A stretch of 64,000 bases of DNA from Streptomyces sp. NBC_01689 (GTDB taxonomy: Bacteria > Actinomycetota > Actinomycetes > Streptomycetales > Streptomycetaceae), in contig NZ_CP109592.1 in the NCBI RefSeq assembly GCF_036250675.1, forward strand, positions 4,340,001 to 4,404,000, in the 5' to 3' direction. The position numbers and the translations under genes were made by a program. Every line of letters starts with the position of its first letter. Positions within the stretch are counted from its first letter, which is position 1. Shown piece by piece: positions 1-64,000 of the stretch. The notes below the pieces were generated by a model. That model was not told the origin of the DNA. It saw only the letters and a program-made list of their open reading frames with translations, and ran no database searches.

Positions 1-607
1 CGGGGCCGGTCCGGGCGCCGGACATCCGCTCGGGCGCGGTGTACTCGGGCGAGCCGACGAAGGAACCGCTCTCGGTGAGGGTGGTCGCCCCCGCGACCTG
101 GGCGATGCCGAAGTCGGTGAGGACGACCCGGTCGGTGCCCGCCTCCATCAGGACGTTCGCGGGCTTGAGGTCACGGTGCAGGATGCCCGCGTCGTGCGCG
201 CGGCGCAGCGCGCCGAGGAGGGCGATGCCGATCCGGGCGGCCTCCCTCGCGTCGACCGGGCCGTCCGCCGAGATCCGTTCGGCGAGCGAGCCGCCGTCGA
301 TCAACTCCATGACGATGTAGGGGCGTTCGGCCTCCTCCACCACGTCGTGCACGACGATGATGTGCGGGTGGTGGAGCTGGGCGACCGCGCGGGCCTCGCG
401 CAGGGTGCGATCGCGTTGCTGCAGGGCCTCCTGGGCGGAGAGCGAGTCGTCGAGGGGAAGTTCCTTCACCGCGACCTGCCGGTTGAGCAGTTGGTCGGTG
501 GCCCGCCAGACGACGCCCATGCCGCCCCGCCCGATCCTGGCCTCCAGCCGGTAACGGCCGGCGATCACGCGGACGTTCTCCCCCTGGGTCCCCATACGCC
601 CCATCAT
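1..607 (-). CDS. Hanks-type Ser/Thr protein kinase, partial (C-terminus beyond left edge)
   Basis: The N-terminal ~202 residues of a eukaryotic-like Ser/Thr kinase are visible; the rest lies outside the window. The glycine loop IGRGGMG (about residues 25–31), the VAVKEL lysine (K48), the HRDLKPANV catalytic loop (144–152) and LTDFGIAQV (163–171) are all intact, so this is expected to be an active kinase that phosphorylates Ser/Thr on cytoplasmic targets. The visible part ends in the activation segment and APE-like motif. Three in-frame ATGs (607, 604, 595) could start it. None has a strong well-spaced ribosome site and the kinase fold begins soon after all three, so the start is uncertain by four residues. 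It is the first of four neighbouring kinase genes on this strand. Confidence 0.9.
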   Translation of the reverse strand, partial: MMGRMGTQGENVRVIAGRYRLEARIGRGGMGVVWRATDQLLNRQVAVKELPLDDSLSAQEALQQRDRTLREARAVAQLHHPHIIVVHDVVEEAERPYIVMELIDGGSLAERISADGPVDAREAARIGIALLGALRRAHDAGILHRDLKPANVLMEAGTDRVVLTDFGIAQVAGATTLTESGSFVGSPEYTAPERMSGARTGP

Positions 608-679
608 GCCGCACCGGATGGACGCCCTCCGTGACGGCGACCGGCCGACTTCGCCCCCGTGGCCGGGGATCACCCGCGC

Positions 680-2335
680 TCACCGCTCCTGGAAACTCCG
701 CAGGATCGAGTCGAACTGCTTGCCGGTGGTGGCCCACTCGTCGGCCGGCGAGGCCTCGTAGAGGGCGTACTCGGTGCCGTCACCGGTCATGTAACCGACG
801 TCGATCGCGCGGTAGGGCCCCGGGAAGTAGTGCGGGGGGTCCTTGGCCAGCGCGTTCCACGTGTACTCCCAGCGGACGCCCGGCTGGTCGCGGAAGAGCT
901 CTTCCTTGAGGCTCAGCCGCTGGTAGTCCTGCAGCCGCCCCGAGATCGTGTGGTCCAGGCCGCTCATGTGGTCGTACGAGGTGCTGAAGTCCGGCGCGGT
1001 GTCGACGGCGACCCGCACCAGGTGCTTGCCCTTGTCGGGCGAGTAGTCGACCTGCCGGAGGCCGTCCTTGTCGATGGAGACGGACCGCGTCCACCCCTCG
1101 GGCAGGGAGACGCTGAAGCCGAACGGGTCGTGGATCCGCTCCCAGCCGGCGGGAACCCCCGTCCGACCGTCCTTGTCACCCGGTGTGGCACCGGCCCCGG
1201 AACTGGCGCTCGGAGTCGGAGCCGGCGTCGACGGTCCGGAGGCGGAGTCGCCCGGACCGCCCGTGCCGAAGTGCTGGAGCGCGACCGCGCCACCGCCGCC
1301 GACGACCGCCGCGAGGGCGACGACCAGGGCGACCGTGCGCAGCCGGTGCCGCTTCGGCGGCGGGGTCGCGGTCCCGTTCGCCGCCGCCTGATACGAGGTG
1401 GTGGTGCCCGTGTGCGCGCGGGTCCCGGTGCCGGTCCCCGTCACTGTGGTGTCGTGTTCCACCCGTCCCGCCACCGCGTGCGCCCGCGTCGCGTCCGACA
1501 GTCGTCCCGCCGCCGCCTCGGCGAGCATCTCCTCGGCCTGCGCCGCGCTGGGCCGCTCGGCCGGATCCTTGCGCAGCAGCGCGGCGAGTACGGGCCCGAG
1601 CGCCCCCGAGTTGACCGGTTCGGCGGGTTCCTCCTCGACGACGGCCTGCATGGTGCCGATGGGCGAGGTGCGGCGGAACGGCGACCTGCCCTCCACCGCC
1701 GTGTACAGCGTGGCGCCGAGTGCCCACAGATCGGACGCCGGGCCCGGGTCGTGGCCGCGCACCCGCTCCGGGGCGAGGTAGTCGACCGAGCCGACGATCT
1801 CACCGGTGCGGGTGATGGTCGTGTCGCCCTCGACCTGCGCGATCCCGAAGTCCGTGAGCAGCACCCGCCGGTCGGAGGAGAGCAGGACGTTGCCCGGCTT
1901 CACGTCCCGGTGCAGCACCCCGGCCGTGTGCGCGGCGCGCAGCGCGCGCAGCACCCACAGACCTATCCGCGCCGCCTCGGCCGGTTCGATCCGCCCCTGC
2001 TCGTTGACCGCGTCGGCCAGCGAGTTGCCCTCGACCAGCTCCATGACTATCCACGGCCGGTTGTCGTGGTCCAGCACGTCGTGAACGGTCACGACGGCCG
2101 AGTGGTTGATCCGGGCCGCGGCCCGCGCCTCCGCGTGGGTACGGGCCAGGAGCACGGCCCGGTCGCTCTCCGTGACGTACAGCGCGGCCGTCAGTTCCTT
2201 GACCGCGACCGCGCGGTGCAACACCTCGTCGTGCGCGCGCCACACGCGGCCCATGCCACCGCTGCCGATGGATTCGACAAGTCGGTAGCGGCCCGCGAGG
2301 AGCAGGCCCTGCATCTGATTCACGTTTCCCCGCAA
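680..2335 (-). CDS. Transmembrane Ser/Thr protein kinase
   Basis: A 551-residue PknB-type receptor kinase. The cytoplasmic kinase domain covers about residues 14–275, with loop GSGGMG, K46 in VAVKEL, HRDVKPGNV (142–150), LTDFGIAQ (160–167) and APERVRG. A Thr/Gly-rich juxtamembrane linker precedes one transmembrane helix at about 333–353. The remaining ~200 residues should be extracellular: a Pro/Ser/Thr-rich spacer, then a globular domain starting near GFSVSLPEGW that resembles the tails of the two kinases upstream at 2482 and 6107. All key catalytic residues are present. A second in-frame ATG at 2314 (MQGLLLAGRY) is a possible alternative start. The gene lies 72 bp from the truncated kinase and is probably co-expressed with it. 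Confidence 0.93.
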   Translation of the reverse strand: MRGNVNQMQGLLLAGRYRLVESIGSGGMGRVWRAHDEVLHRAVAVKELTAALYVTESDRAVLLARTHAEARAAARINHSAVVTVHDVLDHDNRPWIVMELVEGNSLADAVNEQGRIEPAEAARIGLWVLRALRAAHTAGVLHRDVKPGNVLLSSDRRVLLTDFGIAQVEGDTTITRTGEIVGSVDYLAPERVRGHDPGPASDLWALGATLYTAVEGRSPFRRTSPIGTMQAVVEEEPAEPVNSGALGPVLAALLRKDPAERPSAAQAEEMLAEAAAGRLSDATRAHAVAGRVEHDTTVTGTGTGTRAHTGTTTSYQAAANGTATPPPKRHRLRTVALVVALAAVVGGGGAVALQHFGTGGPGDSASGPSTPAPTPSASSGAGATPGDKDGRTGVPAGWERIHDPFGFSVSLPEGWTRSVSIDKDGLRQVDYSPDKGKHLVRVAVDTAPDFSTSYDHMSGLDHTISGRLQDYQRLSLKEELFRDQPGVRWEYTWNALAKDPPHYFPGPYRAIDVGYMTGDGTEYALYEASPADEWATTGKQFDSILRSFQER

Positions 2336-2481
2336 TGGTCTTGACAGGGTCAGACTAAAGAGCGGTTACGTCGCAGGGAACCGGCGGGGTCGTTCGGAGA
2401 CCGCACTGTGACGGTTCTCCCTTCCTGGTACGGAGGGCAACCTTTCCGCGCCCGGCGTCGTGGAGGCGTCGGACGGCGGGC

Positions 2482-5400
2482 TCAGCCGGTGACCCGGTAG
2501 GTCGCCGACGCCTGTTCGTACAGCCGGGTCACCTCGTCCGTCTCGGCCTCCGGGCCGCGCACCTGGACGATGTGGTAGCGCCCGCCCTGGACGACGACGA
2601 GGTTGCGGACGTACAGCTCCTGCCCCGCCGAGGTCTGCCAGGTGAACTGCCCCTCGGCCATGGTCCGTCCACCGACGTCGATCCGCCGCATGCCGCTGGA
2701 CGTCGCCCACGTCGAGTCGCGGAACGGCTGCAACTCGCTCTCCCGCTCCCGCTGGTAGGTCAGCGGATCGCTGCCGTAGGTCGCGGTGCTGTCCCGGCCG
2801 GGTACGACGATGAGCTCGAAGTCGCCGTGGGAGTAGACGACCTGACCGCGCCCGTTCTTGGGCGAGCGGTCCCAGCCGTTCGCCACCGCGACCTGGAAGC
2901 CGGCGGAGTCCTTGCGCAGGGTGAAGCCCGACGGGACACCGGGGGCGTTGCTCCCGGACTCCGGCGAACCAGGCTTCTCCGAAGGGCTCTTGTCGCCGCC
3001 CGGAGAGGTCTGGTCGGGCCGCGGTTCGCTGCTCGCGCTTCCGTCGGCGCCCGCGGAGTTCTGCGGTGCGGGGCTCACCTGTCCGGCGGAGTCGGCCGGA
3101 CCACCGTCGGAACCGTTCGCCCGGTCGTTCTTCGGCATGAAGACCATCGCGTAGGCGACCGCCGCGACCAGCAGGAGCAGGACCAGGAGGACCAGGTTGC
3201 GCCCGAGCCGTCGGGGCTTGTCCCGCACGGACCGTCCCGCCGGGCGGGCGGGGCGGTCGCTCCTGGCCCGTTTGTGACGGGCGTGCGGGCTGGTCGCGGG
3301 CAGCCCGGCGCGGCGCCGGCGGACGAGTTCGCCCCTCCTGCGCACGATCGGGAGCCTGCTCGGGTCGACCGGGGGCGCCGAGACGACGTGCGCGCCCGCC
3401 TCGGGCTCGGGCGCGGACCGCACCAGCGAGCGCAGCCAGCCGCGCAGTTCCTCGAAGTCGAGCCGCTCCGTGGGGTCCTGACGCAGCAGCGACTCCACCA
3501 CGGGCCGCAGGGGTCCGCACTCCTCCGCGTACGCGGGCGGTTCGGCGCAGACCAGTTGCACCAGTTCGGCGGTGCTCTCCTCCGGGTAGGGGGCGTGCCC
3601 CTGTACCGCCCGGAAGAGGAGGGCGCCGAGCGCCCACAGGTCGGTCGCGGGGCCGATCGGCGCCGCCAGCTGCCAGTTCTCGTGCACCGGGCCGGCCTGC
3701 TCCGGCGCCCAGCGCTCGGTCACCGGACCGACGACCGCCATCCGCGCCTGCCGGGCCCGCTCCGCGGCGAGCGCCGTGGCGGGACCGCGGCGCGGCGGCG
3801 CACCGGCGACGAGTTCGTCCCAACGGCCCTTCGGCGGAACGGGAACGGCGGACTGCTGCCGCCCCCGCACGAGGGTGGCCGGGTCGGCGCCGGGAAGCTC
3901 CGGGACGATCCGGCCGTGCCCGGCGCCGCCGCCGGGGAGTGCCGTACGCGCGGGGCCGGTGCCGTCGCCGGAGCGGAAGCCTCGGCCGAAGTCCTGGCCG
4001 GTGTCGCGACCGGTGTCGCGACCGGTCTCCCGGCCGGCGCCCTGGCCCGTGCCGTCGCCGTATCCGTAGCCGTAGTCGTATCCGCCAGTGGCGCCGGGCT
4101 CGACGCCCTGCCCGGGGCCGTGGCCCGCGCCCCGGCCCGCCGTGTACGCGTCTCCGCGGCCGGTGCCGTGTCCGGGGCCCGGGCCGAGGCCGACACCCTG
4201 GTCCGCGCTGTGACCGGCCTCCTGGCCGAAGCCCTGGCCGGGAACCTGTCCCGCGTGGTGGCCGGTGCCCTCACCGGCACCCTGGCCGAAGCCGGGGCCC
4301 GCGTGGGTGCCCACGCCTCGACCCGTGTCGGGGCCGGTGCCGTGGCCGGTGTCGTGCTCGCTTCCCCGGCCTTCACCCTGACCGAAACCCTGGCCCTCGC
4401 CGAGACCCTCGCCCGTACCCCGGCCGAAGCCCTGCCCCGTGTCCCGGCCGAATCCCTGACCCGTGTCCCGGCCGGGGACCTGGCCAGGGACCTGGCCGAA
4501 GGCCCGAGCCGTCCGGTCCGCTTGCCTGCCGGTGGTGTGGTCGGCGTCCTGGCCCGGACCCGGGGCGGTGCCCTGGCCGTCGGGGCCCCCCGTGCCGGGG
4601 CGGGGCTGCGCACCGTGCCAGGCCCTGGTGTGCGCCACTCCGTACGGGTCGGCGATCTGACCGGGCGGCGGGGTCTCCGGCCGCTGCTCCACGATGTGTC
4701 CGGACGCCTGGGCGGGCGGAGCCGCGGCGTCGGCCGGCGGGGCCGGGCGGGGTGCGGGCAGGGCGGCGGGGGCACCCCGCTGCTGTTCGTGCACACGGGC
4801 CGCGGCGCGCGCTCCGGCGCGGTACGCGGCGATGGCTCCGGCCCGCGCCGCCCGCGCGTCGCCCCCGGCCTCGATCGCCCTGCGGGCCAGGGCCGCGCTG
4901 CCCGCCGCGGGCGCCTCTCCGACGGGCGTGCCGTTCTCCGCACGTGCCTCGATCGCGGCCCGCCGCGCGGCCTCCGCGTCGATTCCCTGAGCACCGGCGA
5001 CCACGGCACCGAACGTGCCCCCGGGACTCGTGGCCCCCGGAACTCCGGAACCGCTCACGCCCCGCGAGGCTGCCCCGCCCGGCGAACCGGCGTTGCGCAC
5101 CTGCTCGGTGCCGCCGCCCTCACTCCCGGGAGCGCCCGGACCCCGGGGGATCTGCGGGACCTGCGACACCTGGGAGACCTGCGACACCTGGGGGACCCGC
5201 GTCCCCGCCCGGCCCGGGGCTCCTGTCGCTCCGGGTGCCCCCGGTCCTCCCGGCGCGCCCTCCACACCCTCCGGACCGTCGAAGTCCCTTACCGGCACCG
5301 GGTCGTACCCGCACAGCGCCTCCTCGGCGGCTCCGGCCGCCAGCCCGGTCAGCATCACCCGGCCGTCGTCGCAGACGAGCACCGTGCGCGCGGTGATGTT

Positions 5401-5901
5401 GCGGTGCACCCACCCGTGCGCGTGCAGCACCCGCAGCGCGGTGAGGACGTCCGCGGCGACCTCGGCGGCGCGGTAGGGGCTCAGCGGTTTCTCGGCGAGC
5501 AGCGCTGCCAGCGGCCGCGCGGGCACCAGTTCGCTCACTATCCACAGCGAGCCGCCTTCGGCGAACACGTCGAAGACCTGGTCGAGTCGGGGATGGTCGG
5601 GGATCTGGGCGGCGGCCTGCGCGGCCTCGATCGCCCGCCGCACCGCCGGTTCGGCCGGCCGCCGCGTGGTGCGCGCGGAGGGGCGGCGCACCCCGCCGTC
5701 CCGTGCCACGAACCCCTCGGGCAGCCCGTCCGCGTCGAGGACCTCGGCCTCGACGATCTCCGGCAACGGCACCTGGCGGACCAGGACTTCCTGCCCGCTG
5801 TACGTGTCGAACGCGCGGCTCTCGGCGAACTCGTACTCGTCGGACGGCGGCAGCGGCAGGCGATAGCGGTCGGCCAGTACCCGACCCGCGTACTCGTCCA
5901 C
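2482..5901 (-). CDS. Giant kinase-like membrane protein, probable pseudokinase with low-complexity insert
   Basis: An 1139-residue protein with a split kinase fold. The N-lobe and catalytic-loop region lie at about 1–195 and the C-lobe (ATDLWALGALLF onward) at about 752–825; a Gly/Gln/Thr/Pro-rich insert of about 530 residues separates them. Catalytic signatures are lost. The ATP-site lysine is R42 (VLVRQV), HRD is HRN (166–168), DFG is replaced by TGL (185–187), and no glycine loop is visible. A basic stretch, one transmembrane helix (about 902–921) and an extracellular Pro/Ser spacer with a globular tail starting GFQVAVANGW follow. I chose the GTG at 5901 because GGGGGAGG sits just upstream; an in-frame start at 6000 would add 33 residues unlike a kinase N-terminus. 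It probably acts as a scaffold or regulator of neighbouring kinases (inference). Confidence 0.88.
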   Translation of the reverse strand: MDEYAGRVLADRYRLPLPPSDEYEFAESRAFDTYSGQEVLVRQVPLPEIVEAEVLDADGLPEGFVARDGGVRRPSARTTRRPAEPAVRRAIEAAQAAAQIPDHPRLDQVFDVFAEGGSLWIVSELVPARPLAALLAEKPLSPYRAAEVAADVLTALRVLHAHGWVHRNITARTVLVCDDGRVMLTGLAAGAAEEALCGYDPVPVRDFDGPEGVEGAPGGPGAPGATGAPGRAGTRVPQVSQVSQVSQVPQIPRGPGAPGSEGGGTEQVRNAGSPGGAASRGVSGSGVPGATSPGGTFGAVVAGAQGIDAEAARRAAIEARAENGTPVGEAPAAGSAALARRAIEAGGDARAARAGAIAAYRAGARAAARVHEQQRGAPAALPAPRPAPPADAAAPPAQASGHIVEQRPETPPPGQIADPYGVAHTRAWHGAQPRPGTGGPDGQGTAPGPGQDADHTTGRQADRTARAFGQVPGQVPGRDTGQGFGRDTGQGFGRGTGEGLGEGQGFGQGEGRGSEHDTGHGTGPDTGRGVGTHAGPGFGQGAGEGTGHHAGQVPGQGFGQEAGHSADQGVGLGPGPGHGTGRGDAYTAGRGAGHGPGQGVEPGATGGYDYGYGYGDGTGQGAGRETGRDTGRDTGQDFGRGFRSGDGTGPARTALPGGGAGHGRIVPELPGADPATLVRGRQQSAVPVPPKGRWDELVAGAPPRRGPATALAAERARQARMAVVGPVTERWAPEQAGPVHENWQLAAPIGPATDLWALGALLFRAVQGHAPYPEESTAELVQLVCAEPPAYAEECGPLRPVVESLLRQDPTERLDFEELRGWLRSLVRSAPEPEAGAHVVSAPPVDPSRLPIVRRRGELVRRRRAGLPATSPHARHKRARSDRPARPAGRSVRDKPRRLGRNLVLLVLLLLVAAVAYAMVFMPKNDRANGSDGGPADSAGQVSPAPQNSAGADGSASSEPRPDQTSPGGDKSPSEKPGSPESGSNAPGVPSGFTLRKDSAGFQVAVANGWDRSPKNGRGQVVYSHGDFELIVVPGRDSTATYGSDPLTYQRERESELQPFRDSTWATSSGMRRIDVGGRTMAEGQFTWQTSAGQELYVRNLVVVQGGRYHIVQVRGPEAETDEVTRLYEQASATYRVTG
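3980..4500. repeat. Degenerate coding repeats (GxGQ/DTG) in the pseudokinase insert
   Basis: This stretch encodes about residues 468–640 of the pseudokinase. It is built from loosely repeated units such as GQGFGRDTG, GTGP and GAGHG, giving DNA-level repetition of short GC-rich words on both strands. A second short array nearby (about 5150–5193) encodes a repeated QVS/QVP tripeptide. Such tracts are prone to slippage and length variation between strains. They are protein-coding low complexity and not a CRISPR array, since there are no regular spacers. Confidence 0.7.
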
Positions 5902-6106
5902 GATGCCTCCCCCGGCCGCCCGGTGGTCAATTCCGTTCGCCTTGCGTCCCGTTACGGCTTGGTACGGTCCGCAACCACTCACGATACGTGCCGGAGGCAA
6001 CCCGCAATGTGAGGATGCGAGATGTCACCAGCCCGTGACCGAGCCCTACATCAGACACCCCGGGCGAACCGGCCCGAACCTCACGACCCGGGCCCGGACC
6101 CGCGTC

Positions 6107-8374
6107 TCACGACTTCGGCTGGAACGTCTTCGTCAGCGTCTGCCAGGTGTCCTTGCGCAGCTCGCTGTCCCAGGCGGAGGCCTTCGCCGTGTACATCAAC
6201 GCATACCCCTGATGGGAGTTGACAACGAATCCGCGGTCGATCGACCGGTACGTCGTGCCCCCGTCCTGGTAGGTGAACTCCCAGTCGGCGGTGTTCCAGC
6301 CGCGGTAGTCCACCTTCTCTATGCGGATCTTCTGGTACTGCGGCCGTACCATTCCCCGCTCCTGGTTCCGCCAGTCGGCCACCGGGTCGTCCTTGGGCGT
6401 CGAGGTCCAGCCCACGAGGAGCTTCTGCCCGTCGGGACCGGTGAAACGCGCACCCGCGCTGTCCGTGGACCGGTAGGACCACCCCTTGGGCAGCCCGATC
6501 GAGAAGCCCTGGGCCCCGTGGTAGGTCGACACGGCGGTGGACCCCGCGGAACCGGACTCCTTGCCGCCGCCGCCCGTACCGCCCTTGTCGTCCGAGTTGC
6601 TCCCGTCGCCCGAGGCGTCCGCGCTGGGCGTGGTGCCCGAGGCGCCGCTCCCGTCCGTCCCGGAGGAGCCGTCCTTCTTGTCGTCGCTGTCGGTGTGCTC
6701 GCCCTTGCTCGCGTCCTTGCCGCCACCGCCCGCGTTCGCCCCGCTGGAGGCGCTCGCCTTGGTGTCGCCGCTCTTGCCGCCCTTCGCGCCGCTGCCGTCA
6801 CCGCCGCCGAGGGTGAGGGCCAGAACCGTCCCGACCACGACGAGCGCCAGGACCACCGCGATGATGATCAGGGTTCGCCGCGGCACCACATCGGTGAGCG
6901 GCGCCCTCGGTGCGGGCCGCGGGGGCCGCTCGGGCGCCACGGGCCAGCCGGAACCCTGGGAACTCCCCGAGCCCGAACCGCTCGTGCCGGCCGTGCCCGT
7001 CACCCGCGTCGCGTCCGCCGGACCGGCCGTGTCCTTCGTACCGGTCCCGCCGACGGGACCGGAGTTCAGCCCCACCGCCACGCCGTCGCGGGCGCCCGCC
7101 TTGCGGGAGACGTCCGCCGCTCCGGTGCGCGGGCCCGGTGCGACCGCGCCCGACGTGCCCGCACCGGCGGTCCCGGTCCTGCCGTCCGCGGACTTCGACG
7201 GCGTCGCGCCCGCCGACACCGGCGGAGCCGCCGGCCGGGGAACCGTCGGGGACTCGGCGGCCGTGCCCGCCGCGCCCTCGGTGCTCGCCGCGCCCGTGCC
7301 CGCCGTACCGGTGGACTTGGAGCGCGCCGTCGCCGCGGCGGTGGCCGCGCCGGCCGCCGAGGCGGCCTTGCGCACCGAACGCAGCGCGCCACGGAACCGC
7401 TCGCCGGCCTCCTCGCCCCGCCTGCCGCCGGAACTCCCCTTGCCCGACTCGTCGTCCGGCAGCGGCGGCAGTGACACGACCTTCGTCGCGTCCACCGGCT
7501 CCGGAACGGCCGGCCGCGGTTCGGGGGCGCGGATCACCTCGTTGAGCATCGCCCGCGCACGCTCGTTGTCGAGCCGCTGCTCGGGGTCCTTGGCGAGCAG
7601 CCCGTAGATCACGCTCTCCAGCGGACCCGCGTTCTTCGGCTGCTCCACGGGCTCGGTCATGACCGCCGTGAGCGTCGCGATCGCGGAGCCCCTGTCGTAC
7701 GGAGGGACGCCCTCCACCGACGCGTACAGCAGCCCGCCCAGCGACCACAGGTCGGCCGCGGGCCCGGGCTTGTGGCCGCGCGCCCGCTCGGGGGAGATGT
7801 AGGAGGGCGCGCCCACGAGCATGCCGGTCGACGTGATCGACGGGTCGCCCTCCACCTGGGCGATGCCGAAGTCGGTCAGCACGACCCGGCCGTCGTCGGA
7901 GATCAGCACGTTCGACGGCTTCACGTCGCGGTGCAGGATGCCCTCGCGATGCGCCGACCGCAGCACGTCGAGTATCGCGAGCCCCACCTCCGCGGCGCGC
8001 TTGGGTGTGAGGAGGCCGTCCTCACGGATGACCTCGGCGAGCGACTTGCCCTCGACGAGTTCCATCACGATCCACGGTCTGTTGTCCTCGTCGACCACGT
8101 CGAAGACCGTCACCGCGCCGTTGTTGCGAATGCGCGCGATCGCCTTGGCCTCACGCAGGGTGCGCGTGATCAGCCGCCGCTTCTCGTCCTCGTCGATGCT
8201 CGACGGGAACCTCAGCTCCTTGACGGCGACCGTGCGGCCCAGCGTTTCGTCCTGGGCCCGCCAGACCGTGCCCATGCCGCCGCGGCCGAGAACATCCCCC
8301 AGCCGGTACCGCCCGGCGAGGAGACGTTCGCTCTTGTCCTGACGGGATGCTCCCGCCCGCTCCGCCTCCGACAT
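6107..8374 (-). CDS. Transmembrane Ser/Thr protein kinase
   Basis: A 755-residue receptor-type kinase with intact machinery: GRGGMG (30–35), K52 in VAVKEL, HRDVKPSNV (148–156), LTDFGIAQ (166–173) and SPERARG. The kinase domain (about 20–280) is followed by a ~210-residue Ala/Gly/Thr/Pro-rich linker, one transmembrane helix (about 501–522), an acidic Gly/Ser/Asp/Lys-rich extracellular spacer and a tail domain beginning GFSIGLPKGW. The ATG at 8374 is chosen because GAGGGG lies four bases upstream; an in-frame ATG at 8386 has a poorer site. It is the first gene of the minus-strand kinase row. The 205 bp to the next gene could hold a second promoter, so one transcript is not assured. Confidence 0.93.
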   Translation of the reverse strand: MSEAERAGASRQDKSERLLAGRYRLGDVLGRGGMGTVWRAQDETLGRTVAVKELRFPSSIDEDEKRRLITRTLREAKAIARIRNNGAVTVFDVVDEDNRPWIVMELVEGKSLAEVIREDGLLTPKRAAEVGLAILDVLRSAHREGILHRDVKPSNVLISDDGRVVLTDFGIAQVEGDPSITSTGMLVGAPSYISPERARGHKPGPAADLWSLGGLLYASVEGVPPYDRGSAIATLTAVMTEPVEQPKNAGPLESVIYGLLAKDPEQRLDNERARAMLNEVIRAPEPRPAVPEPVDATKVVSLPPLPDDESGKGSSGGRRGEEAGERFRGALRSVRKAASAAGAATAAATARSKSTGTAGTGAASTEGAAGTAAESPTVPRPAAPPVSAGATPSKSADGRTGTAGAGTSGAVAPGPRTGAADVSRKAGARDGVAVGLNSGPVGGTGTKDTAGPADATRVTGTAGTSGSGSGSSQGSGWPVAPERPPRPAPRAPLTDVVPRRTLIIIAVVLALVVVGTVLALTLGGGDGSGAKGGKSGDTKASASSGANAGGGGKDASKGEHTDSDDKKDGSSGTDGSGASGTTPSADASGDGSNSDDKGGTGGGGKESGSAGSTAVSTYHGAQGFSIGLPKGWSYRSTDSAGARFTGPDGQKLLVGWTSTPKDDPVADWRNQERGMVRPQYQKIRIEKVDYRGWNTADWEFTYQDGGTTYRSIDRGFVVNSHQGYALMYTAKASAWDSELRKDTWQTLTKTFQPKS

Positions 8375-9370
8375 GCGTCCCCTCATGCAACCCGCCCTGA
8401 CAGAGCCTTCATTGTCCCTCACCCGACAAGCGCTCAGCGCCCAGGGTGCCCCTCGGAAGGGGTCCCCCCGGTGCCGGGCCCGTGGCGTCCCGCATGGTGG
8501 ACGGCGAGAAAGAAGGACCGCCGATGCCACCGCGCCGGACACCTCGGACACTCCTGGTCATACCACTGTCCCCGACACTCGCGGTACCGGGCCAGGCCGC
8601 CCTTTCCGGCCCGAACTCGCCCCTCCTTCCCCCTTCTTCCCACCGCGCCCAGCGGGTTCCTCCGCTCTCACATCACCCCGACCGGGGCCCCGGGGACCCT
8701 CCCGCCGTCCGCGCGGACAAGCTCGCCGTCGCCCGCTCCCCCCGAAGCCCTAGACCGCGCGAGCCTTCGGGCGCCGACACCGACCCCTTCGCCCCCCTCT
8801 CGTCTCCCCCGTCTCCTCCGTCTGTCCCGTCTCTCCCGCCTGTCGCGTCCCCACAGTCCCCGCCGCGCCCGTCGGACCGTCAAACTCCGCCTCCCGGACC
8901 ACCCGTGACGCCCTCGGCCGTCCCATGACCCGGGGCGGAGCCCCGGCCGCGGACCCTGCCGTCCTCCGACGGGACGGGCCCATGCTCCGCCGCCGGACGG
9001 GACGTCACCCGCGCCGGCCACTTCCACGCGGGCGGCGTCACCACGTCGCCCGTCGCGACCGTGGTGCCCCGACCGGCCGCCGGACACCCACTGTCGCGGT
9101 CCGACCCGGTGGACACCCATCCCGAGGAGGGACGACGGCCGCGTCCTCGGCGGCCGTGCGCGCACCACCACCGCCGACCGACGCGACGTCCTCGCCCGCG
9201 CGCGAGCCCGGGCGAGATCGCCGGTCCCGGCCCGGAATCCGCCCTGCCCTCGGCCGAGTTCCACACCCGCACCCGCACCCGCACCCGCACCCGCACCCGC
9301 AGAACGGACGGGATCCGAGCAGATATCCCGGATCAATACACCCGTTCGAGTGATGCCGCCGGAGCCGAGG
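8375..9370. other. Long intergenic region between glpD and the kinase row, no gene supported
   Basis: About 1 kb without a convincing gene. All open frames here are Arg/Pro-rich and lack domain signatures and good ribosome sites. The right part carries a six-copy hexamer array (9265–9300). The left end must contain the promoter of the kinase gene starting at 8374, but I see no confident -35/-10 pair. It also holds the 3' flank of glpD. Confidence 0.6.
9265..9300. repeat. Tandem hexamer repeat, (acccgc)x6
   Basis: Six perfect consecutive copies of acccgc on the plus strand lie about 65 bp downstream of the glpD stop codon. It reads as a simple sequence repeat likely to vary in copy number. 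No coding role is apparent. Confidence 0.9.
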
Positions 9371-11077
9371 TCAGAGGGGCACGATGTCCGGGGCGCCGAG
9401 CCGTGCCGCGTCGGCCGTCAGGTCGTCGGGCTGGCGCTGCGACTCCCGCTCGGCCTCGACCCGCTTCTCATAGTGCTCGACCTCGCGCTCGATCTGGTCC
9501 TTGTCCCAGCCGAGGACCGGCGCCATCAGCTCGGCCGCCTCCCGGGCACTGCGCGTACCGCGGTCGAAGGTCTCGATAGAGATACGGGTCCGCCGGGTCA
9601 GCACGTCGTCCAGGTGCCGGGCCCCCTCGTGCGAGGCGGCGTAGACGATCTCGGCCTTGAGGTAGTCCTCGGCGGCCGGCAGCGGCTCGCCCAGCGCCGG
9701 GTCCGCGGCGATGAGGTCGAGGACCTCCTCGGCGAGCGCCCCGTAGCGGTTCAACAGGTGTTCCACCCGGACCACATGGAGTCCGGTGCGCTGGGCTATG
9801 CGTGCCCGCGCGTTCCACAGGGCCCGGTACCCCTCCGCGCCGAGCAGCGGGGTGTCCTCGGTGACGCACTCGGCCACGCGCTGGTCGAGTCCGTGCACCG
9901 CCTCGTCCACCGCGTCCTTGGCCATCACCCGGTAGGTGGTGTACTTGCCGCCCGCCACGACCACGAGTCCCGGCACGGGATGGGCCACGGTGTGCTCGCG
10001 CGACAGCTTGCTGGTGGCGTCCGACTCCCCGGCGAGCAGCGGCCGCAGTCCCGCGTACACCCCCTGGACGTCGTCGCGGGTCAGCGGCACCGAGAGCACC
10101 GAGTTCACGTGCTCCAGCAGATAGTCGATGTCCGCGCTGGACGCCGCCGGGTGTGCCTTGTCGAGGTCCCAGTCGGTGTCCGTGGTGCCGATGATCCAGT
10201 GCCGTCCCCAGGGGATGACGAAGAGGACGGACTTCTCGGTGCGCAGGATCAGGCCGGTCGAGGAGTTGATCCGGTCCTTCGGTACGACCAGGTGGATGCC
10301 CTTGGAGGCACGGACGTGGAACTGGCCCCGCTCGCCGACCATCGCCTGGGTGTCGTCCGTCCACACCCCCGTGGCGTTGACCACCTGCTTGGCGTGGATC
10401 TCGTACTCGCCGCCGCCCTCGACGTCCTGCACCCGGGCGCCGACCACCCGCTCGCCCTCGCGCAGGAAGCCGGTCACGCGGGCGCGGTTGGCGACCGTCG
10501 CGCCGTACGCCGCCGCCGTGCGCACCAGGGTGGCCACGTAGCGGGCGTCGTCCATCTGCGCGTCGTAGTACTGCAACGCGCCGACCAGCGCGTCCTTCTT
10601 CAAGGCGGGGGCGACGCGCAGGGCCTTGCCGCGGGAGAGATGACGGTGGGTGGGCAGTCCGCGTCCATGGCCGCTCGTCATCGACATGGCGTCGTAGAGG
10701 GCGACGCCCGATCCCGCGTACAGCCGCTCCCAGCCCTTGTGCTGGAGGGGGTAGAGGAAGGGCACCGGCTTCACCAGGTGGGGTGCGAGCCGCTCCAGGA
10801 GGAGTCCGCGTTCCTTCAGGGCCTCGCGCACGAGGGCGAAGTCGAGCATCTCCAGATAGCGCAGACCGCCGTGGATCAGCTTGCTGGACCTGCTCGACGT
10901 GCCGGAGGCCCAGTCGCGGGCCTCGACCAGGCCGGTGGACAGGCCGCGTGTCACAGCGTCGAGCGCGGTGCCCGCACCGACCACGCCCGCGCCCACCACC
11001 AGCACGTCCAGCTCGCGCTCGGCCATTCCCGCCAGGGACTCGGCACGCTCCGCCGGCCCCAGTTTCGCTGTCCTCAC
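9371..11077 (-). CDS. glpD: Glycerol-3-phosphate dehydrogenase (FAD-dependent)
   Basis: A 568-residue GlpD/GlpA-type flavoenzyme that oxidises sn-glycerol-3-phosphate to dihydroxyacetone phosphate and passes electrons to the membrane quinone pool. The FAD dinucleotide motif GAGVVGAGTALD lies near residues 29–40 and is followed by the family signature region RSSKLIHGGLRYLE. The substrate and FAD-binding middle and the C-terminal helical domain seen in bacterial GlpD are present at normal length. The GTG at 11077 is preceded by GGGAGG at six bases. It stands alone on its strand, with regulatory sequence between it and the divergent dehydrogenase homologue. No glycerol kinase or facilitator gene lies beside it. 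Confidence 0.95.
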   Translation of the reverse strand: MRTAKLGPAERAESLAGMAERELDVLVVGAGVVGAGTALDAVTRGLSTGLVEARDWASGTSSRSSKLIHGGLRYLEMLDFALVREALKERGLLLERLAPHLVKPVPFLYPLQHKGWERLYAGSGVALYDAMSMTSGHGRGLPTHRHLSRGKALRVAPALKKDALVGALQYYDAQMDDARYVATLVRTAAAYGATVANRARVTGFLREGERVVGARVQDVEGGGEYEIHAKQVVNATGVWTDDTQAMVGERGQFHVRASKGIHLVVPKDRINSSTGLILRTEKSVLFVIPWGRHWIIGTTDTDWDLDKAHPAASSADIDYLLEHVNSVLSVPLTRDDVQGVYAGLRPLLAGESDATSKLSREHTVAHPVPGLVVVAGGKYTTYRVMAKDAVDEAVHGLDQRVAECVTEDTPLLGAEGYRALWNARARIAQRTGLHVVRVEHLLNRYGALAEEVLDLIAADPALGEPLPAAEDYLKAEIVYAASHEGARHLDDVLTRRTRISIETFDRGTRSAREAAELMAPVLGWDKDQIEREVEHYEKRVEAERESQRQPDDLTADAARLGAPDIVPL

Positions 11078-11194
11078 CGCTGCCTCCCGCTGTCTGTCGC
11101 GCTGGCCTCACCTGTCCGGCGACGCCCGGCTCACCTGCCCCCTGCCCAAAGTCTGACCGTCTTGCCCTTCTTCGGCCACCACGCACCCTCAGCC

Positions 11195-11203
11195 TGTGGA
11201 CAA
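11195..11203 (-). promoter_or_regulatory. Perfect DnaA box
   Basis: The plus strand reads tgtggacaa, so the minus strand is TTGTCCACA, the preferred Streptomyces DnaA box. It lies about 118 bp upstream of the glpD start and in the same orientation as the second box at 11219. Match to the consensus is direct; function is inference. Confidence 0.6.
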
Positions 11204-11218
11204 CCCGCGCGCCCGGCC

Positions 11219-11227
11219 TGTGGACAA
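11219..11227 (-). promoter_or_regulatory. Perfect DnaA box (second copy)
   Basis: An identical nine-base TTGTCCACA on the minus strand, 24 bp from the first copy and inside a longer shared word, cctgtggacaac. That spacing is a little over two helical turns and would place two DnaA protomers on roughly the same DNA face. Confidence 0.6.
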
Positions 11228-11259
11228 CACTCGTGGAAACGCGCCCGACCAATACCACA

Positions 11260-11288
11260 TGTCGGTCATATTTACTCCTAGTCTGACA
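11260..11288. promoter_or_regulatory. Inverted repeat in the glpD / dehydrogenase-homologue intergenic region
   Basis: TGTCGGTC at 11260–11267 and GTCTGACA at 11281–11288 form an imperfect inverted repeat (half-site TGTCnGnC) around an AT-rich centre, unusual in this GC-rich DNA. It lies 75 bp upstream of the plus-strand start at 11363 and 183 bp upstream of glpD. It may be a regulator operator or contain a promoter; I cannot name the regulator. Confidence 0.4.
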
Positions 11289-11362
11289 TTGCGCTCGTCC
11301 ATCCTGTCCACCGGACTTGCGCACCTGTCCCGCTTCGGTTACTGGGAAGGACGGGCCACGCC

Positions 11363-12571
11363 ATGCCCGCAGATCTCGCCGTCATCGGACTCGGTCATCT
11401 CGGCCTGCCCCTGGCCCAGGCCGCCGTCGCCGCCGGTGTCTCCACGCTCGGTTACAAGACCGGTCCGGAAGGCGGCTCACTCACCCCCGCCGAACTGCGC
11501 CGGATGCTCTCGGGGGGCTTCCGGCCGACCACCGACCCGGTCGAGCTCGGCCGGGTCCGCACCGCCGTCATCTGCGCCCCGACCCCACCGGGCCCGGACG
11601 GCGCGCACGACCTGGCCCAGGTGGCCTCCGCCGCCCGCACCCTGGCCGCGCGCCTGCGCCCGCACACCACGGTGATCCTGGAGTCACCGGTGCACCCCGG
11701 GACCACGGACGACTTCCTGCGCCCCCTCCTGGAAGAGGGCTCCGGACTGCGCGCCGGACGCGACTTCCACCTCGCGTACTCGCCCAGCCGGGTCGACCCC
11801 GGCAACCGCGACTTCACCCCGGCCAACACCCCCAAGATCATCGGAGGCCTCACCCCCGCCTGCACCGAGTCGGCCGCGGCCTTCTACGGACGCCTCACGG
11901 ACAAGGTCGTCCGCGCGCGCGGACCGCGCGAGGCGGAGACCGTGCAGCTCCTGGAGACCAACTACCGGCATGTGAACATCGCCCTGGTCAACGAGATGGC
12001 CGTGCTCTGCCACGACCTGGGCGTCGACTTGTGGGACGTCATCCGCTGCGCCGAGACCAAGCCGTTCGGCTTCCAGGCCTTCCGGCCCGGCCCCGGTGTC
12101 GGCGGACACGGCATCCCCCAGGACCTGACCGGGCGCGCGCCCCGCTCCCTGCGCCTGGTCGAACAGGCCCGGCAGGTCAACAACCGCATGCCCCAGTACG
12201 TCATCCAGCGCGCCGCGGCCCTCCTCAACGAACACGGGAAATCGGCCCGCGCCGCGCGGGTGCTGCTGCTCGGCGTCACCTACAAGGCCGACCTCGCCGA
12301 CCAACAGGGCACGCCCGCCCACGAGATCGCCCTGCGCCTGATGGAACTCGGCGCGTCCGTCAGCTACCACGACCCGCTCGTCCCCGCCTGGAACGTCCTC
12401 GGCCACCCCGTCCCGCGCGCCGACTCCCTCTACGAGGCCGCCGCCGACGCCGATCTCACGATCCTGCTCCAGCAGCACCGCACGTACGACCTCCAGGGCC
12501 TGTCCGTGAAGGCCCAGCTCCTCCTGGACACCCGCGGGGCGACCCCCACGGGGGCGGCGCACCGGCTCTGA
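11363..12571 (+). CDS. Nucleotide-sugar dehydrogenase homologue, probable pseudoenzyme
   Basis: A 402-residue member of the UDP-glucose/UDP-ManNAc 6-dehydrogenase family: Rossmann motif GLGHLGLP at 9–16, central helix ETNYRHVNIALVNE at 198–211, and C-terminal UDP-binding region near GVTYKADLADQQGTP (304–318). The active site is eroded. The loop normally reading GGxCxPxD is GGHGIPQD, so the nucleophilic cysteine is G250. The SPE glutamate is S142, the lysine preceding the central helix is Q195, the asparagine near it is T199, and the threonine in the EST motif is P109. The acidic residue ending strand beta-2 is K32. It is unlikely to perform the classical two-step oxidation; a regulatory or altered role is inferred. 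It has its own promoter region and a strong terminator. Confidence 0.85.
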   Translation: MPADLAVIGLGHLGLPLAQAAVAAGVSTLGYKTGPEGGSLTPAELRRMLSGGFRPTTDPVELGRVRTAVICAPTPPGPDGAHDLAQVASAARTLAARLRPHTTVILESPVHPGTTDDFLRPLLEEGSGLRAGRDFHLAYSPSRVDPGNRDFTPANTPKIIGGLTPACTESAAAFYGRLTDKVVRARGPREAETVQLLETNYRHVNIALVNEMAVLCHDLGVDLWDVIRCAETKPFGFQAFRPGPGVGGHGIPQDLTGRAPRSLRLVEQARQVNNRMPQYVIQRAAALLNEHGKSARAARVLLLGVTYKADLADQQGTPAHEIALRLMELGASVSYHDPLVPAWNVLGHPVPRADSLYEAAADADLTILLQQHRTYDLQGLSVKAQLLLDTRGATPTGAAHRL

Positions 12572-12679
12572 CCCGGCCGGAATCCCCTACCGCGACGTCA
12601 GCGGCCCCTGTCGACGGACGTCAGCTCTCCCACACCCCCGCGCCCGCGTCCCGGGCGCTCTCAGGCGTGCGCTCACGCC

Positions 12680-12697
12680 CCTGTGGGCATCCACAGG
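12680..12697. repeat. Small perfect palindrome CCTGTGG-gcat-CCACAGG
   Basis: Seven-base arms separated by four bases, lying between two convergent genes just before the strong terminator at 12726. It could be a minor hairpin in the 3' untranslated RNA of the dehydrogenase homologue or a protein-binding site. Confidence 0.4.
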
Positions 12698-12725
12698 CCT
12701 CGGGCCGGCCGCTGACCGGAGCGGA

Positions 12726-12772
12726 CGCGCGAGGGGCCCGGACCGTCAAGGACGGTCCGGGCCCCTCGCGCG
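12726..12772. terminator. Strong bidirectional terminator hairpin
   Basis: A 22-bp perfectly paired stem (12726–12747 with 12751–12772) and a three-base AAG loop, placed between the stop of the plus-strand dehydrogenase homologue and the convergent stop of guaB3. The length and perfection of the stem support termination in both directions; no U-tract is present, as is usual in Streptomyces. Confidence 0.85.
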
Positions 12773-12787
12773 GGCTGGGCCGCGGTG

Positions 12788-13912
12788 TCAGCGCTTGTGC
12801 TGCGCGTCCGCGACCGTCACCTCGACGCGCTGGAACTCCTTGAGCTCGCTGTAGCCGGTGGTGGCCATGGCGCGGCGCAGGGCGCCGAAGATGTTCATGG
12901 AACCGTCCGGGATGTGCGACGGGCCGGTGAGGATCTCCTCGATGGTGCCGACGGTACCGAGGTCGACCTTCTTGCCCCGCGGCAGCTCCTCGTTGACCGC
13001 CTCCATGCCCCAGTGGTGGCCCTTGCCGGGCGCGTCCGTGGCACGGGCGAGCGGGGAGCCCATCATCACCGAGTCGGCGCCGCAGGCGATCGCCTTCGGG
13101 AGGTCGCCGGACCAGCCGACGCCGCCGTCGGCGATCACGTGCACGTACCGGCCGCCGGACTCGTCCATGTAGTCGCGGCGCGCCGCGGCCACGTCGGCCA
13201 CGGCGGTGGCCATCGGCACCTGGATGCCCAGCACGTTGCGCGTGGTGTGCGCGGCACCGCCGCCGAACCCGACCAGGACACCCGCCGCGCCGGTGCGCAT
13301 CAGGTGCAGGGCCGCGGTGTACGTGGCGCAGCCGCCGACGATGACGGGGACGTCGAGCTCGTAGATGAACTGCTTGAGGTTCAGCGGCTCGGCCGCGCCC
13401 GAGACGTGCTCCGCCGACACCGTCGTACCGCGGATGACAAAGATGTCCACACCCGCGTCGACCACGGCCTTGGAGAACTGGGCCGTGCGCTGCGGGGAGA
13501 GCGCGGCGGCGGTGACGACACCGGAGTCGCGCACCTCCTTGATGCGCTGCCCGATCAGCTCCTCCTTGATGGGAGCCGCGTAGATCTCCTGCAGCCGGCG
13601 GGTCGCGGTCTCCGCGTCCAGCCCGGCGATCTCGTCGAGCAGCGGCTGCGGGTCCTCGTACCTCGTCCACAGGCCTTCGAGGTTGAGGACGCCCAGGCCG
13701 CCCAGCTCGCCGATGCGGATCGCGGTGGCCGGGGAGACGACCGAGTCCATCGGGGCGGCCAGGAACGGCAGCTCGAAGCGGTAGGCGTCGATCTGCCAGG
13801 CGATCGAGACCTCCTTCGGGTCCCGCGTACGGCGGCTCGGGACGACGGCGATGTCGTCGAAGGCGTACGCCCGGCGGCCGCGCTTGCCGCGCCCGATCTC
13901 GATCTCAGTCAC
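12788..13912 (-). CDS. guaB3: GuaB3-family IMP dehydrogenase/GMP reductase-related protein
   Basis: A 374-residue (beta/alpha)8-barrel protein of the actinobacterial GuaB3 family. It begins with the typical EIGRGKRGRRAYAFDDIAVV segment and lacks the CBS pair found in GuaB. The flavin/nucleotide phosphate-binding motifs near IADGGVGWSGDL and GADSVMMGSPLA are clear. The catalytic loop that reads GxGSxCTTR in IMPDH/GMPR reads GGGAAHTTR here, so histidine occupies the cysteine position. Enzymatic activity is therefore uncertain. It lies 139 bp downstream of guaB on the same strand, fitting a purine-nucleotide role, with its own strong terminator after it. Confidence 0.92.
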   Translation of the reverse strand: MTEIEIGRGKRGRRAYAFDDIAVVPSRRTRDPKEVSIAWQIDAYRFELPFLAAPMDSVVSPATAIRIGELGGLGVLNLEGLWTRYEDPQPLLDEIAGLDAETATRRLQEIYAAPIKEELIGQRIKEVRDSGVVTAAALSPQRTAQFSKAVVDAGVDIFVIRGTTVSAEHVSGAAEPLNLKQFIYELDVPVIVGGCATYTAALHLMRTGAAGVLVGFGGGAAHTTRNVLGIQVPMATAVADVAAARRDYMDESGGRYVHVIADGGVGWSGDLPKAIACGADSVMMGSPLARATDAPGKGHHWGMEAVNEELPRGKKVDLGTVGTIEEILTGPSHIPDGSMNIFGALRRAMATTGYSELKEFQRVEVTVADAQHKR

Positions 13913-13971
13913 GTGTGTGGCCTTTCCCTCTTCGGTTCTGCGCCTTCCAGTATCCCCGACGCCTACGACGA

Positions 13972-14002
13972 GAGCGGCCCCGGAACCTCCGGGACCGCCC
14001 TC
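13972..14002 (-). terminator. Possible guaB terminator hairpin
   Basis: An imperfect GC-rich inverted repeat (about a 10-bp core, CGGCCCCGGA with TCCGGGACCG, one mismatch, plus flanking pairs) lies between guaB and guaB3. It may terminate or attenuate guaB transcription before guaB3. Confidence 0.4.
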
Positions 14003-14051
14003 GTTCGGGCTTCACGCACGCGTGGAGCTCTGTACGGCTGCTTGGTGACCG

Positions 14052-16021
<1,970 letters not shown>

Positions 16022-16687
16022 CTACTGCTCCGCCAGTGCCCGCAGCCGGCTCAGCGCCCGGTGCTGGGCCACCCGGACCGCGCCCGGGGACATCCCCAGC
16101 ATCTGGCCCGTCTCCTCGGCCGTGAGGCCCACCGCGATCCGCAGCAGCAGCAGCTCGCGCTGGTTCTCCGGGAGGTTGGCCATCAGCTTCTTGGCCCATT
16201 CCGCGTCACTGCTGAGCAGGGCGCGCTCCTCGGGACCGAGGGAGTCGTCGGGGCGCTCGGGCATCTCGTCCGAGGGAACCGCCGTCGACCCGGGATGGCG
16301 CATCGCGGCACGCTGCAGGTCGGCGACCTTGTGCGCGGCGATGGCGAAGACGAAGGCCTCGAAGGGCCGCCCGGTGTCCTTGTAGCGGGGCAGCGCGAGG
16401 AGCACCGCGACGCAGACCTCCTGCGCCAGGTCCTCCACGAAGTGCCGCGCGTCGCCCGGCAGGCGGGACAGCCGCGTGCGGCAGTAGCGCAGGGCCAGAG
16501 GATGAACATGTGCGAGCAGGTCGTGTGTGGCCTGCTCGTCACCGTCGACCGCGCGATGGACGAGCGCACCGATCACCGTCGTCTCGTCGTCACGCATCGG
16601 TCCATGGTGCCTCGGCGTCGTTCTGTCCGTGGCACCGCGTCCGTAGTTGTGCACCGAAGCGTTATGAGCAGGTGCGCCGGAACTCAT
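16022..16687 (-). CDS. shbA: ECF-like RNA polymerase sigma factor, ShbA type
   Basis: A sigma-70 family factor with region 2 ([21 protein letters not shown] and [15 protein letters not shown]) and region 4 ([45 protein letters not shown]). Its position between guaB and bldM is that of ShbA, the sigma factor known to drive the principal sigma gene hrdB in Streptomyces griseus; the name rests on that context and sequence type. I chose the ATG at 16687 because GGAGG lies nine bases upstream. A shorter start at MRDDE (about residue 30) is also plausible, since the sigma domains begin only after it. The N-terminal extension is low-complexity. Confidence 0.85.
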
Positions 16688-16853
16688 CTCCTGCGCCCTC
16701 CCCTTCCGCTCGACCGACTCGTCCCCGAGGAACTCCACACCTCAAGGATGCGGCATCGGCGGCGAAACGAGCAGCGGGCACCCGGCGCGCCCCCTTGTCG
16801 GCCCCGCCCGCCACACGGCAGGCGGGGTGCGTCGTACCACCGCGACGGCTCAC

Positions 16854-17465
16854 CTAGCGGACCAGGCCCCAGCGGAAACCGAGCGCCACGGCGTGCGCAC
16901 GGTCCGAGGCGCCGAGCTTCTTGAAGAGCCGCCTGGCGTGCGTCTTCACCGTGTCCTCGGAGAGGAACAGCTCGCGGCCGATCTCCGCGTTGGAGCGGCC
17001 GTGGCTCATGCCTTCCAGGACCTGGATCTCCCGCGCGGTGAGCGTGGGCGCGGCGCCCATCTCGGCCGAGCGCAGTCTGCGCGGGGCGAGCCGCCAGGTC
17101 GGGTCGGCGAGCGCCTGGGTCACGGTCGCCCGCAGCTCCGCCCGGGAGGCGTCCTTGTGCAGATATCCGCGGGCCCCGGCGGCGACGGCGAGCGCCACAC
17201 CGTCCAGGTCCTCGGCCACGGTGAGCATGATGATGCGCGCACCGGGGTCGGCGGACAGCAGCCGCCGAACGGTCTCGACGCCGCCCAGACCGGGCATGCG
17301 TACGTCCATCAGAATCAGGTCCGAACGGTCGGCGCCCCAACGGCGGAGCACCTCTTCTCCGTTGGCCGCAGTCGTCACGCGCTCGACGCCGGGCACGGTC
17401 GCCACCGCACGGCGGAGCGCCTCTCGGGCGAGCGGGGAGTCGTCGCAGACGAGGACGGATGTCAT
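16854..17465 (-). CDS. bldM: BldM orphan response regulator
   Basis: A 203-residue NarL/FixJ-type regulator required for aerial hyphae in Streptomyces. The receiver domain (about 1–120) has the acidic pair D8–D9, the phospho-acceptor position D54 in LILMDVRMPG and the K of LHKD. A LuxR-type helix-turn-helix follows (LTAREIQVLEGMSHGRSNAEIGREL...). No sensor kinase gene is adjacent, consistent with an orphan regulator. BldM is known to act as a homodimer and with WhiI on developmental promoters. A perfect BldN-type promoter lies upstream (17600–17627), so it sits in the BldN cascade. It is divergent from whiD. Confidence 0.96.
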   Translation of the reverse strand: MTSVLVCDDSPLAREALRRAVATVPGVERVTTAANGEEVLRRWGADRSDLILMDVRMPGLGGVETVRRLLSADPGARIIMLTVAEDLDGVALAVAAGARGYLHKDASRAELRATVTQALADPTWRLAPRRLRSAEMGAAPTLTAREIQVLEGMSHGRSNAEIGRELFLSEDTVKTHARRLFKKLGASDRAHAVALGFRWGLVR

Positions 17466-17856
17466 GGCCGCCCTCCGCAGCTGATGCGCGTCACCTTGAG
17501 CCTCCAGGCTGGGTACGAATCGTCACCTGTGCGGTCGACACTCGCCGACGGATACTGCCGTCTGCCCGAGCGCTTGTTCCTTCAACCGCCTCGGGACTCT
17601 CAACGATGGTCACTCGAAAGAGTTACGGGGCAGCCCGTCATCTTCGGCACTCTACGTGAGGGCACGGACACGGTGCAGACATGCGCAACGGACCCTCAAT
17701 CTTTCAACACAACCTATGCCCCATTCAGCCTGTTTTCTTCCCATTTACTGGTGTCTGCGGCTAGATTCGCAATGAGTCATATTTTCATCTCCTTAGATCG
17801 TAGATGTACGGTCGGTGGGCACAGAGCATCCCAGAACGGCAACAAGGGGACACGCA
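17466..17856. other. bldM–whiD divergent regulatory region
   Basis: A 391-bp non-coding region holding the bldM promoter and, in its AT-richer right half (about 17690–17815), the presumed whiD promoter(s). I could not assign a whiD -35/-10 pair or a BldM/WhiI operator with confidence. No gene is supported inside it. Confidence 0.6.
17600..17627 (-). promoter_or_regulatory. BldN (ECF sigma)-dependent promoter of bldM
   Basis: On the minus strand, CGTAAC (17622–17627) and CGTTGA (17600–17605) are separated by exactly 16 bp. This equals the published sigma-BldN consensus, defined at bldMp1. It predicts a bldM leader of roughly 125–135 nt. The sequence match is direct; activity is inferred from established work on S. 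coelicolor. Confidence 0.85.
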
Positions 17857-18186
17857 ATGGCAGATTTCTCCCGCCTTCCCGGTCCGAACGCGGATCTCTG
17901 GGACTGGCAGCTCCTCGCGGCATGCCGTGGGGTCGACAGCTCGCTCTTCTTCCATCCGGAGGGCGAGCGCGGTGCGGCACGGAGCGCTCGCGAGAACTCG
18001 GCCAAAGAGGTCTGTATGCGATGCCCGGTACGCGCCCAGTGCGCCGCTCACGCGCTGGCGGTGCGCGAGCCGTACGGGGTGTGGGGCGGCCTGACCGAGG
18101 ACGAGCGCGAAGAACTCATGGGACGGGCGAGGAACCGCCTGGTGACGGCGTCGGCCACCGGCGGCGGTTCCGCTTCGAACACTTGA
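17857..18186 (+). CDS. whiD: WhiD, WhiB-like iron–sulfur sporulation regulator
   Basis: A 109-residue Wbl protein required for late sporulation in Streptomyces. The four iron–sulfur cysteines are C23, C53, C56 and C62 in the C…CxxCxxxxxC pattern that binds a [4Fe-4S] cluster sensitive to oxygen and NO. The G(V/I)WGG turn (GVWGGLT, 74–80) and a basic C-terminal stretch follow, as in all Wbl proteins. The ATG at 17857 is preceded by aagggga at seven bases; an upstream in-frame start at 17815 would add 14 residues without family support. Divergent from bldM. Confidence 0.95.
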   Translation: MADFSRLPGPNADLWDWQLLAACRGVDSSLFFHPEGERGAARSARENSAKEVCMRCPVRAQCAAHALAVREPYGVWGGLTEDEREELMGRARNRLVTASATGGGSASNT

Positions 18187-18325
18187 AGGAACGTTTCTGC
18201 ATCGTTGAGTCCGTGGCCGGGTGCACAGGTGTGCCCCTGAACGGGCGCGCGTTGGCATGCCCTCGAACAGGCGCGCGTCCGCGCGTCCCTGAGCTGTGTG
18301 CGGCGCCGGTGGCTCCGCTCCGCCG

Positions 18326-19222
18326 TCAGCGGGCCGCGGCCAGGGCCAGCTGGTCCAGCGTCGCCGCCACCGCCGGCACCTGGGAGAGGTCCGGCAGGGT
18401 CAGCGCCACGATCTCCCGCCGTACCGGCGGCTCCACGGTCACGGCGCGGGCGCCCTTGGGGCGTACGGACTCGATCGCGAGCTCCGGCAGCACCGCGACC
18501 CCGAGACCCGCGCCGACCAGTCCGACCACCGCCGGGTAGTCGTCGGTGGCGAAGTCGATGCGCGGCTCGAAGCCCGCGCGGCGGCAGGCCTCCACCAGTT
18601 GCCCCCGGCATCGCGGGCAGCCCGCGATCCACGGTTCCCCGGCGAGTTCGCCGATGGCGACCGATCCCGCGCCGGCGAGCCGGTGCCCCTCGGGGACCAG
18701 TCCGACCAGCCGGTCGCGCAGCAGCGGCCGTACGACCAGGTCGTCCCACTCCTCGACGCCCGCCGCTCCCTCGTACCGGAACGCGAGCGCGATGTCGCAG
18801 TCGCCGTCGCGCAGCTTGTCGACGGACTGGGGCGGCTCCGCCTCCTCCAGGGAGACCCGGGTGCCGGGATGGGCGGCGCGCAGGGCGGCCAGGGCCGTGG
18901 GGACGAGCGTCGAACTGCCGCTGGGGAACGAGACGAGCCGGACCCGGCCCGCGCGCAGTCCCGCGATCGCGGCGACCTCCTCCTCGGCCGCGGTCAGGCC
19001 CGCGATGATGCCGGCCGCGTGCCGGACCAGCGCCTCGCCTGCCTGGGTCAGGCGCATCTCGCGGCCCGTGCGGATCAGCAGCGGGGTGCCGACGGACGAC
19101 TCGAGCGCCTTCATCTGCTGACTGACGGCCGGCTGGGTGCAGCCCAGCTCGCGTCCCGCCGCCGAGAAGGAACCACTGGCGGCGACGGCGCGCAGAACAC
19201 GGAGATGACGAGCCTCGATCAC
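18326..19222 (-). CDS. LysR-family transcriptional regulator
   Basis: A 298-residue LTTR. The N-terminal winged helix (about 1–60) contains SFSAAGRELGCTQPAVSQQMKALE, with the typical AVSxQ recognition helix, and the rest is a periplasmic-binding-type co-inducer domain (about 90–290). It starts 79 bp from the divergently oriented MOSC gene, so it may control that gene and itself; the ligand cannot be inferred. The C-terminal effector domain begins with RAGRVRLVSFPSGSSTLVPTAL, typical of the family. Confidence 0.92.
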   Translation of the reverse strand: MIEARHLRVLRAVAASGSFSAAGRELGCTQPAVSQQMKALESSVGTPLLIRTGREMRLTQAGEALVRHAAGIIAGLTAAEEEVAAIAGLRAGRVRLVSFPSGSSTLVPTALAALRAAHPGTRVSLEEAEPPQSVDKLRDGDCDIALAFRYEGAAGVEEWDDLVVRPLLRDRLVGLVPEGHRLAGAGSVAIGELAGEPWIAGCPRCRGQLVEACRRAGFEPRIDFATDDYPAVVGLVGAGLGVAVLPELAIESVRPKGARAVTVEPPVRREIVALTLPDLSQVPAVAATLDQLALAAAR

Positions 19223-19301
19223 CGTTCGAGCATAAGCGAGACTTGGGTACGGTGGCGAATATCGCGTCGACGCTTTGGCCGGGATCGCCTAGCGTGCTGT
19301 C

Positions 19302-19970
19302 ATGCAGCTTCTGTCTCTGAACCTGGGCCGTGCCCGCGCCGTCCCGTACACGGACCGGGCCGTGGGGGTGACCGGCATCGACAAACGCCCGGTGACCGGG
19401 CCGGTGCGGGTGTCGGCGCCGGGGCCCAAGGGCGTCGGCGCCAGCGGTCTGGCCGGGGACACGGTGTGCGACCTGCGCCATCACGGCGGGGACGACCAGG
19501 CCGTCTACGCGACCGCGCGCGAGGACCTCGACGACTGGGAGCGCGAGCTCGACCGGCCGCTGGCGAACGGCGCCTTCGGCGAGAACCTCACGACGCTCGG
19601 GCTGGACGTGTCCGGCGCGCGGATCGGTGAGCGCTGGCGGGTCGGCGCCGAGCTGGTCCTGGAGGTCACCTCCGGGCGCATCCCCTGCCGTACGTTCCAG
19701 GGGCACCTCGGTGAGCCGGGCTGGGTGAAGCGGTTCACCCACAGGGCCGCGCCGGGCGCTTATCTGCGGGTGATCGAGTCCGGTGAGATCCGCGCGGGCG
19801 ACCCGATCGAGGTGGTGCACCGGCCGGGGCACGAGGTGACGGTCGCGGTCGAGTTCCGCGCCATGACGACCGAACGCGAGCTGTTGCCGGGGCTGTTGGC
19901 CGCGGGCGCGGCCCTGCGTCCGGAGGCGTTGGCGGCCGCGGAGAAGTACGTGGCACGGCGGGACGGGTAG
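19302..19970 (+). CDS. MOSC domain protein, YiiM type
   Basis: A 222-residue MOSC-domain protein. Signature segments are DLRHHGGDDQAVYA (about 58–71), the conserved cysteine in RIPCRTFQG (about 126–134) expected to bind molybdenum-cofactor sulfur or metal, and a C-terminal helical extension as in E. coli YiiM. YiiM-type proteins reduce N-hydroxylated bases such as 6-N-hydroxylaminopurine; whether that holds here is inference. The gene is divergent from a LysR regulator, which may control it. A small gap separates it from the SDR gene downstream. Confidence 0.88.
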   Translation: MQLLSLNLGRARAVPYTDRAVGVTGIDKRPVTGPVRVSAPGPKGVGASGLAGDTVCDLRHHGGDDQAVYATAREDLDDWERELDRPLANGAFGENLTTLGLDVSGARIGERWRVGAELVLEVTSGRIPCRTFQGHLGEPGWVKRFTHRAAPGAYLRVIESGEIRAGDPIEVVHRPGHEVTVAVEFRAMTTERELLPGLLAAGAALRPEALAAAEKYVARRDG

Positions 19971-20101
19971 CGGCCCGGGGCACCCGCCCCGAAGGACGCC
20001 GGCGACGGCCGCGGCGCGGGCCGCGCGCAGGGCGCGGTGGCGGGTCCGGCACCGGACGACGGGGGGCGCGCCACCCCTGGTCAGGTCACTAGCCTTGGGC
20101 C

Positions 20102-20875
20102 ATGACAACGGCTCTGATTACGGGATCGACCGCGGGGATCGGCGCCGCCTTCGCGCGCCGCCTCGCGGCTGACGGGCACAACCTCGTGCTGGTGGCGCGC
20201 GACACCGGGCGGCTGACCGAGCAGGCGACGGAACTGCACGACCGGCACGGCATCGAGGCGGAGGTGCTGACGGCCGACCTGGCGACGGACGACGGCATCG
20301 AGGCGGTGGCCCGGCGGCTGGGCGACCGCAGGAACCCGGTCGACCTGCTGATCAACAACGCCGGTTTCGGCAACAAGGGCCGCTATCTCGAGGTCTCGAT
20401 GGCCGACGAGCTGACGATGCTCAAGGTGCACTGCGAGGCGGTGCTGCGGCTGACGTCGGCGGCGACCGCGGGCATGCGGGAGCGCGGCCGGGGCGGGGTC
20501 GTCAACGTGGCGTCGGTGGCCGCGTTCGTGCCGCGCGGCACGTACGGGGCGTCCAAGGCGTGGGTCGTGCAGTTCACCCAGGGCGCGGCGAGGGACCTGG
20601 CGGGCACCGGCGTCCGGCTGATGGCGCTGGCCCCGGGCTTCGTGCGCACCGAGTTCCACCAGCGCGCCGGGATGGGCACGGACAACATCCCGAACTGGAT
20701 GTGGCTCGACGCGGACAAGCTGGTCGCGGCCGCGCTCGCCGACCTGGCCCGAGGCAAGTCGCTGTCGGTCCCCGACCCGCGGTACAAGGCGCTGATGGGC
20801 GTGGTGAAGGTGACGCCGCGCGGACTGCTGGGCGGGGTCACGTCGCGGACGGGACGCAAGTACGGGCCGCAGTAG
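20102..20875 (+). CDS. SDR-family oxidoreductase
   Basis: A 257-residue classical short-chain dehydrogenase. It has the TGSTAGIG cofactor motif (7–14), NNAGFG (about 84–89), catalytic Ser in NVASVAAF and the YxxxK pair in TYGASKAWV. The C-terminal part (DADKLVAAALADLARGK) resembles the DltE/YqjQ-like subgroup of lipid-modifying SDRs, but the substrate is unknown. It ends before a pair of strong hairpins shared with the convergent groEL gene. Confidence 0.9.
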   Translation: MTTALITGSTAGIGAAFARRLAADGHNLVLVARDTGRLTEQATELHDRHGIEAEVLTADLATDDGIEAVARRLGDRRNPVDLLINNAGFGNKGRYLEVSMADELTMLKVHCEAVLRLTSAATAGMRERGRGGVVNVASVAAFVPRGTYGASKAWVVQFTQGAARDLAGTGVRLMALAPGFVRTEFHQRAGMGTDNIPNWMWLDADKLVAAALADLARGKSLSVPDPRYKALMGVVKVTPRGLLGGVTSRTGRKYGPQ

Positions 20876-20900
20876 GGGCGTGGGGCGAGCCGGCGGACCG

Positions 20901-20970
20901 CGGGGCGGTACGGGCCGTACCGCCCCGACGCAGCACTGAGGCCCAGCACCCCCGAAGGGTGCTGGGCCTC
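20901..20970. terminator. Two tandem bidirectional hairpins between SDR gene and groEL1
   Basis: The first hairpin is a 27-bp perfect palindrome (13-bp arms 20901–20913 and 20915–20927). The second is a 14-bp perfect stem with loop CCGAA (20938–20951 with 20957–20970). Convergent genes flank them, so they likely stop transcription from both sides. Confidence 0.85.
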
Positions 20971-21023
20971 GGTGCGGTTCACCGGTGTCGGCGTCCGCCG
21001 GGGCGGAGCCTCACCGGCGTGCC

Positions 21024-22661
<1,638 letters not shown>

Positions 22662-22766
22662 TCAGCCCTCTCGGAAAACGTGGGTGAAAACGAACCGCGC
22701 CCCCAGCGCCCGGCTTCATGAGGTCGCGGGGGCCAGGGGCGCAGTTCACTGCAGAACTGTGGTGAA

Positions 22767-23075
22767 TTACTTCTCGATGATCGCGAGCACGTCGCGGGCC
22801 GAGAGGACGAGGTACTCCTCGCCGTTGTACTTCACCTCGGTGCCGCCGTACTTGCTGTACAGCACGATGTCGCCGGTGCTGACGTCGAGCGGCAGGCGCT
22901 CGCCGTTCTCGAAGCGACCCGGGCCCACCGCGAGGACGACGCCCTCCTGGGGCTTCTCCTTCGCGGTGTCCGGGATGACCAGGCCAGAGGCCGTGGTCTG
23001 CTCTGCGTCCAGCGGCTGGACCACGACACGGTCCTCGAGCGGCTTGATGGCAACCTTGGAGCTGGTGGTCGTCAC
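22767..23075 (-). CDS. groES: 10-kDa co-chaperonin GroES
   Basis: A 102-residue GroES. It begins with [12 protein letters not shown], carries the mobile-loop region (about 20–35) and the conserved VLAVGPGRF and [13 protein letters not shown] segments. It caps the GroEL ring for ATP-driven folding. It is the first gene of the operon with groEL1; the promoter and two CIRCE operators lie within 175 bp upstream. Confidence 0.97.
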
Positions 23076-23172
23076 GATCCGACCTCCCCCTTCGGAGATC
23101 TCACGGGGTTAACTGTCTGAGGTGGCGACCAGGTGGATCCGTCGTCGCGGGTGCCGGATCTGCCCGTCGCTG

Positions 23173-23199
23173 TTGGCACTCTCCAGGGGGGAGTGCCAG
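23173..23199. promoter_or_regulatory. CIRCE element (HrcA operator), proximal
   Basis: TTGGCACTC (23173–23181), a nine-base spacer and GAGTGCCAG (23191–23199) match the TTAGCACTC-N9-GAGTGCTAA CIRCE consensus with two substitutions. It lies between the predicted groES start point and the start codon. Confidence 0.9.
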
Positions 23200-23206
23200 G
23201 CCTGAG

Positions 23207-23234
23207 ACTATGACCGCGATTAGCACTCGGTCAA
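23207..23234 (-). promoter_or_regulatory. Probable groES-groEL1 promoter
   Basis: On the minus strand, TTGACC (23229–23234) and CATAGT (23207–23212) with 16-bp spacing resemble a vegetative promoter. It is sandwiched between the two CIRCE elements, the expected geometry for HrcA repression. Confidence 0.6.
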
Positions 23235-23246
23235 GCGGAGTGCCAA
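23220..23246. promoter_or_regulatory. CIRCE element (HrcA operator), distal
   Basis: TTAGCACTC (23220–23228), a nine-base spacer and GAGTGCCAA (23238–23246): a near-perfect CIRCE. It overlaps the predicted -35 box of groES, so HrcA binding would block polymerase directly. Confidence 0.92.
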
Positions 23247-23520
23247 AGGCCTGCGGCGTGGCGTGGGGTTCGGGTGCCGTTCGCCGGTCCGAGCGCGCCG
23301 CCGATAGCTCCGCCCCTGGGCCCCGTCCGGCCTCAACACCCTCGTCCTCGAACGCCGGACGAGCTGGAAGGGGCGGCCCGCGCCAGGAGTTCGCACCCGC
23401 CGGAAACCCGCCCGCGCCCGGACCGGCGTCGCCCTCGCGCCCGTCCTCGTTCTCGTCCTCGTTCTCGTCCTCGCCCATCCGGGGTCCGGCCGCCATGGGG
23501 GGGCTCGGCCGTGTCGGTGG
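23247..23520. other. Intergenic region upstream of the chaperonin promoter, with a CTCGTT/CTCGTC simple repeat
   Basis: About 270 bp between the distal CIRCE and the deacetylase stop. It includes a degenerate ctcgttctcgtc array at about 23443–23475. No gene is supported. Confidence 0.5.
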
Positions 23521-24330
23521 TCAGACGTAGTTCTCCAGGCGGGCGGGGGTGAAGCCCTCCGCCTGGATGCGGCGGAGGAGGCGGATGGTCGCCGCGGTGA
23601 GGTTCGGCCGGTCCAGGCCGGAGAGGATGTCGCCGGGGTGCAGCCGGTGGCCGTCGGCCTCCCTCCCCAGGACGACGGCCGAGACACCGCAGTCGGCGGC
23701 GGCGCGCAGGGTGGTGGTGTCGTAGGTGTTGTACGGGGGCCGGAAGAGCCGGGGGCGGATGCCGAAGCGGGCCTTGAGCTTCTCCTGCTGGCCACAGATC
23801 TCGGCCCGCTGTCCGGCGTACGGCAGTCCGCGCAACGAGGCGTGGTCGAGGGTGTGGTTCTGCACGCTGGCGCCGACCTCCCGCAGCCGCGCGAAGTGCC
23901 CGTAGCCGGGGCCGACGACGCTGTCCGTGAGGAACATGCTGACGGGCAGCCGCAGTTCACGCACCATGTCGACGAACCGCGGATCGCGCTCGGCGCCGTC
24001 GTCGTAGGTCAGGAAGACCACCCTGTCGCGGGTGGGCACGCGGCCGACGACCGGGACGAGCCCCGTCCGGTCACGGCGCAGCCCGCCGCGGGCCGGCGGG
24101 CGCGGCGCCGGGGCGAGCGGCGCGGACAGTCCCCAGCGCCGGTACGTCGCCGACGCCGGACCGTGCGGGTGGTTCCTGCGGACCTCCAGTGCGGCCTTCT
24201 TGCCCAGGCGCTCGATCGGGTCGACGGACTGGGCGCAGCCGCCCAGCAGGACGGCGGCGAGCAACGCGGCCGACGCGGCGGTGGCCCGCGCGCGCGTCCG
24301 GGCGCGCGGTGCCGGCGGACGGCCTGTCAC
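23521..24330 (-). CDS. Polysaccharide deacetylase-family lipoprotein
   Basis: A 269-residue NodB-homology enzyme with a lipoprotein signal peptide: basic N-terminus, hydrophobic core and lipobox LLGGC (Cys about 32), so it is tethered to the outer face of the membrane. Catalytic motifs are FLTYDDGAE (metal/base DD), NHTLDHASL (HxxxxH metal ligands) and RPPYNTYD. It probably removes acetyl groups from peptidoglycan or another surface glycan. The GTG at 24330 is chosen because GGAGG precedes it by seven bases; an in-frame start at 24363 would only lengthen the signal region. Single gene; the neighbour on the right is divergent. Confidence 0.9.
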   Translation of the reverse strand: MTGRPPAPRARTRARATAASAALLAAVLLGGCAQSVDPIERLGKKAALEVRRNHPHGPASATYRRWGLSAPLAPAPRPPARGGLRRDRTGLVPVVGRVPTRDRVVFLTYDDGAERDPRFVDMVRELRLPVSMFLTDSVVGPGYGHFARLREVGASVQNHTLDHASLRGLPYAGQRAEICGQQEKLKARFGIRPRLFRPPYNTYDTTTLRAAADCGVSAVVLGREADGHRLHPGDILSGLDRPNLTAATIRLLRRIQAEGFTPARLENYV

Positions 24331-24738
24331 AGGCGGCCCTCCGGCCGCGCCGCCGCGTGGCATCGGGCCGTGACCCGCCCGGGGAACCGGTGGAGCGGGC
24401 GTGGTGCGGTGCCGGGTGTCCGGGCCGGGGCCCGCGGTGCGGCCAGCGGGTCCGCGGCCGGTCCCTGGTGCCCGGTCTCGGGCGCGCGCGGCGCCCTCCG
24501 GCCGGCCGGGGGCCCCGCTTCCGCGGACCCGACGCCGGCACGGCCGGCCTCGGGTCCGATGACGGTACGGGAGGCGGTGCCGCTGCGGATCGCCGCCCCG
24601 TGCACGTCATTTTTATCGGTTTGTCGTACTGATCGCATGGTGTCGGATCCTCCCAGGCCAGGGGCCCCGCGCGGCCCCGACACCGCGACCGGCCCCACGC
24701 CGTCCACCGACTGGCCCACACTGACCGACAATGGGCCG
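24331..24738. other. Divergent intergenic region, no gene seen
   Basis: About 400 bp between the deacetylase and the methyltransferase starts. Mostly GC-rich without structure that I can name. A short AT-rich patch at 24605–24640 is the best candidate for the methyltransferase promoter. An in-frame ATG at 24637 makes the last 100 bp possibly coding. Confidence 0.4.
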
Positions 24739-25926
24739 GTGAACGACGTCTCCTTCGCCTCCCTGCTCACCCCCGAGGGCCACGCGCTGCTCGACGAGGT
24801 GCGCGGCACCGAACCGGCCCAGGAACTGGCCGTCGCCACCCGGCTGCGCCGCACCCATCCGGCCGAGCTCGTCTCGGCGGCGCTCGGGCAGGCGCGGCTG
24901 CGGCAGCGGGCGGCGGCGAAGTTCGGCGCCGAGGACGCGGAGCGGATGTTCTTCACACCGAACGGGGTGGAGCAGTCGACCCGCACGACGGTCGCCACGC
25001 ACCGCGCGGAGCGGCTGCGCGCCCTCGGGGTGCGCTCGGTCGCCGATCTCTGCTCCGGCATCGGCGGCGACGCGATCGCGCTGGCCCGGGCCGGGATACG
25101 CGTCCTCGCCGTCGACCGGGACCCGGCTGCGGCCGCCGCCGCCCGCGCGAACGCCGACGCGCTCGGGCTCTCCGGTCTGATCGAGGTGCGCGAGGCGGAC
25201 GTCACGGAGGTGGACACGGCTCCCTACGACGCCGTCTTCGTGGACCCGGCACGGCGCGGCGGCCGGGCGGGCGGGCGGATCTTCGACCCCGAGGCCTACT
25301 CGCCGCCGCTCTCCTGGGCGGTAGGGGCCGCCCTGAAGGCCCCGCTCGCCGCCCTGAAGATCGCCCCGGGCATCCCGCACGAGACGGTCCCCGCCGAGGC
25401 GGAGGCCGAGTGGATCTCGGACGGCGGGGACGTGAAGGAGGCCGTGCTGTGGTTCGGCATCGAGCCGGGTCTGGTGCGGGCCACCCTGCTGCCGGGCCCG
25501 CGCGTCCTGCGCGGCCGCGGTCTGCCCGATCCCGCGGTGCGGCCGGTGGGGCGCTATCTCTACGAGCCGGACGGCGCCGTGATCCGTGCCCACCTGGTCG
25601 CCGAGGCCGCCGACGAGCTCGACGGCGGGCTTCTCGACGAGACCATCGCCTACATCACGGCGGACTCGCTGCGCCCGACCCCGTACGCCACCGCGTACGA
25701 GATCACCGACCGGCTTCCCTTCAACGTGAAGAAGCTGAAGGCGCTGCTGAGGGAGCGCGAGGTCGGGGTGCTGACGGTCAAGAAGCGGGGCTCGGCGGTC
25801 GAGCCGGAGGAACTGCGCAGGAAGGTCAGGCCGCAGGGGCCGCACGCGGCCACCGTCTTCCTGACCAGGGTGGCGGGGGCACCGACGATGCTGCTCGGCC
25901 ACCCGGCCCCGCGGCACCCCGCCTGA
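24739..25926 (+). CDS. THUMP-like class I SAM-dependent methyltransferase
   Basis: About 395 residues. The N-terminal helical part resembles the family opening (SFASLLTPEGHALLDEVR). The Rossmann methyltransferase core has motif I VADLCSGIGGDAIALA, the acidic VLAVDRDP, and DAVFVDPARRGGR. A C-terminal THUMP-like segment (PFNVKKLKALLREREVGVLTVKKRG) suggests RNA binding, so a base in tRNA or rRNA is the likely substrate (inference). The start is uncertain: I use the GTG at 24739, while the ATG at 24637 would add 34 Pro-rich residues; neither has a clear ribosome site. The stop codon is seven bases from the palindromic element at 25933. Confidence 0.85.
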   Translation: MNDVSFASLLTPEGHALLDEVRGTEPAQELAVATRLRRTHPAELVSAALGQARLRQRAAAKFGAEDAERMFFTPNGVEQSTRTTVATHRAERLRALGVRSVADLCSGIGGDAIALARAGIRVLAVDRDPAAAAAARANADALGLSGLIEVREADVTEVDTAPYDAVFVDPARRGGRAGGRIFDPEAYSPPLSWAVGAALKAPLAALKIAPGIPHETVPAEAEAEWISDGGDVKEAVLWFGIEPGLVRATLLPGPRVLRGRGLPDPAVRPVGRYLYEPDGAVIRAHLVAEAADELDGGLLDETIAYITADSLRPTPYATAYEITDRLPFNVKKLKALLREREVGVLTVKKRGSAVEPEELRRKVRPQGPHAATVFLTRVAGAPTMLLGHPAPRHPA

Positions 25927-25932
25927 CACGGC

Positions 25933-26019
25933 CTAGGTCGTGTCCGCAAAGTCTCGTCTGCCCGGCGACGCCTGGCCCGCCCTCCGGGCGGACGACGCGA
26001 CTTTGCGGACACGACCTAG
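25933..26019. repeat. 87-bp palindromic element with 21-bp perfect terminal inverted repeats
   Basis: The arms at 25933–25953 and 25999–26019 are perfect 21-bp inverted repeats that begin and end with CTAG. Inside them, TCGTCTGCCCGG pairs again with CCGGGCGGACGA near the right arm (one wobble), leaving a small loop. It is the only DNA between two convergent genes and supplies the stop codon (TAG, 26016–26018) of the sigma-factor gene. It looks like a MITE or IS remnant that now serves as a bidirectional terminator; CTAG could be a target duplication or part of the repeat. Confidence 0.75.
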
Positions 26020-27284
26020 CGGCACTCCCGCGCGCGTGCCTCCAGCAGTTCCCGCTCGCGTTCGTTGCGGGCCAGTCCCGCGGCCCGTTCGAACTCCGCC
26101 CGCGCCTCCCCCGTACGCCCCAGGCGGGCGAGCAGGTCCCCGCGGACGCTGGGCAGCAGATGGTAGTCGCGCAGGGCGGGTTCGGCCGCGAGGGCGTCGA
26201 CGATCTCCAGGGCGGGGCCGGGGCCGTCCGCCATCGAGACGGCGACGGCCCGGTTGAGTTCGACGACGGGCGACGGGGAGCGGGCCGCGAGGAGCCCGTA
26301 CAGGGTGGCGATCTGCCGCCAGTCCGTGTCCTCGTAGGTGTGTGCCTGGGCGTGACTGGCGGCGATGGCCGCCTGCAGGGCGTACGGGCCCGGGGCGCCG
26401 CCGGTGGCGGAGTTGGCGCGGGCCAGCGCGGCGAAACCGCGGCGGATCAGCAGGCGGTTCCAGCGGCGGCGGTTCTGGTCCTTGAGCAGGACCGGCTCGC
26501 CCGAGGGGCCGGTACGGGCGGCCGCGCGGGACTCCTGGAGCTCCAGCAGCGCGACGAGTCCGTGCACCTCGGGCTCCTTGGGCATCAGTTCGGCGAGGAC
26601 GCGGGCCAGCCGCAGCGCCTCCTCGCACAGCGCGGGGCGCATCAGGTCGTCGCCCGCCGTGGCCGCGTACCCCTCGTTGAACACCAGGTAGATGACCTCG
26701 AGGACCGAGCCGAGCCGGCCCTCCCGGTCCGGGCCGTAGGGGACCTCGAAGGGGACGCCCTTCGCCGCCAGGGTCCGTTTGGCGCGCACGATGCGCTGGG
26801 CGACCGTCGCCTCCGGCACGAGGAAGGCGCGGGCGATCTCCGGCGTGGTCAGTCCGCCGAGCAGGCGCAGGGTGAGGGCGATGCGGGCCTCCGCGGACAG
26901 CACCGGGTGGCAGGCGGTGAACACGAGCCGGAGCAGGTCGTCGTCGATGTCGTCCGGGTCGGCGGGTTCCTCGAACGGGACGGCCGTCTCCAGGCCGCGG
27001 CCGATCTCCTCCAGCTTGCGCGCGTAGCGCTCCCGGCGGCGTACGAGGTCGATCGCGCGGTGCCTGGCCGTGGCCATGAGCCAGGCTCCGGGGTTGTCCG
27101 GGACCCCGTCGCGCGGCCACTGCTCCAGCGCGGCGACCAGGGCGTCCTGGGCCAGTTCCTCGGCGATGCCGACGTCCCGGACGACGCGGGTCAGGCCGGC
27201 GATGATCCGGGGCGACTCGATCCGGAAGATCGTCTCCACGGTCTCGTCGGCGCCGGACGGGGTGACGGTGGGCTGCTGTTCCAC
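26016..27284 (-). CDS. ECF42-type RNA polymerase sigma factor with C-terminal TPR-like domain
   Basis: A 422-residue ECF sigma factor. Region 2 lies at about 20–90 (AEELAQDALVAALEQWP, MATARHRAIDLVRRRERY) and region 4 at about 125–185 (LTLRLLGGLTTPEIARAFLVPEATVAQRIVRAKRTL). About 230 further residues form helical repeats typical of ECF42 factors, which carry this extension in place of a separate anti-sigma factor. The gene follows the DGPF/YciI gene by 45 bp on the same strand, the standard ECF42 partner. The last codon and stop lie inside the palindromic element at 25933–26019, so the original C-terminus may have been trimmed or replaced. Confidence 0.92.
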   Translation of the reverse strand: MEQQPTVTPSGADETVETIFRIESPRIIAGLTRVVRDVGIAEELAQDALVAALEQWPRDGVPDNPGAWLMATARHRAIDLVRRRERYARKLEEIGRGLETAVPFEEPADPDDIDDDLLRLVFTACHPVLSAEARIALTLRLLGGLTTPEIARAFLVPEATVAQRIVRAKRTLAAKGVPFEVPYGPDREGRLGSVLEVIYLVFNEGYAATAGDDLMRPALCEEALRLARVLAELMPKEPEVHGLVALLELQESRAAARTGPSGEPVLLKDQNRRRWNRLLIRRGFAALARANSATGGAPGPYALQAAIAASHAQAHTYEDTDWRQIATLYGLLAARSPSPVVELNRAVAVSMADGPGPALEIVDALAAEPALRDYHLLPSVRGDLLARLGRTGEARAEFERAAGLARNERERELLEARARECR

Positions 27285-27329
27285 AGCCCACCATCAGACA
27301 CCAGCGGACCGGCCGGGCCAAGCCGCCGC

Positions 27330-27686
27330 TCAGCCCTCGGCGATCTCCCGCACCTCGCAGGTCACCGTCCAGTGCTCCTCGTGGGTCTTCAGGAACCGCT
27401 TGGTCCACTCCAGGGCCTCGGCCATGTCCTTGCACTGCATGAGGGCGTAGCCGCCGACGACCTCCTTGGACTCGGTGAAGGGCCCGTCGGTCACGGACAG
27501 CTGCCCGCCCGCCCAGTGCACCCGCTTGCCCTGGACGGACGGCGTCAGTCCGGCGGTGTCGAGCATGACCCCCGCCTTGGTGATCTCCTCGATCAGCTCG
27601 CCCATCCGCTGCATCAGCTCGGGGCTCGGGCCCTCGGCGGGGGCGGTGTTCTCGTCGATGCGGACCAGGGACAGGTAGCGGGGCAT
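27330..27686 (-). CDS. DGPF/YciI-family protein (ECF42 partner)
   Basis: A 118-residue YciI-like ferredoxin-fold protein (start PRYLSLVRIDENTA). It contains the diagnostic DGPF motif in VTDGPFTESKEVVGGY (about residues 65–80). DGPF proteins are habitually encoded next to ECF42 sigma genes and are thought to belong to their regulons; their biochemical function is unknown. It lies upstream of the sigma gene in what looks like a two-gene operon. GGAGC lies six bases before the start. Confidence 0.9.
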   Translation of the reverse strand: MPRYLSLVRIDENTAPAEGPSPELMQRMGELIEEITKAGVMLDTAGLTPSVQGKRVHWAGGQLSVTDGPFTESKEVVGGYALMQCKDMAEALEWTKRFLKTHEEHWTVTCEVREIAEG

Positions 27687-27895
27687 GGTGGCTCCTTCGG
27701 TGCGGAGGGCGGGGCTTCTCCTCGCCTCTCACCCCTGCGTCGATCGGGGGACGCCGGTTTCGACACCGTCCCCGGAAAACCTCGGAGATTCTTTCCGGAC
27801 GCCGCCGGACGGCTTCCCGAGGCCCGCCGAACGGACGGCGGGCGGCTGTCCGGGGAGCACTTCCGCCGCCACCGCCGGTGTGCGAGGTTCCCGGT

Positions 27896-28483
27896 ATGCC
27901 CTTCGACCACAACGACCACTATCACCGGCTCCTGCTGCGCAAGCTGCCCCGGCACGGGCGCACCGCGCTGGACGTCGGCTGCGGCACCGGCCGTTTCGCG
28001 CGCCGGCTGGCGGCGCGCGGTTACGAGGTGGACGCCGTCGACCCGTCCGCGGAGGTGATCGCGGCGGCCGAACGGATCGGCGGCGGGCCCCGGTTCCGGC
28101 GGGCGGACGCGGCCTCGGCCACGCTGCCGCGGGCGCGCTACGACGTCGTCACCTGCCTCGCGAGCCTGCACCACATGCCCTTCCGCACGGTGACCAGGTT
28201 CCGTGACGCGCTGGCGCCCGGCGGCGTGCTGCTGGTGCTGGGCTGCTACGCGGGGCACACCTGGTGGGACCTCGCGGCGGTGCCCGCGAACGCGGTGGCC
28301 CGGGCCGGGGCCGCGGCCGGCGACCGGCTGCGCGGGAGCGGGCCCGCGGTGGCCGGGGCGCCGGTGCGCGCGCCGGAGATGTCGCTCACCGCCGTCCGTG
28401 CCGAGGCGGCCCGGCTGCTGCCGGGCGCCCGCGTCCGGCAGCTCCTCTACTGGCGGTACCTGCTGACGTACACGGTCACCTGA
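27896..28483 (+). CDS. Class I SAM-dependent methyltransferase
   Basis: A small methyltransferase (195 residues from the ATG at 27896). Motif I is ALDVGCGTGRFARRLA (about 24–39), the acidic loop VDAVDPSAEV follows, and the post-motif DVVTCLASLHHMPF and LAPGGVLLVLG complete a Methyltransf_11/25 core. The C-terminus is short, with no distinct substrate domain, so the substrate is unknown. An in-frame GTG at 27878 is an alternative start. GAGG lies nine bases before the ATG. It sits between the DGPF gene (divergent) and the LCP gene (convergent). Confidence 0.88.
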   Translation: MPFDHNDHYHRLLLRKLPRHGRTALDVGCGTGRFARRLAARGYEVDAVDPSAEVIAAAERIGGGPRFRRADAASATLPRARYDVVTCLASLHHMPFRTVTRFRDALAPGGVLLVLGCYAGHTWWDLAAVPANAVARAGAAAGDRLRGSGPAVAGAPVRAPEMSLTAVRAEAARLLPGARVRQLLYWRYLLTYTVT

Positions 28484-28530
28484 CGCCCCGCCACGGGCGC
28501 TCCCCGCCCCTGTGCGCGGTCAGCCGGCGG

Positions 28531-29598
28531 TCACTTGAGCGAGGCCCACAGCTCGCCCGCCGCCGGCTCGCGCGCCACCACCCGGTTGGCGTCCGAGGGA
28601 GCCGTCGTCACCGGCATCATGACCGTCCTGACCTGGTCGGCGGAGAGCGACCGGAGGCTCTGGCCGAACTTCGTCAGCTCGCCGAGGGAATCGAGGCCGG
28701 TGTCGGTGGTGAGGCTGCCGGTGACCGCGTCGGCGACCTGGTAGAGCTTCGCGGGGCTGGTCAGCAAGGATGTCGAGGAGATCTGTTCCAGCAGTGCCTT
28801 GACCAGCTTCTGCTGGAGCCCTATGCGGCCGAGGTCGCTGCCGTCGCCTATGCCGTGCCGGGTCCTGGCCAGGGCCAGGGCGTGGGTGCCGTCCAGGAGA
28901 TGCGTGCCGGCCTTCAGGTGCAGATGGCTCTGGTCGTCGTCGATGTCCTCGGCCGTCGTCACCGTGACCCCGCCGACCGCGTCCACCAGCTTCGCGAAAC
29001 CCGAGAAGTCGATCTCCAGATAGTGGTCCATGCGGACGCCCGTCAGGGACTCGACGGTCTTCACGGCGCAGACGGGTCCGCCGAGCGAGTACGCGCTGTT
29101 GAACATCGTGCCGTACGCCACCGAGGTGGTCCCGCCGGACGGGGTCGGGCAGGACGGCCGGGTCACCAGGGTGTCCCGGGGGATGCTCACCACGGTCGCG
29201 CGGGTACGGCCCTCGTCGATGTGGACGACCATCGCCGTGTCCGAGCGGGCGCCCGTGCTGTCGCCGCCGCCGAGCGCGGCGTTCGCCTTGCCGCTGCGCG
29301 AGTCGGAGCCGAGGACCAGGATGTTCAGGGAGCCGCTCGGCAGCGGGGCGGCGGAGGCCGAGGCGGAGCCGGACGGGGTCGGCACGGCCCTCGGGGGCCG
29401 GTCGTCGCCCAGCGCGCCGTTGATGTCCACGCTTCTGATGTTGTGGTTCAGGTGCCAGTAGACCCAGCCGGCCCCCGCCGCGGAGAGCACGAGGACCCCG
29501 GCGAGCGCGACGCCCGCGGCCTTCAGCAGCCCCCGCCGCCGACCCCCGTGTCCCGCGATGCCCTCGTCGCCTGCTCCCCGCCCGTCTGTTCCGCTCAC
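28531..29598 (-). CDS. LytR-CpsA-Psr (LCP) family cell-wall ligase
   Basis: A 355-residue membrane-anchored LCP protein that would transfer undecaprenyl-linked glycopolymers to peptidoglycan. A single N-terminal membrane helix (about 24–46) follows a basic start. The extracytoplasmic LCP domain has LNILVLGSDSR, DTAMVVHIDEGRT and SIPRDTLV, the pyrophosphate-binding arginines and aspartates of the family. The ending is short (no LytR_C domain). It stands alone, with a short AT-richer upstream stretch (29599–29690) that probably contains its promoter. Confidence 0.93.
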   Translation of the reverse strand: MSGTDGRGAGDEGIAGHGGRRRGLLKAAGVALAGVLVLSAAGAGWVYWHLNHNIRSVDINGALGDDRPPRAVPTPSGSASASAAPLPSGSLNILVLGSDSRSGKANAALGGGDSTGARSDTAMVVHIDEGRTRATVVSIPRDTLVTRPSCPTPSGGTTSVAYGTMFNSAYSLGGPVCAVKTVESLTGVRMDHYLEIDFSGFAKLVDAVGGVTVTTAEDIDDDQSHLHLKAGTHLLDGTHALALARTRHGIGDGSDLGRIGLQQKLVKALLEQISSTSLLTSPAKLYQVADAVTGSLTTDTGLDSLGELTKFGQSLRSLSADQVRTVMMPVTTAPSDANRVVAREPAAGELWASLK

Positions 29599-29814
29599 GA
29601 GGCAGAACGTAAGTCCGAATTGTTACGGGCAGAAACACCCGCTCGCATTTCCTTCGGAAAATCTCACTTTTCTCAGACTGTCTTCAGCCCGAACCAGCCG
29701 CCCGGGCGCGGCTCCCGCACGGCTCCGGTGAGGTGTGCCCGGTCCGGCGATCCGGTCGTCGCCCGCCCGGCCGGCGGGGTACGGGCGGGCGGGGTGCACG
29801 GCACGCGCGTCCGG

Positions 29815-30078
29815 TCAGCTCCCGCCGACCGACTCGAACCGCCACCTGTGCACCGCCCGGGTCACCAACTCCCGGTCCGGCTCGGGCAGTTCCGGGAGCT
29901 CGGCGTCGTACGCCGCGTCCCACCAGGTGATGACGAGGACCCGGTCCTGCGGCGCCCGCAGGACCTCACCGCGCAGCGGCCGCTCCGGCAGCTCCCGCTC
30001 CCGCTCGCGGACCCAGGCGAGCAGTTCTCCGCCCCGCCCGTCGACGGCCCGCGCCTCCCACATCAGCGCGACGGTCAC
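29815..30078 (-). CDS. Small conserved-looking protein coupled to tsaD
   Basis: An 87-residue protein (from GTG 30078), rich in Arg, Glu, Leu and Trp, with segments [11 protein letters not shown] and [16 protein letters not shown]. It has no signal peptide, membrane segment or motif I recognise. Its start overlaps the tsaD stop in a GTGA arrangement, implying translational coupling as the last gene of the tsaB-rimI-tsaD operon. A compact alpha/beta fold is suggested by alternating hydrophobics. A longer reading frame upstream exists but overlaps tsaD in another frame and is not credible. Confidence 0.7.
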
Positions 30079-31178
30079 GAGCAGAGGTTCTCCTTGCTGA
30101 CCTCGTGCACATGATCGTGCGTATGCGTGTGCGAGGTACCCGGCACGTGCGGGTCGGTCACCGGCAGGGACGAGTCCGCGGACAGGTCCCAGTCGGAGGC
30201 CGCGCGCCCGCGCGCGACCATCTCCGCGCCCAGCGCCGCGACCATCGCGCCGTTGTCCGTGCACAGTTTCGGCCGGGGCACCCTGAGCCGGATCCCGGCG
30301 GCCTCGCAGCGCTCCTGGGCCAGCACACGCAGCCGGGAGTTCGCGGCCACCCCGCCGCCGATCATCAGATGGTCGACGCCCTGGTCCTTGCAGGCCCGTA
30401 CGGCCTTGCGGGTCAGCACGTCCACCACCGCCTCCTGGAAGGACGCGGCCACGTCACGCACCGGCACCTCCTCGCCCGCCGCCCGCTTCGCCTCGATCCA
30501 GCGGGCCACGGCGGTCTTCAGACCGGAGAAGGAGAAGTCGTACGCGGGGTCGCGCGGCCCGGTGAGCCCGCGCGGGAAGGAGATGGCCTTCGGGTCGCCC
30601 TCCTTGGCGTACCGGTCGATGACCGGACCGCCCGGGAAGCCGAGGTTCAGCACCCGTGCGATCTTGTCGAAGGCCTCGCCCGCCGCGTCGTCGATGGTCG
30701 CTCCCATCGGGCGGACGTCCGAGGTGATGTCGGTGGACAGGAGCAGCGACGAGTGGCCGCCCGAGACCAGCAGCGCCATCGTCGGCTCCGGCAGCGCGCC
30801 GTGCTCCAGCTGGTCCACACAGATGTGCGAGGCGAGGTGGTTGACGCCGTACAGCGGCTTGCCCAGGGCGTACGCGTAGGCCTTCGCCGCGGAGACCCCG
30901 ACGAGCAGGGCGCCGGCGAGTCCGGGCCCGGCGGTCACGGCGATCCCGTCGAGGTCGCGGGCGCTCACCCCCGCGTCCTTGAGGGCGCGTTCGACGGTCG
31001 GCACCATCGCCTCCAGGTGCGCGCGGGAGGCGACCTCCGGCACGACACCGCCGAAACGGGCGTGCTCGTCGACACTGGACGCGACGGCGTCCGCCAGCAG
31101 GGTCGTGCCGCGGACGATGCCGACGCCGGTCTCGTCGCAGGAGGTCTCGATGCCGAGGACGAGCGGTTCGTCAGCCAT
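30075..31178 (-). CDS. tsaD: tRNA threonylcarbamoyladenosine transferase TsaD
   Basis: A 367-residue Kae1/Qri7/YgjD protein that transfers the threonylcarbamoyl group to A37 of ANN-decoding tRNAs. It begins [17 protein letters not shown], contains the metal-binding HLASH (HxxxH), the ATP-site GGHSSLLL and the late [13 protein letters not shown] motif. It is slightly longer than the E. coli protein owing to a C-terminal tail with a His-rich run ([10 protein letters not shown]) of unknown role. It overlaps rimI by eight bases and the small downstream gene by four. Confidence 0.97.
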
Positions 31179-31674
31179 TGATCTCGGTTCCTTGTACGCC
31201 GTTTACGGAGGTGGAGGGGTCGTTGAGACGCATCACCAGGGCGTCCACGTTCCCCGGTTGGTAGTAGCCGCGCCGGAAGCCGATGGGTTCGAAGCCGAAG
31301 CGCTCGTACAGCTTCTGCGCGCGGACGTTGTCGACGCGGCACTCGAGCATCACCTCGGCGCACTCGAACGCGGTCGCCGCCCGCAGCAGCTCGGCCAGCA
31401 GCCGACCGCCGAGTCCGGTGCCCCACTGGTCACGGCGGACGGCGATCGTCTGCACGTCGCCGAGGTCACCGGCGGCGGCGAGCCCCGCGTACCCGACGAG
31501 CCGGTCGCCCTCGACGGCGACCACGTACCGGCGCGTCGCCTCCGGGCCGCGGGCGTGGGCCAGCTCGGACCAGAACATCCCCCGCGACCAGGCGTCCTCG
31601 GGGAAGAGGTCCTTCTCCAGCTCCAGGACGGGATCGATGTCCCACCAGCGCATCTCGCGCAGCACGGCGGTCAC
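31171..31674 (-). CDS. rimI: Ribosomal-protein/N-terminal acetyltransferase RimI
   Basis: A 167-residue GNAT acetyltransferase. It has the acetyl-CoA motif [15 protein letters not shown] (RxxGxG/A-type) and the C-terminal [24 protein letters not shown] signature of RimI, which acetylates the N-terminus of ribosomal protein S18 in E. coli. The GTG at 31674 overlaps the tsaB stop (GTGA), and its own stop overlaps tsaD, so tsaB-rimI-tsaD are translated as a tightly coupled set. A longer in-frame extension through tsaB is a frame shadow. Confidence 0.95.
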
Positions 31675-32318
31675 TTGGGGGTGACCACCTTGTAGTTCTT
31701 GGGCACCTGGGCATCCGGGCGGCGCAGGTACAGCGGCCGGGGCGGCTCCAGCTCCTCGCCCGCGGCCAGCCGCTCCGCCGCCAGCGACGCGAGCGCGGCC
31801 GCCGAGACGTGCTCGGGCGCGCGGACGTCCGGGAAGGTGTCGGGGTAGAGCAGGGCGCCCGCGCCGACGGCCGGCAGGCCGTCGAGGACGAGGTCGGCGG
31901 GCCGGTCGACGGCGGGCTCGGAGACGCGGGTGCGGGAGTCGGCGTACCGGGCCCAGTACACCTCCTTGCGGCGCGCGTCCGTCGCGACCACGAAGGGGCC
32001 GTCGAGGTCGGCGGCGTAGGCGAGCCCGTCGAGGGTGCACAGGCCGTGCACCGGCACGCCGAGCGCGAGACCGAAGGTGTCGGCGGTCATGAGGCCGACG
32101 CGCAGTCCCGTGTACGGACCGGGGCCGACGCCGACGACGACGCCGGTGACGGCGTCGAGCCGCAGACCGGCCTCGGTGAGCACACGGTCGACGGCCGGCA
32201 GCAGCAGCTCTCCGTGCCGGCGCGCGTCCACCTGGCTCGAGGAGGCGATGACGGACGTGCCGTCGTGCAGGGCGACGGTCACGGCGGGGGTGGCGGTATC
32301 CAGAGCGAGCAAGAGCAC
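31671..32318 (-). CDS. tsaB: tRNA threonylcarbamoyladenosine protein TsaB
   Basis: A 215-residue ASKHA-fold partner of TsaD. It opens LLLALDTATPAVTVAL and has the conserved VVVGVGPGPYTGLRVGLMTA signature (about 59–78) of TsaB. It lacks the metal-binding histidines of TsaD, as expected, and dimerises with it for t6A synthesis. It is the first gene of the tsaB-rimI-tsaD operon and divergent from a small membrane protein gene (132 bp). Confidence 0.95.
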   Translation of the reverse strand: MLLLALDTATPAVTVALHDGTSVIASSSQVDARRHGELLLPAVDRVLTEAGLRLDAVTGVVVGVGPGPYTGLRVGLMTADTFGLALGVPVHGLCTLDGLAYAADLDGPFVVATDARRKEVYWARYADSRTRVSEPAVDRPADLVLDGLPAVGAGALLYPDTFPDVRAPEHVSAAALASLAAERLAAGEELEPPRPLYLRRPDAQVPKNYKVVTPK

Positions 32319-32450
32319 GCAAACAGCGTACGGCGCCCGGGGGGTGTCCGGCGGCCCGGAGCACGGCCGCCATGGTCCGCCGGACCCGTGCTGCTACCGT
32401 CACCACACAGGACATACAGGACGCGATCGAGGGACGAGAGGTGGCGCAGG

Positions 32451-33005
32451 GTGGCCAGCAGCAGCTCGGGAATCGTGGCCGGGCTCACCGCCGCGGCCGT
32501 CGCCGTGGTCGGCTTCCTCGCCTACCAGGCGTCCGCGAACGCGCCGGACCACCTGGCCCGGACCCGCGCGGGCACCTCTCCCGAGGCCTCCACCAGCAAG
32601 GCTCCCCGGGACCGGAAGGATCCGGCGGCCCTGCCGGGCAACTCCGGCACCGGCGAGCGGGTCGTCTACTCGATCGACGACGACCGCGTGTGGCTGGTCG
32701 GGGAGAACGACCGGACGCAGCGGACCTTCGCGGTCACGCCCGGCACGGTGGACCCCGCCGTGGGCACGTACGACGTCACCTCACGCGGCCGGATCGTCAC
32801 CGGATCGGACGGCGCGCAGATCGAGCACGTCGTGCGCTTCACCGTGGTCGACGGCATCGTGATCGGCTTCAGCGCCGCGCGGGACGGCTCCACGTCCGCC
32901 CCCGACCCCGGGAAGAAGCTCGGCGGCATCCGGGAGTCCCGCGCCGACGGCGACGCCATGTGGACCTTCGCGACGGTGGGCGTCAAGGTGGTCGTCATCC
33001 CGTAG
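32451..33005 (+). CDS. Unknown secreted or membrane-anchored protein
   Basis: A 184-residue protein from the GTG at 32451. A hydrophobic N-terminal segment (IVAGLTAAAVAVVGFLAYQA, about 8–27) anchors or exports it. A Thr/Ser/Lys-rich linker is followed by a ~120-residue beta-rich domain (VVYSIDDDRVWLVGEN, TFAVTPGTVDPAVGTYDVTSR, IEHVVRFTVVDGIVIGFSAARDG). No cysteine pairs or catalytic motif are evident. It is divergent from tsaB and monocistronic. I do not recognise the family; residence on the outer membrane face is inferred from the segment. Confidence 0.75.
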   Translation: MASSSSGIVAGLTAAAVAVVGFLAYQASANAPDHLARTRAGTSPEASTSKAPRDRKDPAALPGNSGTGERVVYSIDDDRVWLVGENDRTQRTFAVTPGTVDPAVGTYDVTSRGRIVTGSDGAQIEHVVRFTVVDGIVIGFSAARDGSTSAPDPGKKLGGIRESRADGDAMWTFATVGVKVVVIP

Positions 33006-33034
33006 CCGCCGCGCACGCACCCCGGCCGAGACCC

Positions 33035-33086
33035 CCTCAGGGGCGCGGGGAACGGCGCGAGCGACCGCATCCGGCCCGCACCCGAG
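33035..33086. repeat. Dispersed Streptomyces intergenic repeat, copy 1
   Basis: A ~50-bp word, aggggcgcggggaacggcgcg... followed by a ccgcat and cggcccgcacccgag block. It matches the same arrangement as the region at 52811–52865. This kind of sequence occurs many times in Streptomyces intergenic DNA. It lies just after the stop of the 32451 gene. Confidence 0.55.
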
Positions 33087-33118
33087 CACCGCACGCGGCC
33101 ACCGCCCCCGGTGGGCGC

Positions 33119-33298
33119 CTATGCCGCGTCGCGGGACCGCTCGTCGCGCCGCACCGCGTCCGACACCGGCGGCCGCGGCGGCCTGGACACGGCCTCCGCC
33201 GCCGCGCACGACGCCAGCAGGTCCCGCATCGACACCCCGGCCGCCACCCTCGGCTGCTGCGCCGGCAGGTCGCGCACGTCACGTTCTGATGCCGGCAT
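33119..33298 (-). CDS. Very small ORF encoding a 59-residue protein
   Basis: A 59-residue frame starting MPASERDVRDLPAQ and ending SRDAA. It has an excellent ribosome site (AGGAGG five bases before the ATG at 33298) and third-position GC bias typical of real genes here. The protein is Arg/Ala-rich, has one Cys (in LASCAAAEA) and no signal or membrane segment. A sharp palindrome (33332–33347) lies 34 bp upstream, so it may have its own regulated promoter. Family unknown. Confidence 0.65.
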   Translation of the reverse strand: MPASERDVRDLPAQQPRVAAGVSMRDLLASCAAAEAVSRPPRPPVSDAVRRDERSRDAA

Positions 33299-33611
33299 GG
33301 ACGCCTCCTGGGGCCTCGGGGGGCACGCGTGGTTAGGTACACCTAACTACGGCCTGATCTCCATGTGACCACGGCCGGGATACCGAACGCAACATCTTGC
33401 CGACGACTTGTCGGAACCCGTACGTCGCCGGAGCCCGCCCACCGGCTCCGGTGACCCGCCCGCGGCGGAGGACCCGTGCGCACACGGCGGCGGACCCGTA
33501 CGGAAGGACAGGCGGGCCGGTACGGAAGGACAGGCGGGCCCGCGGAAGAACGAGCGGGCCCGCGACGGGACCCGTGCCCGCGCGGACCCGCACCGGGACG
33601 CCTGCCCGGGA
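33299..33611. other. Intergenic region with a 22-bp tandem direct repeat
   Basis: This 313-bp region between the small ORF and tsaE holds the palindrome and, at 33498–33518 and 33520–33540, two identical 21-bp copies of a GTACGGAAGGACAGG-type word spaced 22 bp apart. No gene is supported. Confidence 0.6.
33332..33347. promoter_or_regulatory. Perfect-arm palindrome GTTAGGT-ac-ACCTAAC upstream of the small ORF
   Basis: Seven-base arms with a two-base spacer, in unusually AT-rich sequence for this genome, 34 bp upstream of the 33298 start. It resembles an operator overlapping a promoter. The arms recall the DtxR/DmdR iron-box half-site TTAGGT, but the spacing is five bases too short for a standard 19-bp iron box. 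Confidence 0.5.
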
Positions 33612-34151
33612 CTACGCCGTGAACCCGCCCAGGTCCGTGTCCGCCCAGCGCGCGCCGAGCCCGGTCAGCGTGACGTGCCGTACCTCGTCCGTGGTGTCGC
33701 CCACCGCGCGGTGGATGACGACGTGCAGCCGGTCGTCGGTCAGCTCCTCGACCTTGCCCTCGCCCCACTCCACGACGATCACCGAGTCGGAGAGCGACAC
33801 GTCGAGGTCGAGGTCCTCCATCTCGTCGAGCCCGCCGCCCAGGCGGTACGCGTCCACGTGCACGAGCGGCGGACCGTCGACGAGGGAGGGATGCACACGG
33901 GCGATGACGAACGTCGGGGACGTGACGGCGCCGCGTACGCCCAGCCCTTCGCCGAGTCCGCGGGTCAGGGTCGTCTTGCCCGCGCCGAGTTCCCCGTTGA
34001 GCATCACCAGGTCACCCGCGCGCAGCAGCCCGGCCAGCCGGAGGCCGAGCTCCCGCATCTGGTCGGGCGAGTGGACGGTGACGTGGACGCCGTCCCGCGC
34101 GGCGGCGGGCTCAGCCGGGTTGTGCGGTGCTGCTGGTGCTTCCATAGCCAC
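33612..34151 (-). CDS. tsaE: tRNA threonylcarbamoyladenosine ATPase TsaE
   Basis: A 179-residue P-loop ATPase with Walker A GELGAGKTTLTRGLGEGLG (about 54–72), the FVIARVHPSLVDG switch region and HVDAYRLGGGLDEMEDLDLD typical of TsaE/YjeE, which energises TsaB–TsaD in t6A synthesis. The GTG at 34151 or the ATG at 34145 starts it. The frame overlaps the 3' end of the hydrolase gene by 41 bp, so they are translationally linked. It lies ~1.3 kb from tsaB, the usual separated arrangement in Streptomyces. Confidence 0.95.
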   Translation of the reverse strand: MAMEAPAAPHNPAEPAAARDGVHVTVHSPDQMRELGLRLAGLLRAGDLVMLNGELGAGKTTLTRGLGEGLGVRGAVTSPTFVIARVHPSLVDGPPLVHVDAYRLGGGLDEMEDLDLDVSLSDSVIVVEWGEGKVEELTDDRLHVVIHRAVGDTTDEVRHVTLTGLGARWADTDLGGFTA

Positions 34152-35349
34152 CCACGGTAGCCCCTGCCGGGACGGCGCCCGCGCGCATCAGGAGGTCCGC
34201 GAGCCGGTCCATGACCACCTCGGGGCGCTCCAGCATGACCAGGTGTCCGGCGTCCGGCACGAGCACCAGCTCGGCGTCCGGCAGCAGATCGGCGATCGCC
34301 TCGCTGTGCTCGCTCGGCGTCACCATGTCCCCGACGCCGGCCAGCACCAGCACCGGCAGATCGGCGAAGCGCGCGAGCGCCTCGGTCTTGTCGTGGTCGG
34401 TGAAGGCCGGGTAGAACTCCGCGACCACGTCGATCGGCGTGCCCTCGATCATCCGTTCGGCGAATCGCGCGATGGCCGGGTCGACGTCGCGGGAGGCGAA
34501 CGAGTACCGCTTGATGATCCCCGCGAACAGGTCGGCCGTGGCCCGCCGTCCCCGTTCGACCAGGGCGGCCTGCTGGCCGAGCGCCTTCAGCACCCCGGGC
34601 AGCACGCGCCGTACCGCGTTGACGCCCGCGACCGGCAGACCGAAGTTGACCTCACCGAGCCGGCCGGAGGACGTACCGACCAGGGCGACGGCGACGACCC
34701 GGTCCCTGATCAGCTCGGGGTACCGGTCGGCGAGGGCCATGACGGTCATGCCGCCCATGGAGTGCCCGACCAGCACGACCGACCCCTCCGGGGCGGCGGC
34801 GTCGATGACGGCCTTCAGGTCGCTGCCGAGCTGGTCGATGGTGACCGGCGTGCCGTCCTTCGACTGGCCGACCCCGCGGCCGGAGCGGCCGTGACTGCGC
34901 TGGTCCCAGTGGACCGTGCGAACCACCCCGCGCAGCGCGGCCCGCTGGAAGTGCCAGGAGTCCTGGTTGAGGCAGTAACCGTGGCTGAAGACGACCGTGA
35001 CCGGAGCCGGGGCCTTGCGGCCGAAGAGCCGGCGTCGGCGCGGGGTGAAGGTGACGTCCTGTTCGACGTCGTCCACCTCGTAGTACAACTCGGTGCCGTC
35101 CTCCGCGTACGCCTTGCCCGGGGTGCCGCGCAAGGAGCCGTACGGGCCGGTCGAGTCGAGCGCGAGGCGCGCCTTGTTCCGCATGCCGCGGCCGACCGTG
35201 AGCCTCTCTATGGCGACTCCGGCCGCCGCGCCGGCGGCGACCACGCCTATGGCGACACCGGCGATACCGGCTTTGCGCCAGTTCCCGGCGGCGGAGGCGA
35301 CGGCCGCCGCGGCGACATCCGTCACGGCCTCCGCGCTGCTCTCGCTCAC
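34111..35349 (-). CDS. Alpha/beta-hydrolase with N-terminal membrane segment
   Basis: A 412-residue hydrolase. An Ala/Gly-rich hydrophobic segment (about 27–50, IAGVAIGVVAAGAAAGVAIE) probably anchors it. The fold shows VFSHGYCLNQDSW (oxyanion HG), the nucleophile elbow GHSMGGM (GxSxG), and a late acid/His pair near VLAGVGDMVTPSEHSE and PDAGHLVMLE. The substrate is unknown; lipid ester or lactone hydrolysis would fit. It lies between alr and tsaE, a conserved Streptomyces order, and probably shares their transcript. Confidence 0.9.
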   Translation of the reverse strand: MSESSAEAVTDVAAAAVASAAGNWRKAGIAGVAIGVVAAGAAAGVAIERLTVGRGMRNKARLALDSTGPYGSLRGTPGKAYAEDGTELYYEVDDVEQDVTFTPRRRRLFGRKAPAPVTVVFSHGYCLNQDSWHFQRAALRGVVRTVHWDQRSHGRSGRGVGQSKDGTPVTIDQLGSDLKAVIDAAAPEGSVVLVGHSMGGMTVMALADRYPELIRDRVVAVALVGTSSGRLGEVNFGLPVAGVNAVRRVLPGVLKALGQQAALVERGRRATADLFAGIIKRYSFASRDVDPAIARFAERMIEGTPIDVVAEFYPAFTDHDKTEALARFADLPVLVLAGVGDMVTPSEHSEAIADLLPDAELVLVPDAGHLVMLERPEVVMDRLADLLMRAGAVPAGATVGGYGSTSSTAQPG

Positions 35350-35391
35350 GTACCGCTCCTCTTCGCCGGGATCCCGTCCACCGATACGTCC

Positions 35392-35480
35392 TTCGGTACC
35401 GGTGGTGCTGTCAGTGCTGGTGGTGCTGCTGGTGCCGCTGGTGCTGCTGGTGCTGGTGCTGGTGCGACTGGAGCTGCCGT
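35392..35480. repeat. GGTGCT-type microsatellite between alr and hydrolase genes
   Basis: A degenerate tandem array of ggtgct/gctggt units spanning about 90 bp upstream of the hydrolase start. All frames are low-complexity. It is a likely site of replication slippage and could space the hydrolase promoter. Confidence 0.8.
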
Positions 35481-35525
35481 TGGTGTCGGCATGTCCTGTT
35501 GTCCTGCACGGGGCACTCTGTGCGG

Positions 35526-36677
35526 TTACCCGTCCTGTTCCCTGTTCACGTGTACGCGCGGCACCCGGGTTCCGATCCGGGTGACGATTTCGTACGCGAT
35601 CGTGCCCGCCGCCCGCGCCCAGTCCTCGGCGGTCGGCTCACCCCGGTCGCCGGGACCGAAGAGCACCGCCTCCGAGCCGGGCGGCGGCTCGTCCCCGCCG
35701 AGGTCGACCACGAACTGGTCCATCGCGACCCGGCCCGCCACCGTCCGCCACTTGCCGCCGACGAGCACCGGGCCGGTGCCGGAGGCGTGCCGGGGGATGC
35801 CGTCCGCGTAGCCGACGGGGATCAGACCGAGAGTGGTGGGGCCCGGAGTGACGTAGTGGTGCCCGTAACTGACGCCGTGACCACCCGGTACGTGCTTGAC
35901 CAGCGCCAGCGACGCACTCAGCGTCATCACCGGGCGCAGCCCGAAGTCGGCCGGGGTGCCGATCTCGGGGCTGGGCGAGATCCCGTAGACCGCGATCCCC
36001 GTGCGGACCAGGTCGAAGTGGCTCTCGGGCAGGGTCAGCGTGGCCGGTGAGTTGGCGATGTGCCGGACCTCGGGGCGCACCCCCCGCTCCTCGGCGTACG
36101 CCACCATCTCGCGGAAGAGGGCCAGTTGGGCCGCCACGGAGGGGTGACCGGGCTCGTCGGCGCAGGCGAAGTGCGACCACAGACCGGTGATCCGGATCCG
36201 TCCCCCGGCCTCGGCGCGCAGGGCCTCCGTGACCAGTTCGGGCCAGTCGGCGGGCTGGCAGCCGCTGCGTCCGAGGCCGGTGTCGGCCTTGAGCTGGACG
36301 CGGGCCGGGACGCCGGCCGCCTCGGCCGCCGCGACGGCCTCCCGCAGCGCCCACATCCCGCTGACCGACACGTCGAGGTCGGCCTCCACTGCCTCCCGCC
36401 AGGGTCCGCCCGGGGTCCACAGCCAGCACATGACGCGCCCCGGGACCCCCGCCGCCCGCAGGGCGAGGGCCTCCTCGGGCGTCGCGGTGCCGAGCCAGGT
36501 GGCCCCGGCCTCGAGCGCCGCGCGGGCACACGGGACCGCCCCGTGGCCGTAGGCGTCGGACTTGACCACGGCCATCACGGCCGCGGACGGCGCGTGGGCG
36601 CGCAGGGTCCGCACGTTGGCCCGCAGGGCGGCCAGGTCGATCTCTGCGCGGGCGCGCAGCGGTGCAGTCTCGTTCAT
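35526..36677 (-). CDS. alr: Alanine racemase (PLP-dependent)
   Basis: A 383-residue enzyme interconverting L- and D-alanine for peptidoglycan. The PLP lysine is K39 in AVVKSDAYGHGA; the second catalytic base tyrosine lies in HGVSYGHHYVTPG. The barrel and C-terminal beta domain are complete (VGYADGIPR, VAGRVAMDQFVVDLGG). It is upstream of the alpha/beta hydrolase and tsaE. The ATG at 36677 follows GGGGGCGC at a normal distance. Confidence 0.97.
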   Translation of the reverse strand: MNETAPLRARAEIDLAALRANVRTLRAHAPSAAVMAVVKSDAYGHGAVPCARAALEAGATWLGTATPEEALALRAAGVPGRVMCWLWTPGGPWREAVEADLDVSVSGMWALREAVAAAEAAGVPARVQLKADTGLGRSGCQPADWPELVTEALRAEAGGRIRITGLWSHFACADEPGHPSVAAQLALFREMVAYAEERGVRPEVRHIANSPATLTLPESHFDLVRTGIAVYGISPSPEIGTPADFGLRPVMTLSASLALVKHVPGGHGVSYGHHYVTPGPTTLGLIPVGYADGIPRHASGTGPVLVGGKWRTVAGRVAMDQFVVDLGGDEPPPGSEAVLFGPGDRGEPTAEDWARAAGTIAYEIVTRIGTRVPRVHVNREQDG

Positions 36678-36789
36678 CGCGCCCCCAGTGTCTCAGAGGG
36701 GTCGGACGGTCCCCCTGTGCCGGTGCCCTTCGGGCGGCCCGGACGGTCTCGGACGTTCCGCTCCGGCGGCCTCGGCCGGCACCCGACGG

Positions 36790-37728
36790 TCAGGTGCCGG
36801 CCCTGCGGCCCCACACGGACACCCGGTCGCCCTTCCGGAGCACGTTCCACAGGCTGCGGGCGTCGGCGAGGCGCAGATTGACGCACCCCCACGACCCGTG
36901 CGGGTCGTAGATGCTGCCGTAGACGGCGTGGAAGGCCTGGCCGCCGCTGAAGAACTGGCTGTACGGCATCGGGCTGTTGTAGAGCGTCGACCAGTGGTTC
37001 TTGTGCTTCCAGTAGATCGTGAACAGGCCGGTCCTGGTCCGGTACCCGGCGCGCCCGCTGCGCATCGGCACCGGTCCCCACAGCACCTTCGTCCCCTTCT
37101 GCACCCAGGTGATCTGACGGGCCAGATCCACGCACGCCACGCGGGAGGCGCGGACGGGGCATCTCCCGGCGGCGTTCGGGTTCTTGCGCGCCGACAGCAG
37201 CCGCATGCGGGCCCAGGTCACGGGTCCCGCGAAGCCGGTGCTCGGCCTGATCCCGTGGCGGACCTGGAACGCCCGGATCGCGCGGCAGTCGCCGCCGGAC
37301 TGCTTCCCGTCGGCCTTCCGTCTCAGCCGGCGTTCCACCTGCCGCTGGTAGGGGCCGGTCCGGCCGCTGCACGACGGGGCCCTGTCGGCGGCCTCGCTCG
37401 CCGGGACGTACTCGATCAGGTCGTCGGCCCCCGCGGACGCGTCCCGCGGTTCGACGGCGTCCTCGCCGGCGCTCGGCGTGTACACCCGCGGCGCGAGCAT
37501 CTGGTCCGGCGTGTCCATCAGTCCCTGCCACGGCTGCCCGGTGCCCGATGCCACGCCCGGCACCAGGCCTTCCAGGGGGACCGCCGCGGTGGCGGGCGCC
37601 CGTGGGCTCTCCGGGCCGGGGGTCAGGGGGCCCGCCGTGTCGGCCAGGGCGGTCTGTGCGGGCAGCACGGTCAGCAGCGCCAGCAGCACCGCCGCGGTGC
37701 GGCAGGTCATTCGTCCGCTCATCATCAT
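36790..37728 (-). CDS. Secreted L,D-transpeptidase with peptidoglycan-binding domain
   Basis: A ~312-residue secreted cell-wall enzyme. The signal peptide (TAAVLLALLTVLPAQTALA) is followed by a linker, a PG-binding segment (CRAIRAFQVRHGIRPSTG), and a YkuD domain. The catalytic motif is HGSWGCVNL, with the nucleophile Cys and SWGC in place of the commoner SHGC. It forms 3→3 cross-links or attaches proteins. Start choice among three consecutive ATGs (37728–37722) or MTCRT at 37710 is uncertain; the hydrophobic core follows all. Longer upstream frames are GC artefacts. Confidence 0.88.
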   Translation of the reverse strand: MMMSGRMTCRTAAVLLALLTVLPAQTALADTAGPLTPGPESPRAPATAAVPLEGLVPGVASGTGQPWQGLMDTPDQMLAPRVYTPSAGEDAVEPRDASAGADDLIEYVPASEAADRAPSCSGRTGPYQRQVERRLRRKADGKQSGGDCRAIRAFQVRHGIRPSTGFAGPVTWARMRLLSARKNPNAAGRCPVRASRVACVDLARQITWVQKGTKVLWGPVPMRSGRAGYRTRTGLFTIYWKHKNHWSTLYNSPMPYSQFFSGGQAFHAVYGSIYDPHGSWGCVNLRLADARSLWNVLRKGDRVSVWGRRAGT

Positions 37729-37987
37729 GCGCTCAGCGATACGCAACGTGGGGGCGGGAGGGGGTGAGCCGCGCGGAAGGGGTCCCCCGTAATGGGCAAC
37801 GCCCCCGGGGTTTCCGCCCCCGTACCTGCGGAGCCGGGAACGCGGGCACGCGTCTCCGGCCCGTCCTTCGCCGCGCGTCCCCGGCCCGTCCGGCGTGTGA
37901 CGGCGAGCCTTTCGGGCGAGGGCGGCGGTCCAGGGGGCGCAGCGCCCCTGGCGGGCGCCGGGCCCGGAGTCCCCGGCGCCACCCGCG
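37729..37987. other. Intergenic, no gene seen
   Basis: A 259-bp GC-rich gap between two minus-strand genes. It must contain the L,D-transpeptidase promoter. Short G-tracts and C-tracts give weak hairpins only; nothing definite. Confidence 0.5.
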
Positions 37988-39433
37988 TCACCCCATGACG
38001 TCGCGCCAGGCGTCCCGTACCGCCTCCGCCACGTCGTGCGCCCCCACCGGCGCCCCCTCCGCCGCGAGCCGCCCCGCGAGTCCGTGGAGGTACGCCCCCA
38101 CACTCCCCGCGTCCGACGCCGACAGCCCGGACGCCAGCAACGACCCGGCGAGCCCGGACAGCACGTCCCCGCTCCCGGCCGTGGCCAGCCACGCGGTCCC
38201 CGTCGGGTTCACCCGCACGACCCCGCCCCCGGGATCGGCGACCAGCGTCGTCGACCCCTTCAGCAGCACGGTCGCGCCGTAGAGCGCCGCCAGCTCGCGC
38301 ACGGACGCCAGCCGCGCCCGCTCCACCGACTCCCGCGCCACCCCGAGCAGCGCCGCCGCCTCTCCGGCGTGCGGGGTCAGCAGAGTCGGCGCGGTCCGTC
38401 CGCGTACCGTCGCGCGGTCGGCGAGCCGCAGTCCGTCCGCGTCGACGAGCACCGGCACGTCCGCCGCCAGCACCTCGGCCACCGCCGACGCGTCGTCCCC
38501 GGCGCCGGGCCCCACCACCCACGCCTGCACCCGCCCGGCCCGCGCGGGTCCCAGGTCCGACACCAGCGTCTCGGGGAAACGGGAGATCACGGCTTCCGCC
38601 GCGGGCCCCACGTAGCGCACCGCTCCCGCGCCGCCGCGCAGCGCCCCGGCGACGGCGAGCACGGCGGCCCCCGGATACCGGGCGGACCCGGCCGCGATCC
38701 CCACCACGCCCCGCCGGTACTTGTCGCTCTCCGCCCCCGGCGCGGGCAGCCGCGCCGCCACGTCCACGTGCTGCAGCGCCTCCAGGTCGGGCGGGTCGGG
38801 CAGATCGAGCCCGATGTCGACGAGGCGCACCGAACCGGCGTACTCACGCGCCGGATCGATCAGCAGCGCCGGCTTGTGGGTCCCGAAGGTCACCGTCAGA
38901 TCGGCGCGGACCGCCGGGCCGAGGACCTCTCCGGTGTCCGCCTCGACGCCGCTCGGCAGGTCCACGGCGACCACCACCGCGCGGGAGTCCGCGGCGGACT
39001 CCGCGAGCGCCGCCGCCTCGGGCCGCAGACCGCCCTTGCCGCCGATCCCCACGATGCCGTCGACGACGAGGTCGGCCCGCCTGACGGTTTCCCGCGCGGT
39101 GCCGGGGCCGCCGTCCCCGCCCTCGACCGCCGATCCGCCGGCCCGGAGCAGTGCGGCCAGTCCCCCGGCGTGGGTGCGTCCGGGCGCGAGCAGCACCGCG
39201 GTGACGCCCGCTCCGCGCCGGGCGAGGCGCGCGCCCGCGTACAGCGCGTCCCCGCCGTTGTCCCCGCTGCCGACGAGCAGCACGACCCGGCTGCCGTACA
39301 CCCGCCCCAGCACGTCCGCGCAGGCGGCGGCGAGTCCGGCGGCCGCCCGCTGCATCAAGGCCCCTTCGGGAAGCCGTGCCATCAGCTCCCGTTCGGCGGT
39401 CCTCACGGTCTCCACGCTGTACGCAGTACGCAT
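37988..39433 (-). CDS. nnr: Bifunctional NAD(P)H-hydrate epimerase / ADP-dependent dehydratase
   Basis: A 481-residue fusion for repair of damaged NAD(P)HX. The N-terminal YjeF_N epimerase domain (about 1–215) has LVGSGDNGGDALYAG and VVAVDLPSGVEADTG. The C-terminal ribokinase-like dehydratase (about 230–480) has LLTPHAGEAAALLG and the ATP/ADP-site GSGDVLSGLAGSLLASG. The fusion is typical of bacteria. It lies next to acpS, 123 bp downstream of it on the same strand, as often seen in actinobacteria. Confidence 0.95.
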   Translation of the reverse strand: MRTAYSVETVRTAERELMARLPEGALMQRAAAGLAAACADVLGRVYGSRVVLLVGSGDNGGDALYAGARLARRGAGVTAVLLAPGRTHAGGLAALLRAGGSAVEGGDGGPGTARETVRRADLVVDGIVGIGGKGGLRPEAAALAESAADSRAVVVAVDLPSGVEADTGEVLGPAVRADLTVTFGTHKPALLIDPAREYAGSVRLVDIGLDLPDPPDLEALQHVDVAARLPAPGAESDKYRRGVVGIAAGSARYPGAAVLAVAGALRGGAGAVRYVGPAAEAVISRFPETLVSDLGPARAGRVQAWVVGPGAGDDASAVAEVLAADVPVLVDADGLRLADRATVRGRTAPTLLTPHAGEAAALLGVARESVERARLASVRELAALYGATVLLKGSTTLVADPGGGVVRVNPTGTAWLATAGSGDVLSGLAGSLLASGLSASDAGSVGAYLHGLAGRLAAEGAPVGAHDVAEAVRDAWRDVMG

Positions 39434-39556
39434 GGGACCGAGTCTTCCGTACGGAGCCCCGCCGTGCCGCCCCGGCCACCCCGTCCGTGCCGCTCCGGTC
39501 GCCCCCGTCCATGCCGCCCCCGGCCGTCCCCGTCCGGGGCGCGCCGGCCGGCCCGG

Positions 39557-39928
39557 CTATCCCTCCGCGATCACCACCGCCGAGGCCACCCCCGCGTCGT
39601 GGCTGAGCGACACGTGCCACGACGTGACGCCCAGTTCGGCCGCGCGCGCCGCCACGGTCCCCCGTACCCGCAGTCGCGGCCGGCCGCTGTCCTCGACATA
39701 GACCTCGGCGTCCGTCCAGCGCATTCCGCCCGGAGCGCCCAGCGCCTTGGCGACCGCCTCCTTCGCGGCGAACCGCACGGCGAGGGACGCGATACCCCGG
39801 CGCTCCCCGCTCGGCAGCCACACCTCCCGCTCCACGAAGAGGCGTTGGGCCAGCCCCGGCGTACGCTCCAGCGACGCCCGGAACCGGTCGATCTCGGCCA
39901 CGTCGATCCCGACCCCGATGATGCTCAT
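39557..39928 (-). CDS. acpS: Holo-[acyl-carrier-protein] synthase
   Basis: A 123-residue phosphopantetheinyl transferase that activates fatty-acid (and some polyketide) carrier proteins. Family signatures are [14 protein letters not shown] at the start, [13 protein letters not shown] (WxxKEA-type Mg/CoA site, about 50–62) and HVSLSHD near the C-terminus. The ATG at 39928 matches the family start. It precedes nnr. Confidence 0.96.
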
Positions 39929-40179
39929 GCCGAGCACCCTACGACCGTCCCGGCCGCCTCGGCGTACCACTGAGCCGCCGCCACCACGGTCCTCGGCCGA
40001 GTCGCCGCCCACCCCCGCGAAATCTCGCTCCCCTCCTGTCACAGCTCCCTGTTAGCCTGCGGCGACTTGATCACGTCCCGCGTCCGCCTCGCACGGACCG
40101 CACGTCGATCACACGTTCCCGCGCGCCCTGGGGGGCCAGTCGGCGCGCCCCGCAACGCAGTCGCCAGGGGGGCGGACAC

Positions 40180-41160
40180 ATGAGCAGTGCCACCAGGAAC
40201 GACGACAGGGGCGGAGGAAGACCTCTCACCGTCCGGGGACCGGTGACGGACCCCTTCGACGCGTTCCCCGAACTCGCCCCGCTGCGTACCGCCGCGCGGG
40301 ACGGCGACTGGGCCGCCGTCCTCGACTTCGTCGCCGGGCTCGACTCCGTGGACGAGGTCTGCCTCGCCTCCCATCTCGTCGCAGCCATCCCCGATGTGGA
40401 GATCTGTCTGCAACAGGCCGTCGCCGCCCGGCCTACCGCCCCGCTGCCCCGCACCCTGCTCGCCGAGCGGCAGATCCGCATCGGCTGGGACATCCGCAGC
40501 GGCGCCCGTGCCCAGCACGTCTCCCGCGACCAGTTCGAGCAGTTCCACGACCGGCTCCGCAAGGCGGAGCAGCTGCTGATCGAGGTGTGCGCGGAGCACC
40601 CGGCGTTCGCCCCGGCGTGGACCGCCCGACTGCTCACCGCCCGCGGTCTGGAACTGGGCCAGTCCGAGGCCCGTCGCCGTTACGACCGGATGTCGGCCCA
40701 CCATCCGCACGCCTATCGCGCACAGACGCTGCTGCTCCAGCAGCTCTGCCCGAAGTGGAGCGGTTCCTGGGACGCCGCGCACGGCTTCGCCCGGGAGTGC
40801 GCGAGCGCCGCGCCGGACGGCTCCGACTCCGGGGCCCTGGTCGCCCTCGCCCACATCGAGCACTGGCTCGAACTGGAGGGCGTCGAGGAAGCCGCCTACC
40901 TGCGGGACCTGTCGGTCCGCAACGAACTGCGCACCGCCGCCCGAAGCTCGGTGCTGCACCCGGCCCACCGGCCCGGCTGGGACGGGATCGGCGCGCACAG
41001 CGCCTTCGCGATGGCGTTCTCCCTCGGTGGTCACCACAAGGACGCGGCCCCGCACTTCGCCGCGCTGGGCGACCGGGTCTCGGAGTCGCCGTGGCAGTAC
41101 CTGGCGGACTGGCGGAGTCAGTTCGCGCGCTACCGCACGTCCGCGCTGGAAACGCTCTGA
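40180..41160 (+). CDS. Unknown helical protein, first gene of a pair with an M16 homologue
   Basis: A 326-residue soluble-looking protein without signal or membrane segments. After a short polar lead it is largely helical, with aromatic/Leu repeats (CLASHLVAAIPDVEICLQQAV, HDRLRKAEQLLIEVCAEHPAFAPAWTARLLTARGLE) suggesting a TPR-like solenoid. There is a His/Gly-rich C-terminal part (GIGAHSAFAMAFSLGGHHKDA). I do not recognise the family. Its stop is 18 bp before the M16 gene, so the two are probably co-transcribed; a substrate-binding or adaptor role is conceivable (inference). Confidence 0.75.
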   Translation: MSSATRNDDRGGGRPLTVRGPVTDPFDAFPELAPLRTAARDGDWAAVLDFVAGLDSVDEVCLASHLVAAIPDVEICLQQAVAARPTAPLPRTLLAERQIRIGWDIRSGARAQHVSRDQFEQFHDRLRKAEQLLIEVCAEHPAFAPAWTARLLTARGLELGQSEARRRYDRMSAHHPHAYRAQTLLLQQLCPKWSGSWDAAHGFARECASAAPDGSDSGALVALAHIEHWLELEGVEEAAYLRDLSVRNELRTAARSSVLHPAHRPGWDGIGAHSAFAMAFSLGGHHKDAAPHFAALGDRVSESPWQYLADWRSQFARYRTSALETL

Positions 41161-41178
41161 GGGGGGGGCGGAGAACAC

Positions 41179-43059
41179 ATGACCACGGAACACGAGAGAG
41201 ACACACCCGGGGGACCCGGGCCCACGACCGACGGCACGGGCACGACCGCGCTCACCACCGAAGCCGCGCCCACGCCGACACTCACGACGACGCCGACGCC
41301 CGTGCCCGACCCGCTGACCGCTCCCACCGGCCCGACCGCTCCCAGCGCCCCGAAGGCCCTGTTCTCCCAGGCCGTCACCCAGGGCATCCCCACCCTGTAC
41401 GCCCCCCGCCCGGGCGAGATCACCGCCGGCATCTTCTTCCGTGTGGGCCGCGCCGACGAGACGCTGGCGACATCCGGGATCACCCACCTCGTCGAACATC
41501 TCGCGCTGCACCACCTGGGCCTGTCCGACCTGCACTACAACGGCACCACGTCGAACACGTACACCCACTTCCACGTCACCGGTACGCAGGCGGAGGTCGT
41601 CACCTACCTCAACACCGTCTGCGCGGCCCTGCGTGACCTCCCGCTGGACCGGCTGGAGACGGAGAAGGAGATCCTGCGCACGGAGGCGGCCGGCCGTGGA
41701 GACGGCCCCGACGCCCAGCTCCCGTTGTGGCGCTACGGCGCGCAGGGATACGGCCTGTCCAGCTACAGCCAGCTCGGGACCTGGACCCTGACCCCCGATC
41801 AGGTGCGCGACTGGGCACGGACTCGCTTCACCCGGGACAACGCCGTGTTGTGGATCACCAGCGCCGAGATCCCGGCCGCTCTGGACCTCACCCTGCCCGT
41901 CGGGACGCGCATCCCCGCACCCGCCGCGTCCAGCACGCTTCCCGTCACGCCCGCCTTCATCCACGGCGCCGACGGCCACGTCGTCTTCGACGCGGTCCTG
42001 CGCCGCTCCACCGCCGCCGCCGTCTTCGCCGAGGTCCTGAGCCGCGCGCTCTTCCAGGATCTGCGTCAGGAGGGCGGCTACTCGTACACCGCGCAGGCCG
42101 ACTACCGCCCCCGCGACGCCGACTTCGCCACCCTCACGGCGTACGCCGACGCGCTGCCGAAGAAGCAGGACGCCGTGGTCGGCGGTTTCGTCGACGCCTT
42201 CGGCCGGCTACGCGCGGGCCGCGTCGAGCAGTCCGAACTCGACGCCGTGCGCGGCAAGATGCTCAAGATGTACGACACCCCCGACCTCGGCGCCGCCATG
42301 CTGCCGTCGGACGCGCTGAACCTGCTGACCGGCCATCCGATCCTCTCCCCCGAGGAGCATCGGGCCGAGCTGGCCGCGGTGACGGTCGCTGATCTGCGCG
42401 AGGTCGCCCGCGCGGCCTGGGCCGACGGGCTGCTCCAGGTGCCGGGCCGGGGTGCCGACTGGGCGGGCTGCGCGCAGGCCCCGCGGTATTCGGAATCCGC
42501 CGTCACCGGCACCAGGCACCAGTCCCTGGAGGACGAACGGTGCACGCTGGTGATCGGCGCCGAAGGGGTGAGCCTGACGACGCCGGGCGGTCCGGTGACC
42601 GTACGCTACGACTCCGTCGCGGCGATGACCACCCGGCCCGACGGCGCGCGTTCCCTGACCGGGCTCGACGGCTTCCATCTGGCGATCGAGCCGACCCTGT
42701 ACCGGGGCGTCACCGAGGAGAGGATCGCCGCGGTGGACGCGCGCGTGCCCGCCGCCGCGCGGGTACCGCTGCCGGCCCGGGTCGCGGAACAGATCCCGCA
42801 GCCGCCCGAGCCGAAGGCCTCCGGTCCGGAGGCCCGGCGGCCCCGTTGGAGGGCAGCGCTTCGGGGCCTGCCCTTCGGGCTCGTCGCCCTGGTGGTGGTG
42901 GACACGGTGTTCGGCCTGGGCATCCTGTTCTCCGTCGTCCACGAGGCCACCGCGGCCGAACCGCACTGGAGCCGGTTCCTCCGCCTCTTCCTGCCGACCG
43001 TCCTGCTGGTCCACTACACCCGCCGGGCGTACCACCGCCACAGACACGCCCGCGGATGA
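41179..43059 (+). CDS. Membrane-anchored M16 (insulinase-like) metallopeptidase homologue
   Basis: A 626-residue protein. A Thr/Pro-rich N-terminal lead (about 1–60) precedes an M16 fold with zinc motif HLVEH (103–107) and a downstream ETEKEILRTEAAG, whose Glu is the probable third ligand. A second M16-like half follows (DAVLRRSTAAAVFAEVLSR, QEGGYSYTAQADYR). About residues 455–545 form a beta-rich PH-like region. Two hydrophobic segments (about 557–580 and 590–608) near the C-terminus anchor it in the membrane. The active site looks intact. With the 40180 gene it forms a two-gene operon ending at a perfect hairpin. Confidence 0.8.
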   Translation: MTTEHERDTPGGPGPTTDGTGTTALTTEAAPTPTLTTTPTPVPDPLTAPTGPTAPSAPKALFSQAVTQGIPTLYAPRPGEITAGIFFRVGRADETLATSGITHLVEHLALHHLGLSDLHYNGTTSNTYTHFHVTGTQAEVVTYLNTVCAALRDLPLDRLETEKEILRTEAAGRGDGPDAQLPLWRYGAQGYGLSSYSQLGTWTLTPDQVRDWARTRFTRDNAVLWITSAEIPAALDLTLPVGTRIPAPAASSTLPVTPAFIHGADGHVVFDAVLRRSTAAAVFAEVLSRALFQDLRQEGGYSYTAQADYRPRDADFATLTAYADALPKKQDAVVGGFVDAFGRLRAGRVEQSELDAVRGKMLKMYDTPDLGAAMLPSDALNLLTGHPILSPEEHRAELAAVTVADLREVARAAWADGLLQVPGRGADWAGCAQAPRYSESAVTGTRHQSLEDERCTLVIGAEGVSLTTPGGPVTVRYDSVAAMTTRPDGARSLTGLDGFHLAIEPTLYRGVTEERIAAVDARVPAAARVPLPARVAEQIPQPPEPKASGPEARRPRWRAALRGLPFGLVALVVVDTVFGLGILFSVVHEATAAEPHWSRFLRLFLPTVLLVHYTRRAYHRHRHARG

Positions 43060-43103
43060 CCCATCGTGCCCGCCCGGCCGCGGACGCCCCTCGGCGGTGG
43101 CTG

Positions 43104-43135
43104 CCGGTGGCCGTCCCGCCCGGGACGGCCACCGG
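43104..43135. terminator. Bidirectional terminator between M16 and glmS genes
   Basis: A 15-bp perfect GC-rich stem (43104–43118 with 43121–43135) with a two-base spacer lies between convergent stop codons. The short loop opens to a few bases in RNA. Confidence 0.8.
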
Positions 43136-43141
43136 GCGCGC

Positions 43142-44989
43142 TCACTCCACCGTCACCGACTTCGCCAGGTTGCGCGGCTGGTCCACCTCGTTGCCCCGCG
43201 CCGTCGCGAGCTCGCAGGCGAACACCTGCAGGGGGACCGTGGCCACCAGCGGCTGGAGCAGGGTCGGCGTCACCGGGATGCGGATCAGATGGTCGGCGTA
43301 CGGCACCACCGCCTCGTCGCCCTCCTCCGCGATCACGATGGTGCGCGCCCCCCGGGCCCGGATCTCCTGGATGTTGGACACGATCTTGTCGTGCAGGACG
43401 GACCGGCCGCGTGGTGAGGGCACGACCACCACGACCGGCAGGTCCTCCTCGATCAGGGCGATCGGCCCGTGCTTCAGCTCGCCCGCCGCGAAGCCCTCGG
43501 CGTGCATGTACGCCAGCTCCTTGAGCTTGAGGGCGCCCTCCAGCGCGACCGGGTAGCCGACGTGCCGGCCGAGGAACAGGACGGTCCGCTTGTCCGCGAG
43601 CGTCCGTGCCAGCTGCCGTACCGGCTCCATGGTCTCCAGGACCCGCTCGACCTCACCGGAGATGTGCGACAGGTCCCGGATCACGGCCTGGATCTCGTCG
43701 CCCCACTTGGTGCCGCGCACCTGGCCGAGGTAGAGCGCGACCAGGTAGCAGGCCACCAGCTGGGTGAGGAACGCCTTCGTCGAGGCGACCGCGACCTCCG
43801 GGCCCGCGTGCGTGTAGAGCACGGCGTCCGACTCGCGCGGGATCGTCGAGCCGTTGGTGTTGCAGATCGCCAGCACCTTGGAGCCCTGGTCGCGCGCGTG
43901 CCGCAGCGCCATCAGGGTGTCCATGGTCTCGCCGGACTGGGAGATCGCGATGACCAGCGAACGCGCGCCCAGGATGGGGTCCCGGTAGCGGAACTCGCTG
44001 GCCAGCTCCACCTCGCAGGGGATCCGCGTCCAGTGCTCGATGGCGTACTTGGCGATCAGCCCGGCGTGGAACGCCGTACCGCAGGCCACGATGACGACCT
44101 TGTCGACCTCCCGCAGCTCCCGTACCGGAATCCGTACCTCGTCCAGCCGGAGCGAGCCGCCCGCGTCGATGCGGCCCAGGAGCGTGTCGGCGACCGCCTT
44201 GGGCTGCTCGGCGATCTCCTTGAGCATGAAGTAGTCGTAGCCGCCCTTCTCGGCCGCCGCCGCGTCCCAGTCCACGTGGTAGGAGCGCACCTCGGCGGGG
44301 CGCCCGTCGAAGCCGGTGACCGTCACTCCGTCCCGGCGCAGCTCCACCACCTGGTCCTGGCCCAGCTCGATCGCCGACCGCGTGTGGTCGATGAAGGCGG
44401 TGACGTCCGAGGCGAGAAAGGCCTCGCCCTCGCCGACACCGACCACGAGCGGCGAGTTGCGGCGCGCGCCCACGACCACGTCCGGCATGTCCGCGTGCAC
44501 CGCCACCAGGGTGAACGCGCCTTCCAGACGCCGGCACACCAGCCGCATCGCCTCCGCCAGGTCGGCGCAGACCGAGAACTCCTCGGCGAGCAGGTGCGCG
44601 ACGACCTCGGTGTCGGTCTCGGAGGCCAGTTCGTGGCCGCGTTCGGCCAGTTCGCCGCGGAGTTCGGCGAAGTTCTCGATGATCCCGTTGTGGACGACGG
44701 CGACCCGGCCCGCGTTGTCCAGGTGCGGATGCGCGTTCGCATCCGTGGGACCGCCGTGGGTGGCCCAGCGGGTGTGCCCGATCCCGGTCGTGCCGGTCGG
44801 CAACGGCCGGTCCACCAGCTCCTTCTCCAGGTTGACCAGCTTCCCGGCCCGCTTGGCCGCGGCCAGTCCGCCGTCCGCCGGCACGGCGACGCCCGCCGAG
44901 TCGTACCCCCGGTACTCCAGTCGCTTCAGTCCGGCCATCACCACGTCAAGCGCCGACTGCGACCCCACGTATCCCACGATTCCGCACAT
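43142..44989 (-). CDS. glmS: Glutamine–fructose-6-phosphate aminotransferase
   Basis: A 615-residue enzyme making glucosamine-6-phosphate, the entry to UDP-GlcNAc. The class II glutaminase domain begins with the nucleophile Cys2 (MCGIVGYVG), has GHTRWATHG and HNGIIENF. Two SIS domains follow (about 290–420 and 460–590; IVACGTAFHAG, ISQSGETMDT, GRHVGYPVALEGALKLKE). The C-terminus KSVTVE is canonical. There is no glmS ribozyme in the 219-bp upstream region shared with coaA. glmM is ~3 kb away. Confidence 0.97.
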   Translation of the reverse strand: MCGIVGYVGSQSALDVVMAGLKRLEYRGYDSAGVAVPADGGLAAAKRAGKLVNLEKELVDRPLPTGTTGIGHTRWATHGGPTDANAHPHLDNAGRVAVVHNGIIENFAELRGELAERGHELASETDTEVVAHLLAEEFSVCADLAEAMRLVCRRLEGAFTLVAVHADMPDVVVGARRNSPLVVGVGEGEAFLASDVTAFIDHTRSAIELGQDQVVELRRDGVTVTGFDGRPAEVRSYHVDWDAAAAEKGGYDYFMLKEIAEQPKAVADTLLGRIDAGGSLRLDEVRIPVRELREVDKVVIVACGTAFHAGLIAKYAIEHWTRIPCEVELASEFRYRDPILGARSLVIAISQSGETMDTLMALRHARDQGSKVLAICNTNGSTIPRESDAVLYTHAGPEVAVASTKAFLTQLVACYLVALYLGQVRGTKWGDEIQAVIRDLSHISGEVERVLETMEPVRQLARTLADKRTVLFLGRHVGYPVALEGALKLKELAYMHAEGFAAGELKHGPIALIEEDLPVVVVVPSPRGRSVLHDKIVSNIQEIRARGARTIVIAEEGDEAVVPYADHLIRIPVTPTLLQPLVATVPLQVFACELATARGNEVDQPRNLAKSVTVE

Positions 44990-45208
44990 GCGCGCAGCCT
45001 AAGGGCCGACACCCGTCACATCTCGGCATCTCGTGCCCGATATCGGAAATTCCAGCCGCCTTCCCGCACCGGTCTCCGGGACCCCGCTCGTCCCGGGCGC
45101 CTCAGAACCCCCTCAGGACGCCTCCCGCCGCTCCTCCGGCGACACCCCGCCGACCCCGCGTGACGGACCCCACGCCCCACCCCGTCCACACTCCCGTAAC
45201 AATGGACT

Positions 45209-46198
45209 GTGATCTCTCCGGTCTCCCCGATGCCCCGGAGCGCCCACCGGCAGAAGCCGGAGGCGACTCCCTACGTCGACCTCACCCGCACGGAGTGGAG
45301 CGCGCTGCGCGAGAAGACGCCGCTGCCGCTGAACGCCGAGGAGGTCGAGAAGCTGCGCGGTCTGGGCGATGTCATCGACCTCGACGAGGTGCGGGACATC
45401 TACCTTCCGCTGTCCCGGCTGCTGAATCTGTACGTCGGTGCCACGGACGGGCTGAGAGGGGCGCTGAACACCTTCCTCGGTGAGAAGGGCTCGCAGTCCG
45501 GCACCCCGTTCGTGATAGGCGTGGCGGGTTCGGTCGCCGTCGGGAAGTCCACCGTCGCCCGTCTGCTGCAGGCCCTCCTCTCCCGCTGGCCCGAACACCC
45601 GCGCGTCGAACTCGTGACCACCGACGGTTTCCTGCTCCCCACCAAGGAGCTGGAGGCGCGCGGCCTGATGTCGCGGAAAGGTTTCCCCGAGTCGTACGAC
45701 CGCCGTGCCCTCACCCGGTTCGTCGCCGACATCAAGGCGGGCAAGGACGAGGTCACCGCGCCCGTCTACTCCCACCTCATCTACGACATCGTCCCCGGCC
45801 AGAAGCTCACGGTACGCCGCCCCGACATCCTCATCGTCGAAGGCCTGAACGTGCTGCAGCCGGCCCTGCCGGGCAAGGACGGCCGCACCCGGGTCGGTCT
45901 CGCCGACTACTTCGACTTCAGCGTGTACGTCGACGCCCGCACGGAGGACATCGAGGCCTGGTACCTCAACCGCTTCCGCAAGCTGCGCGCCACCGCCTTC
46001 CAGGACCCCTCCTCCTACTTCCGCAAGTACACGCAGGTCTCCGAGGAGGAAGCGCTCGACTACGCCCGCACGACCTGGCGGACCATCAACAAGCCCAATC
46101 TGGTGGAGAACGTGGCCCCCACCCGTGGCCGTGCCGCCCTCGTCGTCCGCAAGGGCCCGGACCACAAGGTGCAGCGCCTGAGCCTGCGCAAGCTGTAG
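45209..46198 (+). CDS. coaA: Pantothenate kinase (type I)
   Basis: A 329-residue type I PanK phosphorylating pantothenate for CoA synthesis. Walker A is [12 protein letters not shown] (about 103–114), followed by TTDGFLLP and [10 protein letters not shown]. Length and C-terminal RTINxPNLxENVxPTRxRAxLVxRKG are canonical. The GTG at 45209 gives a short 15-residue lead. It is divergent from glmS; the intergenic gap probably holds both promoters. Confidence 0.96.
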
Positions 46199-46242
46199 TC
46201 CCGTACGGCCACCGGCCGTTCGGTGCGGCTACCCTGCCCGGC

Positions 46243-47184
46243 ATGCTGCATCTGCGTCTGATCACACCGGCCGAACGGACCGACGAGGTGGTGCGCCTGA
46301 TCGGGCGTACGGTCGGCACCACCCATCTCGTCGTGCTGCCCGGCGCCGCCCGCGATCCGGCCGGTGACGTCGTGATGTGCGACGTGGCACGCGAGGCGGG
46401 CGACGAACTGATCGGCGGCCTGCGGGACCTGGGCATCGACAGCGCGGGCTCGATCGCGGTCGAGGACATCGACCTGTCGCTGTCGGCGCGCGCCGACCGG
46501 GCGGAGGACGAGGCGCCGGGCGAGGGCGCGGACGCGGTGCTGTGGGAACACCTGGCGGAGGCCACGCACGAGGAGTCGACGCTGTCGGTCACCTACGTCG
46601 CCTTCATCACCCTCGCCACGATGATCGCGGCCTGCGGTGTGGTGCTCGACAACGCGGTCCTGATCGTGGGCGCGATGGCCGTGGGCCCGGAGTTCGGCCC
46701 GCTGGCCGGCATCTGCACCGCGCTCGTGCGGCGCACCGCGCGACCGGCCCTGCGCTCGCTGACGGCGCTGCTGGCCGGCTTCGCGATCGCCATGGCGGTG
46801 ACGGTGCTCTTCAGCCTGTTCATGGACGGGGTGGGCCTGTTCAGCGAGGAGCAGCTGGAGGGCGCCCGGCCCGACACGGGGTTCGTCTACGCGCCCGACT
46901 GGTTCTCGTTCGTCGTCGCGGTGCTCGCGGGCACCGCCGGCGTGCTGTCGCTGACCTCGGCGAAGTCCGGCGCCCTGGTGGGCGTCGCGATCTCGGTGAC
47001 CACGGTCCCGGCCGCGGCGAACGCCGCGGTGGCCCTGGGCTACGGGGACATGGGCCAGACCTGGGGATCGACCCAGCAGCTCCTGCTGAACCTGCTGGGC
47101 ATCGTGCTCGCGGGCACGCTCACCCTGCTCGCCCAGAAGTGGATCTGGGCGAGACAGCGTGGTGCGGCGCCCGGACCCGGCTAG
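46243..47184 (+). CDS. DUF389 membrane protein
   Basis: A 313-residue protein with a ~115-residue cytoplasmic lead ([19 protein letters not shown]...) and about five or six membrane helices thereafter ([95 protein letters not shown]). DUF389 proteins have no firm function; transport is suspected. It follows coaA by 44 bp on the same strand. Its TAG stop interlocks with the convergent glmM stop within CTAG. Confidence 0.9.
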
Positions 47185-48539
47185 CCGAGCGAGGACTTCA
47201 CGGCGTCCGCGAGCCGGCCGGCCACCGAACGGGCGTGGTCGATGTCGGCGGCCTCGACCATGACCCGGACGAGCGGCTCGGTGCCGGAGGGGCGCAGCAA
47301 CACCCGTCCGGTGGTGCCGAGTTCACGCTCGGCCTCGACGACCGCGGCCGCCAGCTCGGCGGAGCTGTCGACCCGCGAGCGGTCCACGTCGGGAACGTTG
47401 ATGAGGACCTGCGGCAGCCGCTCCATGACGGACGCGAGGTCGCGCAGCGTACGGCCCGTCTGGGTGACGCGGGCGGCCAGCATCAGACCGGTCAGCGTGC
47501 CGTCACCGGTCGTGGCGTGGTCGAGGATGATCACGTGGCCGGACTGCTCGCCGCCGAGCGCGTAGCCGTGCTCCTTCATCTGCTCCAGGACGTAACGGTC
47601 TCCGACCGCGGTCTGGACGAGGGAGACACCCTCGCGCTCCATGGCGAGCTTGAAGCCCAGGTTGGACATGACCGTCGCGACAACGGTGTCGGAGCGCAGT
47701 GCCGAACGCTCCCGCATCGCCAGCGCGAGCACGGCCAGGATCTGGTCGCCGTCCACCTCGGCGCCCGTGTGGTCCACGGCGAGGCAGCGGTCGGCGTCAC
47801 CGTCGTGCGCGATGCCGAGGTCGGCGCCGTGCTCGACGACGGCGGCCTTGAGGAGCTCCAGGTGCGTGGAGCCGCAGCCGTCGTTGATGTTCAGCCCGTC
47901 CGGGGCGGTGCCGATGGTGACGATCTCGGCGCCGGCCCGCGCGAACGCCTCCGGGGAGACCCGGGCGGCGGCACCGTGCGCCTCGTCGAGGACGACCTTC
48001 AGCCCGTCGAGACGGTTCGGGAGCACACCGATGAGATGGGCGACGTACTGGTCGAAGCCCTCGTCGTACGAGCGCACCCGTCCGACGCCCGAACCCGTCG
48101 GCCGGTCCCAGGGAGCGCCGGTGCGGTGCTCGTCGTAGACGGCCTCGATCCGGTCCTCCAGCTCGTCGGCGAGCTTGTGCCCGCCGCGGGCGAAGAACTT
48201 GACCCCGTTGTCCGGCATGGCGTTGTGGCTCGCCGAGAGCATCACACCGAGGTCGGCACCGAGCGCACCGGTGAGGTAGGCGACCGCCGGGGTGGGCAGC
48301 ACCCCGACCCGCAGGACGTCCACGCCCGCGCTGGCCAGACCCGCGACCACGGCGGCTTCCAGGAACTCCCCGGACGCGCGCGGGTCCCGCCCGACCACTG
48401 CCACCGGCCGGTGGCCCTCGAACGTACCCGCCTCGGCCAGCACATGTGCCGCCGCCACGGAGAGACCGAGCGCCAGCTCGGCCGTCAGATCCGCGTTGGC
48501 GACACCGCGCACGCCGTCCGTGCCGAAGAGTCGTCCCAC
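47181..48539 (-). CDS. glmM: Phosphoglucosamine mutase
   Basis: A 452-residue alpha-D-phosphohexomutase converting GlcN-6-P to GlcN-1-P, next after GlmS. The phosphoserine loop is [13 protein letters not shown] (active Ser about 101), the metal loop is DGDADRCL, the sugar loop GGEQSGHVI, and the phosphate site [12 protein letters not shown]. It starts [11 protein letters not shown]. It lies downstream of rpsI-rplM on the same strand, separated by a terminator hairpin, and converges on the DUF389 gene with a four-base overlap of stops. Confidence 0.97.
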
Positions 48540-48639
48540 TGGTGTCCTCCTGATGATGCTCAGTATTCGGAAGTCATCCGATCATGCAAGCCTTTGAGCG
48601 CCTTGTGCCGTTATACGCCCTGGGCTGGTGATAAACGAA

Positions 48640-48672
48640 CGCCCCGGCGGCACACAGCGTGCCGCCGGGGCG
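48640..48672 (-). terminator. rpsI terminator hairpin
   Basis: A 14-bp perfect GC-rich stem (48640–48653 with 48659–48672) and ACAGC loop, 31 bp beyond the rpsI stop and before glmM. It probably ends the rplM-rpsI transcript. Confidence 0.85.
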
Positions 48673-48702
48673 AACGGTCGTACGAATGCCAGCAGGCGGT
48701 GA

Positions 48703-49224
48703 TTAACGCTTGCTGTACTGCGGGGCCTTGCGGGCCTTCTTGAGACCGGCCTTCTTGCGCTCGACCGCACGGTCGTCGCGCTTGAGGTAGCCGGCCTTCT
48801 TCAGCGCCGGGCGGTTGTTGTCGACGTCCGCCTCGTTCAGCGCGCGGGCGACACCGAGACGGAGCGCACCGGCCTGACCGGAGACGCCGCCACCCGAGAT
48901 GCGGGCGATGACGTCGTAACGGCCGTCGAGCTCGAGCACCTTGAAGGGCTCGTTGACTTCCTGCTGGTGCACCTTGTTCGGGAAGTAGTCCTCGAGCGTG
49001 CGCCCGTTGACCTTCCACTTGCCGGTGCCCGGGACGATCCGGACGCGGGCGATGGCGTTCTTGCGACGGCCCAGGCCGGCGGCCGGCTGCGGGTCGCCGA
49101 AGCGACCGGCCAGCGACTCCGAGGTGTACTCGCCCTCGACGGGGACCTCGGACTCGGTGGTGTAGTTCTCGATGTCGACGAGCTCAGTCTCTTCGACCGG
49201 CTGCTCAACGGTGGTCTCGGCCAC
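48703..49224 (-). CDS. rpsI: 30S ribosomal protein S9
   Basis: A 173-residue S9. The C-terminal ~127 residues match the family ([42 protein letters not shown]) down to the [12 protein letters not shown] tail that reaches P-site tRNA. An acidic N-terminal extension of about 45 residues (start [13 protein letters not shown]) is typical of actinobacteria. It follows rplM by 42 bp. Confidence 0.98.
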
Positions 49225-49266
49225 GATTCTCCTCAGATTCTTTTTCGTCTTAGGGGGTGGCCGGAA

Positions 49267-49710
49267 CTACTGCGCGACCTGGGTGATCTCGAACGGGACC
49301 GGCTGCTGCGCAGCGTGCGGGTGGTTCTCGCCCGCGTAGACCTTCAGCTTCGAGAGCACCTGACGGCCCAGGGAGTTCTTGGGAACCATGCCCTTGATGG
49401 CCTTCTCGACGGCCTTCTCGGGGTTCTTCGCCAGCAGCTCGTCGTAACGGACGGAGCGCAGACCACCCGGGTAGCCGGAGTGGCGGTACGCCAGCTTCTG
49501 GGTCTTCTTGTTGCCGGAGAGGTGCACCTTGTCGGCGTTGATGATGATGACGAAGTCACCAGCGTCGACGTGGGGCGCATAGATCGGCTTGTGCTTGCCC
49601 CGCAGGATGTTCGCTGCAGTGGTCGCCAGACGGCCCAGGACGACATCCTGGGCGTCGATGACGTACCACTGGCGAGTGATGTCGCCGGGCTTGGGGCTGT
49701 ACGTACGCAC
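49267..49710 (-). CDS. rplM: 50S ribosomal protein L13
   Basis: A 147-residue L13, an early-assembly 50S protein. Segments [36 protein letters not shown] and [25 protein letters not shown] are diagnostic. It heads the rplM-rpsI operon. Confidence 0.98.
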
Positions 49711-50314
49711 GGTCGTAGCCTTCGCTTCTTCAGTGAGTGGGTCCTGACATGGCCACCACGGACGATCACGACAGCCCTGACCGCACCTCGGTGACGCATA
49801 CCGAGTGCTGGTCGCTGGTCATCGGCCCCGGTGGACCGGTGTAAGGGCCCCTCACGTGAGAATGAGCAAGCCAATACACATAACGAACTGCAAGAGTACC
49901 CGCGCTTCCCCGGACGGGTCAAAACGCGGCTCTTGCGGCGGGCGCCGCGGACGTGGTCCGAACGGGCGGGTGCACCTCCCGGCTCCGGGCGTCACGCTCC
50001 CCGGGGCCGTCCCCGGCCGCACGGCCGCCGCTGCGGCCCGCATCTCCAGGGTAAGCCCGCCCCGCGGGGCCCACCGCGCCACCGGCCCCGAGCCGGTGTG
50101 AGGAAGCCCACGGACAACGGCCCCTCCGGCACCCCGTGTCGCCCCGCCGTACCGCGCGTGACCTCCCGCCAGGGCGGTCCCCGCCCCCGTGAGGTGTGAC
50201 GTACCAACCACCCGGAGATGTCGGTTTTGCCGCTCCGCCGCCGGGTCACGGCCCGGTCCCGGGTATCCCCCGGTGCGGAACGACACCCCCCGGCGCCCGT
50301 CTAAGATGCGCCCC
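49711..50314. other. rplM upstream / divergent region, no gene seen
   Basis: About 600 bp between rplM and the divergent membrane-protein gene. The AT-richer patch near 49850–49900 is the most likely site of the rplM promoter, but I cannot fix boxes. Open frames are Arg/Gly/Pro-rich. No riboswitch or tRNA was seen. Confidence 0.5.
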
Positions 50315-51196
50315 ATGAGCTATGGGCAGGGTGGGCAGGGGGAGCCCCCGTGGGATCCGTGGAAGCCTGGTTCTCAGCAACCCGACTGGGGCAGCGGGAG
50401 CCGCACTCCGGACTGGGCGGCACTCGCCGAGGCGTCCGAGACGCGCAACAGGCGCCGCAGGCTGCTGGTGATCGTCGGCTCCGCCGTCGCCACGCTCGCG
50501 GTCGGCGCGGTCGTCGCGATGGCCGTCGTCTCCTCGAACGACGACACCACGGCGTCGAACAAGCCCGGCACGCTGCCCGGCACCACGACCCTGCCGAGCG
50601 ACACCACCGCGACGGCGCCCTCGTTCGCGCCGACGTCGGCCCCGCCGCCGCTGGACCCGAAGGACTTCATATCCAGCGCGAAGAAGGACACCGCTCCGCT
50701 CAGCCCGGACATCCTCTTCCCCGGTTCACAGCTGACCGTGGGTGACCGCGTCTACCGCAAGGGCCCGACCGCCACCACGGCCAAGTGCGCGACGGGCGTG
50801 CAGAGGACGCTCCCCAAGATCCTCACCGACAACGACTGCACCCGCCTGCTGCGCGTCACCTACAGCAAGGACGGCGTCGCCGTGACCGTGGGCGTCGCGG
50901 TCTTCGACACCAAGGCCCAGGCGGACAAGGCCAGGAGCCAGGCGGACAGCAAGAGCATCATCACCTCGCTGCCCGGCCAGGGGGTGGCGACTTTCTGCCG
51001 CACGGCGGTCTGCCGCTCGACCACCAACTCCGTCGGCCGCTACGCCTACTTCACCCTGGCCGGCTTCACCAACGGCAAGGACGCCACGGCCAAGAGCGCC
51101 GAGGTCTTCAGCATCGGCGACGACCTGGCCGACTTCACCTTCCGCCAGATCATCCGCCGCGGCGAGGCACAGGCGTCCTCGGCGGCCAACCGGTAG
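50315..51196 (+). CDS. Unknown single-pass membrane protein
   Basis: A 293-residue protein. A Gly/Pro/Trp-rich cytoplasmic N-terminus (MSYGQGGQGEPPWDPW) leads to a basic RNRRRR stretch and one membrane helix (about 51–72, LLVIVGSAVATLAVGAVVAMAVV). A Thr/Pro spacer and an extracellular ~170-residue domain with two Cys pairs (in TAKCATG/DNDCTR and FCRTAVCRS) follow. I do not recognise the family. The ATG at 50315 is chosen because the adjacent Met-Arg-Pro lead at 50306 has no support. Monocistronic between rplM and truA. Confidence 0.8.
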   Translation: MSYGQGGQGEPPWDPWKPGSQQPDWGSGSRTPDWAALAEASETRNRRRRLLVIVGSAVATLAVGAVVAMAVVSSNDDTTASNKPGTLPGTTTLPSDTTATAPSFAPTSAPPPLDPKDFISSAKKDTAPLSPDILFPGSQLTVGDRVYRKGPTATTAKCATGVQRTLPKILTDNDCTRLLRVTYSKDGVAVTVGVAVFDTKAQADKARSQADSKSIITSLPGQGVATFCRTAVCRSTTNSVGRYAYFTLAGFTNGKDATAKSAEVFSIGDDLADFTFRQIIRRGEAQASSAANR

Positions 51197-51242
51197 TCAC
51201 CGGCCGGCCGCCCCCCGCCCGCGCGGACAGCCGCCGCACGCG

Positions 51243-52109
51243 CTAGCAGGAGTCGCATCCCGCCGCCCCGGGCAGGGTGCGCTTGTTGCGTGCCTCCTTG
51301 TTGCGCGCCGCGAGCAGCCCGTCGGCGGGATACCCGACCTCCTCCAGCGTCAGACCGTGCGGCCGCACGACATGGACGGCCGAGTCCCGTACCCCGGCGG
51401 CCAGCACCTTGCCGGGCCACTCGGGCCCGCGGTGCCCGTCCCCCACGAACAGCAGCGCCCCGATCAGCGAACGCACCATGTTGTGGCAGAAGGCGTCGGC
51501 ACGGACCGTCGCCGTGATGATCCCGTCGTCCCCGCGCACCAGACTCAGCTCCTGGAGCGTACGGATGGTCGTCGCCCCCTCGCGCTTCTTGCAGTAGGCG
51601 GCGAAGTCGTGCTCGCCCACCAGCCCGGCCGCCGCCTCGTTCATGGCACCGACGTCCAACGGCCAGTCGTGCCACAGGACATGGTTGCGCAGCAGCGGGT
51701 CCACACCCCCGGCCTCGTCGGTGACGCGGTAGGCGTAACGGCGCCAGACGGCCGAGAAACGCGCGTTGAACCCGGCGGGAGCCTCCGTCAGGGACCACAC
51801 CCGTACGTCCTTCGGCAGCCGCCCGGCCAGCCGCTTCAGCAGCTTCTCCCGGTGCTCGGCCCACAGCGCCGCCGGCAGGTCGACATGCGCCACCTGGCCG
51901 CGCGCGTGCACCCCGGCGTCGGTGCGTCCGGCGACGGTCAGCTCGTACGTGGTGTCCTTCGTCCGCGTCACCGTCCGCAGCGCGTCCTCGATCTCGCCCT
52001 GGACGGTTCTGCGGCCCCCGGCCTGCTTCGCCCACCCGGAGAACTCGCTCCCGTCGTACGACAGGTCCATCCGCACCCGTACGAACCCGGGCTCCGCTTC
52101 GTCACTCAC
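51243..52109 (-). CDS. truA: tRNA pseudouridine(38–40) synthase TruA
   Basis: A 288-residue pseudouridine synthase. It begins [18 protein letters not shown] and carries the catalytic aspartate in [18 protein letters not shown]. Later [17 protein letters not shown] is a family signature. It modifies uridines 38–40 of tRNA anticodon arms. It lies 91 bp beyond rplQ with an imperfect terminator hairpin between them. Confidence 0.96.
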
Positions 52110-52150
52110 TCCTGGATCCTCTCAAGCCCGGCCGTCCCGCCGGAACGCGA

Positions 52151-52184
52151 GAGCGGGCCCGCCCCCGAAGGGACGGACCCGCTC
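52151..52184 (-). terminator. Hairpin between rplQ and truA
   Basis: A ~14-bp stem (GAGCGGGcCCG… with …CGGaCCCGCTC) with two mismatches and a CGAAG-type loop, just after the rplQ stop (52201). It may terminate or attenuate the alpha operon before truA. Confidence 0.55.
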
Positions 52185-52200
52185 ACGGCGAGGCAGTGCC

Positions 52201-52698
52201 TCAGGCGTCCTTCGACTCCTCGGCGGGAGCCTCCGCGGCGTCCTCGACCTTGGTGTCCTCGACCTTGGCCGGAGCCTCGGTGTCCTTGGCGGCACGCTTG
52301 GTGGCCGCCTCGGCCTCACCGGTGGCCTGCTGGGCCACGGTCAGGGCCTCCACCAGCTCGATGACGGCCATGGGCGCGTTGTCGCCACGGCGGTTACCGA
52401 TCTTGGTGATACGGGTGTAGCCACCCGGGCGGTTCTCGTAGCGCGGGCCGATCTCGGTGAAGAGCGTGTGCACGATGCTCTTGTCCGTGATCACCGAGAG
52501 CACCTGACGGCGGTTGTGAAGGTCACCCTTCTTCGCCTTGGTGACCAGACGCTCCGCGTACGGGCGCAGGCGACGGGCCTTCGCCTCGGTGGTGGTGATG
52601 CGGCCGTGCTCGAAGAGCGACTTCGCGAGGTTCGCGAGGAGCAGCTTCTCGTGCGCGGCGCTGCCGCCCATACGGGCACCCTTGGTGGGCTTCGGCAT
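52201..52698 (-). CDS. rplQ: 50S ribosomal protein L17
   Basis: A 165-residue L17. The first ~115 residues are canonical ([61 protein letters not shown]). A C-terminal acidic/Ala-rich tail of about 45 residues is typical of Streptomyces. It follows rpoA after a 218-bp gap containing a dispersed repeat and a hairpin. Confidence 0.98.
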
Positions 52699-52810
52699 GG
52701 TGTTTCTCCTAGGTGTCTGCCCCGGCCGTATCAGGTACCGGGGTCAGTGTCCGAGCGGGCGATCGCCCGTCGAAGATCCGACACTTCTCTCAAAGCGCCG
52801 GAGGACCCGC

Positions 52811-52865
52811 GCCCCGAAGGGGCACGGGGAACCGCGCGACCAGCCACAGCCGGCCCGCAGCCGAG
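52811..52865. repeat. Dispersed Streptomyces intergenic repeat, copy 2 (rpoA–rplQ gap)
   Basis: The blocks gccccgaaggggcacgggga, accgcgcgaccagccacag and cggcccgcagccgag resemble copy 1 at 33035–33086 and the commonplace Streptomyces ggggcgcggggaac…gcgcgaccagccac repeat. Being inside an operon, it may affect readthrough. Confidence 0.6.
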
Positions 52866-52872
52866 ATCAAAC

Positions 52873-52910
52873 CCGGCGGGACCACCGCCCGAAGACGGCT
52901 GTCCCGCCGG
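52873..52910 (-). terminator. Possible attenuator hairpin after rpoA
   Basis: A 10-bp perfect stem CCGGCGGGAC (52873–52882) with GTCCCGCCGG (52901–52910) and an 18-base loop, immediately after the rpoA stop codon (52917). Readthrough is required for rplQ unless it has its own promoter. Confidence 0.45.
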
Positions 52911-52916
52911 AGGCGA

Positions 52917-53939
52917 TCAGTACTGCTCGGTCTCGACGAAGCCGGCGTCCGCGTCGTCGTCGGCGCCGAAGGCGTCGGCGGCGGCGGTCGGGTCGAATCC
53001 GGGCGGGCTGTCCTTGAGGGCCAGGCCCATGCCGGCCAGCTTCGCCTTGACCTCGTCGATGGACTTCGCGCCGAAGTTGCGGATGTCCAGGAGGTCGGCC
53101 TCGGAGCGGGCGACGAGCTCACCCACGGAGTGGATGCCCTCACGCTTGAGGCAGTTGTACGAACGGACGGTGAGCTCGAGCTCCTCGATCGGCAGCGCGA
53201 GATCGGCGGCGAGGGCGGCGTCCGTGGGGGACGGGCCCATGTCGATGCCCTCGGCGTCGATGTTGAGCTCGCGGGCCAGACCGAACAGCTCGACCAGGGT
53301 CTTTCCGGCCGACGCCATGGCGTCACGGGGACGCATGGCCTGCTTGGTCTCGACGTCGACGATCAGCTTGTCGAAGTCGGTGCGCTGCTCGACACGGGTC
53401 GCCTCGACCTTGTAGGTGACCTTCAGAACGGGCGAGTAGATGGAGTCGACCGGGATACGGCCGATCTCCTGGCCCACCTGCTTGTTCTGAACGGCGGAGA
53501 CGTAACCGCGACCGCGCTCGACGGTCAGCTCCATCTCCAGCTTGCCCTTGCCGTTGAGCGTGGCGAGGACCAGGTCGGGGTTGTGCACCTCGACACCGGC
53601 CGGGGGCGCGATGTCGGCGGCGGTGACGAGACCCGGACCCTGCTTGCGCAGGTACATCACGACCGGCTCGTCGTGCTCCGAGGAGACGACGAGCTGCTTG
53701 ATGTTGAGGATCAGGTCGGTGACGTCCTCCTTGACGCCCGGCACGGTGGTGAACTCGTGCAGCACGCCGTCGATGCGGATGGACGTGACCGCCGCACCCG
53801 GGATCGAGGACAGGAGGGTCCGACGCAGGGAGTTGCCGAGGGTGTAACCGAAGCCCGGCTCCAGCGGCTCGATCACGAACCGGGAGCGGAATTCGTCGAC
53901 GACCTCTTCGGTCAACGAGGGACGCTGAGCGATCAGCAT
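52917..53939 (-). CDS. rpoA: RNA polymerase alpha subunit
   Basis: A 340-residue alpha subunit. The N-terminal assembly domain (about 1–230) has [29 protein letters not shown]. The C-terminal DNA-binding domain (about 250–325) has [21 protein letters not shown] and [10 protein letters not shown]. It recruits polymerase assembly and activators. It lies in the alpha operon downstream of rpsK. Confidence 0.98.
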
Positions 53940-54029
53940 GTGTGGATCAGATCCTTCTTTCGTGGACGCCCGCTATTTGACGCCCGACGGAACCGTACAT
54001 TTTCACCGCACGGGTACTGCAAGGGTACG

Positions 54030-54062
54030 GGCGATACGGCCCTTTTACGGAGCCGTACCGCC
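54030..54062 (-). ncRNA. Candidate RNA hairpin in the rpsK–rpoA leader
   Basis: On the minus strand, GGCGGTACGGC pairs with GCCGTATCGCC (one G·U) around an 11-base loop. It lies in a 160-bp gap of an otherwise tight operon. It could be an attenuator or a site of r-protein feedback; this is inference. Confidence 0.35.
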
Positions 54063-54099
54063 CGGAACCCAGAACTTCCAGCCGCCAGGCGGCCGTGCG

Positions 54100-54504
54100 T
54101 CAGACGCGACGGCGCTTCGGCGGACGGCAGCCGTTGTGCGGGGTGGGGGTGACGTCCTGGATCGAGCCGACCTCGAGGCCCGTGGCCTGGAGGGAGCGGA
54201 TCGCGGTCTCGCGACCGGAGCCCGGGCCCTTCACGAAGACGTCGACCTTGCGCATGCCGTGCTCCTGCGCGCGGCGGGCGGCCGACTCGGCGGCCATCTG
54301 CGCGGCGAAGGGGGTGGACTTGCGCGAGCCCTTGAAGCCGACGTGGCCGGCGGAGGCCCAGGAGATCACGTTGCCCGAGGGGTCCGTGATGGAGACGATC
54401 GTGTTGTTGAACGTGCTCTTGATGTGAGCGTGCCCGTGAGCGACGTTCTTCTTTTCCTTGCGGCGCACCTTCTTGGCAGCGCCCTGACGACCCTTGGGGG
54501 GCAT
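54100..54504 (-). CDS. rpsK: 30S ribosomal protein S11
   Basis: A 134-residue S11 of the 30S platform. It has [41 protein letters not shown] and the [43 protein letters not shown]-terminus. It follows rpsM by 64 bp. Confidence 0.98.
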
Positions 54505-54568
54505 CTAAATCTCCTACGGGAGGTGGTCGGTCCTACAGCGAAGACCGCTGATAAGCGTCCGCTGAGGA

Positions 54569-54949
54569 CTACTTCTTGCCCGGCTTCTTCTTGCCGGCGA
54601 TGGCGCGACGCGGGCCCTTGCGGGTACGAGCGTTCGTGCTGGTGCGCTGACCGTGGACGGGCAGGCCACGACGGTGACGCAGACCCTGGTAGCAGCCGAT
54701 CTCGACCTTGCGGCGGATGTCGGCCTGAATCTCGCGACGGAGGTCACCCTCGGTCTTCAGGTTGGCGTCCACGTACTCGCGGATCTTGACCAGCTCCTCC
54801 TCGGAGAGGTCACGAACGCGCGTGTTGGGGTTCACGCCGGTCTCGGCCAGCGTCTGCTGGGAAAGGGTCCGGCCGATGCCGAACACGTAGGTCAGGGCGA
54901 CCTCCACACGCTTTTCGCGCGGGATGTCAACACCGGAAACGCGTGCCAT
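54569..54949 (-). CDS. rpsM: 30S ribosomal protein S13
   Basis: A 126-residue S13 of the 30S head (bridge B1). It has [27 protein letters not shown], a central helix and the C-terminal [18 protein letters not shown] region with basic tail KKKPGKK contacting tRNA. Confidence 0.98.
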
Positions 54950-55160
54950 TCAATGGCTCCAGTTGTCGTTCGGAGGTCTTCCGCAGAACCGGATCCCGCC
55001 CGCCGTCCTCTTCTCTGCCGAAGATTCGGTACGAACCGGGTCCCCGGCCTCCGACCGGGGGTGTCAGGCCTGAAGGGAATTCAGCCCTGGATTCTGCGTA
55101 TGAACATGTACTGCTTGCGTCGCGCGAAGTATCTGCGGGTGCAGAAGGTGCGGTCGTGCG

Positions 55161-55274
55161 TCAGCCCTGGCGCTGCTTGTGGCGCGGGTTGTCGCAGATG
55201 ACCATGACCCGGCCGTGACGGCGGATCACCCTGCACTTGTCGCAGATCTTCTTGACGCTCGGCTTGACCTTCAT
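55161..55274 (-). CDS. rpmJ: 50S ribosomal protein L36 (zinc-binding C+ form)
   Basis: A 37-residue L36: [19 protein letters not shown] at the start, ending PRHKQRQG. The zinc ligands CxxC (C11, C14), C27 and H32 are present, so this is the zinc-containing form; a Zur-regulated cysteine-free paralogue is common elsewhere in Streptomyces. The start ATG at 55274 follows GAGAACCTCACCA, with a modest ribosome site. It lies between infA and rpsM. Confidence 0.97.
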
Positions 55275-55343
55275 TGGTGAGGTTCTCCGGGTCAGTGCCA
55301 CCACCCGTGTCCCGGAACCGGGAGCACGGAGCAAAGGCAAGAT

Positions 55344-55565
55344 CTACTTGTACCGGTAGACGATCCGGCCACGCGTGAGGTCGTACGGAGAAAGCTCCAC
55401 CACGACCCGGTCGTCAGGGAGGATGCGGATGTAGTGCATACGCATCTTGCCGCTGATGTGTGCCAGGACCTGGTGGCCGTTCTGGAGCTCGACCTTGAAC
55501 ATGGCGTTCGGAAGAGACTCGACGACAGTGCCCTCGATCTCGATGGCACCTTGCTTCTTGGCCAC
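55344..55565 (-). CDS. infA: Translation initiation factor IF-1
   Basis: A 73-residue OB-fold factor that occupies the ribosomal A site during initiation. It begins GTG-encoded [21 protein letters not shown] and ends [10 protein letters not shown], the exact family length. GAAGGG lies six bases upstream of the GTG at 55565; an in-frame upstream ATG at 55631 would add 22 unrelated residues. It lies between map and rpmJ. Confidence 0.97.
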
Positions 55566-55646
55566 GCTTCGCCCTTCGAATCGACTACCTTGATCGACTC
55601 CGTACGAGCGCATGCAGACATGCGGGTGCACGAGAGCCGACGAGTC

Positions 55647-55652
55647 AGTCTA
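55647..55652 (-). promoter_or_regulatory. Possible -10 box for infA
   Basis: TAGACT on the minus strand, about 80 bp upstream of the infA start and in the 225-bp map–infA gap. No convincing -35 partner was found. Weak. Confidence 0.3.
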
Positions 55653-55790
55653 CGTCAGGGCACCCGGAAAGACGAATCGAGGAAGAATGCCCCATCGGGG
55701 AGATCCTTAACCCGGACACCCCGGTGATCGATCGCGAGACCGGCCGCTGCCGGACCGTGCGACCGGGTCCGGCGCCGCCGTCGGGCCGGA

Positions 55791-56627
55791 TCACGCGAGC
55801 GGGTCCGGCGCCGCCGTCACGCCGTACTCCGCCAGCTTCGCCCTGCCGCAGTCCGGAGCCGTCAGGACCAGCGGGCCCTCCTCCGTCACCGCCACCGAGT
55901 GCTCCCAGTGCGAGGACCACGTACCGTCCGTCGTGATGACGGTCCAGTCGTCCTCCAGCACCTCGGTCTTCGGGGTGCCCAGCGACACCATCGGCTCGAC
56001 GGCCAGGCAGAGGCCGGGCACGAGCTTGGGACCCTTGCCGCGGCGGCGCTCCACGTAGTTCAGCAGGTGCGGGTCCATGTGCATCTCGGTGCCGATGCCG
56101 TGGCCGCCGTAGTCCTCGATGATCCCGTACCGGCCGCCGCCGGGCTTCGGCTGGCGGCGGATGTACGTCTCGATCGCGCGGGAGACGTCGACGAGCCGGT
56201 TGCCCGAGCGCATCGCCGCGATCCCGGCCCACATCGACTCCTCGGTCACGCGGGAGAGCTCGATCAGCTCCGGAGCGTGCCCGGTGCCCACGAACGCCGT
56301 GTACGCCGCGTCCCCGTGCCAGCCGTCCACGATCGCGCCGGCGTCGATGGAGATGATGTCGCCGTCCTTCAGGACGGTCTTGTCGTCCGGGATGCCATGC
56401 ACGACGACCTCGTTGGCCGAGGTGCAGATGGTCGCGGGGAAACCGCCGTACCCGAGGAAGTTCGACTTCGCCCCGTGCTCCGCGAGCACCTTGCGTGCCA
56501 CCTCGTCGAGGTCCCGTGTCGTCGCGCCGGGCACCGCCGCCTCGCGCGTGGCCGCGTGCACGGCCGCGACGACCAGGCCCGCCTCACGCATCTTGGCGAT
56601 CTGCTCGGGGGTCTTGATCTGCACCAT
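55791..56627 (-). CDS. map: Methionine aminopeptidase type I
   Basis: A 278-residue MetAP removing N-terminal Met. The pita-bread metal ligands are visible in GDIISIDAGAIVDGWHGDAAYTAF (Asp/Asp), the catalytic His in IEDYGGHGIGTEMH, VEPMVSLG and the late ITTDGTWSSHWEHSVAVTEEG. It starts IKTPEQIAKMREAGLV. It follows adk by 113 bp. Confidence 0.97.
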   Translation of the reverse strand: MVQIKTPEQIAKMREAGLVVAAVHAATREAAVPGATTRDLDEVARKVLAEHGAKSNFLGYGGFPATICTSANEVVVHGIPDDKTVLKDGDIISIDAGAIVDGWHGDAAYTAFVGTGHAPELIELSRVTEESMWAGIAAMRSGNRLVDVSRAIETYIRRQPKPGGGRYGIIEDYGGHGIGTEMHMDPHLLNYVERRRGKGPKLVPGLCLAVEPMVSLGTPKTEVLEDDWTVITTDGTWSSHWEHSVAVTEEGPLVLTAPDCGRAKLAEYGVTAAPDPLA

Positions 56628-56740
56628 GGCGGCCCGCGCTCTCCGTCTTCTCCGTTACCGACTGCGTCCACGAACGACTACCTGTACAACACTACGGCCG
56701 CGACACCCCGGAGGGCACCGCGGCCGAAGCAGCGTGACGA

Positions 56741-57403
56741 CTACTTGTCGTCGGCCTTGCTCTGGAGCGCCTCCATGGCGCGCGCCGTGACCTCTTCCAC
56801 CTTGCCGAGCGCCGAGATCGTCACCACCAGGCCCTGGGCCTTGTAGTAGTCGATGATCGGCTCGGTCTGCGTGTGGTAGACCTCCAGCCGCGTACGGACG
56901 GTCTCCTCGGAGTCGTCGTCGCGCTGGTACAGCTCGCCGCCGCAGATGTCGCAGACACCGTCCTGCTGCGGCTTCTTGTACTCCACGTGGAAGACGTGGC
57001 TCGAGTCCTTGCGGCAGATGCGGCGGCCCGCGATGCGCTTGACCACCTCGTCCTCGGGGACCTCCAGGTCCAGCACCGCGTCCAGCTTCATGCTCTCGGC
57101 CTTCAGCATCTCGTCGAGCGCCTCGGCCTGCGAGACGTTACGAGGGAAGCCGTCCAGCAGAAAGCCCTTGGCGGCGTCGGGCTGCTCCATGCGGTCCTTG
57201 GCCATCCCGATGGTGACCTCGTCCGGAACCAGGTTGCCGGCGTCCATGTACGCCTTCGCCTGCTTGCCGAGGTCCGTGCCCTGACTGATGTTGGCACGGA
57301 AGAGGTCGCCCGTGGAGATGTGCGGGATCCCCAGGTTCTTGGCGAGGAACGCGGCCTGCGTTCCCTTCCCGGCACCGGGCGGCCCGACGAGGACGATTCG
57401 CAT
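56741..57403 (-). CDS. adk: Adenylate kinase
   Basis: A 220-residue long-type kinase balancing AMP/ADP/ATP. P-loop [11 protein letters not shown] (7–17), AMP-binding [13 protein letters not shown], and an extended LID (about 125–165) with RICRKDSS…[15 protein letters not shown]; three cysteines are visible, a partial version of the zinc-binding Cys4 pattern. Its ATG overlaps the secY stop (TGATG), so translation is coupled. Confidence 0.97.
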
Positions 57404-58719
57404 CAGCGGAGGAACCCTTCGTAATTGCGCTGCTGAAGCTGGCTCTCGATCTGCTTCACCGTCTCGAGGCCCACACCCACGATGATCAGGATGCTGGTAC
57501 CACCGAACGGGAAGTTCTGGCTTGCCCCGAAGCCAACCAACGCCATCGTCGGTACGAGAGCGATCAGACCCAGATACAGCGACCCCGGCCAGGTGATCCG
57601 GTTGAGTACGTAGCTGAGGTACTCAGCGGTCGGTCGGCCAGCCCGGATGCCCGGGATGAAGCCACCATACTTCTTCATGTTGTCGGCTACTTCCTCGGGG
57701 TTGAAGGAGATCGCCACGTAGAAGAACGCGAAGAAAACGATCAGGAGGAAGTACATCGTGATGTAGATCGGGTGGTCGCCCTTGGTCAGGTTCTGCGTGA
57801 TCCAGGTCTTCCAGCCGGAGTTGCCGTTGGAGAACTGGGCGACCAGCGCCGGGATGTAGAGCAGCGACGACGCGAAGATGACGGGGATCACACCCGCCTG
57901 ATTGACCTTCAGCGGGATGTACGTGGACGTACCCCCGTAGGAACGGCGACCGATCATGCGCTTCGCGTACTGGACGGGAACGCGCCGCTGGGCCTGCTCG
58001 ACGAAGACCACCAGGCCGACCATGACCAGGCCGACGAGGATGACCGTGCCGAACTCGATCCAGCCTCCGGCCAGGGTGCCCTGCTTCTTGATGGCCCACA
58101 GCGCGGACGGGAAGCTGGCGGCGATCGAGATGAACATCAGGATCGACATGCCGTTGCCGATGCCGCGGTCGGTGATGAGCTCGCCCAGCCACATGACCAC
58201 ACCGGTACCGGCGGTCATGGTGACGACCATGACGACCGTCTGGAAGATCGACTGGTCCGGCACGATCTGGTTGGCCACCTGGCAACCGCTGAACAGGGCG
58301 CCGCTGCGCGCGGTCGCGACGAGACCGGTGCCCTGGAGGATGGCGAGAGCCACCGTCAGATAACGGGTGTACTGCGTGATCTTCGCGGTACCGGACGAGC
58401 CCTCCTTCTTGAGGGCTTCGAGGCGCGGGATCACCACCGTCAGCAGCTGCAGGATGATGCTCGCCGTGATGTACGGCATGATGCCGAGCGCGAAGATCGT
58501 GATCTGCAGCAGCGCGCCACCACTGAACAGGTTGACGAGACCGAACAGCCCCTGGTTGCCCTTCGAGGCCGCGTCGATACAGGTCTGGACGTTCTTGTAG
58601 TCGACGCCCGGGATCGGAATGTGCGTACCGACCCGGTAGACCACGATGATGGCGAGCGTGAAGAGCAGCTTCTTGCGCAGGTCGGGCGTCCTGAACGCCC
58701 GGGCGAACGCGGTGAGCAC
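57403..58719 (-). CDS. secY: Preprotein translocase subunit SecY
   Basis: A 438-residue ten-helix channel protein of the Sec translocon. It has the SecY signatures [10 protein letters not shown] (N-terminal loop) and [17 protein letters not shown] (helix 2 plug side). Later loops include [40 protein letters not shown] and the cytoplasmic [14 protein letters not shown]. It follows rplO across a strong hairpin and is coupled to adk. Confidence 0.98.
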
Positions 58720-58873
58720 GGTGCCTCCTGCGACCCCCGCGCAACTGCGTCAAGGGTGATGGTCTTGAGGTTCGACGAATAGGTATCGGTCAACTGCCGC
58801 CCGACGGGACGCCGGACGAAAGTCGGCAGTGCAGGCCACCTTACCGGCGAGACTGCCCCCCTTGGAACGACCA

Positions 58874-58908
58874 ACCGGGGATGCCCCATTTGTTGGGGCA
58901 TCCCCGGT
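58874..58908. terminator. Strong hairpin between rplO and secY
   Basis: A 15-bp perfect stem (58874–58888 with 58894–58908) and TTTGT-type loop in the 224-bp gap. It likely ends the spc operon transcript and, with a promoter after it, separates secY-adk-map expression; partial readthrough is possible. Confidence 0.8.
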
Positions 58909-58943
58909 CGGGATCGCTCATGTCATCGAGACGCCTGAAGTGA

Positions 58944-59399
58944 TCAGACGAGCTCGGTGACGGTACCGCCAGCGGCGGTGATCTTCTCCTTGGCGGAGCC
59001 GGAGACGGCGTCGACCGTCACCTGCAGCGCCACGGAGACCTCGCCCTGGCCGAGCACCTTGACGAGGCTGTTCTTGCGAACGGCACCCTTGGCAACGAGA
59101 CCCTCGACGGTGACCTCGCCACCCTCCGGGTACAGCGCGGCCAGCTTGTCGAGGTTCACGACCTGGAACTCGGTCTTGAACGGGTTCTTGAAGCCCTTCA
59201 GCTTCGGGAGACGCATGTGGAGGGGCATCTGGCCACCCTCGAAGCGCTCCGGAACCTGGTAGCGGGCCTTCGTGCCCTTGGTACCACGACCGGCCGTCTT
59301 ACCCTTCGACGCCTCACCACGACCCACACGGGTCTTGGCGGTCTTGGCGCCCGGGGCGGGACGGAGGTTGTGGATCTTGAGCGGGTTGTTCTCCGCCAT
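58944..59399 (-). CDS. rplO: 50S ribosomal protein L15
   Basis: A 151-residue L15 with the Gly-rich N-terminus ([36 protein letters not shown]), central [10 protein letters not shown] and a C-terminal GGTVTELV. Two bases separate it from rpmD. Confidence 0.98.
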
Positions 59400-59401
59400 G
59401 A

Positions 59402-59584
59402 TCAGTCGACCTCCTCAACCGTCACGAGGTGGCGGACGGTGTGCACCATTCCGCGGAACTCGGGGCGGTCCTCCTTGACGACCACGTCGTTCAGGCGCTT
59501 GAGCCCGAGCGAACGCAGCGTGTCGCGGTGGTTCTGCTTGCTGCCGATGTACGACTTCGTCTGCGTGATCCTGAGCTGAGCCAT
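59402..59584 (-). CDS. rpmD: 50S ribosomal protein L30
   Basis: A 60-residue L30 ([27 protein letters not shown], then [20 protein letters not shown]), the normal bacterial length. A longer in-frame reading upstream overlaps rpsE and is discounted. It lies two bases after rpsE. Confidence 0.98.
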
Positions 59585-59586
59585 GA

Positions 59587-60192
59587 TTACGCACCCGCTC
59601 CCGCACGTGCACGCAGCAGAGCCGCGGGGGCGACGTCCTCGAGGGGCAGACCACGGCGAGCCGCGATCTCCTCGGGACGCTGCAGGCCCTTGAGGGCCGC
59701 CACGGTCGCGTGCACGATGTTGATCGCGTTGGACGAGCCGAGCGACTTCGACAGGATGTCGTGAACGCCGGCGCACTCGAGCACCGCACGCACCGGGCCA
59801 CCGGCGATGACGCCGGTACCGGGGGAAGCAGGCTTGAGCAGGACGACGCCCGCGGCCTTCTCGCCCGTGATCGGGTGCGGGATGGTGCCCTGGATACGGG
59901 GGACCTTGAAGAAGTGCTTCTTGGCCTCCTCAACACCCTTGGCGATGGCGGCCGGCACCTCCTTGGCCTTGCCGTAACCGACACCGACGGTGCCGTCACC
60001 ATCGCCCACCACGACCAGCGCGGTGAAGCTGAAGCGACGACCACCCTTCACAACCTTGGCGACGCGGTTGATCGCGACGACGCGCTCAACGTACGCGGTC
60101 TTCTCGGCGGCAGCAGCGCCGCCGTCACGGCCCTTCCGGTCCCGCCGCTCGCCGCCACCGGCACCGCTTCCACGGCGCTGGGGTCCAGCCAT
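59587..60192 (-). CDS. rpsE: 30S ribosomal protein S5
   Basis: A 201-residue S5 with a Gly/Arg-rich N-terminal extension (about 30 residues) and the diagnostic [32 protein letters not shown] and [35 protein letters not shown]. It shapes the mRNA tunnel and fidelity centre. Confidence 0.98.
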
Positions 60193-60230
60193 TGGATTAC
60201 CTCTCTCTTTCCGCTAGCTACGGAAGCGGC

Positions 60231-60614
60231 TCAGAACTTGAGCCCGGCTTCGCGGGCGGCGTCCGCCAGGGCGGCGATGCGCCCGGCGTACTGGTTTCCA
60301 CCACGGTCGAACACGACAGCCTCGACACCGGCGGCCTTGGCGCGCTCGGCGACCAGGGCGCCGACCGACTTGGCCTGGTCGGACTTGTCGCCCTCGCCAC
60401 CACGGATCGCGGTGTCCAGGGTGGACGCCGACGCGAGGGTGTGACCCTTCACGTCGTCGATGACCTGGGCCACGATGTGGCGGTTGGAGCGCGTCACGAC
60501 CAGACGCGGACGCTCAGCCGTACCCGAGATGTGCTTACGGATGCGGATGTGACGACGCTTGATGGCAGCACGCTTGTAAGCGTCGCCCTTAGCAATCTTG
60601 ACACCGTATGCCAT
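60231..60614 (-). CDS. rplR: 50S ribosomal protein L18
   Basis: A 127-residue 5S rRNA-binding protein. It has the basic N-terminus ([36 protein letters not shown]) and C-terminal [27 protein letters not shown]. Three bases separate it from rplF. Confidence 0.98.
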
Positions 60615-60617
60615 GGC

Positions 60618-61157
60618 TTACTTACCCGCCTTTCCGACCTTGCGGCGGATGACTTCGCCTTCGTACTTGACGCCCTTGGCCTTGTACGGGTCGGGCTTGC
60701 GCAGCTTGCGGATGTTGGCCGCAACCTCGCCGACCTTCTGCTTGTCGATGCCCTCGACCGAGAAACGGGTCGGGGCCTCCACCTTGAAGGTGATGCCCTC
60801 GGGGGCCTCGACCGTGATCGGGTGGCTGTAGCCGAGCGCGAACTCGAGGTTCGAACCCTTGGCCGTCACGCGGTAACCGACACCGCTGATCTCGAGCTTC
60901 TTCACGTAACCCTGGGTCACGCCGGTGATCATGTTCGCCACCAGCGTGCGGGACAGGCCGTGCAGGGCCTTGCTCTGACGCTCGTCGTTGGGGCGGGTGA
61001 CGTTCAGAACGCCGTCCTCACCCTTGGCGATCTCGATCGGCGAAACGACGGTGTGGGTCAGCGAGCCCTTGGGGCCCTTGACCGAGACCGTCTGGCCGTC
61101 GATGGTGACGTCCACGCCGGCGGGAACCGTGATAGGGAGCTTGCCAATACGCGACAT
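60618..61157 (-). CDS. rplF: 50S ribosomal protein L6
   Basis: A 179-residue L6 near the sarcin–ricin loop. It opens [20 protein letters not shown] and closes with [27 protein letters not shown], the diagnostic C-terminus. It follows rpsH by 24 bp. Confidence 0.98.
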
Positions 61158-61181
61158 AGCTGTTTCCTCCGATTCCTTCCG

Positions 61182-61580
61182 CTACCAGACGTAGGCGAGA
61201 ACTTCTCCGCCTACGCCCTTCTTGCCGGCCTGCTTGTCGGTGAGGAGCCCGTGGGACGTGGAGATGATCGCCACGCCGAGGCCGCCCAGCACCTTGGGCA
61301 GGTTGGTGGACTTCGCGTACACCCGGAGACCGGGCTTGGAGATCCGCTTGATGCCCGCGATGGAGCGCTCACGGTTCGGGCCGAACTTCAGCTCGAGGAC
61401 GAGGTTCTTGCCGACCTCGGCGTCCTCGACCTTCCAGCCCGTGATGAAGCCCTCCTGCTGGAGGATCTCCGCGATGTGCGACTTGATCTTGCTGTGCGGC
61501 ATTCCCACGGTGTCGTGGTACGCCGAGTTCGCGTTACGCAGACGCGTAAGCATGTCTGCGATCGGATCAGTCATGGTCAT
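61182..61580 (-). CDS. rpsH: 30S ribosomal protein S8
   Basis: A 132-residue S8. It starts [17 protein letters not shown] and ends with [27 protein letters not shown]8 represses the spc operon in E. coli by binding rplE leader RNA; whether this holds here is unknown. GAAGG precedes the start by seven bases. Confidence 0.98.
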
Positions 61581-61790
61581 GAATTGGCCTTCGGCCTCTC
61601 TCGCCGGGGTTTCCTGTATGCGCCATCCCTCTCCCCACTCTGTGGCGGGACGGGTGCGGTGCGGGGACCTACGGCGTAGTAAGTCGTACGGGCGTCAGGC
61701 GCCCAACCCTCCTAGCCTACGGCATGGAGGGGTGGGCACCTGACCGCGCCCTTTACTTACCGAGAGCCTCTGGAATCCCGAAGTACGGGA

Positions 61791-61976
61791 CTACCAGGAG
61801 CTCTTGGTCACGCCCGGCAGCTCGCCACGGTGAGCCATCTCACGAAGGCAGACGCGGCACAGGCCGAACTTGCGGTACACGGAGTGCGGACGACCGCAGC
61901 GCTGGCAGCGCGTGTAGCCACGCACACCGAACTTGGGCTTACGAGCAGCCTTGGCAATCAGAGCCTTCTTCGCCAT
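61791..61976 (-). CDS. rpsN: 30S ribosomal protein S14 type Z
   Basis: A 61-residue zinc-binding S14 with two CxxC pairs ([11 protein letters not shown] and GLCRVCLRE). The C+ form occurs here as in the operon of other actinobacteria; a zinc-free paralogue is commonly encoded elsewhere. Five bases separate it from rplE, while a 210-bp gap precedes rpsH. Confidence 0.98.
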
Positions 61977-61981
61977 CTCGC

Positions 61982-62539
61982 TTACGCCTCCTTGAAGGGG
62001 AAGCCGAGGTGACGGAGAAGGGCACGGCCCTCAGCGTCGTTGGTCGCCGTGGTCACCACGGTGATGTCCATACCCCGGACGCGGTCGATCTTGTCCTGGT
62101 CGATCTCGTGGAACATGACCTGCTCCGTGAGACCGAAGGTGTAGTTGCCACGGCCGTCGAACTGCTTGGGGGACAGGCCGCGGAAGTCGCGGATGCGCGG
62201 CAGCGCGAGCGACAGGGTGCGGTCCAGGAACTCCCACATGCGGTCGCCACGGAGCGTGACGTGGGCACCGATCGGCTGGCCCTCACGCAGCTTGAACTGC
62301 GCGATGGACTTGCGGGCCTTGGTGATGGCCGGCTTCTGACCGGTGATCGTGGTGAGGTCACGGACGGCACCGTCCATGAGCTTCGAGTCACGGGCGGCGT
62401 CGCCGACACCCATGTTGACCACGATCTTGACGAGGCCCGGCGTCTGCATGACGTTCTCGTAGGAGAACTCTTCCTGCAGCTTCGCCGCGATCTCCTCGCG
62501 GTACTTCGTCTTGAGACGCGGAGTGGTGGTGGTAGCCAT
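61982..62539 (-). CDS. rplE: 50S ribosomal protein L5
   Basis: A 185-residue 5S rRNA-binding protein: [23 protein letters not shown] near the start, [17 protein letters not shown] and [32 protein letters not shown]. It is coupled to rplX (TGATG overlap). Confidence 0.98.
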
Positions 62540-62862
62540 CAGATGTCCTCACCCGTCCGCTTGGCAACGCGGATCTTGTTGCCCTCGTCGTCGAAGCGGT
62601 AACCGACACGCGTGACGACCTTGTTGCCGTCCTTCTCCACGACGAGCTGAACGTTGCTCACGTGGATCGGGGCCTCGGTCGTCACGATGCCGCCGGCCTG
62701 GGAACCGCTGGCGGTCGGGCCGGCCTTGGTGTGCTTCTTGACCCGGTTGACACCCTCGACCAGGACGCGCTCGTCGCGCGGGTAAGCGGCAATGACCTTG
62801 CCCTGCTTGCCCTTGTCCTTGCCGGTGATGACCTGAACCGTGTCACCCTTCTTGATCTTCAT
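62539..62862 (-). CDS. rplX: 50S ribosomal protein L24
   Basis: A 107-residue assembly initiator with the KOW motif at the start ([27 protein letters not shown]) and the C-terminal [27 protein letters not shown]. Two bases separate it from rplN; its stop overlaps rplE's start. Confidence 0.98.
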
Positions 62863-62864
62863 GC

Positions 62865-63233
62865 TTACAGCACCTCCGGCGCGAGCGAGATGATCTTCAT
62901 GAACTTCTTCTCGCGCAGCTCACGGCCGACGGGGCCGAAGATACGGGTGCCACGAGGGTCGCCGTCGTTCTTCAGAATGACGGCGGCGTTCTCGTCGAAG
63001 CGGATGTACGAGCCGTCCGGACGGCGGCGCTCCTTGACGGTGCGAACGATGACGGCCTTGATGACGTCACCCTTCTTCACGTTGCCACCGGGGATCGCGT
63101 CCTTCACGGTGGCGACGATGACGTCACCGATGCCCGCGTAGCGGCGACCGGAGCCACCGAGCACACGGATGCAAAGGATCTCCTTCGCACCAGTGTTGTC
63201 GGCGACACGCAGTCGCGACTCCTGCTGGATCAC
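62865..63233 (-). CDS. rplN: 50S ribosomal protein L14
   Basis: A 122-residue L14 near the intersubunit bridge: [29 protein letters not shown] and [33 protein letters not shown]. It follows rpsQ across a 103-bp gap holding a strong hairpin. Confidence 0.98.
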
Positions 63234-63262
63234 GTCTATCTCCTGATTTGTCTGCCGGTTCC

Positions 63263-63297
63263 CGGGGCGGGGCCGACCTTACGGCGGCCCCGCCCCG
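63263..63297 (-). terminator. Hairpin between rpsQ and rplN
   Basis: A 12-bp perfect GC stem (CGGGGCGGGGCC at 63263–63274 with GGCCCCGCCCCG at 63286–63297) around an 11-base loop. It may be an intra-operon attenuator; full termination would require a separate rplN promoter. Confidence 0.55.
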
Positions 63298-63336
63298 AGC
63301 CTGGCGGAACGAACCTGAGGGAAACCCCTCAGGTGA

Positions 63337-63621
63337 TTACTTGGCCTTCTCGAGGATCTCGACGATGCGCCAGCGCTTCGTCGCGGACAGCGGACGCGTC
63401 TCCATGAGGAGGACGCGGTCGCCGATACCCGCGGCGTTCTGCTCGTCGTGGGCCTTGAGCTTGCTCGTACGGCGGATGACCTTGCCGTACAGGGCGTGCT
63501 TGACGCGGTCCTCGACGGCGACGACGACGGTCTTGTCCATCTTGTCGCTGACGACAAGACCCTCACGGGTCTTGCGGAAACCGCGCTGCTCGTTGGTCTC
63601 AGTCACGTTGCTCTCGCTCAT
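63337..63621 (-). CDS. rpsQ: 30S ribosomal protein S17
   Basis: A 94-residue S17 OB-fold protein with [42 protein letters not shown] and [18 protein letters not shown] ending ([22 protein letters not shown]). A short polar N-terminal extension ([12 protein letters not shown]) is actinobacterial. Its ATG overlaps the rpmC stop. Confidence 0.98.
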
Positions 63622-63845
63622 CAGGCGCTCTCCACCGTCTCGATGCCCAGCTCGCGCTCACGCATCAGGGTGTAGATCCGCGCGATGTCCTTGCGGACGG
63701 CCTTGAGCCGACCGTGGTTCTCGAGCTGACCGGTCGCCGCCTGGAAGCGGAGGTTGAACAGCTCTTCCTTGGCTTCGCGAAGCTTCGCCAGAAGCTCCTC
63801 GTCACCCAGTTCGCGCAGCTCGGACGCCTTGGTACCGGCCGACAT
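63621..63845 (-). CDS. rpmC: 50S ribosomal protein L29
   Basis: A 74-residue helical protein at the exit tunnel ([52 protein letters not shown]). The ATG at 63845 overlaps the rplP stop (TGATG). An adjacent GTG at 63848 is possible but unlikely. Confidence 0.97.
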
Positions 63846-64000
63846 CACGCTTCACCTGCCTCGCGCTTGACGATCCGGCACTTCATCGGCAGCTTGTGGG
63901 CTGCGCGAGTGAGGGCCTCACGGGCGATCTTCTCGTTGGGGTAGGACAGTTCGAACATGACCCGGCCCGGGTGCACGTTCGCGATCCACCACTCGGGAGA
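63845..64000 (-). CDS. rplP: 50S ribosomal protein L16, C-terminal part (runs off right edge)
   Basis: The last 51 residues of L16: [48 protein letters not shown]. This is the usual end of the protein near the peptidyl-transferase centre. The rest lies beyond 64000. Its stop shares a base with the rpmC start. Confidence 0.96.

What the first reader, a model, noticed from the sequence alone, without database searches (positions are those of the whole stretch)
2482..5901. Pseudokinase with a ~530-residue insert between catalytic loop and C-lobe
Every nucleotide-binding and catalytic signature is lost in this one member of an otherwise intact kinase row: VAVK becomes VLVR, HRD becomes HRN, DFG becomes TGL, and the glycine loop is absent. 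A huge G/Q/T/P-rich insert splits the fold where the activation loop would be. The C-lobe, membrane helix and extracellular tail are retained. This fits a non-catalytic scaffold or an allosteric partner of the adjacent kinases, possibly held in proximity through its flexible insert.
Basis: partly seen in the sequence, partly recalled or inferred. Interest (0 to 1): 0.72.

Follow-up and report, generated by a model that had tools for sequence, protein, structure and literature searches.

The report
Dead kinase with long conserved-motif loop
A Streptomyces membrane protein that looks like a kinase has lost its catalytic parts and carries a very long floppy loop with a conserved docking-like helix; it nearly always sits beside one particular active kinase, so it probably works as that kinase's non-catalytic partner in building spore walls.

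Summary
Confirmed: window 2482-5901 (minus strand, 1139 aa) encodes a kinase-like protein whose catalytic residues are lost (beta3 Lys to Arg, alphaC Glu to Ala, HRD to HRN, its Lys and Asn to Thr, no DFG, no Gly loop), with about 500 extra residues in the activation loop. It is real and not unique: it is the positional orthologue of SCO4776 in the S. coelicolor sporulation kinase cluster SCO4775-4779, and it meets every testable feature of the published pseudokinase family ActPs2, of unknown function, whose description includes the long loop. New here: (1) in 61 loci the catalytic Asp is Asn, and insert-less members show that the dead state is not tied to the insert; (2) the insert is not featureless: 18 of 21 columns of one segment are invariant among 53 homologues while the insert around it drifts, with free synonymous change; (3) the gene lies just downstream of a PkaH-type kinase in 133 of 138 genomes with both, the other 5 being split between contigs; (4) the two arginines proposed to hold ATP are not family-wide. 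Best reading: a non-catalytic, membrane-anchored partner of PkaH. Published dosage effects of SCO4776, read there as kinase activity, then need a non-catalytic explanation. Function is untested.

The parts
2482..5901 (-). pseudokinase gene, 1139 aa, GTG start
5776..5787 (-). beta3 VLVR, residues 39-42 (Lys to Arg42)
5380..5406 (-). pseudo-catalytic loop HRNITARTV, residues 166-174; R172 matches, by my reading, the R177 of the ActPs2 review
5338..5349 (-). TGLA at the place of (T)DFG, residues 185-188
3790..5292 (-). variable activation-loop insert, residues 204-704 (mean majority-residue conservation 0.34)
4792..4854 (-). motif M1 RAARAGAIAAYRAGARAAARV, residues 350-370; predicted helix 349-374 of modest confidence
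4636..4668 (-). motif M2 PPGQIADPYGV, residues 412-422
3406..3789 (-). conserved pre-APE segment, APE and C-lobe, residues 705-832
3139..3207 (-). transmembrane helix, residues 899-921
2485..2934 (-). extracellular domain, PsbP/LpqN/DcrB-like fold by model, residues 990-1139
6107..8551 (-). PkaH-type (SCO4775-like) catalytic kinase directly upstream; start codon uncertain
680..2335 (-). PkaD-like (SCO4777-like) catalytic kinase downstream
1..679 (-). PkaI-like (SCO4778-like) kinase, cut by the window end
9371..11077 (-). glpD, syntenic anchor

Best explanation
[quoted passage not shown] Proposed working: the kinase fold and the pseudo-catalytic surface (kept as H-R/G-N-x-T/S) are a protein-binding face; the ectodomain, related to those of PkaD and PkaH, senses or assembles in the envelope; in Streptomyces the long activation-loop insert is a flexible arm whose helix M1 (and M2) docks a partner. 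Shown: loss of catalytic residues, kinase fold in a model of a short-loop homologue, conservation through the family, PkaH linkage, protein-level selection on M1. Inferred: partnership with PkaH, docking by M1, role in sporulation (from published SCO4776 dosage data).
Against: No direct interaction evidence. Synteny is inherited, so the counts are not independent events, and glpD is syntenic too (55 of 61 loci). In S. coelicolor the five genes are transcribed separately; SCO4776 was constitutive while pkaH was not detected by RT-PCR, though the paper cites microarrays with high pkaH. Genome G042 has PkaH without this gene. Branches without ectodomain and long insert exist, so neither can be needed for a role shared by the family. 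S. coelicolor's own SCO4776 sequence was not retrieved. In 8 of 61 loci (not the window) an Asp stands just before the aligned DFG place, so with a one-residue gap a metal-binding Asp might persist there.
Confidence: 0.5

Rival explanations
1. MviN-like phospho-scaffold: the dead kinase is itself phosphorylated by neighbouring kinases (insert or juxtamembrane tail) and then recruits an FHA-domain protein to the wall machinery; closeness to PkaH only reflects kinase and substrate.
For: MviN (ActPs3) of mycobacteria is described as working this way (review section 8); this protein has a long exposed loop and a conserved basic juxtamembrane segment.
Against: M1 and M2 hold no Thr or Ser in the window protein. 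I did not search for conserved phosphosites elsewhere; the S. rimosus phosphoproteome passages seen do not name this gene.
Confidence: 0.2
2. Nucleotide-binding but non-catalytic switch: Arg42 and Arg172 hold ATP and binding changes the partner surface, as proposed for ActPs2 from an AlphaFold3 model.
For: The window has both arginines, R42 even at the same number as in the review.
Against: Arg at beta3 in 37 of 61 loci only (14 Glu/Asp, 6 His, 1 Gln, 1 Thr, 2 unresolved) and Arg at the second site in 28 of 61; Gly loop, alphaC Glu and DFG Asp are gone in the window.
Confidence: 0.12
3. Scaffold for SSSC wall enzymes (MreC, PBP2 and others) independent of PkaH, or a competitor that binds the same envelope ligand through its ectodomain.
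For: Dosage phenotype in the spore wall; the ectodomain model resembles PsbP and, more weakly, LpqN, which its PDB title ties to cell-envelope biogenesis.
Against: Does not explain the PkaH linkage; homologues in four genera lack the ectodomain.
Confidence: 0.15
4. Decaying relict without function.
For: Large, length-variable insert with short tandem repeats.
Against: Residues 1-203 and the C-lobe are near-invariant among 53 homologues (means 0.95 and 0.99), as is M1; synonymous change with almost none at second codon positions; accepted rows in 139 of 150 genomes of the family.
Confidence: 0.03

Closest known systems
ActPs2 bacterial pseudokinases (O'Boyle et al. 2025, PMC12599244)
   Same: beta3 Lys to Arg, HRD to HRN, DFG lost, beta3-alphaC insertion, activation-loop extension, C-terminal TM; R42 and an R177 equivalent present
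   Different: loop here about twice the stated 250 residues; in the parts of the review that I saw there is no Streptomyces (word count 0), no PkaH linkage, no conserved motif in the loop and no insert-less or ectodomain-less form
SCO4776 of S. coelicolor (cluster SCO4775-4779, PMC4416010)
   Same: same place between PkaH and PkaD
   Different: treated there as an active eSTPK; its sequence was not retrieved here, only those of relatives (S. violaceorubidus, S. ardesiacus, S. coelicoflavus, S. tricolor)
MviN pseudokinase (ActPs3, M. tuberculosis)
   Same: dead kinase domain in a membrane protein of wall synthesis (review text)
   Different: that family has a deletion, not an insertion, in the activation loop
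Greatwall/MASTL kinase (insert recalled; a weak C-lobe match 5loh is)
   Same: roughly 500-residue insert between DFG and APE (recalled)
   Different: active eukaryotic kinase (recalled)
PknA/PknB-type bacterial kinases
   Same: kinase fold
   Different: catalytic residues intact (recalled)

Membership tests
ActPs2 | beta3 Lys replaced by Arg | tested here: met
   R42 in the window; 37 of 61 family loci
ActPs2 | HRD Asp replaced by Asn | tested here: met
   window and 61 of 61 loci; one listed protein, P0226, has HGR
ActPs2 | DFG deleted or lost | tested here: met
ActPs2 | about 32-residue insertion between beta3 and alphaC | tested here: met
   about 28 extra residues relative to the window's PkaD, hand count on sequences
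ActPs2 | about 250-residue activation-loop extension | tested here: met
   547 from DFG equivalent to APE; 230-416 in 76 named loci
[quoted passage not shown]
ActPs2 | match to the family's constraint profile and place in the Act2 clade | not testable with these tools
   profiles and the classification paper are not held
Catalytic eSTPK (PknB type) | VAIK Lys, HRD Asp, DFG Asp | tested here: not met
ActPs3 / MviN | deletion in the activation loop | tested here: not met
   insertion instead
SCO4776 orthologue group | place between PkaH- and PkaD-type kinases, glpD beyond PkaH | tested here: met
   glpD as neighbour of the S. coelicolor cluster is recalled
Partner of PkaH | physical association | not testable with these tools
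   genomic linkage only

The most novel reading that the evidence does not exclude
PkaH and this protein are an obligate bacterial kinase-pseudokinase pair, kept together through Streptomycetaceae, in which Streptomyces has turned the idle activation loop of the dead member into a 250-550 residue arm with a conserved docking helix (M1), so that the pair's output depends on stoichiometry and not on catalysis by the dead member. This would explain why one extra copy of SCO4776 damages spore walls.
Probability: 0.3. Interest if true: 0.75.

Novelty: new member of a known kind. Interest (0 to 1): 0.5.

Why it matters
It gives the function-less ActPs2 family a genomic position, a partner candidate and an existing phenotype in a genetically tractable organism, and points out that a published 'kinase dosage' effect cannot be direct catalysis if SCO4776 is dead like its relatives. 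It also turns an activation-loop extension described as disordered and unclear into a testable docking element with a 21-residue target.

Tried and rejected
The full-length fold with 53 close homologues gave a poor kinase part (mean pLDDT 45.8), so the core was read from a homologue with a short loop; no model coordinates were available, so the ATP pocket was not inspected. M1 elsewhere in the own genome: a 110-residue query around it found itself and one 18-bit match at E 0.02, taken as chance. MviN was not among the rows listed; this shows nothing about relationship. Relict and artefact readings were rejected. A DNA-level element as the cause of M1 conservation was rejected because third codon positions vary. 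Direct BLAST of the ectodomain gave only E 4e-5 (PkaD) and 0.2 (PkaH), so the profile comparison carries that claim. No tree was built. Calls without result through tool or input errors: 6, 14, 17, 55, 82.

Full report
What is there. The minus-strand gene 2482-5901 encodes 1139 residues: the N-lobe and first part of the C-lobe of a kinase (1-203), an insert (204-704), a conserved pre-APE segment and the rest of the C-lobe (705-832), a basic juxtamembrane stretch, one TM helix (899-921) and an ectodomain (about 990-1139). The beta3 motif is VLVR, the catalytic loop HRNITARTV, the DFG place reads (T)GLA, the alphaC Glu is Ala, and there is no Gly loop. The three other kinases at this edge of the window keep HRDxKPxN and DFG. 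The own genome has 31 Pfam kinase matches; this gene supplies two of the three weakest.

Where it sits. Order is glpD, a PkaH-like kinase, this gene, a PkaD-like kinase, a PkaI-like kinase. That fits the S. coelicolor cluster SCO4775 (pkaH), SCO4776, SCO4777 (pkaD), SCO4778 (pkaI), SCO4779 (pkaJ) of PMC4416010 (passages; parts 2-4 of 7 read). S. coelicolor itself was not retrieved; S. tricolor, S. violaceorubidus, S. ardesiacus and S. coelicoflavus show the same order and the same dead motifs.

The family. The first protein search gave 2676 relatives, 120 listed; all listed ones with an organism name are Streptomyces. A search of 150 genomes of the family found it in 101 at E up to 1e-30, and a Kitasatospora query added 38 genomes that I accepted. 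I fetched 60 loci and added the window. At the aligned places the catalytic Asp is Asn, the DFG Asp is Gly and the alphaC Glu is absent in 61 of 61; in 8 of 61 (L069, L070, L079, L081-L084, L087) the residue before is Asp (DGL), so those are less certain at the metal site. One listed protein, P0226, has HGR. A second protein search, from an insert-less homologue, has 143 hits, 120 listed, with a sharp edge: 109 from 897 down to 134 bits, the rest from 74 bits down; names given there include Streptacidiphilus, Kitasatospora, Peterkaempfera, Phaeacidiphilus, Actinacidiphila and Streptantibioticus. By a rough pattern the DFG-to-APE length is 47-52 in 13 loci of unnamed genus g7, 32-84 in 9 of g11, 61-64 in 3 of g17, 165 in one of g13, and 256-547 in 22 of g1, the window's genus; 8 of 61 loci gave no length. 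In g7, g8, g15 and g18 the protein ends 20-26 residues after the TM helix start and so has no ectodomain. So the dead state is shared by all loci seen, the long insert is confined to the window's genus in this sample, and the ectodomain is optional. Names do not map cleanly: a record titled Kitasatospora aureofaciens (L170) is among those with the long insert, and short-loop proteins such as P0166, P0168 and P0188 are named Streptomyces sp..

The insert. Mean majority-residue conservation among 53 aligned homologues is 0.95 for residues 1-203, 0.34 for 204-704, 0.98 for 705-735 and 0.99 for 736-832; inside the insert the windows over 350-370 reach 1.00 (rounded), and PPGQIADPYGV is a second block; EAARRAAIEARA (310-321) is a third. 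In M1, 18 of 21 columns are invariant and the other three are 90% or more. M1 in a slightly loose form is in 119 of 120 closest homologues, in 22 of 23 loci of the window's genus (the other is cut by a contig end) and in none of 38 loci of other genera. Of 80 named loci (kept from 499) 72 match that form; four more (L132, L140, L168, L190) carry it with a change; the last four (L172, L173, L181, L188) are truncated, masked or lack the N-terminal part in frame. The 53 and the 120 are the nearest relatives, so their values are upper bounds. Of 101 loci examined, 84 hold the exact 20-residue peptide, in 81 different DNA sequences. The model gives a helix at 349-374 with modest confidence (about 63).

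The partner. In 59 of 61 loci the nearest upstream kinase on the same strand is PkaH-type (HRDVKPSN); the two exceptions (L061, L082) are at contig ends. The gap to the aligned start is 8-645 bp, median 175 in g1; the script did not look for small non-kinase genes in the gaps. In 16 of the 59 a second kinase lies upstream of PkaH, and glpD is missing from 6 of 61 loci (L061 and L082 included), so the PkaH link is the tightest one. Over the 150 genomes, 139 have an accepted pseudokinase row and 141 an accepted PkaH row; 138 have both, 133 of these on one strand with 607-2122 bp between the two matches, and 5 on separate contigs. Follow-up of the four unpaired genomes: in G035 a diverged frame directly after PkaH is closer to this family (83 bits) than to PkaH (56); in G131 a PkaH-like kinase in two frames precedes the pseudokinase; in G156 the contig ends inside PkaH; G042 has PkaH with no pseudokinase found after it, the one real exception. 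Named loci: 74 of 74 with both genes; 6 of 80 lack one or both, being cut or masked. These are related genomes, so this is conservation, not independent events.

What is known. The 2025 review PMC12599244 (outline and abstract, sections 7, 8 and 14, other passages by word search) describes ActPs2 with the same losses and a 250-residue disordered loop in about 90% of members, function unclear, and an ATP model using R42 and R177. The features that I could test are met. The classification paper behind it is not held. Searches: SCO4775, SCO4777 and SCO4776 each with Streptomyces gave the same two papers, neither calling SCO4776 a pseudokinase in what I saw; 'ActPs2' gave four, one relevant; 'Streptomyces' with 'pseudokinase' listed 20 of 82, none on this gene by title; 'PkaH' gave seven, two more of which I saw as passages only (PMC9600765, PMC9823044).

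Reading. In PMC4416010 a second copy of SCO4776 caused aberrant, vancomycin-sensitive spores, as did extra pkaH, pkaD and pkaJ, read there as overbalanced kinase activity. If SCO4776 is dead like its relatives, its effect must come by titration, scaffolding or allosteric action. This and the PkaH link make a non-catalytic partner role the best reading. Against it: separate transcription and different expression of pkaH and SCO4776 in that paper, no SCO4776 named among the partners of the PkaI fragment in the main text read, and inheritance as a plain cause of synteny.

Noticed in passing
window 6107-8551 (PkaH-like): The cytosolic linker of PkaH also holds a short conserved Arg-rich segment (FRGALRSVR, each column at 75% or more in 23 loci of the genus) inside a variable stretch; a possible counterpart of M1.
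   Followed up: partly
L110 insert, and window residues 59-70: A segment like LPEGFxARDGG sits between beta3 and alphaC in the window but inside the activation-loop insert in locus L110; whether L110 has it in both places was not checked.
   Followed up: no
G000:C1:5079488-5079742: Another frame of 593 aa in the own genome has only a partial, sub-threshold kinase match (profile 56-140), like this pseudokinase.
   Followed up: no
   Followed up: partly
   Followed up: no
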